In this document: positions 1 through 47,113 of the stretch, piece after piece
How positions within the stretch are numbered: position 1 is the stretch's first letter
Layout: the number at the start of each line of letters is the position of its first letter
Assembly (NCBI GenBank): GCA_027490155.1
Contig: JAIXYP010000059.1
Location: 1 to 47,113 of the forward strand
Direction of reading: 5' to 3'
DNA length: 47,113 nucleotides
Source: Cytophagaceae bacterium
GTDB lineage: Bacteria > Bacteroidota > Bacteroidia > Cytophagales > Flexibacteraceae
Translations under genes and position numbers: made by a program
Notes under the pieces: generated by a model
The model's input: only the letters and a program-made list of their open reading frames with translations
Told to the model about the DNA's origin: nothing
Database searches by the model: none

Positions 1-1276
1 CACTAACATCCACAGCAACACCCACAGGGTTCAGGAAACGAGCTGCGCTGCCATTGGCATTGGTGGTGCCAGATACGCCTGTCGCTGAGCCTGCAAACAA
101 ACTCACATTGATGCCGTCTGCTGGGCCCGTGAGGGTAACAGAAGCACCGCTACAGATAGCCGTTGAGCCACTGGTTGTCACGGTTGGCGTTGTTAGACCG
201 CAGAAAGATAGTTTCCGGATCGTGTGGCCAGAGCGATCAGCAATCACCAAGTTGCCTGCTCCATCTACGTCTAGCCCATTAGGGCCATTAAGGCTTGATG
301 TCAAGGCTGGGCCGTTAACCGTACTTTGGCTCCTGTTGCCAGCTACAGTCGTGGCAACACCAGCAGGGGTTACTTTCCTGATTAGGTTGTTGCCAAAATC
401 AGCAATAAATAAGTTACCCGCAGCATCAAAAGCTAGGCCAGAAGGTGAGTTAAACGAAGCGCTAGTACCCGTTCCGTCAGCAAAGCCTTGTGTGAAGTTG
501 GTACCTGCAAAGGTGGTGACAACACCAGCCTGCGTTACCTTCAGGATGATCATTCGGGTAGCATGAGTGACATGGATAACTCCATCGGCATTAACCGCAA
601 TCCCGACCAATGGGCCTATTGAACCGCCTGTATTAATTGTAGTTACTACTGCGCTAGGAGTGATCTTCCTGATCAGGCCGTTCTGTTGGTCATTAACATA
701 CAAATTGTTTGACGCATCGATCGTGATCGCATAGGGGCCCCAAAAAGTGGCAGCTGTCCCTGTTCCATCACTAGTTCCGTTAAACCCAAAGGTATTACCA
801 GCAAAAATGGAGGCCGAACCTGATGGTGTTACTTTCCAGATGCGGTTGTAGTCAAACTCGGTTGCAAAAATGTTGCCCGACCCGTCAACGACAAGGTCCG
901 TTACTCCTTGGAAAGCGCCTATGGCTAATGAGGTAACATTTCCGTTAGCATCAATCTTCCGGATCCTGTCGCCACCAGGCACATAGATATTACCCTTTTT
1001 GTCAGACTTGGCCGACAGTGGAGAGGTAAACCTGGCATTAGTGCCGTTTCCGTCTGTCGTGCCTTGTGTGCTACCTGCTATGGTAGATAAGGTAGGCCCT
1101 GTTTGCGCCCAAACATTTGGAAGGGCTAACAGTAAGGTAAGTAATAAGCCGAATATCGGTTTTAAGGCATGGCCCAAGCCAGCAAATAAATCCGGTTGGT
1201 GGGAAGTAGATCTTGGCTTGCCAGGAGGCTGGCCAGTCCTGCTACATTCAGGTCGGTGCAGTAGTACTTGGTACAT
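1..1276 (-). CDS. Secreted NHL-repeat beta-propeller protein (3' end beyond window)
   Basis: The minus frame is open from an ATG at 1276 through the left edge, so the first 425 residues are visible. A hydrophobic segment ending LPNVWA (about residues 38-57) looks like a signal peptide. A TTG codon at 1177 (residue 34) would give a tidier 24-residue signal peptide and may be the real start. Six blocks of the NHL type (G-N-hydrophobic-Y/F-V/I-A-D...N-x-I-R-K-hydrophobic-x-P-x-G) follow near residues 97, 137, 190, 239, 290 and 344, enough for one six-bladed propeller. A short Ig-like stretch with two Cys (about 352-378) comes next, then the start of further NHL-like sequence. Such proteins are exported and probably bind ligands or act at the cell surface; an enzymatic role cannot be seen. 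A T9SS sorting domain would be expected beyond the edge, but that is inference. Confidence 0.8.
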   Translation of the reverse strand, partial: MYQVLLHRPECSRTGQPPGKPRSTSHQPDLFAGLGHALKPIFGLLLTLLLALPNVWAQTGPTLSTIAGSTQGTTDGNGTNARFTSPLSAKSDKKGNIYVPGGDRIRKIDANGNVTSLAIGAFQGVTDLVVDGSGNIFATEFDYNRIWKVTPSGSASIFAGNTFGFNGTSDGTGTAATFWGPYAITIDASNNLYVNDQQNGLIRKITPSAVVTTINTGGSIGPLVGIAVNADGVIHVTHATRMIILKVTQAGVVTTFAGTNFTQGFADGTGTSASFNSPSGLAFDAAGNLFIADFGNNLIRKVTPAGVATTVAGNRSQSTVNGPALTSSLNGPNGLDVDGAGNLVIADRSGHTIRKLSFCGLTTPTVTTSGSTAICSGASVTLTGPADGINVSLFAGSATGVSGTTNANGSAARFLNPVGVAVDVS

Positions 1277-1511
1277 AAATAAAAGAGTTGGAAATCGTGA
1301 TTCCTCGAGCGAGAACTACCAAGCCACCATGGCATGAGTATTTTTACTTATCGAGTGTCACAAACCTAAGGCATAAAATCACCCTTGGTATATGATATAC
1401 TCTCATGAAATTCTCATGATTTTCACCCTAGTGTTACAAGCCCCAATTACAGCGTTTGAATGAAGTTAACCATCTGTAATACAGTAATTTATGTCGATAA
1501 ATATCACACCA

Positions 1512-1535
1512 ATATCATAGTTTACCCTATGATAT
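1512..1535. repeat. Inverted repeat, 9-bp arms
   Basis: ATATCATAG (1512-1520) and CTATGATAT (1527-1535) are perfect inverted copies separated by 6 bp. It lies between a possible promoter (1647-1676) and the NHL gene start, so it would be in the 5' leader. It could be a regulator site or RNA hairpin; no T-run follows on either strand, so it is not a simple terminator. Confidence 0.4.
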
Positions 1536-1646
1536 AAAGATGGGGTGGGTGATAGACTCGGGTGGTAAATCAGCACTTTGGGCTAGGCAAACTTCAGTTG
1601 TCGCGCTGGCCACAGGGCAGATATATGAAATGGGTTTGGGGGACTG

Positions 1647-1676
1647 CAAAGGATGGAAAGTGATGGGCTTTTCCAA
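1647..1676 (-). promoter_or_regulatory. Possible promoter for the NHL protein gene
   Basis: On the minus strand TTG (1676-1674), exactly 19 nt, then ATCCTTTG (1654-1647). This matches the TTG-N19-TAnnTTTG pattern seen in front of the tRNA operons here except for the first two bases of the -7 box. It would leave a leader of about 350 nt before the ATG at 1276. Confidence 0.35.
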
Positions 1677-1789
1677 GTAAATCACAACACCCTAGACCTT
1701 CTGGATTTGCCTAGTGGCACCGCAACTACCCCAAAATACATTTGGTCAAGGGGGCAAGTCAAGCCCAAGGGCTAAATTTGATTGGCCAC

Positions 1790-1816
1790 AAAAAAAGGCA
1801 ACCCTACTGGGCTGCC
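1790..1816 (-). terminator. Rho-independent terminator of the M1 peptidase operon
   Basis: On the minus strand GGCAGCCC-AGTA-GGGTTGCC forms an 8-bp stem (one G-T pair), followed directly by seven T and then GTGG. It lies about 33 bp after the peptidase stop codon. Confidence 0.8.
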
Positions 1817-1848
1817 TTCCTTATCAAAACATCACATGTACTACAGAT

Positions 1849-3747
1849 TTACTTCACCACAGCATCCAAGGTATTGGTAGCCACAAAGTGGTAGTTAGGG
1901 CGGGCGGTCGTGTAGATCTCCCGTGCGAAAGCCATGCCCCATGGCCCTTTGATGATGGCCTTATAGGTCGGGGTCAGGAACTTGCGCCGACCGGTATGCA
2001 CCAAAAAGTTAACCATATTAGCTTTGGCAGGTTCGTAGCCATTAAGCGCCGCTAGGCGATACCAAACGGCCTCGATCTCGGCATTGGTGCTGTTGCTAAA
2101 CCCAAATGATTGATCGAGCAAGACCATGGCTGGCACACCTAGGCTGTCTGGCTGAGCCCGCAAAAATCTGAGCCACTCATGGGTGCTCCAGCTAATGGTG
2201 GCCGTGGTGTCCCAGGCTGCGGTTGTCGAAGTATGATTGCCGATATAGGCATCGACAGCGTCAAAACGCTTGGCCATTGGTTTGGTTAGGGTGCTGGGCA
2301 GACCTGGCTTGTAGATCCAGTCCTCAACACCGAGTTTGGCCAAGGTGGTGCCTTGTGGTTTGCCAAGGTCTTCGTCCAGCGCTTTCAGAAAGTCCTCCGT
2401 CGTGATGCTCTGCAAAGCATAACGCTTAAAGTAAGCCCTCAGGAAGGTATCCCATGCCTTACGCCCTACTTGATCCTCGAGGTGGCGCAGCAAGAAGTAG
2501 CCCTTCTCGTATGCAATATCATTCATGCCATCGTCGGGGTTGACACCCTTGAGGTCGAGATGCAGGCAGGTATTCGGGTGCTCAGGGCCAATCTCTTGTA
2601 CGGTCTCCCCCAAATCCTGATAACCCAACACAGCCAGCATATCGGCATAGTCCTTACCTTCGATTGCTTCCATGATGCGGCGTTCGAAATAGACCGTGAA
2701 ACCCTCGTTGAGCCAAAAATCATCCCAAGTAGCGTTGGTAACGGTGTTGCCGCTCCAGCTATGGGCAAGCTCATGGGCAACTAAGCTCACCAATGATTGA
2801 TCACCTGCTAAGATGGTAGGGGTAGCAAAGGTCAAGCACGGGTTCTCCATCCCACCAAAGGGGAAGCTAGCTGGCAAAACCAAAACATCATACCGACCCC
2901 AGATATAGGGCCCATAAAGCTGCTCGGCTGCGTTGACCATTTTGCGCATTTGGCCGAACTCCGCAAAGGCTTTGTCCAGCACGTTTGGCTCGGCATAGAC
3001 TCCCGTTACCTCGTCATAAGGACGAAATGCCAACTGCCCAACACTCAAGGCAATCAAGTAAGGTGCCACAGCAAGCGGCATCCTGAACTGATAATGTCCA
3101 TCTGCCGCAACCGCAGTCGGGTTCCCGTGGGCCGACATCAAGGCCATATAGCCTGGCGGGGTCTGGATATTAGCATCATAGCTGATACGGACACCCGGGC
3201 TGTCTTGGCACGGGATCCAGCTGCGGGTCAAAATAGCTTCCCCCTGAGTGAACAAGAAAGGATGCGTTTTGCCAGCGGTCTGCTCGGCAGTTAGCCACTG
3301 GACCGCCTCACTTCCTTTGGTTGTCCGATAGGTGATCTTGACGCTATCCGTTTCGCCCGTCACAACGATGGCCATTGGCTGCCCATGGTGTGGGACGTCT
3401 GGTAGCAAAGACCATTTGGTCGGTTTGCCATCAGCTTCCACCGCCTCGATCTCCAATGCCTTGGTGTCTAGCCACAAGGTATCAGCATCAGGATCATTGT
3501 GTTTCAGCTGAAGTGTAACAGTCCCAGCCAATATTGATTGCTCAAAATCCACCCCTAAGTTGAGGCTTAGGTGGGTTACCGCAATTTGGTTTGGCTTGGC
3601 GGCGCTATGCAGATCGGCCATGGTGGTCTTGGCAGTTGGTTGGTGGGACGACAAAAAATCAGAACGTTGGCAACCTGCCAGCAAGACCGCAAGGCCTAGC
3701 ATGAGTTGCCTAGCGGCATTATATAATCGGAAGTGGGGTGAGGTCAT
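1849..3747 (-). CDS. M1-family zinc aminopeptidase, LTA4 hydrolase-like, lipoprotein
   Basis: 632 residues. The N-terminus has a lipoprotein signal ending L-A-G-C with Cys26, so the enzyme is probably anchored in a membrane and faces the periplasm or outside. An M1 N-terminal beta domain precedes the catalytic domain. The exopeptidase motif GGMEN is at 298-302 (Glu301), the form used by leukotriene-A4-hydrolase-like members instead of GAMEN. The zinc site is HELAH at 325-329 with the third ligand Glu348 in WLNEG, the expected 18-residue spacing. The C-terminal ~120 residues look like the helical LTA4H C-terminal domain. Family role: removal of N-terminal amino acids from peptides; epoxide hydrolase activity cannot be judged. 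It starts 40 bp after fabD on the same strand and probably shares its transcript. Full length, no defects seen. Confidence 0.9.
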   Translation of the reverse strand: MTSPHFRLYNAARQLMLGLAVLLAGCQRSDFLSSHQPTAKTTMADLHSAAKPNQIAVTHLSLNLGVDFEQSILAGTVTLQLKHNDPDADTLWLDTKALEIEAVEADGKPTKWSLLPDVPHHGQPMAIVVTGETDSVKITYRTTKGSEAVQWLTAEQTAGKTHPFLFTQGEAILTRSWIPCQDSPGVRISYDANIQTPPGYMALMSAHGNPTAVAADGHYQFRMPLAVAPYLIALSVGQLAFRPYDEVTGVYAEPNVLDKAFAEFGQMRKMVNAAEQLYGPYIWGRYDVLVLPASFPFGGMENPCLTFATPTILAGDQSLVSLVAHELAHSWSGNTVTNATWDDFWLNEGFTVYFERRIMEAIEGKDYADMLAVLGYQDLGETVQEIGPEHPNTCLHLDLKGVNPDDGMNDIAYEKGYFLLRHLEDQVGRKAWDTFLRAYFKRYALQSITTEDFLKALDEDLGKPQGTTLAKLGVEDWIYKPGLPSTLTKPMAKRFDAVDAYIGNHTSTTAAWDTTATISWSTHEWLRFLRAQPDSLGVPAMVLLDQSFGFSNSTNAEIEAVWYRLAALNGYEPAKANMVNFLVHTGRRKFLTPTYKAIIKGPWGMAFAREIYTTARPNYHFVATNTLDAVVK

Positions 3748-3787
3748 CTCAAAGGATCAAAAGGGCGAACAGACAATAATTGAGTGC

Positions 3788-4663
3788 CTAAGCTGCCGAT
3801 GTGATGGCCTCTTTGATGGTTTTCTTGACCAGCCCTTGCAGGACATTGCCAGGACCGCATTCGACGAACTCGGTTACGCCCATCTCGCCCATCGTCAGAA
3901 CGGATTGGGTCCAGCGGACAGGGGCGGTGAGCTGCGCAATCAGGTTGGCCTTAATTGTTGGGATATCGGTTTCGGCCTTGGCGTTGACATTCTGGACGAT
4001 GGGGCAGATCGGGGCAGCAAATGTGGTGGCCTCGATCGCAGCCGCAAGCTGAGTGCGGGCTGGCTCCATCAAAGGTGAGTGGAAGGCCCCGCCTACTTGC
4101 AGCATCAGCGCACGTTTGGCACCTGCTGCTTTTAAGGCAACACAGGCCGCCTCCACCCCTGGTACCGAGCCAGAGATCACGAGTTGGCCAGGGCAGTTGT
4201 AGTTGGCCGGGACGACCACCCCTTCGGTAATCGTGGCACAGACTTCTTCTACAACGCTATCCTCAAGACCTAGGACAGCAGCCATCGTGCTTGGCTGGGC
4301 CTCGCAAGCGGCCTGCATGGCGTTAGCCCGTTGCTGGACTAGACGCAAACCATCCGCAAAGGACAGTGCACCCGCTGCCACCAAGGCACTAAACTCGCCC
4401 AACGAGTGGCCTGCAACTACACTAGGGGCGAAATCCTGTGCCAACTTGGCCTTGATCACCGAGTGGACAAAGATGGCTGGCTGGGTGACATTGGTCTGGC
4501 GTAGGTCCTCGTCCGTACCGGTGAACATAATGGTGCTGAGCGAAAAGCCCAAAACCGCATCTGCTTCTTCGAACAGGGCTTTGGCGACGGGGCTGGCATC
4601 GTAGAGGTCTTTGCCCATGCCTACAAACTGGGCACCTTGGCCGGGGAATATATATGCTTTCAT
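3788..4663 (-). CDS. fabD: Malonyl-CoA:ACP transacylase
   Basis: Transfers malonyl from CoA to acyl carrier protein for fatty acid synthesis in the cytoplasm. Starting at the ATG at 4663 gives 291 residues, the usual FabD size, beginning MKAYIFPGQGAQ. The frame is open further up, but the extra 48 residues do not look like FabD. The GQGAQ motif is near residue 9, the nucleophile is Ser87 in GHSLGE, and the partner His195 lies in FHSPL. No other fatty acid synthesis gene is nearby; the next gene on the strand is the M1 peptidase lipoprotein, 40 bp away, probably co-transcribed. Confidence 0.93.
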   Translation of the reverse strand: MKAYIFPGQGAQFVGMGKDLYDASPVAKALFEEADAVLGFSLSTIMFTGTDEDLRQTNVTQPAIFVHSVIKAKLAQDFAPSVVAGHSLGEFSALVAAGALSFADGLRLVQQRANAMQAACEAQPSTMAAVLGLEDSVVEEVCATITEGVVVPANYNCPGQLVISGSVPGVEAACVALKAAGAKRALMLQVGGAFHSPLMEPARTQLAAAIEATTFAAPICPIVQNVNAKAETDIPTIKANLIAQLTAPVRWTQSVLTMGEMGVTEFVECGPGNVLQGLVKKTIKEAITSAA

Positions 4664-5097
4664 TTTGATTGCTAAGGTGGTTAAGGGATCAAGTTTGCCT
4701 TGGAGTCTTCCGCCCAATGCTGATCGGCCCGCAAGTACCTGATTTATTGGCAGAGGGGCAATAGTTGTCTTGGAAGTAGCTTTAAGGTTAGGCTGCTTAG
4801 CTGACAATATTGGAGGGACTTAATGTTTGTTTTTGCCGACTTTATCTGTCTTTATGGACTATAAGGTTGCGAAATTTCGACTTTATTGGACCAGCGAGAG
4901 ATAGATTTCCTATTAAGGCTTTAACCTAAACACCCTCCTTTCCCCCAAAGTGCAATCCTGACACAGGATAGCCGCTAAGCCAGCATCAAACCAATGAAAT
5001 TGGGCAGCAGAACACCCAGAACACAAATTATTCGGCCAACAATCCTGCAAATCCGTTATTTTAGTACCCTTAACCCTTAGTAAATCCTTTTGCAGCT
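4664..5097. other. Divergent intergenic region, no gene seen
   Basis: Separates fabD (minus) from the T9SS protein (plus), so it should hold both promoters. I see no clear TAnnTTTG box for either. A short palindrome CGAAATTTCG sits at 4870-4879. The open frame upstream of the fabD ATG is not convincing coding sequence. Confidence 0.4.
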
Positions 5098-5961
5098 ATG
5101 TTTTTACGTTTTACACGCCTATTTGCCCTCCTGACCTTGACCATCGGTTGGTCCGCAGTGATGGCCCAAGACACCGTCCGGATCACCTATGGCCGGATGA
5201 CCTCTGCCCTTTCGCCAATCCAGTTCCAGAGCGGAAACAGTGTTAATGAGGTACTATACCTATCGACCGAGGTCGGCAGGTCTGGTCTGATCACAGATGT
5301 CGCACTCGATAAAATGGATGGGCCTACCACTACCATCCTGGATGGCGTCATTATCCGGATGCGGCACTCGACCCTCAGCACCCTTGTGACTGATCTATAC
5401 GACACTGCTGGTTATACCACCGTCTTTAGGGGTACCCTCAACAACTCTACCACCTTAGGGTGGCTGACTATTGCGCTTAGCCAGAACTTTGCCTACAACG
5501 GCATCGACAATCTGCTCATTATGTTCGAGCGAAGAAACGGCACACCATATACACTGGCAGAAACCAGTCGCTTTGGCTATAACACCAATAGCCCGAACCG
5601 GAATCGGCGCATTAACTTCCAGCTTGTTCCGCCAATTGTTGGGACTAGTAACCTCACCAGCACCGACGTACAGCCTAATGTTGCTCTCGTTATGCAAGGC
5701 ACTACCTCTAGCCCTGCCTTGCTTGGTAGTGCCCTTATGATGTACCCTAACCCAGCCAAAGGTGAAGTTTGGCTCAAGCTCGGCAATAGCGAGGACATCA
5801 CCCAAGCACAGGTTTATAACGCCAATGGCCAGATCGTCAAGACCCTAACACTCAGCAGCCAAACCCAACGTTTTGATATCAGCGACCTTGCTGCTGGCAT
5901 TTACCATATCCAGCTCAGTCATCAGGGGCAGGCCTATAGTAAACGCTTGGTTATCAACTAA
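5098..5961 (+). CDS. Secreted protein with T9SS C-terminal sorting domain
   Basis: 287 residues. A signal peptide covers about residues 1-23, with cleavage likely after AVMA before QDT. The middle (about 25-205) is a single beta-rich domain. Its layout resembles unnamed beta-sandwich modules common in secreted Bacteroidota proteins, with a '..LY.STEVG...I..VAL..' start and a hydrophobic strand reading LTIALSQNFAYNGIDNLL. From Tyr216 (YPNP at 216-219) to the end is a type A T9SS sorting domain with the characteristic strand D-I-S-D-L-A-A-G-I-Y and a basic C-terminus KRLVIN. The Por machinery should export it across the outer membrane and attach or release it. The specific function is unknown. 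It is followed by a strong terminator and appears to be monocistronic. Confidence 0.85.
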   Translation: MFLRFTRLFALLTLTIGWSAVMAQDTVRITYGRMTSALSPIQFQSGNSVNEVLYLSTEVGRSGLITDVALDKMDGPTTTILDGVIIRMRHSTLSTLVTDLYDTAGYTTVFRGTLNNSTTLGWLTIALSQNFAYNGIDNLLIMFERRNGTPYTLAETSRFGYNTNSPNRNRRINFQLVPPIVGTSNLTSTDVQPNVALVMQGTTSSPALLGSALMMYPNPAKGEVWLKLGNSEDITQAQVYNANGQIVKTLTLSSQTQRFDISDLAAGIYHIQLSHQGQAYSKRLVIN

Positions 5962-6036
5962 GCCCGACTGGCCAAGCCGCCTTTGTAGGACGACAATTGA
6001 GTGTTCTCTAGTCAAAGACCACTAAATATACACTAT

Positions 6037-6073
6037 CGAACGCAAGACCTAGGTCTTGCGTTCGGCATTTTTA
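6037..6073 (+). terminator. Rho-independent terminator after the T9SS protein gene
   Basis: A perfect 28-nt palindrome at 6037-6064 (arms CGAACGCAAGACC and its complement around a central TA), followed by GCATTTTTA. It lies 76 bp after the stop codon. Confidence 0.8.
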
Positions 6074-6224
6074 AGCGATACAGTCCTTGGCTAAATCCCA
6101 GATCAAGACGGTCGTGGTTTGTAAATCTGTTTGGTTTTGTACTTACTTTCGGCCACCGAACCAGCTAACTAGTTGGTCAAGAGACAAACACACGCTTTAG
6201 GAACATCATCGCCCCGATCTGACC

Positions 6225-8177
6225 ATGCACCGTCGCCGATTTATCAGCACAGCCTCCACTAGCCTTGCCGGACTAGTAGCCATGTCAACCCTTTCTGCCG
6301 AGGCGTCAAGGCTGTTGGCTGGGCCCGTCCTTCATGACCTTGTCATCGTTGGGGCAACCCCTGCAGGGATCATGGCAGCCATCGCTGCGGCAAGGGCAGG
6401 GCTAAAACAGATTGTTTTGCTAGAGCGGACTGCACATATAGGTGGCCTGCCTGCCAATGGCCTTGGTGCTACCGACATCGCGACCAAAGGCGGTACTGGT
6501 GGCCTTTTTATGGAGTTTGTCAACAACATCTTGGCCTATTATACCGAGACTTATGGAGCAGATAGTCCACAAGTGAAGGACTGTACCAATGGTTACCATT
6601 TCGAGCCCTCGGTAGCAGAAAAGGTACTGCACAAAATGCTGGAGCCACATAAGCAGCATATCCAGATCAGGCTACACCAGCAATTAGAAACCTGCAAACT
6701 AGATAGGGCCAAAACCAAGATCCTGAGCATCGAAGTGCAGGATATCAGCAAAGGCCGTATCGACAAAACCCCTAAGACCACATCCCTTGCTGCCAAGCAG
6801 TTCATCGACGCAACGTACGAAGGTGACCTATTGGCCCTCGCTGGTGTGCCGTTTGACCTAGGACGTGAGCCACAGTCCCTCTATAATGAGCCGGGCGCAG
6901 GGGTGATTTACAAATATTGGGGCGGACCCGAAGGCCCAGGTAGCACCCATGCTGGTGATAAAGCCATCCAAGCCTATAACTACCGCATGTGCCTTACCGA
7001 TGACCCCGAGCAGCGGGTCTCGATTGGCAAACCGGCTACTTATAATAGGGCCGAATACGTCAGCCTTATCGACGACCTACATACAGGGCGCTTCACAGGG
7101 GTTGAGATGATGAAGGTCACGCCCGAAATGCTGGCCGAAAACAAACTAAAGTCCCTACAAGGACAAGAGGCAACCCTGCCAGGGCTACCACGTGGGCTGC
7201 GTCGTCTGCTGAACCCGGTCAAACTACCTAACGGCAAAACCGACAGCAACAACCAACACTGGGCCTTCATCAGCAGCGATCTGCCAGAAGAAAACTGGCC
7301 CTACCCTACCGCTAGTTGGGCCTGGCGTGACAAATTTGCTGAGCGCCTGCGTGACTATACCCTTGGGCTTATCTACTTCGCCCAGCAGGACCCTGAGGTA
7401 CCAGCCTGGTATCGGGACCAGATCAAACAATGGGGCCTTGCCAAAACCGAGTATACCGACAACAATAACTTCCCTCGTCAGGTCTATGTCCGCGAAGGCC
7501 GCCGAATGCAGGGTATGTACCAGTTCCGTGCCCAAGATGCCCTTTCGCCCCGCTACCCCGACGACAAGGAATCACGACCAAAAGTCCACCTCAATAGCAT
7601 CACGGCCAGCCATTATGCGCTTGACAGCCATGCATGCTATAAACGCAAAGAAGGACAAGTCCACCTGGATGGATTCTTGAGCTTTCATACCAAACCCTAT
7701 ACCGTTCCAGTTGGTGTCATGCTGCCAAAGACGGTCCGAAACCTAGTGGTACCAGTAGCAGTTAGCGGCACACATATTGGCTTTAGCACCCTCCGGATGG
7801 AGCCCTGCTGGATGGCATTGGGCCAAGCAGCTGGCCTGATTGCAGCGGCAGCCATTACCGAGCGGCGCAACGTGCAGGACTATAATGACAAGACCCAGAT
7901 CAAACGCATCCAGCAAGACCTAGTCCAGGCGGGTGCTGTTTTGGCCTATTTTCAGGATGTCCCTCCGAGCCACCCAGTACACGAGGCATTGCAGATGCTG
8001 ACCGTTGCAGGTCTTTCGGTCGGTTGGGAGTTTAAGCCTAATGACGTTATGTCACCAGACATCCTACGCAGCTGGATCGATCAGCTAAGGTCTGCTGGCA
8101 CTGCCTTTGAGTTTACCGAGCGAACTTTCGAGAACAGAAGTCAGGCTGCAATGGCCCTTTACGAAGCCATCAAGTGA
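6225..8177 (+). CDS. Secreted FAD-dependent oxidoreductase (FAD_oxidored type)
   Basis: 650 residues. The N-terminus MHRRRFIST followed by a hydrophobic stretch looks like a twin-arginine signal, as expected for a protein exported with its flavin bound. The dinucleotide-binding motif is VIVGATPAGIMAA (about 40-52), with a GATPAG variant of GxGxxG, followed by an acidic strand end (LLER, 69-72). The C-terminal part contains GTHIGFSTLRMEPCWMALGQAAG, the closing FAD-binding segment of this family (about 507-529). Family members oxidise unknown substrates, often in polysaccharide-use contexts; the substrate here cannot be inferred. It lies between two independent transcription units. Confidence 0.82.
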   Translation: MHRRRFISTASTSLAGLVAMSTLSAEASRLLAGPVLHDLVIVGATPAGIMAAIAAARAGLKQIVLLERTAHIGGLPANGLGATDIATKGGTGGLFMEFVNNILAYYTETYGADSPQVKDCTNGYHFEPSVAEKVLHKMLEPHKQHIQIRLHQQLETCKLDRAKTKILSIEVQDISKGRIDKTPKTTSLAAKQFIDATYEGDLLALAGVPFDLGREPQSLYNEPGAGVIYKYWGGPEGPGSTHAGDKAIQAYNYRMCLTDDPEQRVSIGKPATYNRAEYVSLIDDLHTGRFTGVEMMKVTPEMLAENKLKSLQGQEATLPGLPRGLRRLLNPVKLPNGKTDSNNQHWAFISSDLPEENWPYPTASWAWRDKFAERLRDYTLGLIYFAQQDPEVPAWYRDQIKQWGLAKTEYTDNNNFPRQVYVREGRRMQGMYQFRAQDALSPRYPDDKESRPKVHLNSITASHYALDSHACYKRKEGQVHLDGFLSFHTKPYTVPVGVMLPKTVRNLVVPVAVSGTHIGFSTLRMEPCWMALGQAAGLIAAAAITERRNVQDYNDKTQIKRIQQDLVQAGAVLAYFQDVPPSHPVHEALQMLTVAGLSVGWEFKPNDVMSPDILRSWIDQLRSAGTAFEFTERTFENRSQAAMALYEAIK

Positions 8178-8268
8178 CGACGAAATACCGGCAACAAGGC
8201 CAACCGAAAGCGGCACGAACCTAAGGCCTCAAAAAAACCAATCCTCTCAGACTTTTTTTTACCAGTTG

Positions 8269-8298
8269 TTGGTTAAGATAAAAAAAGACCTACCTTTG
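8269..8298 (+). promoter_or_regulatory. Promoter of the tRNA-Tyr/Gly/Thr-tuf operon
   Basis: TTG (8269-8271), 19 nt, then TACCTTTG (8291-8298), a full match to the Bacteroidota sigma-A consensus. Transcription would start near 8305, about 105 nt before tRNA-Tyr. A run of eight T at 8253-8260 just upstream may end the preceding gene's transcript, but no good stem was found. Confidence 0.8.
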
Positions 8299-8410
8299 CA
8301 GTCCGATTGTCAATATCAGCTGAACAAGGCTCTCAAAAGCAAGAATAGCAGACGTGAAACAAGTGGTAACTAACCCAAAACGTAGGGTGGTTAATTGACG
8401 TATTGACCAT

Positions 8411-8493
8411 GGGGGCATTCCAGAGCGGCCAAATGGGACAGACTGTAAATCTGTTGATGTATATCTTCGGAGGTTCGAATCCTCCTGCCCCCA
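8411..8493 (+). tRNA. tRNA-Tyr (anticodon GTA)
   Basis: 83-nt class II tRNA with a long variable arm. Acceptor GGGGGCA pairs with TGCCCCC, discriminator A. The anticodon loop CTGTAAA sits in a CAGA/TCTG stem, and the T-arm carries GGTTCGAATCC. CCA is not encoded. First gene of the tRNA-tuf operon. Confidence 0.97.
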
Positions 8494-8551
8494 CCCCAAC
8501 AATACGACCAAGATCCGCAAATCTCGGGAGTAGAGGTGGTTATAGTAAAAA

Positions 8552-8624
8552 GCGGGAGTAGCTCAGTTGGTAGAGCGACAGCCTTCCAAGCTGTAGGTCG
8601 CGGGTTCGAGCCTCGTCTCCCGCT
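8552..8624 (+). tRNA. tRNA-Gly (anticodon TCC)
   Basis: 73 nt. Acceptor GCGGGAG/CTCCCGC, discriminator T as usual for Gly. Anticodon stem ACAGC/GCTGT with loop CTTCCAA, giving TCC. T-arm GGGTTCGAGCC. CCA is not encoded. Confidence 0.97.
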
Positions 8625-8659
8625 CTAGCTTTTTTTTAGTGAAGCTAGGGTGCCGAAGC

Positions 8660-8687
8660 CGTACTTGTCCTGACAAGTACGTATTTT
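8660..8687 (+). other. Strong hairpin between tRNA-Gly and tRNA-Thr
   Basis: CGTACTTGT (8660-8668) and ACAAGTACG (8673-8681) form a perfect 9-bp stem with a 4-nt loop, followed by TATTTT. A second weaker stem, CTAGCTT/AAGCTAG (8625-8631 and 8642-8648), directly follows tRNA-Gly. These may be RNA-processing signals or a partial attenuator reducing read-through into tRNA-Thr and tuf. Confidence 0.5.
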
Positions 8688-8710
8688 GCGCCCGCATTGC
8701 AGTATAATAA

Positions 8711-8782
<72 letters not shown>

Positions 8783-8860
8783 CGAGAATAAGTGGTCTAT
8801 GGCTTCATGCCATTATGCCCACCTTCTTAACCATATAACCTTTCAATTGAAATAGCTAAC

Positions 8861-10048
8861 ATGGCTAAAGAACAATTTGACCGCAGCAAGCCGCACGTAA
8901 ACATCGGCACCATCGGTCACGTGGACCACGGTAAAACTACTCTTACTGCCGCTATCACTAAGGTATTGGCTGAGAAGGGCCTAGCGCAAATGCGTGACTT
9001 CTCATCAATCGATAACGCCCCAGAAGAGAAAGAGCGTGGTATCACGATCAACACAGCTCACGTAGAATATGCTACTGAGAACCGTCACTATGCCCACGTT
9101 GACTGCCCTGGTCACGCGGATTATGTGAAGAACATGGTAACTGGTGCTGCCCAGATGGACGGCGCTATCATCGTTGTGGCTGCAACAGACGGCCCAATGC
9201 CACAAACCCGTGAGCACATCCTGCTTGCCCGCCAAGTTGGTGTGCCTCAGCTAGTTGTGTTCATGAACAAGGTTGACTTGGTGGACGATCCAGAATTGCT
9301 CGAGCTAGTCGAGATGGAAGTCCGCGAGCTCCTGAGCTTCTACAACTATGACGGTGACAACATCCCTGTTATCAAAGGATCAGCCCTTGGTGGTCTGAAC
9401 GGCGAGAAACAATGGGTTGACACAATCGTTGAGCTTATGGCAGCTGTTGACAGCTACATCCCGCTTCCAGCTCGCGAAATCGACAAGCCATTCTTGATGC
9501 CAGTCGAAGACGTCTTCTCAATCACAGGCCGTGGCACCGTTGCTACAGGTCGTATCGAGCGCGGCGTTATCAACTCAGGCGAGCCAGTAGAAATCCTTGG
9601 TATGGGTGCAGAAAACCTCAAGTCTGTTTGTACAGGTGTTGAGATGTTCCGCAAAATCCTTGACCGTGGCGAAGCTGGTGACAACGTAGGTCTTTTGCTA
9701 CGTGGCATCGAGAAAACCGATATCCGTCGTGGTATGGTTATCTGCAAGCCAGGTTCAGTGAAACCACACATCGAGTTCAAGGCCGAAGTTTACGTCCTGA
9801 GCAAAGAAGAAGGTGGTCGTCACACACCATTCTTCAACCGTTACCGTCCACAGTTCTACATGCGCACCACCGACGTTACTGGCGAGATCACTCTTCCAGC
9901 TGACGTAGAAATGGTAATGCCTGGTGACAACTTGACCATCACTGTTAAGTTGCTCAACTCAGTAGCTATGGAAAAAGGTCTTCGTTTCGCTATCCGCGAA
10001 GGTGGCCGTACCGTAGGTGCTGGTCAGGTAACCGAAATCTTGGTCTGA
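8861..10048 (+). CDS. tuf: Elongation factor Tu
   Basis: 395 residues, full length. GTPase that delivers aminoacyl-tRNA to the ribosome. G1 is GHVDHGKT (19-26), switch I contains [12 protein letters not shown]3 is [13 protein letters not shown]4 is NKVD and G5 SALGG. Domains II and III follow ([18 protein letters not shown] and the C-terminal [19 protein letters not shown]). Last gene of the tRNA-tuf operon, with a terminator 38 bp downstream. Confidence 0.99.
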
Positions 10049-10085
10049 TCCATGACGTCTTAGTTCGCTAAGGCACAAACATAAT

Positions 10086-10120
10086 AAAGGTCCCGACACA
10101 AAATCGGGACCTTTTTATTT
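10086..10120 (+). terminator. Rho-independent terminator of tuf
   Basis: AAAGGTCCCGA (10086-10096) and TCGGGACCTTT (10104-10114) form a perfect 11-bp stem with a 7-nt loop, continuing into TTATTTT. Confidence 0.92.
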
Positions 10121-10138
10121 TAGCTGAGTACGAGGGTA

Positions 10139-10168
10139 TTGTATATCAAGACTTTATCATTACCTTTG
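10139..10168 (+). promoter_or_regulatory. Promoter of tRNA-Trp-secE-nusG-rplKAJL
   Basis: TTG (10139-10141), 19 nt, TACCTTTG (10161-10168): identical boxes and spacing to the promoter at 8269. It lies 18 bp after the tuf terminator, so the translation cluster is two transcription units. The leader to tRNA-Trp is about 125 nt. Confidence 0.8.
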
Positions 10169-10299
10169 CAATCCGTTTTAGGGCAAGGTTTGTAGCGCCC
10201 CTACATTCTACGCATCTTGGGCGGGCACAAATAGCCAAAAGAAGGTAGCTGCCAGATCATCAGCAGCATTACCTAGCTTGAAGCAACCATTAAAAACAC

Positions 10300-10372
10300 A
10301 CGGGAGTAGCTCAACTGGTAGAGTGGCGGTCTCCAAAACCGTAGGTTGTGGGTTCGATCCCTACCTCCCGTG
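10300..10372 (+). tRNA. tRNA-Trp (anticodon CCA)
   Basis: 73 nt. Acceptor ACGGGAG/CTCCCGT, discriminator G. Anticodon stem GCGGT/ACCGT with loop CTCCAAA, giving CCA. T-arm GGGTTCGATCCC. Located directly upstream of secE, a common bacterial arrangement. Confidence 0.97.
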
Positions 10373-10474
10373 CAACAGTAGCTTAGTCCATCACCAATCC
10401 GTTACCTAGTTGTGCGGTTTGTAGTGGGCACAAAGTTTACTCAATCAACAGTCAACAGCAAACAATACCAAACT

Positions 10475-10669
10475 GTGAACAGCATCAGTTCGTTTTTCTC
10501 GAAGTCGCTAGAAGAGATGAGGACAGCCGTAACCTGGCCTACTTACTCAGAGTTGCAGTCCAACTCGCTTTTGGTCTTGGTTTCGTCCTTGTTGTTTGCC
10601 CTCGTCATTTGGGGCATCGACATAGTGTTCGAGAACCTAATGCGTTTGGTTTACAGTTCCGCAGCCTAA
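10475..10669 (+). CDS. secE: Preprotein translocase subunit SecE
   Basis: Small single-span subunit of the SecYEG channel. I chose the GTG at 10475, giving 64 residues, the normal Bacteroidota SecE length. An ATG at 10412 in the same frame would add 21 residues rich in T, S, Q and N that do not resemble SecE. Features: an amphipathic N-terminal helix with the conserved E-E-M-R-x-A-V-T-W-P-T-Y stretch (about 13-24), then a hydrophobic membrane span (LLVLVSSLLFALVIWGIDIV). It sits between tRNA-Trp and nusG. Confidence 0.9.
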   Translation: MNSISSFFSKSLEEMRTAVTWPTYSELQSNSLLVLVSSLLFALVIWGIDIVFENLMRLVYSSAA

Positions 10670-10715
10670 GGCTATACACTCACAGCCACATCGGCTATCC
10701 TCAGGTAACACCACT

Positions 10716-11279
10716 ATGGCAGAGTGCAAATGGTATGTATTGCGCGCAGTATCTGGTCAAGAAAATAAGGTCAAATCTTATCTTGACACAGAGATCATGC
10801 GTCAGAGCTTGGGAGAGTTCATCCCTCAGGTCTTGATCCCGAAGGAGAAAATCTATAAGCCGGGCAAAGACGGCAAGAAAAAAGTAATTGAGAAAGCCTA
10901 TTTCCCAGGCTATATACTCATCTCGGCTGACCTGACACACGGGGAGGCCTTGCATACGATAACCAGTATCCCGGGAGTATTAGGATTTTTGGGTAATGCC
11001 GAAAAAGGCATGACCACCAAAATCCCGGTACCCCTACGGCAGAGTGAGGTCAACCGCATCCTTGGTGTGATGGACGAAAATGTGCACTCGGAAGCCAAAC
11101 TGGAAACGCCATATACGAAAGGCGAAATGATCAAAGTGATCGATGGACCTTTCAATGGCTTTACCGGAACAGTTGAAGAGGTGTTCGAGGACAGAAAGAA
11201 ACTTAACGTTACGGTTAAAATCTTCGGTCGGAGTACACCAGTAGAACTCAACTACGTTCAGGTCGAGAAAGAGAGCTAA
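10716..11279 (+). CDS. nusG: Transcription termination/antitermination factor NusG
   Basis: 187 residues. The N-terminal NGN domain ([12 protein letters not shown] at 5-16, FPGYILI near 66-72, PGVLGFLG near 88-95) binds RNA polymerase. The C-terminal KOW domain ([20 protein letters not shown], from about 138) contacts Rho or ribosomal protein S10. It follows secE by 46 bp and precedes rplK by 66 bp. Confidence 0.98.
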
Positions 11280-11345
11280 GCTTCCAACAAAACTCTCTAT
11301 CTCACCACCCCTTAATCAATCGAATAACTATTAACGTTTGCACAA

Positions 11346-11789
11346 ATGGCTAAAGAAATTGCCACCTACGTTAAGCTGCAGGTAAAAGGCGCCCAGGCCA
11401 ACCCTGCTCCACCAATCGGACCCGCTTTGGGTTCAAAAGGTGTGAACATCATGGAGTTTTGCAAGCAGTTTAACGCTCGCACGCAAGACAAGCCTGGACA
11501 GTTATTGCCTGTGTTGCTGACGGTGTTTACTGACAAATCGTTTGAGTTTGTCATCAAAACCCCGCCAGCCCCTAACTTATTGTTAGAAGCTGTCAAAGTA
11601 AAATCTGGCAGCGCTGAGCCAAACCGTAAAAAAATCGGATCTGTTACATGGGATCAGGTGAAAACAATCGCCGAAATCAAAATGCCAGACCTCAATGCTT
11701 TTACACTACAGTCGGCCATGTCGATGGTAGCAGGCACAGCTCGCAGTATGGGGATCACTGTTTCAGGCACTCCGCCTTGGGAGCAGTAA
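11346..11789 (+). CDS. rplK: 50S ribosomal protein L11
   Basis: 147 residues, normal length. The N-terminal domain has the proline-rich thiostrepton-site segment ([13 protein letters not shown], about 17-29). The C-terminal RNA-binding domain ends [10 protein letters not shown]. Binds 23S rRNA at the GTPase-associated centre. 54 bp before rplA. Confidence 0.98.
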
Positions 11790-11843
11790 TAGGTTCTAAC
11801 TCACCCGGACTCAACCCCCGGGTACCTCACAACACCCGCAGCA

Positions 11844-12542
11844 ATGGCTAAGTTGACGAAAAACCAGAAAGCAGCGCTTGCCAAATATGACTCCTCGGCC
11901 GAATACGCCCTCGAGCAGGCAGCCGCTATTGTGAAGGACATCACCTTTACCAAATTTGATGCCTCCGTTGACATCGACGTCCGTTTGGGAGTTGATCCAC
12001 GTAAGGCAGACCAAATGGTACGTGGCGTAGCCGCGCTACCACATGGTATTGGTAAAGACGTCCGTGTACTGGTGCTTTGCACCCCTGACAAAGAGCAGGA
12101 AGCTAAAGATGCTGGAGCCGACTTCGTAGGTCTTGACGAGTACATCGCCAAGATCGAAAAAGGATGGACCGATATCGACGTGATCATCACCATGCCTACC
12201 GTTATGGCCAAGGTTGGTAAGCTCGGCAAAGTTTTGGGCCCACGTGGTCTGATGCCGAACCCCAAGTCTGGCACCGTAACACTTGACGTAGCCAAAGCGG
12301 TTATCGAAGTGAAGGCAGGTAAGATTGATTTCAAAGTCGATAAAACCGGCATTATCCACACCACCATAGGCAAAGTGAGCTTCACGCCAGACAAACTGGC
12401 TGAAAATGCTCAGGAGCTAATCAATGTTCTGTTGAAGTTGAAACCATCTTCATCTAAAGGCACTTACGTGCGGAGCATTAGCCTGAGCAGTACCATGAGC
12501 CCTGGTGTATCTGTTGACAAATCATCTGTACCAGGCGTCTAA
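11844..12542 (+). CDS. rplA: 50S ribosomal protein L1
   Basis: 232 residues. Recognisable segments are [20 protein letters not shown] near the N-terminus and [16 protein letters not shown] in the middle. Forms the L1 stalk, and in many bacteria represses its own operon by binding the mRNA. The stop codon is only 2 bp before the rplJ ATG (TAA-AT-ATG), so the two are probably translationally coupled. Confidence 0.98.
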
Positions 12543-12544
12543 AT

Positions 12545-13069
12545 ATGACTCGCGAAGAAAAATCACAGATCATTGAAGAGTTGGCAGACAAATTTGCCAA
12601 CACCGGCTTCTTCTTCGTCACTGACGCCAGCGGTATGACCGTGGCCAAAGTGAACAGCTTTCGCCGGCTTTGCTTCGAGAGGGGTATCGAGTACAAGGTG
12701 TATAAAAACACCTTGATCAAGAAAGCCCTCGAACGTCAAGCTACTGACTACAGCAGCTTTGACCCTGCACTGAAAGGTTTTAGCGGTGTCCTTTTCGGCA
12801 ATAACAGCGGAAAAGAAATTGCTAAGCTCTTGAAGGATTTCTACGGCAAGGACAAAAATCCGAAGCCGGCTTTCAAAGGTGCCTCAATCGACACATCTAT
12901 TTTTGTAGGTGCTGAACAATTCGAGACCCTATTGACCCTTAAAACCAAGAACGAACTCATCGGAGAGATTGTGGGCTTGCTCCAGTCTCCTGCCAAGAAC
13001 GTTATCTCTGGTCTTCAGGGAGGCGGTCACAAAATCGCTGGTATCCTCAAAACCCTTTCGGAGCGTTAA
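12545..13069 (+). CDS. rplJ: 50S ribosomal protein L10
   Basis: 174 residues, starting M-T-R-E-E-K. The N-terminal rRNA-binding domain (FFFVTDASGMTV, FRRLCFERGIEYKVYKNTL) is followed by the C-terminal helix that binds L7/L12 dimers. Translationally coupled to rplA; 52 bp before rplL. Confidence 0.98.
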   Translation: MTREEKSQIIEELADKFANTGFFFVTDASGMTVAKVNSFRRLCFERGIEYKVYKNTLIKKALERQATDYSSFDPALKGFSGVLFGNNSGKEIAKLLKDFYGKDKNPKPAFKGASIDTSIFVGAEQFETLLTLKTKNELIGEIVGLLQSPAKNVISGLQGGGHKIAGILKTLSER

Positions 13070-13121
13070 TCAACCAACCAACCCCGAATTCTTTCCCTCA
13101 CTCGCCTAAAATCAATATATC

Positions 13122-13496
13122 ATGGCAGACTTGAAAGCATTTGCTGAGCAGTTAGTAAACCTAACTGTAAAAGAAGTAAACGAACTAGCTACCATCCTGA
13201 AGGATGAGTACGGTATCGAACCAGCCGCAGCAGCACCAGTAATGGTCGCTGGCGGTGGCCAAGCCGACGAGGCTCCAGCTGAGAAAACGTCTTTTGACGT
13301 GATCTTGAAATCTGCTGGTGCTCAGAAACTGGCCGTTGTTAAACTAGTGAAAGACCTCACAGGCCTTGGCCTGAAAGAAGCCAAAGAACTAGTTGACTCA
13401 GCCCCTAAAGCGCTGAAAGAAGGTGCTGCCAAAGATGAGGCAGATGCCCTTAAGAAGCAGCTTGAAGAAGCTGGTGCCGAAGTAGAGATCAAGTAA
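13122..13496 (+). CDS. rplL: 50S ribosomal protein L7/L12
   Basis: 124 residues. N-terminal dimerisation helix (about 1-33), a short Ala/Pro hinge ([14 protein letters not shown]), and the C-terminal factor-binding domain with [20 protein letters not shown] and [12 protein letters not shown]. Stalk protein that recruits translation GTPases. Unusually, rpoB does not follow; a terminator lies 45 bp downstream. Confidence 0.98.
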
Positions 13497-13540
13497 TTGA
13501 TCGCTGCCATAGCAGCTTGCTTTTCAGCAACAATCCCAAA

Positions 13541-13577
13541 GACGCAACCTTAGAGATAGGGTTGCGTTTTTTTGTGG
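13541..13577 (+). terminator. Rho-independent terminator of the rplKAJL operon
   Basis: ACGCAACC (13542-13549) and GGTTGCGT (13560-13567) form an 8-bp stem with a 10-nt loop, followed by seven T and GTGG. It closes the ribosomal operon where rpoB would normally continue. Confidence 0.88.
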
Positions 13578-13603
13578 TTTTTTCTGAGGACAGGATTACT
13601 TCA

Positions 13604-13700
13604 GGACAGGGCAAATACCTGTCCTTCACTTCCTTGGGCACAACTCTTTTTCTGTTCAATATTTTCCCTTGTCCAAAAAATATTGAACACTTGAACAAGG
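13604..13700. other. Structured spacer with several overlapping inverted repeats
   Basis: GGACAGG/CCTGTCC forms a 7-bp stem (13604-13610 and 13618-13624). TGTTCAATATTTT (13653-13665) pairs perfectly with AAAATATTGAACA (13677-13689). Inside that loop CCTTGT (13667-13672) can instead pair with ACAAGG (13695-13700), and TTGAACA occurs twice in tandem (13683-13689 and 13691-13697), so alternative folds compete. None ends in a T-run. No coding frame is evident. Possible regulatory RNA or protein-binding site. Confidence 0.45.
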
Positions 13701-13765
13701 ACCAAAATGCGTTTGTTCGGCTATGAATAGGCAAAATATGACGGCGTTCAGTGCTGAACACGCCA

Positions 13766-13795
13766 CAAAAAAAGCACCACCCTTCGGCAGTGCTT
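13766..13795 (-). terminator. Rho-independent terminator of the DUF2147 gene
   Basis: On the minus strand AGCACTGCC pairs with GGGTGGTGCT (two G-T pairs), followed by seven T and GTGG. It lies about 60 bp after the DUF2147 stop. An adjacent inverted repeat, GTTCAG-TG-CTGAAC (13746-13759), sits beyond the T-run. Confidence 0.75.
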
Positions 13796-13853
13796 TCCTC
13801 AATCATAATTTCGTAGGTACTAGTGGTTTATTGGCTGTTGCAAAAGCCGGGCA

Positions 13854-14291
13854 CTATTTCACGCGTTCGAATGTGGCGGTACGGCCAAAGAGGCTGATGC
13901 CGATATAGCCACGGGCCATCATTACGGCGCCAGACTGCTCTAGCCAGAGTTTGCAGTCATACGTTTTGCCATTGTTGGGGTCATAGATGGTGCCATTGGT
14001 CCACTCCCCAGCCTTGGCATCATAGCCGAAGTTCTCGAAAATATTGGCACCGATTACATCACGAGTACGTAAGGCGGGGTCAGGGTTCTGGTCATCCTTA
14101 CGGGCCTTCTTGCCACTGAGGACTTTGCCAAAATACTTGGTACCCTGTTTGTAGATCTGGATTTTGCCATCCTTATCGGGTGAGAAATAGGTCCCGACAA
14201 TGCGGTCGGCGGGGCTAGTAGACTGGGCGAATGCCCATTGCCCGATGAGTAAGAAAACGATGGTGGCAATGGCGCCTAGTAATTGTTTCAT
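13854..14291 (-). CDS. Secreted DUF2147-family protein
   Basis: 145 residues. Sec signal peptide at about 1-22 (hydrophobic IATIVFLLI, cleavage likely after AFA before QST). The mature part has the DUF2147 pattern: G-T-Y-F-S-P-D-K-D-G-K-I-Q-I-Y near the start, G-x-x-I-Y-D-P-N-N-G-K-T-Y in the middle, and a C-terminal G-Y-I-G-I-S-L-F-G-R-T with F-E-R. These are small periplasmic or outer-surface beta-barrel-like proteins of unknown function. It converges on the ribosomal operon from the other side and has its own terminator. Confidence 0.85.
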   Translation of the reverse strand: MKQLLGAIATIVFLLIGQWAFAQSTSPADRIVGTYFSPDKDGKIQIYKQGTKYFGKVLSGKKARKDDQNPDPALRTRDVIGANIFENFGYDAKAGEWTNGTIYDPNNGKTYDCKLWLEQSGAVMMARGYIGISLFGRTATFERVK

Positions 14292-14439
14292 AAGCTAGTG
14301 CTTGGCTTGGTGGATAAATGAGGATCGCGGTGCGGAGGGTGGAGAAAATAGATGGAGATATAATTTGGGTGTTTATCTAAGACCATGTTGGCGTAGTTAT
14401 GGTTTAGCCTAGCCGTGCAGCCAGCCTGGTCTCCAAAGT

Positions 14440-17400
14440 CTATGCCATGTCAGTGGTGGCTGGTTTGGTCTTCGGCAAAATAGCTGGTGGAATCAACTTA
14501 TAGAGGACTGGCGTCACTACCCTACTGAGCAAGGTACTGCTGATCAACCCTCCTATCAGCACGATGGCCAACGGTGAGATCAGTGGATTGGTGCTGAGTG
14601 CGATCGGCATCAAGCCACCAATGGCAGTCAAGGAAGTCAGGATTATAGGCAAGAAACGTATCTCACCTGATTTGCGAATAGCCTCCTCTAGTTCCATACC
14701 CTCTTCGCGCAATTGGTTGGTGAGATCCACAAGCAAGATAGAGTTTTTGACTTCAATACCCGCCAAAGCAATCAACCCAATGATGGCCACAAACGACAGC
14801 GGATTACCACTGATTAGCAGGGCTGAGACAGCACCCACCACCCCTAGCGGAATGACGGACAGCACAATCAGCGTACTCTTGAAGGTGCCAAACTCCAGGA
14901 TCAGGACGGCAATAAACATAAAGACGGTGATGATCAGGATCGTACCCAGTCCACCAAAGGACTTTTCGCGGCTTTCGACCTCGCCACCCATTTTGTAGGT
15001 ATAGCCATTGGGTAGTTTGGTTTTGTCCATTTGCTGGATCACGTCATTGATGACATCGTTCACCATCGATCCCTTGTCCACAAAGGCCCTGACGGCCACC
15101 ATCCTGACCTTATTGATATGGCTAATGGTCAATGGAGACGACTCTAGCCCAAGGCTTGCCACCTGGCTGATCGGGATGGCTACACCCTGCACATTGTTGA
15201 CATAGAGGTTATCAAAGGCCTTGAGAGTAGCGTGCTCCGCCTTAGGGGTGCCTATCAAGAGGTCATACTCATCCCCTTCTGCTGAGTTATAGACCCCGAC
15301 ATTGAGGCCAGCAATCGCCAAGCGGACAGTACGGTCAATTTCAGCAATCGGTACACCTAGCAGGCTGGCCTTTGGTTTATCGATCGAAAGTTTGATGTCA
15401 GACTTAAGGTTAGAAACCGGATTGGTAACATAGATAGCGCCCTTAGTGGTTTTCAGCATCTGCTCTACCCTTAGGGCCTGCGCCCGCAAGGTATCTAGGT
15501 TGTCGCCAAATAGCCGGACTTCGACTGGAGCTAGGACGGGTGGGCCTTGCTCAAAGTTCTTGACCTCGATCTTGGCACCAGCAATTTGGTTAAACTCTTT
15601 CCGGAGTTGCTCGATGAGGTTGAGCTTTTCGGTATTGTTCGTGTTGGGCTGCAGCTGGACGAAGATCTGGGCAAAGTCAGCCTTTTCGTTGGCTGGGATT
15701 TCGTTGTAATAGATACGGGGATTGCCCTTGCCGACATTGGTAGCATAGTAGGCTACTTGTGGGAACTTGGCTAGGCGCTGCTCCACATCTTGGGCCAGTT
15801 TGTTGGTTTGACTCAGGTTGGTCTGGATCGGTGCGTTGATGTTGATCAAAAACTGTGGCTTTTCCGAAGCAGGGAACAAACTAAACCCAATGATCGGGAA
15901 CAGTGTCAACGAGGCACCGAAGATGGACCCAGCTACCAACAGCGTAATAACAGGGTGTTTAAGGGCTTTGTCCAAGAAAGGTGCGTAGGTGGTATGGATA
16001 CCTTTCTGCAAAGCACGCAAGAAGATATTGCCTTGGTTATGGCCAGCATGTTCTTTCAGGATTCTGCTGCTCAGGAACGGAATGATGGTGAGTGATACCA
16101 ACATCGAAGCTAGCACGCAGGTAATCACACCCATCGGTAGGGACCGTATAAAGTCCCCTGCAGCCTCAGGCAAAAACAAAAGGGGCATAAAGGCGATACA
16201 GAGCGTCACGGTGCAACCCAAGACTGCCAAACCGATCTGTTTGGTGGCCAAGATTGTGGCATCAAGCCTGCTATAACCATCCCGCAGCCAGCGTTCGATG
16301 TTTTCCACGACCACGATGCTATCATCCACCAGTAGGCCAAGGGCTACCACCAAACCTACAATGCTCAGCTGGTTGAGTGTATAGCCTAACATATTCAGCA
16401 ATACCAACCCAATCGACAATGATAGCGGGATCGAGATCATGACCACTAGGGCAGCCCTGCCACCGAGAGGTAGAAGGGTGACCGCAACTAGCAGGATGGC
16501 GATCACAAAATCCATCCCTAGGCCCGATAGCCGATTATTGACATTGACAGCTTGGTCAAAATGCTGGACCAATTCGATGTTAGCTGGCAGTGTTTTCTGG
16601 TAGTCAGTCAAGGTAGCCAGGTACCGTTTCTGAACCTCTGAGATGTTGTTACCGGGCTTGAGGGCTGCCGTCACGAACACACAACGGTGCCCATTTAGTC
16701 GGGTGATGTACTTGGTTTCGGCAAAGGTTGGGGTGATGGTCGCAATGTCACGAAGGCGGACATTTTTGCCACCTGCCGAATAGACTAAGGTGTTAGCGAT
16801 CTCCTCTTCGGATTTGTAGTTGCCACTGGTTTTGATGTTAAAGCTACGCTCGCCAGCCTCTACTTGCCCACCCGGGATGTTTGCTAGCTCGCTCTTGAGG
16901 TTTTGGAGCACGGCATTGATCGATACCCGAATGGCGGCCATTTTCTCCAGCTGTAGATCAATCTTGATTGTGAGCTCCGGCAGGCCATGGATTTCGACTT
17001 TTTTGAGCTCCTTGAATTTCTCGAGCTGCTCTTGCAGGCGTTCGGCCTCTTTGCGGATGACCTGACGCCCTGCATTCTCTGACACCAATGCCATCTGGAG
17101 GATATTGACATTGCTAGGCGTTATCTTCTGAACCTCAAGGCTGTAGATGTCTTCTGGCAGGTCAGGCCGCAGACTGTTAACCTCCCGTATCAGCTCTTGG
17201 TACTTGGCCTCGACATCACTTTCGTATTTGTACTCAACAGTCAGGACAGCAACACCATCATTGATGTTGGTCTTGATGGTCTCGACGTCCTCGAGCTCGG
17301 AAATTTTCTTTTCAATCGGATCCACGACCAGCTCTTCCATATCCTTAGGGCTGGCCCCAGGATAGACAACAACAATCGGGAACTGGGGGGAGCTCAATTC

Positions 17401-17514
17401 GGGGTCCTCCGAGCGGGGCATATTCAGGAGCGTCGTGATCCCCAGCGCCATAATCATCAAGAAGATGACTAGCGTGAACTGGTAATTCTTGACGGCATAT
17501 TCAGAGATATTCAT
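14440..17514 (-). CDS. RND-family efflux transporter (AcrB/HAE-like inner-membrane pump)
   Basis: 1024 residues, normal for AcrB-type pumps. Twelve membrane spans are expected: one at about 13-30, five more from ~335, and the second half mirroring the first. The proton-relay pair Asp397-Asp398 lies in GLLVDDSIVVVEN of span 4. N-terminal porter signatures (RSEDPEL, YPGASPKDMEELV, PIEKKISELEDVE) resemble the multidrug/hydrophobe branch rather than metal exporters, though substrate cannot be decided from sequence. It is the last gene of the tetR-tolC-adaptor-pump operon, 165 bp after the adaptor. Acts with the adaptor and outer-membrane channel to pump compounds from periplasm to exterior using proton flow. 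Confidence 0.93.
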   Translation of the reverse strand: MNISEYAVKNYQFTLVIFLMIMALGITTLLNMPRSEDPELSSPQFPIVVVYPGASPKDMEELVVDPIEKKISELEDVETIKTNINDGVAVLTVEYKYESDVEAKYQELIREVNSLRPDLPEDIYSLEVQKITPSNVNILQMALVSENAGRQVIRKEAERLQEQLEKFKELKKVEIHGLPELTIKIDLQLEKMAAIRVSINAVLQNLKSELANIPGGQVEAGERSFNIKTSGNYKSEEEIANTLVYSAGGKNVRLRDIATITPTFAETKYITRLNGHRCVFVTAALKPGNNISEVQKRYLATLTDYQKTLPANIELVQHFDQAVNVNNRLSGLGMDFVIAILLVAVTLLPLGGRAALVVMISIPLSLSIGLVLLNMLGYTLNQLSIVGLVVALGLLVDDSIVVVENIERWLRDGYSRLDATILATKQIGLAVLGCTVTLCIAFMPLLFLPEAAGDFIRSLPMGVITCVLASMLVSLTIIPFLSSRILKEHAGHNQGNIFLRALQKGIHTTYAPFLDKALKHPVITLLVAGSIFGASLTLFPIIGFSLFPASEKPQFLININAPIQTNLSQTNKLAQDVEQRLAKFPQVAYYATNVGKGNPRIYYNEIPANEKADFAQIFVQLQPNTNNTEKLNLIEQLRKEFNQIAGAKIEVKNFEQGPPVLAPVEVRLFGDNLDTLRAQALRVEQMLKTTKGAIYVTNPVSNLKSDIKLSIDKPKASLLGVPIAEIDRTVRLAIAGLNVGVYNSAEGDEYDLLIGTPKAEHATLKAFDNLYVNNVQGVAIPISQVASLGLESSPLTISHINKVRMVAVRAFVDKGSMVNDVINDVIQQMDKTKLPNGYTYKMGGEVESREKSFGGLGTILIITVFMFIAVLILEFGTFKSTLIVLSVIPLGVVGAVSALLISGNPLSFVAIIGLIALAGIEVKNSILLVDLTNQLREEGMELEEAIRKSGEIRFLPIILTSLTAIGGLMPIALSTNPLISPLAIVLIGGLISSTLLSRVVTPVLYKLIPPAILPKTKPATTDMA

Positions 17515-17679
17515 ATTGATCGTCGGGTCAGTGGTCGTGTCAATGGGTGAGGTGTGGGCTTTGCATCTGGTCCTTGAGATTGGCTCACAGCATAGCTATG
17601 CCAATCAGGATATAGCGTGTCGCTGCCTGTGGGTGGTATTCGTTGTTTATTCTAGGGATTTGAGTTGCGAAGAGGCACC

Positions 17680-18765
17680 CTATTTACTAATCGCAATTGC
17701 AGACCCATCGGTGAGGTAGGCACTTCCCTGCACAATGACCAGGTCTTCAGGCTTGATACCGCTCGTGATCTGGATTGTGTTACCATCCAGCTGACCCACA
17801 CCTACAGCAACCTTAGTAGCAGTTTTGCCACCATCACGAGACACGAATACGAAGCCAGTCCCGCCATTGCCATCTAGCAGGGCCTGATAGGGCAAAGCAT
17901 AAGCTTGGGTAGTCTGGGATGGGTAGATTTCGGCTCTACCAAACAATCCGGCGGCAAGTTTAGCCGGTTGCTGACTCGTGATCTTGATCTCTACTGGCAG
18001 GACACCAGTTGCGGGATCAGCTTGCTCAGCTTTTTGGCTAATGACGGCATCGAATGTGGCATCAGGGACGGCATCGATCATGATTTTGGCCTTGTCACCT
18101 ACCTTTACTAGGCCCCAGTCTTTGTCACTAAGTCCCACTTTCAGAATCCAGTTGGCTTGATTGGCTCCATTGGTCTGGATCACCGGTGCCCCTACTGACA
18201 CCACTTGGCCAGGGTTGACAAATTTGCGCAGGACAAAGCCATTGCTAGTTGCCCTGATTTGGGCATACTGGGCGTTGAAGGTCGCTGCACTCAGCTGTTG
18301 TTGCAGCACTTCTAGCTGGGTTTTGGCATTCTGGAGTTGCTCTAGTGTCACGACGGAGTCCTTATAGAGTGCCTCTGCACGCTTTAGGTCACGCACTGCC
18401 TTCTGGAGGCCAAGGCGGGCTTGCTGCACTTGGCTATTGATCTCGGTCTGGTCTAGCGTGGCCAATAATTGTCCTTGGCGGATTGGGTCACCTTCTTTGA
18501 CCAAAACCTGGCTGACGACGCCCCCAATCTTGAAAGACAGGACCGACTCATCATTGGTTGTAAACTGCCCAGAGCCTGTGACAGTCCGCTCGATTGTGAC
18601 AGATTGAAACTGCTGCACCTTGACCGGGATTGGGGCTGAGGTCGTGGTGCTGGCCTGCTGGGTTGACTTGGTTGTTTCGGTGGCTTTGGAGCCACATCCG
18701 CTGAGCCCTACCAAGACCATTAAGGTCGTGAGGGTTAGCAGAAAATTGGTTTGGTTAGCGTTCAT
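17680..18765 (-). CDS. RND periplasmic adaptor (membrane fusion protein), lipoprotein
   Basis: 361 residues from the ATG at 18765. The open frame extends to 18870, but that would overlap tolC, and the added residues are not signal-like. Starting MNANQTNF, the N-terminus has a lipoprotein signal ending V-G-L-S-G-C. Then come the barrel-sandwich (lipoyl-like) half motif GGVVSQVLVKEGDPIRQGQLLATLD, a coiled-coil hairpin (Q/A/L-rich, about residues 115-170), the second lipoyl half (IRATSNGFVLRKFVNPGQVV), a beta-barrel and a membrane-proximal domain. It links the pump to the outer-membrane channel. 70 bp after tolC on the same strand. Confidence 0.92.
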   Translation of the reverse strand: MNANQTNFLLTLTTLMVLVGLSGCGSKATETTKSTQQASTTTSAPIPVKVQQFQSVTIERTVTGSGQFTTNDESVLSFKIGGVVSQVLVKEGDPIRQGQLLATLDQTEINSQVQQARLGLQKAVRDLKRAEALYKDSVVTLEQLQNAKTQLEVLQQQLSAATFNAQYAQIRATSNGFVLRKFVNPGQVVSVGAPVIQTNGANQANWILKVGLSDKDWGLVKVGDKAKIMIDAVPDATFDAVISQKAEQADPATGVLPVEIKITSQQPAKLAAGLFGRAEIYPSQTTQAYALPYQALLDGNGGTGFVFVSRDGGKTATKVAVGVGQLDGNTIQITSGIKPEDLVIVQGSAYLTDGSAIAISK

Positions 18766-18835
18766 GACCTTACTAGGGGGAAGAAATGACTTTGAAGAGA
18801 GGGATAGACAATGAGTTTCGTGATCAAACTGAGGG

Positions 18836-20533
18836 CTAACGCGTTTGCAGAGGATAAGTGGCCGTTTCACGCTCCCAGACCGCCATGGCCTGCAGCACCC
18901 GATAAGTCATGATGCTGAGGTTGGTATTGGCAGCAGTGAGCTGGGTGCGGGCATCTAGGTACTCTATCAGGCTATTGGTACCCTCCCGATAGGCCCGGTC
19001 GAGCTGGTCGAAATAGGTTGTGGCACTTTGCTGTTGACGTTGTGCAGCTTGATAGGACGCCCATGCCGAACCAACATTGGATAGAGCAACCTGCGCACCT
19101 AGCTCGATGGCCTGGGTCTGTTGTTTTTGCTGAAGTTGAGCTAGGCCTAGCTCCAATTGATTTTTGGCGATCTTGAGTCGGTTGCGGTTTGCGTTCCAAA
19201 CTGGCATATCGAGCGTTAGGCCAAATAGCACATAAGGACTGCGGGCATCCACCCGTAGGCCATTGGCAGACTGGTTACCGAGATCCAAGAAAGTATTGAC
19301 CCGCGGGTACCAATAGGTCTCGGAAAGTTTGGTCAAGTTTTGGTTGATATCGACACCTAGTTGCAGCTGCTTGAGCTCGGCTCTTTGGCTAATGCTAGGT
19401 GCTTGATCAGGGGATAGCTGAGCTACTTTGCTGAGCTCGGCATTGGTGTCATAGTTTGTCGGGATGGCGGTATTCTCAGGACGATTCAGCAAAAAGTTGA
19501 GGTAGCGGCGGGCGTTATCTGTTTGGTTGCGGGCATCAATCAATTGGGATTGGATGCGCTCTTGCTCGGCCCTAATCCGTGCCAAAACAGCAGGGACACT
19601 TTTGCCATTCCGAACCAAGCTTTGGCTGATTTCGAGGTTTTTGGTCAGGAGGGCAAAGGCACTTTCGTAGGTCTGGATGGCACTATTGGCAGTGAGGTAG
19701 TTGTAATAGGCCACCTTGATGTTCTTGACCAATTCGCGCTCATAGATCTCAACCTCAAATGTGCGCAGTTGCACTTGTTGTGTCTGTATGTCCTTGTTGT
19801 AGTAGAGGTCCGGATTGACCAAAGGCATGGAGGTCCGGATATGGGCATCGTATTGGTCTTGAGGGAAAAACGATGTCCTGACATTCTCAATATGCGGGAA
19901 ACTCCGAGTTTGGGTTACTTGATTGAGCGTACTATAAACCGGATTGAGTAGATCCCCAACAGGTAGGTCGATATACCGACCGCCAACGCCACTGAGGTAG
20001 CCAGCATTGAGGTTAACTGATGGCAGAAACAACCGTTGGGCATCCTGTAGCGTGTTGAGGGCCTTACTGAGCTCAACCTGACGTTGTTGTAGTACTAGAT
20101 TGGTTTTGCGCCCCTCCTCAATGAGTTGGTCTAGGACTGAAACCGACGGCACTGCAACTGTCTGCCTAGGCTGAACCGGCTTGGCTGAAGTGGATTCAGT
20201 GGCACTGTCATTTGTGACCACAACTTGGACATCCGCAATATCTTGGTTGGGCTTAGCTGACCTTGTAGATGCTGAAGATGTCAAAACAGTTGCTAAGCTG
20301 AGGTAGCTAAGGCCAGCTGCATGCAAGGGCATTAGGTGGGTTTGGCGCTGAGCCACCAGTTTGGTGCTAGCCCCTCGCTTGGAAGAGGCATTTTGGCTCC
20401 GGACCTGAGCCCGTGACACAAAGCTGACCAGAACCAAGGCCAGCATCGGCATGATCAGGATGGACCAATCAGACCGAAAAAAGGAGCCCGAACTAATTGG
20501 CACGTGGGCAGCAGGTTGGAGTATAGTATTCAT
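18836..20533 (-). CDS. TolC-family outer-membrane efflux protein
   Basis: 565 residues from the ATG at 20533; a TTG at 20551 in the same frame is possible. A signal-like segment (ILIMPMLALVLVSFVSRAQ) is preceded by about 25 residues, longer than usual. Residues ~45-135 are low-complexity linker rich in S, T, A and Q, and the TolC-like region begins near SVLDQLIEEGRKTNLVLQQR. Two outer_membrane_efflux repeats with long helical coiled-coil stretches follow (IRTSMPLVNPDLYYN..., LDMPVWNANRNRLKIAKNQLELG...). Forms the trimeric outer-membrane duct for the RND pump encoded downstream. It lies between tetR and the adaptor gene. Confidence 0.9.
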   Translation of the reverse strand: MNTILQPAAHVPISSGSFFRSDWSILIMPMLALVLVSFVSRAQVRSQNASSKRGASTKLVAQRQTHLMPLHAAGLSYLSLATVLTSSASTRSAKPNQDIADVQVVVTNDSATESTSAKPVQPRQTVAVPSVSVLDQLIEEGRKTNLVLQQRQVELSKALNTLQDAQRLFLPSVNLNAGYLSGVGGRYIDLPVGDLLNPVYSTLNQVTQTRSFPHIENVRTSFFPQDQYDAHIRTSMPLVNPDLYYNKDIQTQQVQLRTFEVEIYERELVKNIKVAYYNYLTANSAIQTYESAFALLTKNLEISQSLVRNGKSVPAVLARIRAEQERIQSQLIDARNQTDNARRYLNFLLNRPENTAIPTNYDTNAELSKVAQLSPDQAPSISQRAELKQLQLGVDINQNLTKLSETYWYPRVNTFLDLGNQSANGLRVDARSPYVLFGLTLDMPVWNANRNRLKIAKNQLELGLAQLQQKQQTQAIELGAQVALSNVGSAWASYQAAQRQQQSATTYFDQLDRAYREGTNSLIEYLDARTQLTAANTNLSIMTYRVLQAMAVWERETATYPLQTR

Positions 20534-20576
20534 CGTTAAGATAGTTAACAACGTTAAGTGATGGGGTAAATTTTTT

Positions 20577-21215
20577 TTAGCCTCTCGGCACTCTATCGAT
20601 CCTGAAAGATTTGAGCATCAGGTTCACTTGCTCAAAAGCCAAGGTGGCAATATGCGGTTTGAGATGGTCAGAGATGACCTTGTTGCAGCGTTTCTGGATT
20701 TGCAAACTAGCTATGCCATGGACCGAGGCCCAGATCGTGAAGGCCAAGACCTCGGCACTTTCGGCCCAGATGATGCGGGCATCAATGCAGGCCTGGACAT
20801 TCTGGACCAAGGATCCGAACGCCGCATTGCCTTCCATCCATTCAAGATCGTCTGGCAAGGCCTCCATCGTACCTGGTTGCAAGAACATCAGGTCATACAA
20901 CTCAGGGTTCTGGAACGCAAAATCAAGGTAATAGCGCCCCTGAAGCAACAATCGCTCAAAGGGGTCAGCTACCTGTTGTAATGGCACAAAGTGATGGAAC
21001 ATCAACTTAAAACCCTCTTGGTGGATGGCATGGAACAAGGCAGCCTTGTCCTTGAAGTAGAGGTAGATGGTTGTAGGGCTGTACTCGATCTTGTCAGCAA
21101 TGGCGCGGATAGAGGTATTGTCAAAGCCCTTTTGCAAAAAGACCTCCACTGCCGCTGCAAGGATCAGTGCCCTCAGCTCCTCTTTTTCCCGCTCTTTCCT
21201 GTCGTTGACGCCCAT
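20577..21215 (-). CDS. TetR-family transcriptional regulator
   Basis: 212 residues. The N-terminal TetR DNA-binding domain is clear: ILAAAVEVFLQKGFDNTSIRAIADKIEYSPTTIYLYFKDKAALF (about residues 18-61) with the helix-turn-helix and the usual YxYFxxKxxL. The C-terminal ligand domain is helical and of the less conserved type (EGFKLMFHHFVPL..., EVLAFTIWASVHGIASL). First gene of the efflux operon, ending about 43 bp before the tolC ATG. It most likely represses its own operon through the palindrome in the promoter (21243-21255). Confidence 0.92.
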   Translation of the reverse strand: MGVNDRKEREKEELRALILAAAVEVFLQKGFDNTSIRAIADKIEYSPTTIYLYFKDKAALFHAIHQEGFKLMFHHFVPLQQVADPFERLLLQGRYYLDFAFQNPELYDLMFLQPGTMEALPDDLEWMEGNAAFGSLVQNVQACIDARIIWAESAEVLAFTIWASVHGIASLQIQKRCNKVISDHLKPHIATLAFEQVNLMLKSFRIDRVPRG

Positions 21216-21233
21216 TGTATTAGATTAACGACA

Positions 21234-21265
21234 CAAACATACTGAACACTGTTCAACAAAACAAA
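21234..21265 (-). promoter_or_regulatory. Promoter of the tetR-efflux operon with internal operator palindrome
   Basis: On the minus strand TTTG (21265-21262), 20 nt, TATGTTTG (21241-21234), matching the Bacteroidota -33/-7 consensus. The spacer contains the perfect palindrome TGAAC-ACT-GTTCA (21243-21255), placed so that bound TetR would block RNA polymerase. The start codon is 18 bp beyond the -7 box. Confidence 0.7.
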
Positions 21266-21468
21266 CCTGTTAAGGAAAATTTTGGATGAGTGGTGGGATG
21301 GGTGGTGTGGGTGGCTGCTCAACAAAGGTTACGCAGGGAGGCGATCCGCAACAGCATCAACCTGAAGTGCTGAGCACTTTCCATAAGATGAGGGCAAGAG
21401 CACAGACTGCATTGTCAAAGGAGTCAAGCAGGATTGAATGAGGCCAGCCTAAGACAATAGGAAGAAAG
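21266..21468. other. Spacer between the efflux operon and the R-M genes
   Basis: About 200 bp with no coding frame. It holds a short perfect palindrome AAGTGCT-G-AGCACTT (21365-21379). No T-run follows on the minus strand, so no terminator for the endonuclease gene was identified. Confidence 0.4.
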
Positions 21469-22494
21469 CTAATTTCTGTTAAATTGACGTCTCAAAAAAT
21501 CTTTGGCTAATTTCTGCTTACCCAAGCTAACATTGTCAGCAACGATTTGGAGATAAGACTCTTGGTCTATACCATACTTTCGAAGATAGCATTTTACATC
21601 ACTTCTAACACTAATCCATTTGAAAATGATTTTTGGCACAGATACCCCATCAATGTTTTTTCTGCCACCTGCAGAAAAAAAATCTCGGACATTTGAACAT
21701 ACAATGCTATGATTTTTTACCAGCCAGGTGCTGAATCTATTGTACTTGCCTTTATCAATTCCTACAGGTGTAAACACTTCAGGAAACAAAACAAATGCTT
21801 CAGCCAGCAGGTCTGATTGCTCCTTCTTTGAAAGCAAATTGAGAATTCGGATTATCGGTGCTTGTAATTCCTCCAACTTTGAGTCCGTGTCAAGCCACCA
21901 AACTTCTTCCCCAGGTTTCAAAATGAATTCCTTATACCTTTTACTAAATTCTTTAACAGGGTTTGGCGAGTTCCTGAGTGAATCATAATCAATATTAATT
22001 TTATCAAAAATAGTATTACCTCTTTCAAGGTTCATATCAATTCGGTACCTAGGTTGATGGGTAACTGCAACATCCATTAGACAGTCTTGGTACAATCTTG
22101 TCTTGAACTCTACACTACCACCAAGTTTACCAAAAAACAAATAGATGTTGTCTATATTTGAACGTCTAGTCGACTCGAGGATGCTATTACCAGTTGTTGT
22201 CCAGTGATTTTGAGTTGTGGTTTTAACCTCTACGCCAAAGAATCGATCAACAGGATATCCAGCAATAATATCTGGAAAATGGTGCCCACTTATTTTTTCA
22301 ATTGATTTAGAAAATACGGTTCCTTTAGCCAAATTATTCATGTTTTCAAATAATAAATCCTCTAGCTTAGTACCTGCATATTGGGCAGCAAAATTACTAG
22401 TCTGCTTACTAAATGCCAGTATTGTCTGCTCTGACTGGAGGAGTAAATGTTCGAAGTCTTGCTGGTAGGGTTTTGGGGTATGGGAAATGATCAT
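21469..22494 (-). CDS. Type II restriction endonuclease (PD-(D/E)XK fold)
   Basis: 341 residues from the ATG at 22494, which is 2 bp after the methyltransferase stop (TAA-TT-ATG), implying translational coupling. An in-frame upstream start would overlap the methyltransferase gene by 25 bp and is less likely. The catalytic core reads HHFPDIIAGYPVDRFFGVEVKTT: Pro74-Asp75, then Glu89-x-Lys91, the classic PD-x(13)-E-x-K arrangement. The remainder is not recognisable to me; the second half (about 180-341) may hold the target-recognition part. Pairing with an m5C methyltransferase makes this the cleaving partner of a type II R-M system. The recognition site cannot be read from sequence. Clearly AT-rich compared with neighbours, suggesting horizontal acquisition. 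Confidence 0.85.
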   Translation of the reverse strand: MIISHTPKPYQQDFEHLLLQSEQTILAFSKQTSNFAAQYAGTKLEDLLFENMNNLAKGTVFSKSIEKISGHHFPDIIAGYPVDRFFGVEVKTTTQNHWTTTGNSILESTRRSNIDNIYLFFGKLGGSVEFKTRLYQDCLMDVAVTHQPRYRIDMNLERGNTIFDKINIDYDSLRNSPNPVKEFSKRYKEFILKPGEEVWWLDTDSKLEELQAPIIRILNLLSKKEQSDLLAEAFVLFPEVFTPVGIDKGKYNRFSTWLVKNHSIVCSNVRDFFSAGGRKNIDGVSVPKIIFKWISVRSDVKCYLRKYGIDQESYLQIVADNVSLGKQKLAKDFLRRQFNRN

Positions 22495-22496
22495 AA

Positions 22497-23828
22497 TTAG
22501 GCTTGAAATAAGTTTGACCAAAGACTTTCAATTTTCATAGCGATTTTATAGGCTAGCAATGGTGGAACTGCATTGCCTATAACTTTGTAGGCTTGCGAAG
22601 AACTAAGCGGCACCAATTTTTCATTAGTACGGGGTGTAACGAATACAAAATCAGGCGGAAATGTTTGGATGAGTGCACATTCTCTTGGCGTTAGACGCCT
22701 TTCGCCCTTTCCTTCATTTAGCTCTGATTGGTATTTACCTTTATGCTCTAAACTAAGCCTTCTGAACTCGATGTTGCCGTGGTGTTCGGCTCGGATTGTT
22801 GGCCCAATACCCGACAATTTTATTTCAGTTTGTCCTTGGCCTTTGGATAAAAATTTTGCTTTAGAATAGACTGCTTGCGATGGGTCAGTTGTTTCCTCAG
22901 GTTCATCTAGCTCGCCCAAAACATCTAGTAGGCAAACTGGTTGTTTTAAATGAGGCTCCTTATGATTGTAGGCATGAGTTATTTCGGGGTATGGATAGTA
23001 TGGAGACTTCTCCCCTAATTGCTCCAATGACTTGATAGCTTCAGGCATTGCCTTTGCCCTATTTATCCCTATAAATATAACTCGTTCTCTTGATTGTGGA
23101 ATACCATAATCAGCAGCATGCAGAACCTTTGCAGGCAGAACCAGATAACCGTCATTATCAATACTTGAAAAATCATTTTCAATAATTTGCTTTACATTTT
23201 CTAAATTCACTAGGCCTTTGACATTTTCTGCTACAAATATCTTAGGTTTAGTGATCGCTATAACTTCTTTCATCCAATAATACAACATACCTCTTGTTTC
23301 CTCAGTTGGTATATCTGCTACTTCAATTTTGCCATAGTGATTTTTGTGTGAATTAAAGCCAGCACGTTTTCCTGCAAGGCTAAAATCTTGGCAAGGAAAT
23401 CCTCCTGTTACTATGTCTATATCATCAGGTAGCATTCCCCCTACAAGCTTGTGCATCTTTACAATATCAACAATGCTGTTTCTGTTAAATGTTTCGGCAT
23501 GTTTACCATATTTTTTGAAGTTATTGGTCCATGCAATTTGTGCTTCTGTAAGGATATCGTTAGAAAATACGGTCTCAAACTTAGTCTCCTTAAGTTTTAA
23601 CCAACTATCTGAAACCCGCCGGTCAATATGATCTGCTTCCATTAGCATATTTATGGAATTCGTGTGGCAAATAAAGCCTCCTTCAAACCCAAGATCCATG
23701 CCACCACATCCAGAGAACAAGGAAAGCAGACGTCTAGTTTTATGATTAGTTGGTAAGGTTTGTACCCTAGATACTGGCTTATAGAGTTCAAACTGAGGCT
23801 CCCTCGCTATATTATCTAAGTTTTCCAT
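22497..23828 (-). CDS. DNA (cytosine-5) methyltransferase of a type II R-M system
   Basis: 443 residues. Motif I is LLSLFSGCGGMDLGFEGG (about 34-51, AdoMet binding). Motif IV is GGFPCQDFSLAGKR with catalytic Cys146, motif VI FVAENVKGL with Glu201, and motif VIII QSRERVIFIGI. The target-recognition region is between about 265 and 385. Motifs IX-X are RRLTPRECALIQTFPPDF and YKVIGNAVPPLLAYKIA. All catalytic motifs are intact. It protects host DNA from the endonuclease encoded 2 bp downstream. Being first in the unit, it would be made before the nuclease. AT-rich like its partner; no controller (C) protein gene is present. Confidence 0.95.
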   Translation of the reverse strand: MENLDNIAREPQFELYKPVSRVQTLPTNHKTRRLLSLFSGCGGMDLGFEGGFICHTNSINMLMEADHIDRRVSDSWLKLKETKFETVFSNDILTEAQIAWTNNFKKYGKHAETFNRNSIVDIVKMHKLVGGMLPDDIDIVTGGFPCQDFSLAGKRAGFNSHKNHYGKIEVADIPTEETRGMLYYWMKEVIAITKPKIFVAENVKGLVNLENVKQIIENDFSSIDNDGYLVLPAKVLHAADYGIPQSRERVIFIGINRAKAMPEAIKSLEQLGEKSPYYPYPEITHAYNHKEPHLKQPVCLLDVLGELDEPEETTDPSQAVYSKAKFLSKGQGQTEIKLSGIGPTIRAEHHGNIEFRRLSLEHKGKYQSELNEGKGERRLTPRECALIQTFPPDFVFVTPRTNEKLVPLSSSQAYKVIGNAVPPLLAYKIAMKIESLWSNLFQA

Positions 23829-23942
23829 TCGTCTGAAAAATTAACTGTCCGATTGTTTGTTTCGTTCTGACAAGGGGCCAAGATAGATGGCCCCACGATT
23901 GCCCTATTTTTTTGATCTAGCGTTTAATCCTTAGGCCTTCGC

Positions 23943-24713
23943 CTAATACCCCTCTGGTGCAAAAAACGTGCTAAACGTATCCCCTCGCAGTCCTAAGCGG
24001 ATGGTTTCGAGTGGGATGACTTCTGAAGGGGCGATGTTGCCAAGGTTGACGTTGGTGCCTAGTAGTTTAATAAAGAACACCTGTTGGGCCTTGATGGGGG
24101 CCTCCCAGATGATTTTCTCGAACGGGACTTGCGTCAAGATTTCGTCCACAAGGCCTTCGCGCACTTCGCCAGTACTACGAAACAGGCCTACATTACCACC
24201 TTCGCGCGCCTCGCCGATGACCTTCCAGGCACCAGCGTTGAGCTCGTCGTTCATGAGTTTGATCCACTTGTAGGGTGGGATGATCTTCTCGGCATCTTTG
24301 CTGCCAACTTCGCTCAGGACGGTGACCTTTTTAGCAAGGGTCTCGATGTACTTGCATTTGACGGCATGGTCCAATGTGATCGAGCCATCAGAGACTTCGG
24401 CATAGCGTAGTCCTAGGCGATCGATCAGGTCAACATAGTCCTGGAACTGACCACGGACAATAAAGGCTTCGAGCAGGGTGCCGCCAAGATAAACATTAAC
24501 ACCAGCATCGTGATAGACTTTGATTTTGGCCTCGAGGTTAGGGGTGAGGTAACTGGTGGCCCATCCTAATTTGATAAGGTCGATATAGGGGGCACTGCTG
24601 CTCATGAGGTCTTCGGCTTCGCGGAGGCTGAGCCCCTTGTCCATGGCCATCGTTAGACCATGGTTACGTGGTTGTACAGTACGTGCTGGCAGGTTGGATA
24701 GGTGGAAATTCAC
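23943..24713 (-). CDS. Phosphosulfolactate synthase-like protein (ComA family)
   Basis: 256 residues from a GTG start at 24713; no ATG fits. The ComA family makes phosphosulfolactate from phosphoenolpyruvate and sulfite, using a TIM barrel. Visible family features: the N-terminal RTVQPRNHGLTMAMDKGLS, the acidic-basic strand IDLIKLGWATSYL, GVNVYLGGTLLEAF, YAEVSDGSI, VLSEVGSKD and the C-terminal APSEVIPLETIRLGLRGDT. In archaea this starts coenzyme M synthesis. In Bacteroidota a role in making sulfonates such as cysteate for sulfonolipids is conceivable, but no partner enzyme is present in this window. A short hairpin TTAGGC-CTTC-GCCTAA (23931-23946) overlaps the stop codon. Confidence 0.85.
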   Translation of the reverse strand: MNFHLSNLPARTVQPRNHGLTMAMDKGLSLREAEDLMSSSAPYIDLIKLGWATSYLTPNLEAKIKVYHDAGVNVYLGGTLLEAFIVRGQFQDYVDLIDRLGLRYAEVSDGSITLDHAVKCKYIETLAKKVTVLSEVGSKDAEKIIPPYKWIKLMNDELNAGAWKVIGEAREGGNVGLFRSTGEVREGLVDEILTQVPFEKIIWEAPIKAQQVFFIKLLGTNVNLGNIAPSEVIPLETIRLGLRGDTFSTFFAPEGY

Positions 24714-24918
24714 GCGTGATAGTGGTAGTAATGCGGTTGGGAAACGCCCCAGATGGCAAATGCCGATGTGCCGGATGCGGTACGGATATCTTCAGGTTGA
24801 TTCGTCTGGTGACAGGTGCAGCAAAGTGAACTCCCAATTGGCCACAAAAGGGCATTAAGCACTTGGTGTAGGACATTGGAGCAACAAAACGCACCTAACG
24901 AAGGTGGTGATGACATAA

Positions 24919-26319
24919 TCAGTCATCTTTTTGGGGGCGATACTGGTCGATGATCTTGAAGAGCGCCTTTTGGGTTTCGAGCTCATCATAAAATTCATAG
25001 AGGACAGTATGACCCTCAAAGTCCAAAAGTAAGGCTTTTTCCAGATAGACAAGTGCCTCGCGGTAGCTGCCTTGGCCCAAGAGGTAGATAACAGCACGAT
25101 AATAAAGGCTAGACTCTTCAGGGCACTCCTCGATACCAGAAGTGATTAAGCTGATGGCACGTTCAAAATCACCACAGTCATAATACACAAAAGACCAGTC
25201 GAGGTAGATCTCGTGGTTGTCTGGGTCACAGTTGCAGGCCTCTTCATAAGCCTCCTGACTGCTGATGATATTACCCATGCGGTACTCAGCTTGGGCCAAT
25301 CCATACCAATACATGCCCTTGGTGCGGTCCAGCTGAAGGGCACGGTTAAACCAATGGATGGCCTCGAAGTTGCGGTCTTGGGCCATCATGCAGCTACCGA
25401 CTCCATGCCATGCGTCAGCACAAGTTTTGTCCTCAGCGATGATGGATTTATAGGCAGCTACCGCCTTGTCGAACTGCTTGAGATGCTCGTAGCAGGCTGC
25501 CACATAGACTTTGGCCTCCTGGTTGGTCGGTTGAAGGGTAAGAACATGATTTAGGCAGGTGATGGCCGCCTCAAAGGACTCTTCATTAAGGAGAGCTGCA
25601 CCTTTCATGAACCACCCCTCCGGCAACTGATCATCAATCACCGTACAATAGTCAAAGGCCCAAGCGGCCTTACCAAAGTCATTGAGTTGATTGTGCAGCT
25701 GACCGAGGTAGAACCAAGCCGTGTAGTTATAGGGGTCCTGATCTACTTGTTGCTGATAGAAAGCGACATTGTATTTGAGCCGTTTGTTCTTGGCAAGGGT
25801 CTCGGTCAGGATGTGCCAAGCTTGTTCGTTACGGTTGTTAGACAGAATTGCAGCCTTGTATTGGCTGATACCTCGGCCGAACTGCCCCTGCTTGATGTAG
25901 GCCAAGCCCAGTGCTAGACTAATAACATCAGGCTCGGCATTGGAGGCTAATGATTGCTCTAACAGAGCAACCAAGTCACCTGCATTGGCTTCGGTGAGGC
26001 TACTTTGGGTCAGAAGCAAAAGGCCTTCGGCATGGTAGGGCTGGAGGGTCAGGCTCTTGTTGGCATAGTCTAGCGCGATCGATTTGTCCCCTTTCAGATA
26101 CGCCAGCTTGCCATAACTTACCAGTAGATCGGCACTATGGGGGTGGACCTCAAGGGCCATGTCACAGGCTTGTTGGGCCCTTTGGTTATTGCCTACCTCT
26201 AGATAGTGCTCAACGATATCATGATAGGCCTCTTGGTCAAAATAGGCAGGGGTGTCTGTCTCTAGTCCTTGTTCGAACCGAGCGACATAACCCTCAATAC
26301 CCGTGTTATTTGACCTCAT
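24919..26319 (-). CDS. Tetratricopeptide-repeat protein
   Basis: 466 residues, almost entirely TPR helices (about a dozen 34-residue units, for example AWFYLGQLHNQLNDFGKAAWAF, AWHGVGSCMMAQDRNFEAIHWF and MYWYGLAQAEYRMGN). No signal peptide or membrane span, so it is probably cytoplasmic and a scaffold for protein interactions. The acidic C-terminus reads YRPQKDD. Same strand as the ComA-like gene, with 205 bp between them holding nothing recognisable. The partner is unknown. Confidence 0.88.
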   Translation of the reverse strand: MRSNNTGIEGYVARFEQGLETDTPAYFDQEAYHDIVEHYLEVGNNQRAQQACDMALEVHPHSADLLVSYGKLAYLKGDKSIALDYANKSLTLQPYHAEGLLLLTQSSLTEANAGDLVALLEQSLASNAEPDVISLALGLAYIKQGQFGRGISQYKAAILSNNRNEQAWHILTETLAKNKRLKYNVAFYQQQVDQDPYNYTAWFYLGQLHNQLNDFGKAAWAFDYCTVIDDQLPEGWFMKGAALLNEESFEAAITCLNHVLTLQPTNQEAKVYVAACYEHLKQFDKAVAAYKSIIAEDKTCADAWHGVGSCMMAQDRNFEAIHWFNRALQLDRTKGMYWYGLAQAEYRMGNIISSQEAYEEACNCDPDNHEIYLDWSFVYYDCGDFERAISLITSGIEECPEESSLYYRAVIYLLGQGSYREALVYLEKALLLDFEGHTVLYEFYDELETQKALFKIIDQYRPQKDD

Positions 26320-26539
26320 TGTTGTTGCCTGACTAAATTTATATTGACTCGGCGCAGGATGCTCCTGATCGTGATCAATGCCATGACCTTGCAGTCCCTT
26401 TGGCCATATTGTCTAGGTCTAAGATAGGATGATGCCACAAAAAAAGCAAACGAAAGCTACCCATCAGTCCAAAAATTAGGTCAATTGACCCGAAGGAGCT
26501 ACCAATAAGGAAAGTTGGGGCCGAAGCACGGCGCCTCGA
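26320..26539. other. Spacer with palindrome and T7-GTGG tract, possible minus-strand terminator
   Basis: No gene. The 12-bp palindrome GGTCAATTGACC (26479-26490) is followed on the minus strand by TAATTTTT, a weak terminator for the reductase gene that ends at 26540. Further on, the minus strand has seven T and GTGG (26445-26435), the tail seen after other terminators here, but without a convincing stem before it. Confidence 0.35.
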
Positions 26540-27622
26540 TTAAGGCTTCATCTGCTGGGCATATAGCCCTGTAATGCGTTTGACGGTCTGGTCTAGCGGA
26601 GTGTACGGTATCTGGCTGATTGTAGGCAGGATAGAGCCGTCATAAACGCTGATCCGGAAGGCAGTGCGGGCTGTCTCGCGGGTGATGAGCGGCTTGCCCC
26701 CTGTTAGCCACACACGGATTCCATCAAGACGCCAACCGATAGCCGCAATTAGTTTGGTCAGTTCCCACTTCGGAGGTGTGATCCCCCAAGCCTGCGCCAA
26801 TGCCTCGAAGAAAGCCTTGTAGGTCGTTTGGCCACCGACGGCGACATAACGTTTACTGAGGTGAGCGGGCTCGGTAGTGCTAGCTGCCCAGACGACGTAA
26901 CGGGCAAGATCCTCGACATCCAGATAATTGAGGGTAGCCGTGGTGTAGAACGGTTTGCGGGTCCAGACGTAGCGGAAAAGTGTAGCACTGCTGGTATTCC
27001 AGTTGCCATAGGCCAACACCAAGGCAGGGTTCAGGACAATGCCTTTGAGGCCTTCCTGAATGCCACGCCAAACCTCGAGCTCGGCCATAAATTTGGTTTC
27101 GCCATAATAGGTGTGTGGCATGTTGTCATCCCACTGGCTATCAGCATCAACCTTGCCAATGTTGGGGCCTTCGGTCTGGGCCTTGCCGAGGGCAGCAACA
27201 CTACTAATATGGACGAGTCGGGCCGATGGGTTAAGGGCCAACAAGGAATCGACCAAGAGCTTAGTACCTTCTACATTGGTCCTGAAAAGGTCGATCTTAT
27301 CTTGGCTGCTGAACGACACGATGGCCGCAGCATGGATAACGACTGTTACACCCAAAATAGCATCGGCTACACTTTCGGGGCTTGCGAGGTCAAGTGCATA
27401 CCAGGATAGAGCATCCTGAGGCACATCGGTGCTGATAGGCAGGTGTGGCACCATGGCTGCAAGACCCGTTAGGCTTTGGTCCTGCGGTGGGTGGCTATGG
27501 AACGTGGCCCGGACCTTGAAGCCAGCGTTGAGCAATGCAGCAATAATATGGAGACCTAACAGACCACTGCCACCCGTAACGAGCGCAAAACCTGATGTTG
27601 TACCAAAATGGGTAGTATTCAC
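26540..27622 (-). CDS. NAD(P)-dependent epimerase/reductase, extended SDR family
   Basis: 360 residues from a GTG start at 27622. The Rossmann motif TGGSGLLGLHI (GxxGxxG, about residues 16-26) is followed by strand VVIHAAAIVSF, a catalytic Ser in HISSVAALG, and YxxxK in TYYGETKFMAE. It resembles dihydroflavonol-reductase and 3-beta-HSD-like members of the extended SDRs, which act on small hydroxy/keto compounds. The substrate is not predictable. No membrane span. It is transcribed divergently from the hybrid kinase, with 165 bp between starts. Confidence 0.85.
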   Translation of the reverse strand: MNTTHFGTTSGFALVTGGSGLLGLHIIAALLNAGFKVRATFHSHPPQDQSLTGLAAMVPHLPISTDVPQDALSWYALDLASPESVADAILGVTVVIHAAAIVSFSSQDKIDLFRTNVEGTKLLVDSLLALNPSARLVHISSVAALGKAQTEGPNIGKVDADSQWDDNMPHTYYGETKFMAELEVWRGIQEGLKGIVLNPALVLAYGNWNTSSATLFRYVWTRKPFYTTATLNYLDVEDLARYVVWAASTTEPAHLSKRYVAVGGQTTYKAFFEALAQAWGITPPKWELTKLIAAIGWRLDGIRVWLTGGKPLITRETARTAFRISVYDGSILPTISQIPYTPLDQTVKRITGLYAQQMKP

Positions 27623-27787
27623 GTTGTTTGGCAGTTTTGAAGCACCTAATTTTATTCAGTATTGTAGGGTAGTGCGGTCTTTTCCCAAAGCCTGGATCGT
27701 TAGCCTAAGCCGCAACAGTAGAATACTGCAGTTTCGGCTACTGACTTCTAACTACAAGCAATATTGTTACCGTAAATCTACCCCTAG

Positions 27788-30700
27788 GTGAACCAGTTAG
27801 CAACATCCATCCAGCGCCCAAGTGTATCCGAAAGCCCCGCCCCAACTGCAGGATGGGGCCAGATTGGCATCTACTGGCGCAAAACTAACACGACCAAGGC
27901 TGATTACTTCGAATTGTCCTGCCTAAATCAGGATTGGGTCTTGTTGCGCTGCTCAACCTTACCAAAACTTTCGGACCAGCTCTGGATCCAGACTCGCCTC
28001 GAACGCCTGACGGCATCTGCTAAACCTTTCGGCCTGATCATGACCTGTGCCGAGCCCGCCGAAATTGGCATTGGCAACTGGATGGAGTGGTGTAAGTTTT
28101 TTACAAAGTTTGACGTGGTGTATGGTTGTGCCCAAATAATTGAGCTCTACTTTGACTACGTCTGGGGTGGTTTGATGGTCCACTCTACAGACGACAATAT
28201 GGCCGAAGGTCAGCTAATGACCACAGGACTTATCAACCTTGGTGAGGAAGTACTCCAGAATCTACGCAACATTCGGTTCGAGGCCTTATCCCTCCCATTA
28301 ACGATCTCAATAAGTGACCTACCATGGCCTGAGGATACGACACCAGAGGCCTTTGTTCGTCCGATTACCCAATCAGAACTGATCTTGTTGTCCGAAGTCC
28401 AGCAACAGGAGTGGTACCACCTTCAGCAAAGTACCAATCAGCTGTTTGGCAACCTTGGCGCAGATGGTTTGTGGCCCATAGTGCAGTCTATTCTCAAAAC
28501 GTCTGATAAGGCGATGATCATCCTGGATGCCGAAACACGCGTTTTGCTATCCAATAAAAGTGCCACCGAACTTTTCCGCCTACGCTATGGTGTAGTCATC
28601 GAGCACGGTATGATCATGCTCGATTCCCTACCGTCAGAACAACAAGACAAGCTCTTGATGCGCCTACGGAAGGCCCACCAAGGAGAGTCGTTCTTGGTAT
28701 CGGATACCTTTAAAAGAGGAGATAGTAAGATTTTTCTGGAGTATAGCTATAGCCCCGTATTTAAGCAAGGGCATTTTGCCGGGATACTACTCCGGATCCA
28801 GGATGTGACTGCCACCCGCATCAACGAGCAAGAACGCCTCGCCCGCGAACGCCAGATCAGGTCCCTGACCGAAAAAATCCCTGGCGTCATCTTCCAAGGC
28901 AAGGCTGATACCACAGACGGCATCGCCAAGTTTATTTACATGAGCCCTAGTAGTATCAACTACCTAGGCGAGCATGCAGACACCATAACCTCTGATCCTA
29001 AATATCTATCGCGTTATGCGACAGATATCAATGGCTGGAATGCGCTGCAAGCCAATGCCTTACTAGGGCAGGACCTGAACTACGAAGGCCCTTTCCTGCT
29101 CCCGAATCTAGGTTTGCGCTGGCTCTTGTTCACGGCACAAGTGAGTTTTCATACCACTGCTGGCTATATCTACGACGGCCTTATCATGGACGTCACGGAC
29201 CGTATTTTGGCTCGGGAAGAGGCCAAATCGCATCAGGAAAGATTAGATGTGTTGACCCAAACAGCACCTGGTGTCGTATTCGAATTTAACCTCAGTCTGG
29301 ATGGGCAGTTCACCGTTCCATACATCAGCCAAGGGGGTTATGACATCTTGGGGCTTAGCCAGAACCCCGATATGGCCACAACGACTGTTGACTGGTTTGG
29401 TTATGCCGAAAACCAAGACTCGTGGGCCAAGTTGCAAGAGTCTGCCCAGAACCTCCTACCATGGGACCACGAGCTTTTGATTAAAGGCCCAGGACAGGAC
29501 CATTGGATGAGCGCCCATGCCTTGCCACACACAAAGGCTGACGGTAGCACCGCTTGGTATGGCATGATGGTCGATGTTAGTAGACTTAAGGCCAGCGAGG
29601 CCGACTTGGTGCAATATGCGCAAGCCCTAAACGAAGCCCAATCCATCGCGAGGCTAGGTAGTTTTGAATACAATTTTGGCGATCAGCGCAGCCGCAATCA
29701 TGGCCATGTTTTGCAGGAGCTGATCGGGCTGGAAGGCGAATTGGTGGACCAGCACAATATTTTCACCGACCGCATTCATCCTGAAGATAGGAAGCGTGTG
29801 GCCGAGCTCTATGACGAATGTGTCGCGACGGGTAAGGAGTTCAGCCTAGACTATCGCATCATGACACCCAATGATGTTGCTATCTACCTCTTCGTCAGGG
29901 CCCGCTTCACTTTAGACGACTTAGGCCAGCTGACCAACATAAGGGGCACAGGCCAAGATGTCACCAACCGCAAACAGCTAGAAGAAACATTGGTCAAGGC
30001 CCGCGAGGAAGCCGAAATGGCTGCCAGCGCCAAGACCCAGTTCCTGTCGGCCATGAGCCACGAGATCCGGACCCCCCTCAATGCCATCATCGGGATCAAT
30101 AACCTCTTGCTCCAAGAGGTGGAGGATGCCAAGATATTAGGTAGGTTGACGACCCTTGAGTTCTGCGCCCGCAACCTGCTAAACACCATCAACAAGCTGC
30201 TAGACCTCAGCAAACTAGAGGCTGGCAAATACAAAATCGCGAAACGGCCATTTGATTTGGTTTCCCTACTCCGGAACCTCAAGGACGTCTATCAGCTTCA
30301 GGCTAGCCAGAAAGGCATCGTCTTCGAGCTTGAGCAACCAGACCAATTGCCGGCTTCCGTCATGGGCGACGAAAACATCCTTAACAACGTCCTCAACAAC
30401 TTATTAGGCAATGCCATTAAGTTCACGGACAAAGGCATGGTATGCCTCACAGTCACGGACCTTGGCGTCAAGGACAACATCCAGCACCTGAACTTCAGCG
30501 TGATGGACACTGGACAGGGTATCCCAGAGGACATGCAGCATGTGGTCTTCGAGGCTTACGAACAAGTCCCGGTCATGCTGGACCAGAAACAGACCGGCAC
30601 AGGGCTGGGTCTGCCGATTGTTAAACAACTACTGGAAAGCCTCGGCACCACCATCACCTTGGTCAGCAAACCAAACCGTGGCAGTACCTTCAGCTTTGAC

Positions 30701-31570
30701 CTTTTGCTAGAGCGCACCGCCCCAGAGCAACAATTGGCAGAACAAGGCAAGGTCAACAACCTCAAGATCAATCACGAACTTGCCATTAAAACCTTGACTG
30801 GTTGCCACATCTTGCTGGCCGAAGACAACGAAATCAACGCCATGATCTTCAAGGATTTCCTGAAACGCTGGGAGATCACTTACGACTGGGCCTGCAATGG
30901 GGACGAGGTCGTCCGGATGGCTAGTCAAAGCTGTTATGATATGATCCTGATGGATATCCAGATGCCTGTTCTAGACGGTATCAGGGCTACCAAGATCATC
31001 CGGTCGATGAGTGGTAACTGGTTCAAACAGGTGCCGATCATTGCGTTTTCGGCCTTTGCGCTGCAGGAGACTGCCAACGAAGCTCTAGAGGCCGGCATGA
31101 ACGACTACTTGCTCAAACCATTCACACCCGAGCAGGTGATGGACAAATGTCTGCAATACATGCTACCTTACCGCAAGGTGAGGCAGAACGGTGGTGAAGG
31201 TGTCCAGACCGAAAGCTCGTTCTATATTCAGCCGCAGGAGCTGCCAGACTCGCTTCAGTCCATGAAGTTATCGATGCGTGACTTTGGGGTGATTAGGTCC
31301 AGCTTACGCGAGATGACCAGCCTGCTAGAGGAGGCCTTACTTACGGCTGACGGCAAACTTATGCAGCGGATCTGCCACAAGTTTATCCCATCGCTCAAGA
31401 TGCTCAATGTGTCTGACGTCTGGCTAGACCTCAGTATATCCCGTCAGGTGACCGATGCTGGCAACCTGAACCCAGAGCTGGCCCAACGGTACTTGTCCTT
31501 GGTAAACCAAAAGGTTGATACCTACTTGGCCTCAATCGCCCCAGTAGAGACAGAGCCTATCCTATCCTGA
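27788..31570 (+). CDS. Hybrid sensor histidine kinase with four PAS domains, REC and HPt
   Basis: 1260 residues from a GTG start. Residues 1-230 are an unrecognised N-terminal region without membrane spans, so it is probably a soluble cytoplasmic sensor. Four PAS-like domains follow at about 236-350, 360-480, 488-600 and 612-735. HisKA has the phosphorylated His758 in AMSHEIRTPLNAII. The ATPase domain carries NNLLGNAIKF, DTGQGIP and GTGLGLPIVKQLL (about 860-970). A receiver domain (about 1005-1125) has the phospho-acceptor Asp1056 in MILMDIQMP and a late KPF. The C-terminal ~95 residues resemble HPt with His1197 in RICHKFIPSLKML. This gives a His-Asp-His relay like ArcB or BarA, which needs a separate response regulator; none is in the window. 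The ligand is unknown. Confidence 0.92.
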   Translation: MNQLATSIQRPSVSESPAPTAGWGQIGIYWRKTNTTKADYFELSCLNQDWVLLRCSTLPKLSDQLWIQTRLERLTASAKPFGLIMTCAEPAEIGIGNWMEWCKFFTKFDVVYGCAQIIELYFDYVWGGLMVHSTDDNMAEGQLMTTGLINLGEEVLQNLRNIRFEALSLPLTISISDLPWPEDTTPEAFVRPITQSELILLSEVQQQEWYHLQQSTNQLFGNLGADGLWPIVQSILKTSDKAMIILDAETRVLLSNKSATELFRLRYGVVIEHGMIMLDSLPSEQQDKLLMRLRKAHQGESFLVSDTFKRGDSKIFLEYSYSPVFKQGHFAGILLRIQDVTATRINEQERLARERQIRSLTEKIPGVIFQGKADTTDGIAKFIYMSPSSINYLGEHADTITSDPKYLSRYATDINGWNALQANALLGQDLNYEGPFLLPNLGLRWLLFTAQVSFHTTAGYIYDGLIMDVTDRILAREEAKSHQERLDVLTQTAPGVVFEFNLSLDGQFTVPYISQGGYDILGLSQNPDMATTTVDWFGYAENQDSWAKLQESAQNLLPWDHELLIKGPGQDHWMSAHALPHTKADGSTAWYGMMVDVSRLKASEADLVQYAQALNEAQSIARLGSFEYNFGDQRSRNHGHVLQELIGLEGELVDQHNIFTDRIHPEDRKRVAELYDECVATGKEFSLDYRIMTPNDVAIYLFVRARFTLDDLGQLTNIRGTGQDVTNRKQLEETLVKAREEAEMAASAKTQFLSAMSHEIRTPLNAIIGINNLLLQEVEDAKILGRLTTLEFCARNLLNTINKLLDLSKLEAGKYKIAKRPFDLVSLLRNLKDVYQLQASQKGIVFELEQPDQLPASVMGDENILNNVLNNLLGNAIKFTDKGMVCLTVTDLGVKDNIQHLNFSVMDTGQGIPEDMQHVVFEAYEQVPVMLDQKQTGTGLGLPIVKQLLESLGTTITLVSKPNRGSTFSFDLLLERTAPEQQLAEQGKVNNLKINHELAIKTLTGCHILLAEDNEINAMIFKDFLKRWEITYDWACNGDEVVRMASQSCYDMILMDIQMPVLDGIRATKIIRSMSGNWFKQVPIIAFSAFALQETANEALEAGMNDYLLKPFTPEQVMDKCLQYMLPYRKVRQNGGEGVQTESSFYIQPQELPDSLQSMKLSMRDFGVIRSSLREMTSLLEEALLTADGKLMQRICHKFIPSLKMLNVSDVWLDLSISRQVTDAGNLNPELAQRYLSLVNQKVDTYLASIAPVETEPILS

Positions 31571-31768
31571 TCTGAGGCTCGCGGTTTTCCTTGCCATGAT
31601 GCTGGCACCAATTTTGGGGTTTAGAGACTTGGTCAGCCTAAAATTGACCTGTTAGGATAATTCTAGATGGCCAACGCTATATTGCGAGACGCTTTAGGGT
31701 GGGATGATTTCTGGTTTCAACTATTCTGTGTCTAGCTGACGCTACAGCTGGTCCTTCTGGCAGTCTAG

Positions 31769-32797
31769 GTGTACCTCCATATCCAAGGATCATCTTGGCT
31801 GGGACCTGACCGGTCGCCTTTGGTCATCCAGATCGACTCTATACCTTCACCGTTATCAAGCGTTCCGTTGCATAAGTTTGCTGCCATCGACATTGGGTCC
31901 AACGCCGTCCGGCTCAAAGTGCACCAAGTGCTGGAGCAGAAGGGCGTTTACGTCAAAAAATTAATCGAATACATCCGCTTTCCGCTGCGCCTTGGCTCGG
32001 ATGTGTTCGACGGGGGCTATATCCGGCCCGAAACCCGTGTCAAACTAGGCAAATTGCTGTTGGCCTATAAACAGCTTTGCGACCTTTATGAGGTGGATGA
32101 CTACATGGTTTGTGCCACCAGCGCCTTGCGCGACTCGGCCAACGCCACTGAAGTCAAGGCCTGGGTAGAGGGTTTCACTGGGCTTGACGTCCAGGTCATC
32201 ACCGGTCAGCAAGAGGCCGCAATGGTCGGACTAGCACTGACTCCCCACATCAAACCCGACAACAACTACATCCATGTCGATGTTGGCGGAGGCAGTACCG
32301 AGATCAATATCTACTTGCAGGGCGAGCGCATTGCAGGCGAAAGTTTCCAAGCAGGCCATGTCCGGAACCGCACCACACCCGTCAGTATCTGGCCCCAGAT
32401 GGACAAATGGATTTATGACAACCTTGCCCAGATCCGGACCGCTAACCACGAAAAAGGTGCCAGCAAACACTTTATCGCCGTTGCAACAGGGGGCAACATC
32501 TCTAAGCTCATCAGCCTTTATGGACAGCTGTATAAACCCAAGGACAAACTCACCTACCACGAGCTCCTGAGTGTCTATATGGACTTGAGCGAGCTTGATA
32601 TTGACGAGCGATCGTTCCAGCTCAATATCAATCTAGACCGAGCTGACGTCATTGTCCCCAGTGCCGAGATTTACCTCCACGTCCTGCGCGAAAGTGGGGC
32701 TCGTTACATCTTCTCGCCTGATGTCGGCCTGGCAGATGGCATCATCTTGTTCCTAATGCAGCGCAACGGACTTGACCCCAAGCTGATGCAGCGGTAA
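31769..32797 (+). CDS. Exopolyphosphatase/GppA-type phosphatase
   Basis: 342 residues from a GTG at 31769. The conserved part starts only at about residue 35 (HKFAAIDIGSNAVRL), so a later non-ATG start (for example TTG codons near residues 19 or 33) is possible. ASKHA-fold phosphatase motifs: DIGSN (first phosphate loop), CATSALRDSAN, the catalytic-Glu region TGQQEAAMVG, and VDVGGGSTEI (second phosphate loop). Family enzymes hydrolyse polyphosphate or the pppGpp 5'-phosphate, affecting stringent response and phosphate storage; which one cannot be told. At ~340 residues it is the short form without the C-terminal HD domain. It follows the hybrid kinase by 198 bp; no terminator was seen between them. 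Confidence 0.87.
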   Translation: MYLHIQGSSWLGPDRSPLVIQIDSIPSPLSSVPLHKFAAIDIGSNAVRLKVHQVLEQKGVYVKKLIEYIRFPLRLGSDVFDGGYIRPETRVKLGKLLLAYKQLCDLYEVDDYMVCATSALRDSANATEVKAWVEGFTGLDVQVITGQQEAAMVGLALTPHIKPDNNYIHVDVGGGSTEINIYLQGERIAGESFQAGHVRNRTTPVSIWPQMDKWIYDNLAQIRTANHEKGASKHFIAVATGGNISKLISLYGQLYKPKDKLTYHELLSVYMDLSELDIDERSFQLNINLDRADVIVPSAEIYLHVLRESGARYIFSPDVGLADGIILFLMQRNGLDPKLMQR

Positions 32798-32891
32798 CAG
32801 ACCCATTTAAACCATACTAGGCAAAAATCTATCTCCTGATTTTCGTCGATTTCTAACCTTCAAACCCGTGCCACAGAGGGCTAAACCTACC

Positions 32892-32899
32892 TACCTTTG
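32892..32899 (+). promoter_or_regulatory. -7 promoter box of the thiolase gene
   Basis: TACCTTTG, identical to the -7 boxes of both tRNA operons, followed by G-C-G-G. The -33 region is weak (GTG at 32868-32870, spacing 21). It overlaps the most upstream in-frame start of the thiolase frame (32897), showing that start is not used, and lies 36 bp before the ATG at 32936. Confidence 0.6.
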
Positions 32900-32935
32900 C
32901 GGTACTATTCATACACCCCTTTATCCCTCACTACT

Positions 32936-34114
32936 ATGAGAGAAGCCTATATCGTGGCAGCCGTCCGGACCCCAATGGGAAGTTTTGGCGGATCCTTGGC
33001 ATCATTTTCGGCTACGGCCCTAGGCTCTGTGGCCATCAAAGGTGCTTTGGCCCATGCCGGCATCGATGCCACAGAGGTCAACGAAATATATTTTGGCAAT
33101 GTTTGCAGCGCCAACCTAGGCCAAAACCCTGCTCGCCAAGCGGCACTTGGCGCTGGCCTGCCCGAAACTGTTGCCTGCACTACAGTCAATAAAGTATGCG
33201 CCTCTGGCACCAAATCGATCATGTTGGCAGCCCAAAGCATCATGCTTGGCCTTGCAGATGTCGTCGTCGCAGGTGGTATGGAAAGCATGAGCAATGTGCC
33301 CTACTACGTGCCCAAAGCCCGTTTCGGCTACAAATATGGTAATGCCTCCTTGGTCGATGGCCTTGAGAACGATGGCCTGCTAGATGCCTACCAGAAAAAG
33401 GCCATGGGTGTCTTTGCTGACGCCACTGCGGCCCATTATGACATCAGCCGCGAGGCACAAGACGAGTTTGCGATCAATAGCTACAAAAAGGCTGCTGCTA
33501 GCACCGAGGCCGGCAAGTTCCGTGACGAAATCGTTGGGGTCGATATCCCGCAACGGAAAGGTGGTGTCCTGACCATCAGCGAGGACGAGGAGTACAAAAA
33601 TGTGTTCTTCGACAAGATCCCTGGCCTCAAACCTGCCTTCACCCCGACTGGTACCGTGACTGCAGCCAACGCCAGTACCATCAATGATGGCGCTGCCGCC
33701 CTAATCGTCGTCAGCAAAGAAAAAATGGAAGCACTTGGCCTCAAGCCACTGGCCAAGATCTTGGCCTTTGCTGATGCTGAGCAAGCCCCTGAGTGGTTCA
33801 CGACCGCGCCAACTGTAGCAGTGCCTTTGGCCCTCAAACGTGCTGGCTTGACCCTTGAGGATGTGGACTTCTTCGAGGTGAACGAGGCCTTTTCCGTCGT
33901 GACCATGGCCTTTAACAAGGTGCTAGGTGTCAACCCTGATAAAGTGAATATCCGTGGTGGAGCCGTTGCCCTAGGCCACCCACTGGGAGCTAGTGGTGCC
34001 CGCATCGTGACTACCCTTTGCCATGTCTTGGCGTCCGAAGGTGGTAAGATCGGCGTGGCAGGCATTTGCAACGGTGGCGGTGGAGCTTCAGCTATCGTGC
34101 TAGAGCGGATGTAG
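32936..34114 (+). CDS. Acetyl-CoA C-acyltransferase (thiolase II type)
   Basis: 392 residues from the ATG at 32936, the normal thiolase length. Catalyses reversible Claisen condensation or cleavage of acyl-CoA. All catalytic residues are in place: nucleophile Cys88 in NKVCASGTKS, His348 in GHPLGASGAR, and Cys378 in GICNGGGGAS, numbering nearly identical to the well-studied biosynthetic thiolase. NEAFSVV (substrate site) is also intact. Monocistronic, with its own promoter box and a strong terminator, so it may serve fatty acid oxidation, ketone or amino acid breakdown, or biosynthesis; context does not decide. Confidence 0.95.
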   Translation: MREAYIVAAVRTPMGSFGGSLASFSATALGSVAIKGALAHAGIDATEVNEIYFGNVCSANLGQNPARQAALGAGLPETVACTTVNKVCASGTKSIMLAAQSIMLGLADVVVAGGMESMSNVPYYVPKARFGYKYGNASLVDGLENDGLLDAYQKKAMGVFADATAAHYDISREAQDEFAINSYKKAAASTEAGKFRDEIVGVDIPQRKGGVLTISEDEEYKNVFFDKIPGLKPAFTPTGTVTAANASTINDGAAALIVVSKEKMEALGLKPLAKILAFADAEQAPEWFTTAPTVAVPLALKRAGLTLEDVDFFEVNEAFSVVTMAFNKVLGVNPDKVNIRGGAVALGHPLGASGARIVTTLCHVLASEGGKIGVAGICNGGGGASAIVLERM

Positions 34115-34140
34115 TCCTGACTACCTACTATGATTATTTG

Positions 34141-34175
34141 CCAAAGCCACCCATAGGGTGGCTTTGGTGGTTTTA
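34141..34175 (+). terminator. Rho-independent terminator of the thiolase gene
   Basis: CCAAAGCCACCC (34141-34152) and GGGTGGCTTTGG (34156-34167) form a perfect 12-bp stem with a 3-nt loop, followed by TGGTTTTA. It lies 26 bp after the stop codon. Confidence 0.85.
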
Positions 34176-34267
34176 GGGCTATGGGGCGGGGCAGAATCTT
34201 GTAAGCGGTTTTTTGTTGGGTGCTTGTAATGTTTGTAATAGTTACAGAAGAGGACTTGCAAATGAGC

Positions 34268-34317
34268 ACACACGAATCCCAAAAATCCGTCCTATCCGTT
34301 TAATCCCAGTTTAAACA
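34268..34317 (-). repeat. GGATT-periodic 3'-flanking repeat, copy A
   Basis: 50-bp element in three copies here (also 36139-36188 and 46461-46510). Read on the minus strand it starts near TGT(T/C)TGAACTGGG, contains GGATT-like units every 9-10 bp, and ends GATTCGTGTGT. It lies 6 bp after the stop codon of the minus-strand T9SS protein. There is no stem and no T-run, so it is not an ordinary terminator. It differs from copy C at five positions by eye. Confidence 0.85.
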
Positions 34318-34323
34318 AAAAAC

Positions 34324-35784
34324 CTACCGCACCACCACCCGCCCAACAAAAGGCACCTTGCCATCTGCCACAGTGAGGCGGTAGAGGTATAGCCCAGGGG
34401 CAAGGCCCGTAAGGTCTAGGGCTTGGTCTGGCAGGATAGGGGCATCTAGGGCAAGGGAGCCAGCTGTGGTGAACAACCGCAATTGCCCAGGACGATCTAG
34501 GCCGCGGAACTGCACCTGCCCAGAGGTAGGATTAGGGAAGGCAACAGGAGCCACAGATTGCGCCACCTCCCGAGGGCCACCCAGCTCTGTAAGTGGGTCA
34601 AAAGGCCGACCGAAGTTGGCGATTTTGGTTAGGTAAAAGTCCTCTCCTTGATATGGAACCCTTGAACCATCAGCAATGAAACCGCAAATGACGGCACTTT
34701 GATCAGCGTTATACGTAATCCCAGGAAGTAAAATACTATTGTTATTAGGGACAGAAACGACAGGTATTCGCCAAAGTTGTTGTCCTGTACTAGTTACTTT
34801 AGTCATGTAATACGTCCGAGAGGCCGCAGCCACTGAGACATATACTAGGCTACCATCATCCATAATCCTGATCGGAATATCACTGCCATGACCAATTTCC
34901 GAAATAACCCACTCTTGGCTAAAGTCTGGCCGGAGTTTAGCGATGTGAAAGTCTGGTGGTGTTGAGGTGCTTGCCAAAACGCTCGTCTGGGTTAATAGCC
35001 CTCCATCTGGGCAACGCTGGACAAGTGTCAAACTTTGGGTGCCCGCAGTAGGCGGCACAAACAGAACCCTAGTATTCTCAATTACAACACCGTTTGAATC
35101 AACAATCATGCTCACGGTGCGGTTGAGGCTGGAGCCTCCTAGAATAATATTACCACCAGCGTCATTAAAGGCCGCAAAACGTGTCGGGTCGGTGGAGCCT
35201 GGGTTATAAACCTTCAGCCAGTCGAGAAATCCTTGGGGAGTTATGCGGGCAAGAAACCAATCCGTGTTAGTATTAGGGAAAACCTGCCCTGGTACCGAAA
35301 TGCCGTAAACCATTAAGTCACCGTTTTTAGCCTTAAACATACCATACGGTTTGTATGGAAAAAAAGGATTTTGAATGACTCGACTAGTAATGATACTTCC
35401 GGTAGAGTCCACCAATTGAAAAACAAAACCTCCACGATCTGCTTGAACATTAAAATCACTCACTTCAGTTACCACCGCAAGCGTACGGTCATCAACCTTT
35501 ACAACACCTTTTGCATATCCTGCATAACCCAGTGGGCGAACCCATAATAAATTGCCGGACTTACCAAATTTAGCAATATGGCTACCATCAGTCAAAAAGG
35601 TGGAAATACGGACACGATGCAGATAGCCACCACCTACGGCGTAGTATCCATTGGTGTCAAGACTCGTGATTGAAAATAATCGATCATCACTTACTGAGGC
35701 CGACGGTTTCTGAGTCCAAACTACTTGCTGCGCAGGCAGCAAGTAGGGCAACACAAACAACAGGGTGCAGAGTAGTTTGTACAT
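34324..35784 (-). CDS. Secreted T9SS-sorted protein, propeller-like repeats
   Basis: 486 residues. Signal peptide (LLCTLLFVLPYLLPA, cleavage likely before QQV). The body (about 20-400) consists of repeated beta-rich blocks (WTQK, GNLLWVRPLGYAGYAKGVVK, GDLMVYGISVPGQ, GGNIILGGSSLNRT, DGSLVYVSVAA) resembling the daily-life 'G-Y-x-x-x-G' propeller repeats of Bacteroidota surface proteins. The C-terminal ~75 residues are a type A T9SS sorting domain beginning FPNPTSGQVQF and ending RVVVR. The last ~115 residues are nearly identical to those of the partial protein at 46523-47113. Function unknown, probably cell-surface. The gene converges on the thiolase gene and is followed at 6 bp by repeat copy A. 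Confidence 0.87.
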   Translation of the reverse strand: MYKLLCTLLFVLPYLLPAQQVVWTQKPSASVSDDRLFSITSLDTNGYYAVGGGYLHRVRISTFLTDGSHIAKFGKSGNLLWVRPLGYAGYAKGVVKVDDRTLAVVTEVSDFNVQADRGGFVFQLVDSTGSIITSRVIQNPFFPYKPYGMFKAKNGDLMVYGISVPGQVFPNTNTDWFLARITPQGFLDWLKVYNPGSTDPTRFAAFNDAGGNIILGGSSLNRTVSMIVDSNGVVIENTRVLFVPPTAGTQSLTLVQRCPDGGLLTQTSVLASTSTPPDFHIAKLRPDFSQEWVISEIGHGSDIPIRIMDDGSLVYVSVAAASRTYYMTKVTSTGQQLWRIPVVSVPNNNSILLPGITYNADQSAVICGFIADGSRVPYQGEDFYLTKIANFGRPFDPLTELGGPREVAQSVAPVAFPNPTSGQVQFRGLDRPGQLRLFTTAGSLALDAPILPDQALDLTGLAPGLYLYRLTVADGKVPFVGRVVVR

Positions 35785-35788
35785 GGCC

Positions 35789-36019
35789 TTATTGTTTGAT
35801 GAGCTTGTACGGTATAGCTAATTGGTCAAAATGAAGCAGATAGAGCCCTGAAGCCAAATTAGTTAGGTCAAGATACAGTTTGGTGCCTGCAAAGTTGGTC
35901 CATATAGTACAGCCTTGGGAGGAGAGGAGGCCAGCCCACATTTGCAAAGGATGGATTAGTGGCGAAATGAGCTTGGGCATAGGCTGGGGCATTTGTAACA
36001 AGACCAAGATAAGCAACAA
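35789..36019 (-). pseudogene. Probable remnant of a T9SS sorting domain
   Basis: A 76-codon frame whose last ~30 residues (LYLDLTNLASGLYLLHFDQL...YKLIKQ) match the end of a type A sorting domain (compare DLTGLAPGLYLYRL in the neighbour). The N-terminal half is not sorting-domain-like in this frame. An overlapping minus frame reads APAYAQAHFATNPSFANVG, reminiscent of the start of such a domain (PNPS-type), suggesting a frameshift inside a decayed gene. No signal peptide or body remains. It lies 4 bp before the start of the 34324-35784 gene. It could also be a small real gene; I consider that less likely. Confidence 0.4.
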
Positions 36020-36138
36020 AGGGTTGCCTAGGGGCCTTGTATAAACGCGGATTCCAGAAATAAGATTATAAAGAATTTATGGGATAGGGTTGTAAACACC
36101 TCAAGGGTAAGGCGCCAAGTCTCCATTAGCGCATCACC

Positions 36139-36188
36139 ACACACGAATCCTTATAATCCGTCCAATCAGCTTAATCCCAGTTCAGACA
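36139..36188 (-). repeat. GGATT-periodic 3'-flanking repeat, copy B
   Basis: Second copy of the 50-bp element, 10 bp after the stop codon of the minus-strand sugar transferase gene. It keeps the ends (TGTCTGAACTGGGATTAA and GATTCGTGTGT on the minus strand) and differs from copy A mainly in the middle. Its host gene is unrelated to the T9SS genes next to copies A and C. Confidence 0.8.
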
Positions 36189-36198
36189 GTAAGCCCCC

Positions 36199-37617
36199 CT
36201 ACTTCCCCCGACCCATAATCACCGTCCAGACCGTATAGAACACAATCCGAAAGTCCATCAGCAGGGACATGTTCTCGATGTAGATGATGTCCCAACGCAA
36301 GCGGCGCACCATCTGTTCCACATTGCTGGCATAGCCGAATTTGACTTGACCCAAGGAGGTGATACCGGGGCGTACCCGACAAAGGTGTTTGTAGTGCGGT
36401 GCCACCTGCACGATCTGGTCAATGAAAAACTGCCGCTCTGGCCGTGGACCTACTAAACTCATTTCGCCCACCAATACGTTCCAGAACTGGGGGATTTCGT
36501 CCAGCCGGGTTTTGCGCATAAAGCGGCCCCAAGGCGTCACCCGGGGGTCATGCGTAGAAGCTAGCTGTGGGCCAAGTTTTTCGGCATCGGTGTACATGCT
36601 GCGGTACTTGATGATCAGGAAGGGATGCCCGCCCTTGCCAATACGCTCCTGCCGGAAGAAGATAGGCCCCTTGCTCGTCATCCGGACCATCAAGGCCACA
36701 AACGCAAACAAGGGCGAACATAGCACCAGCACCAAGGCCGATACCACTATATCAATCAGCCGTTTCGTGACCTGCTGCCAGACGGGCAATAGGTCTCGTT
36801 TGATCTCGATCAGGGGGGTGCCCAGCACGTGGCTTACCTTGACGGAGCCCAGTAGGATCTGGTACATATCTGGCATGATCGAAATATGTAGGTCGGCACC
36901 CTCTAGGAAACCCAATATCTGCTCGATGCGCTTATGTTCGTCGGTTTCGAGCGCCAAGATCACCTGCTCAATGCGGTGGTCTGTAATGATTTGCTCTAGC
37001 TGCAAGTAGCTGCCGAGGTTGGGCATATCTCGTTGTAGCTGCTCATGTACGTTGTCCGTATCAAGGCAAACGAAGCCGGAAAACTGTAGCCCTAGGTGCG
37101 GATTGTTGGTCCTAATCTCTTGGTAGATCTCATGCGCATTGCTGTAGGACCCCACCAAGGCCGTCCTGAAACCCAAGACGCCACGCCGTAGCAGGTTTTT
37201 GCTATAGGTCATGATCCCGAACTTGACCAAGACCGAGACCCCAGCGTGCATCAGGAAGTAATTCAGGATATTGCGGTAGGATTGCAGGTATCCCTCATAA
37301 CCCTCTTGGGATACAAAGGCCGCATCCACGATGATTAGGGCAAATAGCAGCAATACCCCAAGCACATTGATCCAGACCACGGTGGCAACCTCCTTGGCGC
37401 GGCCCTTGCGCAGGACATCGTTATAGAACCCCCAGAAGGCATAGAGTAGTACCCAGCAGCTGGCAATAAAGGCAGCCGAAGTCAGGCTCTCGAAGAACAT
37501 CCCACCCCGGACGTCGCCCAGCACGTGCATACGCAAGCCCACAAAGCCCAGCCAAGCCACCGCAGCAGCTAGCCAGTCGGCCAGGACGAAGTACAGACGT
37601 ATGGTGGTTTTGTTCAT
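36199..37617 (-). CDS. Polyprenyl-phosphate sugar phosphotransferase (exopolysaccharide initiating enzyme)
   Basis: 472 residues. Four to five N-terminal membrane spans (to about residue 135), a Rossmann-like CoA-binding-type domain (FRTALVGSYSNAHEIYQEI...), another hydrophobic span (IVVSALVLVLCSPLFAFVALMV), then the bacterial sugar transferase domain with KGPIFFRQERIGKGG, IKYRSMYTD, RKTRLDEIPQFWNVLVGEMSLVGPRPE and RPGITSLGQV. These enzymes load the first sugar phosphate onto undecaprenyl phosphate to start exopolysaccharide or O-antigen repeat synthesis at the inner membrane. It is last of a probable four-gene operon (DUF4197, VWA, lipoprotein, this gene), starting 41 bp after the lipoprotein. 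No glycosyltransferases are adjacent, which is unusual for this enzyme. Confidence 0.92.
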   Translation of the reverse strand: MNKTTIRLYFVLADWLAAAVAWLGFVGLRMHVLGDVRGGMFFESLTSAAFIASCWVLLYAFWGFYNDVLRKGRAKEVATVVWINVLGVLLLFALIIVDAAFVSQEGYEGYLQSYRNILNYFLMHAGVSVLVKFGIMTYSKNLLRRGVLGFRTALVGSYSNAHEIYQEIRTNNPHLGLQFSGFVCLDTDNVHEQLQRDMPNLGSYLQLEQIITDHRIEQVILALETDEHKRIEQILGFLEGADLHISIMPDMYQILLGSVKVSHVLGTPLIEIKRDLLPVWQQVTKRLIDIVVSALVLVLCSPLFAFVALMVRMTSKGPIFFRQERIGKGGHPFLIIKYRSMYTDAEKLGPQLASTHDPRVTPWGRFMRKTRLDEIPQFWNVLVGEMSLVGPRPERQFFIDQIVQVAPHYKHLCRVRPGITSLGQVKFGYASNVEQMVRRLRWDIIYIENMSLLMDFRIVFYTVWTVIMGRGK

Positions 37618-37658
37618 GGAAGTCGGGCGACAAAGATAATGCGGCTCGAGGCCGCTGC

Positions 37659-38687
37659 CTAACGATCCATTTGCATTAGCCTCAGGTTATCCAGCAGGAC
37701 ATAGTCCGTTGCTGACTTTGCACCCGTAACCCTAAAGCTGAGCTTAAAGTTGGACTTCTGCGGCGCAGTAAGGGCCTCATCTACGAGGGAGACATAGATT
37801 TTGCGCCAGCGGCCATTGGTCGGCAGCAGATTGAGGTCATAGATATAGCCCGTTGTCCCTTGGGTGGAGCTGAAGAAATTAAGGCCGACCAGCAAGTTGG
37901 CAGTGGCCTTGTAGTTCAGCTCTAGGTAGATAGGAGAGCCATCTTGCGGCAGGCGGACTTGGTTCACGGTCGTGACCTCGACCACACCGCTAGAAGAGGC
38001 AGACCGCCCTGCCAACTTAAATGAATAGGCCCCACCATCTGGATAGACCTCGCCGGCTTGGATGCTGCGGCCAAATGTGCCTGTATTGTTGTTTGTCCCC
38101 GTAAATTGTAGGCTATCCACCTGGCTTTCGAAGTCGAACAAGTACGGGAAAGGATCCTTGAGGTTACCGTTGGCTTTTTTGTAGGTCGTCCGGAATGAGA
38201 CTGGCACCACCACCCCTTCGGACAAGGTGATGACCTTGTTGAGCCCCTTGTAGAATGGATAGCTGATGCGATAATCCTTGATGCCGTCGCTAAAAACACC
38301 TGGCTCGATCGTGAACGTCACATTAGGCCCAGAGGCAGGCACTGGTATAACAGCTGGCAGCTCATAAGCACCGATGAAATCGCCATTCGCAAAGACCCAA
38401 GCATCCGTAATCTGCTGCGTGTTTTTACCTTGGTTGCGCCCTACCGTATTGGTGAGCGAATCTGTAAACGGAATCGAGTCGATCCGGATATAATAAGGTG
38501 GCGTTTTGGTCGGCTCGATGTAAGAACAGGCCTGGCATAACAGCAACAAGCCCAGTCCTAGGAATACACCCAAGTGCCTTTGCAAGCGCAACCTGCCCCC
38601 CTCATTGATGGATTGGGCACCACTTAATCGTCCTGTTTGCTTTCGTAAATTGATCTTGACCACGCTGGATAGGGTATTAACTGGCAT
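37659..38687 (-). CDS. Hypothetical lipoprotein
   Basis: 342 residues; family not recognised. A basic N-terminus is followed by a hydrophobic stretch ending LLLLCQAC with Cys54, a plausible though imperfect lipobox; the signal is late, so a start further in is possible. The mature protein is beta-rich. The C-terminal half (about 185-342) resembles a carbohydrate-binding or jelly-roll-like domain, with FDFESQVDSLQF, FKLAGRSASSSGVVEVTTV, LELNYKATANLLVGLNFFS and a terminal DYVLLDNLRLMQ, as seen in domains that bind glycans or other surface ligands. It starts 9 bp after the VWA gene and precedes the sugar transferase by 41 bp, so a cell-envelope role is likely. Confidence 0.75.
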   Translation of the reverse strand: MPVNTLSSVVKINLRKQTGRLSGAQSINEGGRLRLQRHLGVFLGLGLLLLCQACSYIEPTKTPPYYIRIDSIPFTDSLTNTVGRNQGKNTQQITDAWVFANGDFIGAYELPAVIPVPASGPNVTFTIEPGVFSDGIKDYRISYPFYKGLNKVITLSEGVVVPVSFRTTYKKANGNLKDPFPYLFDFESQVDSLQFTGTNNNTGTFGRSIQAGEVYPDGGAYSFKLAGRSASSSGVVEVTTVNQVRLPQDGSPIYLELNYKATANLLVGLNFFSSTQGTTGYIYDLNLLPTNGRWRKIYVSLVDEALTAPQKSNFKLSFRVTGAKSATDYVLLDNLRLMQMDR

Positions 38688-38696
38688 AGGGTGGGC

Positions 38697-39818
38697 CTAG
38701 CCACGCTTTTTTCGGTTCTTCTGGAAGTCCTCAAACACAAAGTTACCGAGGCCCTCTAGCCCACTGTAATAGGCCCGGCCTTGGTTCACCTCCGTAAAAT
38801 CATGGACAAATTTCTGGAGCCATGGGTCAGTCGCGATCATAAAGGTCGTTACCGGAATCTTGACCCTTTTGCATTGAGCAGCAAGGTTGAGAGTGCGGTT
38901 CAGGATCTTTTGGTCCAGCCCAAAGCTGTTTTTGTAGTACTTGGTTCCCTCCTTTAGGCAGGTGGGTTTGCCGTCCGTGATCATGAAGATCTGCTTATTG
39001 GGGGTCTTTTTGCGCCGCAACAAGTCCATCGCTAACTCAAGCCCAGCCACTGTATTGGTATGGAAAGGGCCGACTTGTAGGTAGGGCAAGTCCTTGATTT
39101 TGATCTGCCAAGCATCATTGCCAAACACGATGATGTCGAGCGAGTCCTTAGGGTAACGGGTCGTTATCAGCTCGCTGAGGGCCATCGCCACCTTTTTGGC
39201 AGGGGTGATACGGTCCTCGCCATACAGGATCATCGAGTGCGAAATATCGATCATCAATACTGTGCTTGTGCTGGTCTTGAAGTCTCGTTCCTGCACCTCT
39301 AGGTCATCCTGGGTGAGGGTGAAGTTGCCAATCCCGTGGTTAATCTGCGCATTCCTGATGCTTTCCTGCATCGCGATCTGGTCAGGCGCATCGCCAAACT
39401 GATAGGGGCGGAGGTCGGTATTGGGTTCGTCTCCTGGGCCACCAAAGTTGGTTTTGTGGTTACCTGGGCCAGCCTTCTTGAGTTTGCCAAAGATCTCGTC
39501 CAGCGCACCACGGCGCAAGTCACGTTCTGTTTTGGCTGTTGGCACTAGGGATGGATCGCCGGGGCCTTGCTCTTGCAGATAACCCTTGTTTTTGAGGTCC
39601 TCGATGAAGTCGCCCATTCCATAGTCTGGAGTCGTGAGCTTATACTCACGGTCGATCTCGTTCATCCAGTCAAAGGTCTCGGCCACATCGCCACCCGTGA
39701 TAAGCAGTAGTTGCTTAAAGATCTCTAGCAGTTTGTCAAAGGGTGTCTGCTCGCTATCTGGCGGTGGCACAAAGGCTCCAAAGCGATAGCCAACAGATCC
39801 GTTGGGTGATTGTTCCAT
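38697..39818 (-). CDS. VWA-domain protein
   Basis: 373 residues, no signal peptide. The N-terminal ~180 residues are charged and mostly helical (EIFKQLLLITGGDVAETFDWMNEIDREYKL). The von Willebrand A domain spans about 184-360 with the metal-binding MIDAS motif Asp191-x-Ser193-x-Ser195 (LMIDISHSM), a Thr in TNTVAGLELAM, and Asp in MITDGKPTC. VWA proteins with this layout often work with MoxR-like AAA ATPases in maturation complexes; no such ATPase is present here. 9 bp before the lipoprotein gene. A run of nine C lies 21 bp before its ATG. Confidence 0.85.
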   Translation of the reverse strand: MEQSPNGSVGYRFGAFVPPPDSEQTPFDKLLEIFKQLLLITGGDVAETFDWMNEIDREYKLTTPDYGMGDFIEDLKNKGYLQEQGPGDPSLVPTAKTERDLRRGALDEIFGKLKKAGPGNHKTNFGGPGDEPNTDLRPYQFGDAPDQIAMQESIRNAQINHGIGNFTLTQDDLEVQERDFKTSTSTVLMIDISHSMILYGEDRITPAKKVAMALSELITTRYPKDSLDIIVFGNDAWQIKIKDLPYLQVGPFHTNTVAGLELAMDLLRRKKTPNKQIFMITDGKPTCLKEGTKYYKNSFGLDQKILNRTLNLAAQCKRVKIPVTTFMIATDPWLQKFVHDFTEVNQGRAYYSGLEGLGNFVFEDFQKNRKKRG

Positions 39819-39839
39819 AATTCGTTTGATAGTGGTTGT

Positions 39840-39848
39840 GGGGGGGGG
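39840..39848. repeat. Homopolymer of nine G (C on the coding strand) in the VWA 5' leader
   Basis: Nine consecutive G on the plus strand, 21 bp upstream of the VWA start codon and 36 bp after the DUF4197 stop. It is the longest G/C run noticed in the window. Such tracts can vary in length during replication and alter promoter spacing or mRNA folding. Confidence 0.7.
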
Positions 39849-39884
39849 AATAGCGTACTGCAGCGTGTAAGTATCAACTGATAC

Positions 39885-40628
39885 CTACCGTTGCCATAGC
39901 CGACGGATGTCATCAGTGACCCTTAGGTTGACATCGGTCCGGATGCGTTGCTCATGGCCCTTGATCTTGAAGTACAACCCATCAAGTGCCTTTTGTGTTA
40001 CATACTGGCTCAGGTTGCTATTGATCGGGCGCAGATTCAGGAATAGATTGGCCGGCGAGGTGCGGACCCCTTCGTAAAGATTGATGATCTGGGACCAGCT
40101 TTCTTTGGCACTGAGGCCTGCTACCAATGGCTGTGCAAGCACTGTATCAACCTGTGGAAGGAAGGCATTGTAAAGTGCTGAGCTGGTGTTGACACGCAGG
40201 AATTGGGTGGCAGCGGTGTCATTAGTCCCGTTCACGATGTTGATGGCGTCGTTGAACGTGATGTTCGTGATTGCTTTGACAAAAATGGGTGTGGCCTTCA
40301 CGGCGGCAGCCTCAGCACCACGGTTCAGGCGCAGGATCAGGTCATCAACCAATTGTTGCTGGCCGATGTACTGCAGGCCCTTAATGAGATCCTGGGCATC
40401 GGGAGGTAACAGGATCTTGATCAGCTGGTCGCGGAAATAGCCATCGGCAGCAGAAAGCTTTTTGACAGAGGTATCGGTGCTGACCTTCAGCAATGACCTA
40501 AGCCCGAGTTGCAGGTAGTTAGGGTCATTAAGCACAGCGTTGACTTGGTCTAGTGTGCAACTGCTCAGTAGTGTTGCAAACCCTAGCAGAGAGCTGAAAA
40601 TGGCAACTTTGATGCGGTATGGATTCAT
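39885..40628 (-). CDS. DUF4197-family lipoprotein
   Basis: 247 residues from the ATG at 40628; the frame extends 40 codons further but those residues are not signal-like. Lipoprotein signal ending TLLSSC (Cys24). The mature part is helical and matches DUF4197: GLRSLLKVSTDTSVKKLSAADGYFRDQLIKILLPPDAQ, then IFVKAITNITFNDAINIVNG and the C-terminal YVTQKALDGLYFKIKGHEQRIR. Function unknown; a periplasmic or outer-membrane lipoprotein. First gene of the probable operon leading into VWA (66 bp gap), the second lipoprotein and the sugar transferase. Confidence 0.87.
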   Translation of the reverse strand: MNPYRIKVAIFSSLLGFATLLSSCTLDQVNAVLNDPNYLQLGLRSLLKVSTDTSVKKLSAADGYFRDQLIKILLPPDAQDLIKGLQYIGQQQLVDDLILRLNRGAEAAAVKATPIFVKAITNITFNDAINIVNGTNDTAATQFLRVNTSSALYNAFLPQVDTVLAQPLVAGLSAKESWSQIINLYEGVRTSPANLFLNLRPINSNLSQYVTQKALDGLYFKIKGHEQRIRTDVNLRVTDDIRRLWQR

Positions 40629-40746
40629 GGCCTTGTAGGAGGTCGTTGTTTCGTTACGGATAGGTAAATATAACGCCCAACAGCATAGTTTTGGTGCATC
40701 AGATAGCCATAGACGATCCAAAACACCCACCTTAACATCAGATAAC

Positions 40747-40785
40747 AAAAAAAGGCGGCCATCGGCACCAATACCAGCCTGCCTT
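40747..40785 (-). terminator. Minus-strand terminator upstream of the DUF4197 operon
   Basis: On the minus strand AAGGC-A-GGC (40785-40777) pairs with GCC-GCCTT (40759-40752), an 8-bp stem with one bulged A, followed by seven T and G. It could end minus-strand transcription coming from the purD/winged-helix side, which would otherwise run antisense through the DUF3817 gene into the DUF4197 operon. Confidence 0.45.
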
Positions 40786-40891
40786 AACCAGATATTTGCA
40801 ATTGGAGTGTCTAGGGTAAACTATCCCTTCCAACCAACAATAATTCTAATCATCAGGCAGTCTTTCTGCTGCGCTCAGCCTCGTTTAAGCC

Positions 40892-41200
40892 ATGACCACC
40901 GCACGCAAACTATTCATCAACGTTGGCCATGCCGAGTCGGTCAGTTTCCTGCTTTTGCTGTTGGTGGCCATGCCGATCAAGTACTTTTTGGGCAATCCGC
41001 TACCCGTCAAATATGTGGGCTGGGTGCATGGGGCCTTGTTCATGGGCTATGCCTTGGTGTTACTAAACGTGGCCTACCGCGAACGCTGGACCATCTGGAC
41101 CATGGGCCTCGGGATGGCCGCTGCCTTTTTGCCCTTTGGCCCCTACTTATTTGGCCGTTGGTATTGGAACCCGAAACGCACAACAGGCACCCAGTCCTAG
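40892..41200 (+). CDS. DUF3817-family small membrane protein
   Basis: 102 residues with about three membrane spans (ESVSFLLLLLVAMPIKYFLG, VHGALFMGYALVLLNVAY and MGLGMAAAFLPFGPYLFG). The conserved family features are the N-terminal R-x-x-F-x-x-V-G-x-x-E-S-x-S-F, the central K-Y-V-G-W-V-H-G and the C-terminal P-F-G-P-Y. Integral inner-membrane protein of unknown function, found singly in many bacteria. It is the only plus-strand gene between 34.1 kb and the right edge. Confidence 0.9.
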   Translation: MTTARKLFINVGHAESVSFLLLLLVAMPIKYFLGNPLPVKYVGWVHGALFMGYALVLLNVAYRERWTIWTMGLGMAAAFLPFGPYLFGRWYWNPKRTTGTQS

Positions 41201-41215
41201 GACTAAGTGCCTGTT
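41182..41215 (+). other. Inverted repeat at the end of the DUF3817 gene
   Basis: AACAGGCAC (41182-41190) and GTGCCTGTT (41207-41215) form a 9-bp stem that includes the stop codon in its loop; TCC-TA-GGA inside the loop can extend it. No T-run follows, so it may be a Rho-type or RNA-stabilising 3' structure rather than an intrinsic terminator. Confidence 0.45.
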
Positions 41216-41272
41216 AGAGGTGTTGTAAGCTGGTTTAGCTAGGCCTTAATTGCCTAGGTTGTGACAACCACG

Positions 41273-41662
41273 CTACCCCACAACCCGCCAAACAGGTTTC
41301 TTGGTAGCACCTTCGCGCACTACCCTTCCTTCAGCCTTTAGGATATCGAGGTGGTAGCGCACACCTTGGTCAGTCAGTCCCAGCAATACGGCCATGTCTT
41401 TGACTTTCAGGTTATGGTCCTGCTTGAGGGCATTCAATATCCGCTCCTTGACTGGCAAGGTGATTTCTTTGCTAGTCAGCCCTATTTCTTTACTAGTACC
41501 AGCCCCTTTGGTAGGGGTTTCTTTACTAGTCAGCCCTGTTTCTTTACTAGTTAGCTCCGTTTCTTTACTAGTACCGATCCCTTTGGTAGGGGTTTCTTTA
41601 CTAGTCAGCCCTATTTCTTTACTAGTACCAGCCCCTTTGGTAGGGGTTTCTTTACTAGTCAA
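41273..41662 (-). CDS. Orphan winged-helix protein with N-terminal TSKE repeats
   Basis: 129 residues from a TTG at 41662, the only usable start codon; the frame is open a further 51 bp to a TGA and encodes two more repeat units, so the start is uncertain. Residues 1-67 are tandem units TSKE-x-P-T-K-G-x-G (11 residues) and TSKE-x-x-L (7 residues). Residues ~68-129 are a winged helix (PVKERILNALKQDHNLKVKDMAVLLGLTDQGVRYHLDILKAEG, then a wing VVREGATKKPVWRVV). Similar wHTH tails after short tandem linkers occur at the end of AlbA_2/COG2865-type ATP-binding regulators in this phylum; here the catalytic part is absent. It could be a stand-alone DNA-binding protein or a stranded C-terminal fragment. 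It lies 91 bp after purD on the same strand. Confidence 0.6.
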   Translation of the reverse strand: MTSKETPTKGAGTSKEIGLTSKETPTKGIGTSKETELTSKETGLTSKETPTKGAGTSKEIGLTSKEITLPVKERILNALKQDHNLKVKDMAVLLGLTDQGVRYHLDILKAEGRVVREGATKKPVWRVVG

Positions 41663-41713
41663 CCCTATTTCTTTACTAGTACCAGCCCCCTTGGTAGGGG
41701 TTTCTTTACTAGT
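41464..41713 (-). repeat. Tandem repeat: ten TSKE-coding units alternating 21 and 33 bp
   Basis: Ten copies of TTTCTTTACTAGT (plus strand; one has GCTAGT) start at 41464, 41485, 41518, 41539, 41560, 41593, 41614, 41647, 41668 and 41701. Spacings are 21, 33, 21, 21, 33, 21, 33, 21 and 33 bp, all multiples of three, so copy-number change keeps the reading frame. Nine copies contain ACTAGT. The repeats encode the N-terminus of the winged-helix protein and two further units upstream of its TTG. Confidence 0.95.
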
Positions 41714-41753
41714 CTCTAATAATCACTTCTAGATTAGTAAATTACTTTCAGAC

Positions 41754-43082
41754 TCACACCACCCCAATATCGGACCGGTAATACCGCCCCTCCCAAGTGA
41801 TGGCAGCGGTGGCACTTTGGGCCAAGGCGATGGTCTCGGGCCAGGTGGTGGCTGTGGCAGAAACGGCCATGACACGCCCACCAGAGGTAACAAGTTTGCC
41901 ATCGGCCTCTAGGGCGGTGCCAGCATGGAAGACCTCGATGTCTGGATTGCCAAGGTGGGTTTCATGCCCCGAAATCGGCAGGCCCTTTTCGAAGGTGCCG
42001 GGGTAGCCACCACTGGCCAAAACGACGGTGCAAACTGGTTGATTGGTTGTGCAGAGGCTTCGGCCTTCCCATGTCGAAAGCTCACCATTTGCGGCGGCAA
42101 CAAAGGCATCAGCGAGGTCGGGGCCTAGGCGCATCATCAGCGATTGCGTTTCGGGATCACCCAGCCGGCAATTGTACTCGATCACGTAGGGTTTGCCATC
42201 CACCACCATCAGGCCGATAAACAAGAAGCCTACATAGTGCAGTCCTTCTTGCTCAAGTCCAGCCAAAGTTGGGCGGACGATAGTTGCATCGACAGCGGCC
42301 AACATGGCCTCATCAGCAAACGGAACGGGCGAAATTGTACCCATGCCACCCGTGTTAAGACCTGTATCACCTACGCCAATGCGCTTGTAGTCCTTGGCTT
42401 GCGGTAGGGTAAGGTAGTGGCCTGTACCATCCGCCAAGACGAAATAGGAGAGCTCCTTGCCATCCAAAAATTGTTCGATAACAATACGCTCGCCAGCAGC
42501 ACCAAAGGCCTCACCTGACAGCATTTCGGTAACCGCCTCTGTGGCCTCTTGGTATGATTGCGCAATGATGACCCCCTTGCCAGCTGCCAGCCCATCTGCC
42601 TTAATGACAATTGGCAGCGGTTGGGTCTGGATGTAGGCAAGACAGGCGGCTAGGTCAGCTTGTGTAAACTCCTGATAGGCAGCTGTCGGGATGTTGTGGC
42701 GGGCCATAAAAGCCTTGCTAAAGGCTTTACTCCCCTCTAGCTGGGCACAGTCCTTGTTCGGACCTAGGACCTTAACACCGGCTAGGTCAGCACGGAGGGC
42801 AAAGTAGTCGGCAATACCATCTACTAGGGGCTGCTCTGGCCCAACGACAACGACATCGATGCCTTGATCTAGGCAAAATTGAGCAATGGCCTGAAAGTCA
42901 TTAAGCGGAATCGGAGCGCAGGTGACGATCTTGGCAATGCCCGGATTACCTGGTGCGGCATAGACTGCATGCTGGCGTCGTTGCCCCTCACTATGGTCAG
43001 GCTGGGAGAGTCGCCAACAAAGTGCATGTTCACGTCCGCCACTGCCCAGTACCAAAAACCGATGATTCCCTAAAGTCTGCAT
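41754..43082 (-). CDS. purD: Phosphoribosylamine-glycine ligase (GAR synthetase)
   Basis: 442 residues, slightly longer than average. Catalyses ATP-dependent joining of glycine to phosphoribosylamine in purine synthesis. N-terminal FLVLGSGGREHALCWRL, the ATP-grasp region with AFSKAFMARHNIPTAAY, IKADGLAAGKGVIIA, EQFLDGKELSYF and GLNTGGMGTISPVPF, and the metal site YVIEYNCRLGDPETQ. C-terminal domain TVVLASGGYPG.... All family blocks are intact. It follows the quinone-reductase-like gene by 36 bp and may be co-transcribed; no other pur genes are nearby. Confidence 0.97.
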   Translation of the reverse strand: MQTLGNHRFLVLGSGGREHALCWRLSQPDHSEGQRRQHAVYAAPGNPGIAKIVTCAPIPLNDFQAIAQFCLDQGIDVVVVGPEQPLVDGIADYFALRADLAGVKVLGPNKDCAQLEGSKAFSKAFMARHNIPTAAYQEFTQADLAACLAYIQTQPLPIVIKADGLAAGKGVIIAQSYQEATEAVTEMLSGEAFGAAGERIVIEQFLDGKELSYFVLADGTGHYLTLPQAKDYKRIGVGDTGLNTGGMGTISPVPFADEAMLAAVDATIVRPTLAGLEQEGLHYVGFLFIGLMVVDGKPYVIEYNCRLGDPETQSLMMRLGPDLADAFVAAANGELSTWEGRSLCTTNQPVCTVVLASGGYPGTFEKGLPISGHETHLGNPDIEVFHAGTALEADGKLVTSGGRVMAVSATATTWPETIALAQSATAAITWEGRYYRSDIGVV

Positions 43083-43118
43083 AGCGGCAAAGTACGCACA
43101 AAAAATAACTGAAACCGC

Positions 43119-44129
43119 CTAGGGCCAGACCACAACCGTTTTACCCATGGGCGACTTGCGGTTAAGCAGATCAGCCAAAAACTTGGGGACTTCGGTCGGG
43201 GTGATGGTCGGGGCGAGGGTTACCTCTAGCTTGCCTGCCTTAAGGAGTGAGAGCACCTGCACCAAATCCTGATGCCAACGCTGCTGCCATTGAGACAAGG
43301 ATGGATTGTATTGTAGGTAGCGTTTGTTACCACCAGAGAGCTTCATCCAGGCAAGGGTCATTTTCGCAAAAATACTGCTACCAACCCCACCAGTCCGTTC
43401 GGCACTGATGTATCCTGTAGAAACCAAAGTGCCGCCTGGCCGTAAACAATCCCAGCTTTTGACCAAGGTATGGCCAAGGCTATCAAACACGGCATGTGCC
43501 CCATCGATGCTGAGACGACGGACGGCCCGCAAAAAATCTTCTGCCTGATAGTTAATCGGGCTGGCCCCTAACAGATGTAGCCGACCATGGTATTTAGCAT
43601 CAGCAGTGGTATAGATTTCAAGCCCCATAGCACGCCCTAAGGTGATCAGTGCAGTACCCAAGGCACCTGCACCACCATGAACCAACATCCGCTGCGTTCG
43701 TTGCAGCTCTACCACATGGTTCAGCAACTGCCAAGCAGCCACATAAGTCATGGGTAGTGCGGCAGCCTCGGCCATTGATAGGTAATCCGGCTTCAAGACC
43801 AACTGCGAGATCGGTATCACAACCTCTGACTGCAAGGCACCACCGTTTGGCATCCAGCCCATCACCTCTGTGCCGATTGGCCATTTGGCCATGACTGATG
43901 GATGAGCGTCGATGATCACGCCAGCTAGCTCATACCCGCCTACCCGTTTGCCATCGATGAGAGGCAAAAGGGATGGGTTAAGACAAGCCGCAGCATCCCG
44001 GAATCCGATGCCTGTAGCCCGGACTTCCACCTTGACCTGATTTTCGCTTAATTGGATAGGTGCAGGCACCGTCTGGTGCTGCATCACCTTTTCAGGCTTG
44101 CCTTTGGCTAAAATGGTAAGTTGCTGCAA
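43119..44129 (-). CDS. Zinc-independent alcohol dehydrogenase/quinone reductase-like (MDR family)
   Basis: 336 residues from a TTG at 44129; an ATG exists 15 codons in, but the first residues (ILAKGKPEKVM) fit the family's first strand. N-terminal GroES-like domain (VEVRATGIGFRDAAACLN) without the zinc-ligand Cys/His set, and a Rossmann domain with MLVHGGAGALGTALITLGRAMG (GxGxxG-type). A late segment, GSSIFAKMTLAWMKLSGGNKRY, is common in quinone reductase-like members. Probably NADPH-dependent reduction of quinones or enones; the substrate is unknown. Upstream neighbour of purD on the same strand. Confidence 0.87.
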   Translation of the reverse strand: MQQLTILAKGKPEKVMQHQTVPAPIQLSENQVKVEVRATGIGFRDAAACLNPSLLPLIDGKRVGGYELAGVIIDAHPSVMAKWPIGTEVMGWMPNGGALQSEVVIPISQLVLKPDYLSMAEAAALPMTYVAAWQLLNHVVELQRTQRMLVHGGAGALGTALITLGRAMGLEIYTTADAKYHGRLHLLGASPINYQAEDFLRAVRRLSIDGAHAVFDSLGHTLVKSWDCLRPGGTLVSTGYISAERTGGVGSSIFAKMTLAWMKLSGGNKRYLQYNPSLSQWQQRWHQDLVQVLSLLKAGKLEVTLAPTITPTEVPKFLADLLNRKSPMGKTVVVWP

Positions 44130-44233
44130 GGTTGTAATGAAATAACGATCTGAGTTAGGGCTGGATTTATAGTTGGGCGATGATGTCCTTTAACGAATAT
44201 CAGGGGATAATTGGTGCACTGCAGAAAATGGAA

Positions 44234-44911
44234 CTATTGGTACATATATTCAGCCTGCCAAGCGCCAACAGGCTGTTGGTGTAGCTCGGCATAGACCTCA
44301 GCTATTTTGGTTGGGGCAAAGTGCGTATCCGGTTTGATCCAGCCACATATCGTGACTGTTGCAACATGGATGCCTTTAGGCAATAATTCGGTATGGAGCT
44401 GCAGGGCCAAGTTCCGCAAAGCCGCCTTCCCCATGCTGAGTGTAGCAGCGCCAGGCATCGGTATGATGGCCGACCCACCACCTGTGATCAAGATTGTACC
44501 CTTGCCATGGGTGGTCATATCTGGCAACACCGCTTGCGTGGCTGCAATTACGCCACCAACACTAAGGGCTAGGTCCGCCTTGAGGTCTGCCATCGTGACT
44601 TGCGTGGCTGTTACAGGGCGATAAGCTGAGGCATTATAGATCAGGACTTCGGTAGCACCGACTTGCTCCTTAATGACATTAAACAGCGAGGCAACTTGTT
44701 TGTCATCCCCTAGGTCAGCACTCATGGTCGTGACAGGTATGCCCGCCTTGAGTAGCTCAGCCTCTAAAGACTGGAGATTCTCGGCCCGGCGCGCCACCAA
44801 CACCAACTGATATCCTAACGAACCAAATTGATGCGCCAAGGCCAGACCCATACCTGGGCCAGCACCAAGGATTGTACAGATGGGGAGCGTACTCATGATT
44901 GGCGTTTGCAT
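44234..44911 (-). CDS. SDR-like protein lacking the catalytic tyrosine
   Basis: 225 residues from the ATG at 44911 (a second ATG at 44896 is equally possible). Rossmann motif ILGAGPGMGLALA (TGxxxGxG type, about 13-26), VLVARRAENLQSLEAEL for cofactor binding, and VLIYNASAYRPV (NxxS in place of NNAG). The active-site helix reads GAATLSMGKAALRNL: Lys162 is present but the position of the catalytic Tyr is Leu158. So the fold and probably NAD(P) binding are kept, while normal SDR chemistry looks doubtful. It could bind a ligand or use another residue. Downstream of the M20 amidohydrolase on the same strand, with 157 bp between them. Confidence 0.8.
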   Translation of the reverse strand: MQTPIMSTLPICTILGAGPGMGLALAHQFGSLGYQLVLVARRAENLQSLEAELLKAGIPVTTMSADLGDDKQVASLFNVIKEQVGATEVLIYNASAYRPVTATQVTMADLKADLALSVGGVIAATQAVLPDMTTHGKGTILITGGGSAIIPMPGAATLSMGKAALRNLALQLHTELLPKGIHVATVTICGWIKPDTHFAPTKIAEVYAELHQQPVGAWQAEYMYQ

Positions 44912-45068
44912 AATGTCAGTATTCAGGCAAGTCAGGATAGTTTAGGATAGCAGCGGAACAGCCACGCTACCCCAAAGCAGACCACTATTATTGTCGCAAT
45001 CTACTTTAATCCGTCGTAATTTTACAAAATCTTGACTACCACCGATCTGCTCACCAGCTAATATGGCC

Positions 45069-46298
45069 CTAGCTAAGCCGAAGCTCTTGTAAGGCCAGCC
45101 AAGCCAACAGGCCAGCACCCGTAGGCAAGGCATCTTCGTCGATGTCAAACGTTGGGGTATGGACCCCACTCACGATGCCTTTAGCCTCGTTCCGTGTCCC
45201 AATGCGATAGAAACATCCCGGGATCTCCTGTGCATAGTAGGCAAAGTCTTCAGCTGCCATCCAGAGGTCCAGATCTACCACATTGTCGGCACCCATATAG
45301 TCAACCGCCCAGCTACGCATACGGGCTGTTAGGTCTGGGTCGTTCATCAGATAGGGGTAGCCATGGTGGATGTCAAACTCACAACGCCCACCCATGCTTT
45401 CGACAAGGCCCTCGGCTAGTTTTTTCATCTTGACCAAGGCTTCTGCCCGCCAAGGCTCGTCCATCGTCCTGAAGGTCCCTTCCAGATAAACGGAATTGGG
45501 GATCACATTCGTGGCACCGTTAGCGATCACCTTGCCAAAGCTCAACACTGACGGGATCCGCGGATTGGCCATTCGGCTCACGACTTGTTGCAGGGCCACC
45601 ACCATGTGGCTAGCCATCAGCACGGGGTCGATAAACTGCTCGGGCATAGCGCCATGACCACCTTTACCATGGACTGTGACGTAAAGCTCGTCGGCACTGG
45701 CCATATACATACCTGACCTGAACCCCACCTTACCAATTGGCAACAGTGGCATCACGTGCTGCCCAACAATACTTGCCGGGGCTGGGCTTTGTAGGGCGCC
45801 ATCCCGGATCATCATCGAGGCACCACCAGGTGTGCGCTCTTCCCCTGGCTGAAAAAGCAGTTTGATTGTCCCCTCGAACTGGTCACGCAAACCATGTAGA
45901 ATGGTAGCCGCCCCTAGCAAACTCGTTGTGTGGACATCATGCCCACAGGCGTGCATCACCCCGATGTTTTTGCTTTTGTAGGGCACATCATTGGCCTCTG
46001 TGATCGGTAGGGCATCCATGTCAGCACGCAGGGCAACCGTTTGTTTGTCCTTGTTGCGTCCCTCGATCAGCACCACCAAGCCTGTATTGGCGGCTGGCGT
46101 AGGCACCAAGCCGATCTTGTTAAGCTCTGCAGCTACAAAGGCAACGGTCTGGTGCTCTTCGAAACTGAGCTCAGGATTCTCGTGTAGGTGATGCCGCCAG
46201 GCTAGTAGCTGCGGGTGTAAATCCGTGGCACGAGCCTTGACAGCGCCAAGTAATTGTTGATTGTTTGCTAGTGGTTCGGTTTGTCGGTCTGATGCCAT
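45069..46298 (-). CDS. M20-family amidohydrolase/aminoacylase
   Basis: 409 residues from the ATG at 46298, starting MASDRQTEPLANN. A longer frame reaches 46487 but would run through repeat copy C, so it is rejected. Metal and catalytic motifs: HENPELSFEEHQT, ALRADMDALPI, HACGHDVHT with Cys118 and His120, LLFQPGEE, and the lid domain GKGGHGAMPEQFIDPV. C-terminal VVDLDLWMAAEDFAYY provides further ligands. Family members remove acyl groups from amino acids (hippurate, N-acetyl-amino acids) or act on indole-acetyl amino acids; exact substrate unknown. No signal peptide, so cytoplasmic. Confidence 0.92.
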   Translation of the reverse strand: MASDRQTEPLANNQQLLGAVKARATDLHPQLLAWRHHLHENPELSFEEHQTVAFVAAELNKIGLVPTPAANTGLVVLIEGRNKDKQTVALRADMDALPITEANDVPYKSKNIGVMHACGHDVHTTSLLGAATILHGLRDQFEGTIKLLFQPGEERTPGGASMMIRDGALQSPAPASIVGQHVMPLLPIGKVGFRSGMYMASADELYVTVHGKGGHGAMPEQFIDPVLMASHMVVALQQVVSRMANPRIPSVLSFGKVIANGATNVIPNSVYLEGTFRTMDEPWRAEALVKMKKLAEGLVESMGGRCEFDIHHGYPYLMNDPDLTARMRSWAVDYMGADNVVDLDLWMAAEDFAYYAQEIPGCFYRIGTRNEAKGIVSGVHTPTFDIDEDALPTGAGLLAWLALQELRLS

Positions 46299-46460
46299 AA
46301 GTATCGGTAGGCAATGCTGGTGGATACCGCCTTTTGGACCGCAGCCCTTATCGGCAGATCCAGACCCAAAATATTGCCGGGTTGGTCGTGCCGCAAGATA
46401 CGGAGAATTGGGGCGACAACCGTTTTTGGGGGTAGACGTGCCGGCAACAACACGATGATT

Positions 46461-46510
46461 ACACACGAATCCCAAAAATCCGTTCAATCCGTTTAATCAC
46501 AGTTCAGACA
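46461..46510 (-). repeat. GGATT-periodic 3'-flanking repeat, copy C
   Basis: Third copy of the 50-bp element, 12 bp after the stop codon of the minus-strand T9SS protein that runs off the right edge. Its middle matches copy A almost exactly (CCCAAAAATCCGT on the plus strand), while its TTCAGACA end matches copy B. Confidence 0.85.
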
Positions 46511-46522
46511 AAAACAAAACTC

Positions 46523-47113
46523 CTACCGCACCACCACCCGCCCAACAAAAGGCACCTTGCCATCTGCCACCGTGAGGCGATAGAGGTAAAGCCCAGGCGC
46601 CAACCCAGTAAGGTCTAGGGCTTGGGCTGGTAGGATGGGGGCATCTAGGGCGAGGGAGCCAGCCGTTGTGAATAACCGTAATTGCCCGGGGCGATCTAAA
46701 CCACGGAACTGCACCTGCCCCGAAGTAGGATTAGGGAAGGCCAAAGGGGCTACAGATTGCGCCACCTCCCGAGGACCACCCAGCTCTGTTAGTGGGTCAA
46801 AAGGCCGTCCGAAGTTGGCGATTTTGGTAAAGTAAAAATTCTGGCCGGTATAAGGCACTTGATAACCATCATCAATGAAACCACACAGAACGGCACTTTG
46901 GTCTGGGTTGTAGGTGATACCATTGAGGTATAGTTCATTACTACTAGGCAAGGCTACCACTAAAATCCGCCAGAGACGTTGACCATTTGCATTAACTTTG
47001 GTCATGTAAAAATCAACACTATTGCGTGCCTTCGAAGTATATATTACACTACCATCATCCATAATCCTGCATGGTATGCTGGAGCCAGATCCAATCTCCG
47101 ATATTAACCATTC
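46523..47113 (-). CDS. T9SS-sorted secreted protein, paralogue of 34324-35784 (5' end beyond window)
   Basis: The minus frame is open from the stop at 46523 to the right edge (196 residues seen; the N-terminus is missing). The upstream part (EWLISEIG, RIMDDGSVIYTSKARN, YMTKVNANGQRLWRI) aligns with the body of the 34324-35784 protein at perhaps 55-60% identity. From KIANFGRPFDPLTELGG to the end it matches with only two substitutions, including the sorting domain FPNPTSGQVQF...RVVVR. It is a surface or secreted protein of the same family, function unknown. Followed at 12 bp by repeat copy C. Confidence 0.88.
   Translation of the reverse strand, partial: EWLISEIGSGSSIPCRIMDDGSVIYTSKARNSVDFYMTKVNANGQRLWRILVVALPSSNELYLNGITYNPDQSAVLCGFIDDGYQVPYTGQNFYFTKIANFGRPFDPLTELGGPREVAQSVAPLAFPNPTSGQVQFRGLDRPGQLRLFTTAGSLALDAPILPAQALDLTGLAPGLYLYRLTVADGKVPFVGRVVVR

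Follow-up and report, generated by a model that had tools for sequence, protein, structure and literature searches.

A repeat-linked winged-helix frame behind purD is probably the stranded tail of an AlbA_2-type regulator

The window analysed here, a stretch of 47,113 nucleotides from a Cytophagaceae bacterium (contig JAIXYP010000059.1 of assembly GCA_027490155.1), contains on its minus strand an open frame that joins a tandem TSKE repeat to a winged helix-turn-helix (wHTH) domain. We consider it likely that this frame is the C-terminal tail of an AlbA_2-HATPase_c_4 regulator, stranded without its body and probably a pseudogene. The closest such regulator found is L005, a 509-residue protein of a relative in the same family. 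Neither the domain in the tail nor the protein it derives from is of a new kind; the tail stands here without the defining features of its parent family, in what looks like ordinary genome decay. Four observations carry this view: the homology of the tail, the common 7/11-residue spacing of the repeats, the absence of the body, and deletions of Fic bodies up to such an array elsewhere. The features concerned are the following.

41273..41722, minus strand: 149-codon open frame between a TGA and a TAG; 129 aa with TTG 41662 as start
41465..41713, minus strand: ten-unit TSKE array, with units of 33 or 21 bp and two super-units of 54 bp that are identical (54/54)
41276..41470, minus strand: wHTH, three helices and two strands (Pfam HTH_24, AlphaFold, 52-55% identity to the tail of L005 = L042)
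41754..43082, minus strand: upstream neighbour, which we take to be purD; strong matches in 7 of 10 related genomes at 35-53% identity
41714..41753, minus strand: 40-base gap from the purD stop to the first repeat unit, the putative site of the lost N-terminal part
40892..41200, plus strand: converging downstream neighbour, a 102-aa protein with matches in 3 of 5 related genomes

The frame is preceded by a TGA (41725-41723), has its first base at 41722 and stops at a TAG (41275-41273). Its N-terminus reads LLE and is followed by ten TSKE units starting at residues 4, 15, 22, 33, 40, 51, 58, 65, 76 and 83. The intervals are 11, 7, 11, 7, 11, 7, 7, 11, 7 and 7 residues (33 or 21 bp), the last one measured to a degenerate PVKE. 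Nine units encode the first two residues with ACTAGT and the tenth with ACTAGC. An initial annotation of this DNA had given the same figures for the units and their ACTAGT codons; the strict alternation of 21- and 33-bp units that it described applies to most of the array and is interrupted where two 7-residue intervals occur in a row, which happens twice. The array is the only source of the three rows that Tandem Repeats Finder returned for the whole window (periods 21, 54 and 75; best score 291), and it is therefore not due to chance. Two of the four 54-bp super-units (11+7 residues) compared within it are identical.

We confirm that the frame extends 5′ of TTG 41662, the codon that ends unit 2, over two more units to the TGA. 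This TTG is the first in-frame ATG, GTG or TTG and not the sole start that had been claimed, as TTG 41458, TTG 41437 and ATG 41395 lie further in; a start at TTG 41458 would yield the wHTH alone. No ATG occurs 5′ of the wHTH. The openness of the array is weak evidence for coding because two of its six frames lack stops, one on each strand (the plus-strand ORF is 41394-41732), and the putative coding strand, minus, is chosen by homology. Codon usage in the array is not host-like (score -0.077, GC3 0.31). In the AlphaFold model the residues up to 83 have no secondary structure, and block means of pLDDT over residues 1-80 are 40-52. Each of the four 33-bp units (41490-41710) contains a hairpin of the type CCCCTACCAAAGGGG, with a base altered in two of them. 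By eye, we also noticed a 13-base palindrome, GGTTGTGACAACC, at 41257-41269 directly behind the wHTH stop; it overlaps ATTGCCTAGGTTG (41249-41261), which is found again near the relic on contig C41 described below.

The last repeat runs into helix 1 of the wHTH. The domain scores 23.9 bits against HTH_24 (PF13412), above the curated cut-off of 21.9, and AlphaFold predicts helices at 84-101, 107-114 and 118-131 and strands at 134-138 and 143-147; in this model, built from a four-sequence alignment, block means are 85-93 over residues 91-149 (whole-model mean 63). The winged helix announced in the initial annotation is thus genuine on both grounds, and Pfam finds no catalytic domain in the frame, as had also been noted. 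The domain carries all near-invariant residues of our wHTH alignment (A2), in which the window is itself one row; a profile search hit at E 4e-26 is likewise not independent, the window being a row of that profile. In contrast to the array, the wHTH resembles host genes in its codons (score 0.053, with 28% of 152 gene pieces lower), a score reached by 7 of 2000 random-codon recodings of the same peptide.

In a structure comparison the best match of the wHTH model was the Z-alpha domain of PKZ (4kmf, Z 11.1, rmsd 1.2, 62 aligned), tied in Z by ordinary bacterial wHTHs (1ylf, 10.6; 5jls, 10.2), and a profile match to Z-alpha (2rvc) spans positions 3-59 of 60 at E 2.9e-5. Z-alpha domains, such as those of PKZ and ADAR1, contact Z-nucleic acid through an Asn and a Tyr of the recognition helix and a Trp of the wing. 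The window domain shares the wHTH fold and the wing Trp, but the profile alignment places Arg and Asp at the positions of the Asn and Tyr. On these contact residues we reject a Z-DNA-binding reading, and the likeness to Z-alpha is one of fold.

The nearest relative was found in a search of 98 related genomes, where genome G005 of the same family gave a match at E 8e-17 in a 517-residue open frame. This is L005; the same locus (L042) was among the three found in a genome-contig scan. Pfam assigns to it AlbA_2 (4-110), HATPase_c_4 (281-367) and HTH_24 (448-493). Its residues 377-506, array and wHTH, align to window positions 41668-41279 with 45% identity (E 4e-24), while its other matches in the window are at chance level (E 0.37 at 10.8-11.0 kb and E 0.87 at 40.6-40.7 kb). 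The alignment covers the wHTH and window units 3-10. Units 1 and 2, which lie ahead of it, are of the same kind, and since the match starts at unit 3 the breakpoint cannot be placed exactly.

Both arrays have intervals of 7 and 11 residues. From unit 3 of the window the order of intervals is the same in 6 of 8, and both stretches measure 68 residues. The commonest unit is ACTAGTARAGAA in both, with differing letters in between; each array has an exact 54-bp duplication; and the last TSKE/TSRE is encoded with ACTAGC in both, but these two units are not aligned together and the likeness is given no weight. From these two sequences we infer that the arrays are homologous, with the period kept while the units turned over separately. 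Comparison of codons shows third positions 73% different against 37% and 25% for the first two, with dN 0.43 and dS not estimable; this divergence may mostly predate the truncation. The AlphaFold model of the full-length relative has a mean pLDDT of 48, too low to support any claim. L005 also matches Argonaute-linked and CARF/Csa3 models of PADLOC, which by position reflects shared domains.

Proteins with AlbA_2 (PF04326), HATPase_c_4 (PF13749) and a wHTH are presumably COG2865-type regulators, and a link to regulators of this type with a repeat linker and a terminal wHTH had been suggested in the initial annotation. Pfam supports it: AlbA_2, HATPase_c_4 and HTH_24 are present in all five proteins on which it was run for this purpose (L005, L007, L043, L044 and L069). 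The window frame has the C-terminal wHTH of this family and also the tandem-repeat linker ahead of it, a feature that is common and not universal in the family (it is not evident in L053). Neither AlbA_2 nor HATPase_c_4 is found in the frame, and neither PF04326 nor PF13749 has a place on its contig. Among 27 frames that were read (L048 repeating L006), seven are other proteins, by eye DeoR-like (L008-L010, L057-L059) or sigma-like (L014), one is the C41 relic, and the remainder are AlbA_2-type, full or partial, by reading or by matches to L005 or L007. Most of the AlbA_2-type frames have short repeats ahead of the wHTH, such as TSRE, TTQK, TSTK, VEET, GGAK and others.

In a phylum-wide sample with up to 16 candidates per genome scored, in which family f37 dominates, at least 110 places in 64 of 395 genomes matched at E 1e-8 or better. 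Among the matches listed, the frames are of at least 430 aa in 50 cases, 300-429 aa in 15, 120-299 aa in 24, the class of the window, and below 120 aa in 21; 65 of the 110 places thus lie in frames of at least 300 aa, frame lengths and not domains being counted. With the window protein as query, the plasmids searched gave no match and the phages a single weak one (35% over query residues 73-128, E 0.004). With L005 as query, 79 plasmid records matched, none with 80% of the query at one place; the five of these that were fetched were without three consecutive T[S/T][K/R]E units, a pattern that would miss the L072 array described below too. In viral contigs, 72 pattern matches were obtained and none was confirmed. 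A narrow open-access literature search found nothing on this tail, which is no proof of its absence from print; the available part of PMC11621453 does not contain 'winged', 'Schlafen', 'HATPase' or 'COG2865'.

We have looked for the missing body in the genome itself (G000). AlbA_2 occurs at four places (one on C56, two on C3, one on C39), none of them on the window contig, and the tails of these four proteins are of other kinds. HATPase_c_4 exceeds its cut-off on C3 and C39, scores far below it on C68 and is absent from the window contig. A search with L005 gave the window tail, the C41 relic and weak matches to two AlbA_2 paralogues, and no further body of its type. Searched in the other direction, full-length proteins of the AlbA_2, DUF4062 and Fic types matched the window in its tail region alone, at E 0.01. 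The genome has no further copy of the array, the second-best match of 41200-41760 being 22 bases at E 0.56.

A second tail-like locus lies on C41 (267298-267417; L003 1501-1620, L103). This relic consists of part of a similar wHTH in short frames with a stop, behind what by eye is a vWA-type gene, and the 10 kb around it contain no body. It sits between flanks that are 88-94% identical in G001, the genome of a second species of the genus, and its small lesions differ between the two. The counterpart there is at C111 6521-6601 (L011); the last 100 bp or so align well and the sequence just upstream does not.

At the locus itself the tail stands alone beside purD, as had been described: the first unit begins 40 bases behind the purD stop and no body is found. 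The 40-base gap has no similarity to the AlbA_2, HATPase and Fic panel. Compared with G005, the purD protein of the window is four residues shorter after a common DIG (two of the seven relatives were compared), and this early end hints at a possible breakpoint there. Seven relatives have a clear purD; in the two of them whose surroundings were read, G003 and G005, no such tail gene follows it, and no second genome with the tail locus was found among the related genomes searched. A search of G001 for the two neighbours gave neither of them with comparable similarity, hence no empty site could be read. Elsewhere in the window, two predicted proteins (34324-35784 and 46523-47113, minus strand) share near-identical C-terminal stretches of ~100 residues that by eye are secretion sorting domain-like, and at 21469-23828 (minus strand) a gene judged by eye to be DNA cytosine methyltransferase-like overlaps the gene after it, possibly its restriction partner.

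Other short and broken tail loci provide a view of how such frames arise. Besides the window, nine places with frames below 300 aa were fetched of the 44 listed, and eight of the nine retain some piece of an AlbA_2/HATPase or Fic gene. L080 and L084 have AlbA_2-type body pieces upstream in another frame, the end of such a body remains in L089, and that of a Fic body in L073, L076 and L085. Outside these nine, L060 and L051 are broken or truncated AlbA_2-type genes too. In L079 (1411-1680, reverse-complement) an internal deletion brings Fic residues 48-74 within 4 bases of residues 296-357, and in L092 (1373-1674, reverse-complement) residues 290-357 come after sequence resembling that before the start (residues 8-32, the Fic start being 38). 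In the Fic protein the repeats begin at about residue 290, so that in these two loci, both of genus g179, deletions of the Fic body end at the repeat array. The upstream pieces of L079 and L092 had at first been read as bodies of their own, a reading overturned by the internal deletions. A different arrangement is found in G530, where a tail-only wHTH frame (L081/L100; L100 2763-2966), with a frame break in its repeats, lies between genes with HsdM and HsdS domains. The initial annotation had named homologues always fused to an N-terminal domain visibly deleted here as evidence against its idea, and this is largely what is seen: the nearest homologue found is fused and its body is absent from the window. 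The fusion is not strict, L100/L081 and the decayed C41 relic being tail-only, and no remnant of a body is visible in the window.

We propose that about 375 N-terminal residues of an L005-type parent were lost through a deletion or rearrangement with its endpoint at or inside the 5′ end of the array. The array is a likely break point because of its near-identical 54-bp units and the Fic cases of L079 and L092. The remnant, lacking an ATG ahead of the wHTH, would be non-functional, and any translation would start from TTG on read-through from purD. In the intact proteins the disordered, flexible linker would tether the DNA-binding wHTH to the AlbA_2/ATPase body, and slippage of the repeats would therefore alter the length of the tether only. 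Since no remnant of the body is visible, its deletion can only be inferred. Against a relic stand the intact 149-codon frame, the conserved wHTH core and the host-like wHTH codons. Judged by sequence comparison, the intact frame, the conserved core, the wHTH codons and the third-position divergence would fit a recent truncation and the retention of a small protein alike.

Between the two readings left by the initial annotation, a stranded fragment or a small protein, we thus favour the fragment, and consider it unlikely that the frame encodes a small DNA-binding protein kept after the body was lost, in which the wHTH would work alone with a flexible arm rich in Lys and Thr, perhaps competing at the sites of its former parent. 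Such a protein would account for the intact frame, the conserved core with its confident AlphaFold fold and host-like codons, and the decay of the C41 copy but not of this one. The excess of third-position differences (73% vs 37% and 25%; dN 0.43) would also be expected, but may mostly predate the truncation. However, no ATG precedes the wHTH and the first start is the TTG ending unit 2; the two relatives read have no such gene behind purD; and in L100, the only clear parallel without a body, the repeats are interrupted by a frame break. Sigma-70-type promoter matches number 0 vs 0.3 expected, a weak point as other promoter types lay outside the test.

A broader version appears less probable still. 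The repeat-wHTH tail would be a portable module of AlbA_2, DUF4062 and Fic proteins, with the array as a preferred break point up to which their bodies are repeatedly deleted (in the window, L079, L092 and perhaps C41 and L100), and the tail freed in the window would persist as a DNA-binding protein of variable length, perhaps competing for the target sites of the parent it came from. It is very improbable that the locus is an assembly artefact, the array having caused a wrong join in a genome that truly has a full-length gene: the assembly is a draft of 69 contigs and the identical 54-bp units could mislead it, but it contains no orphan body of the L005 type, and 41200-41760 has no second match in it apart from the 22 bases at E 0.56. 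Least probable of all is that the array acts as DNA or RNA, as hairpins or a terminator-like element between the converging genes, with an incidental open frame. In favour of this, the plus strand has ten terminator-like matches vs 1.1 expected (eight of them from the hairpins of the 33-bp units), and the folding z of the minus-strand RNA is -2.56, a value that 2 of 200 shuffles attain. Against it, L005 has an array of equal spacing that lacks that hairpin sequence and is part of a 509-residue coding frame, and Rfam yields just a pair of matches (E 0.43 and 0.44), which fall far short of their gathering scores.

If the frame is a stranded tail, as we prefer, it illustrates how the site of a break that strands a DNA-binding tail can be marked by a repeat linker, and some caution is advisable with small 'orphan regulators' beside repeats, which may be remnants of genes. 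The 7/11-residue array in two genera also provides a small, checkable case of a linker period that is kept while its units turn over.

Compared with known proteins, the window frame shares with L005 the 7/11-spaced linker and a wHTH that is 52-55% identical, but lacks the AlbA_2 and HATPase_c_4 domains. Tails of repeat and wHTH are also carried by Fic bodies (L088, L085, L077) and by a DUF4062+HATPase_c_4 body (L072), L088 and L072 being assigned by Pfam and L077 and L085 by similarity. The L072 protein (G595; DUF4062, HATPase_c_4 and wHTH) has a 7-residue T-G/S-R/L-E array and is 38% identical over 116 aa, its N-terminal domains again being absent from the window. L088 has, like the window, a short repeat followed by a wHTH found with the same profile, but on a Fic body and with just 25% identity over 55 aa. 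Across these different bodies the repeat-wHTH tail looks like an exchangeable module.
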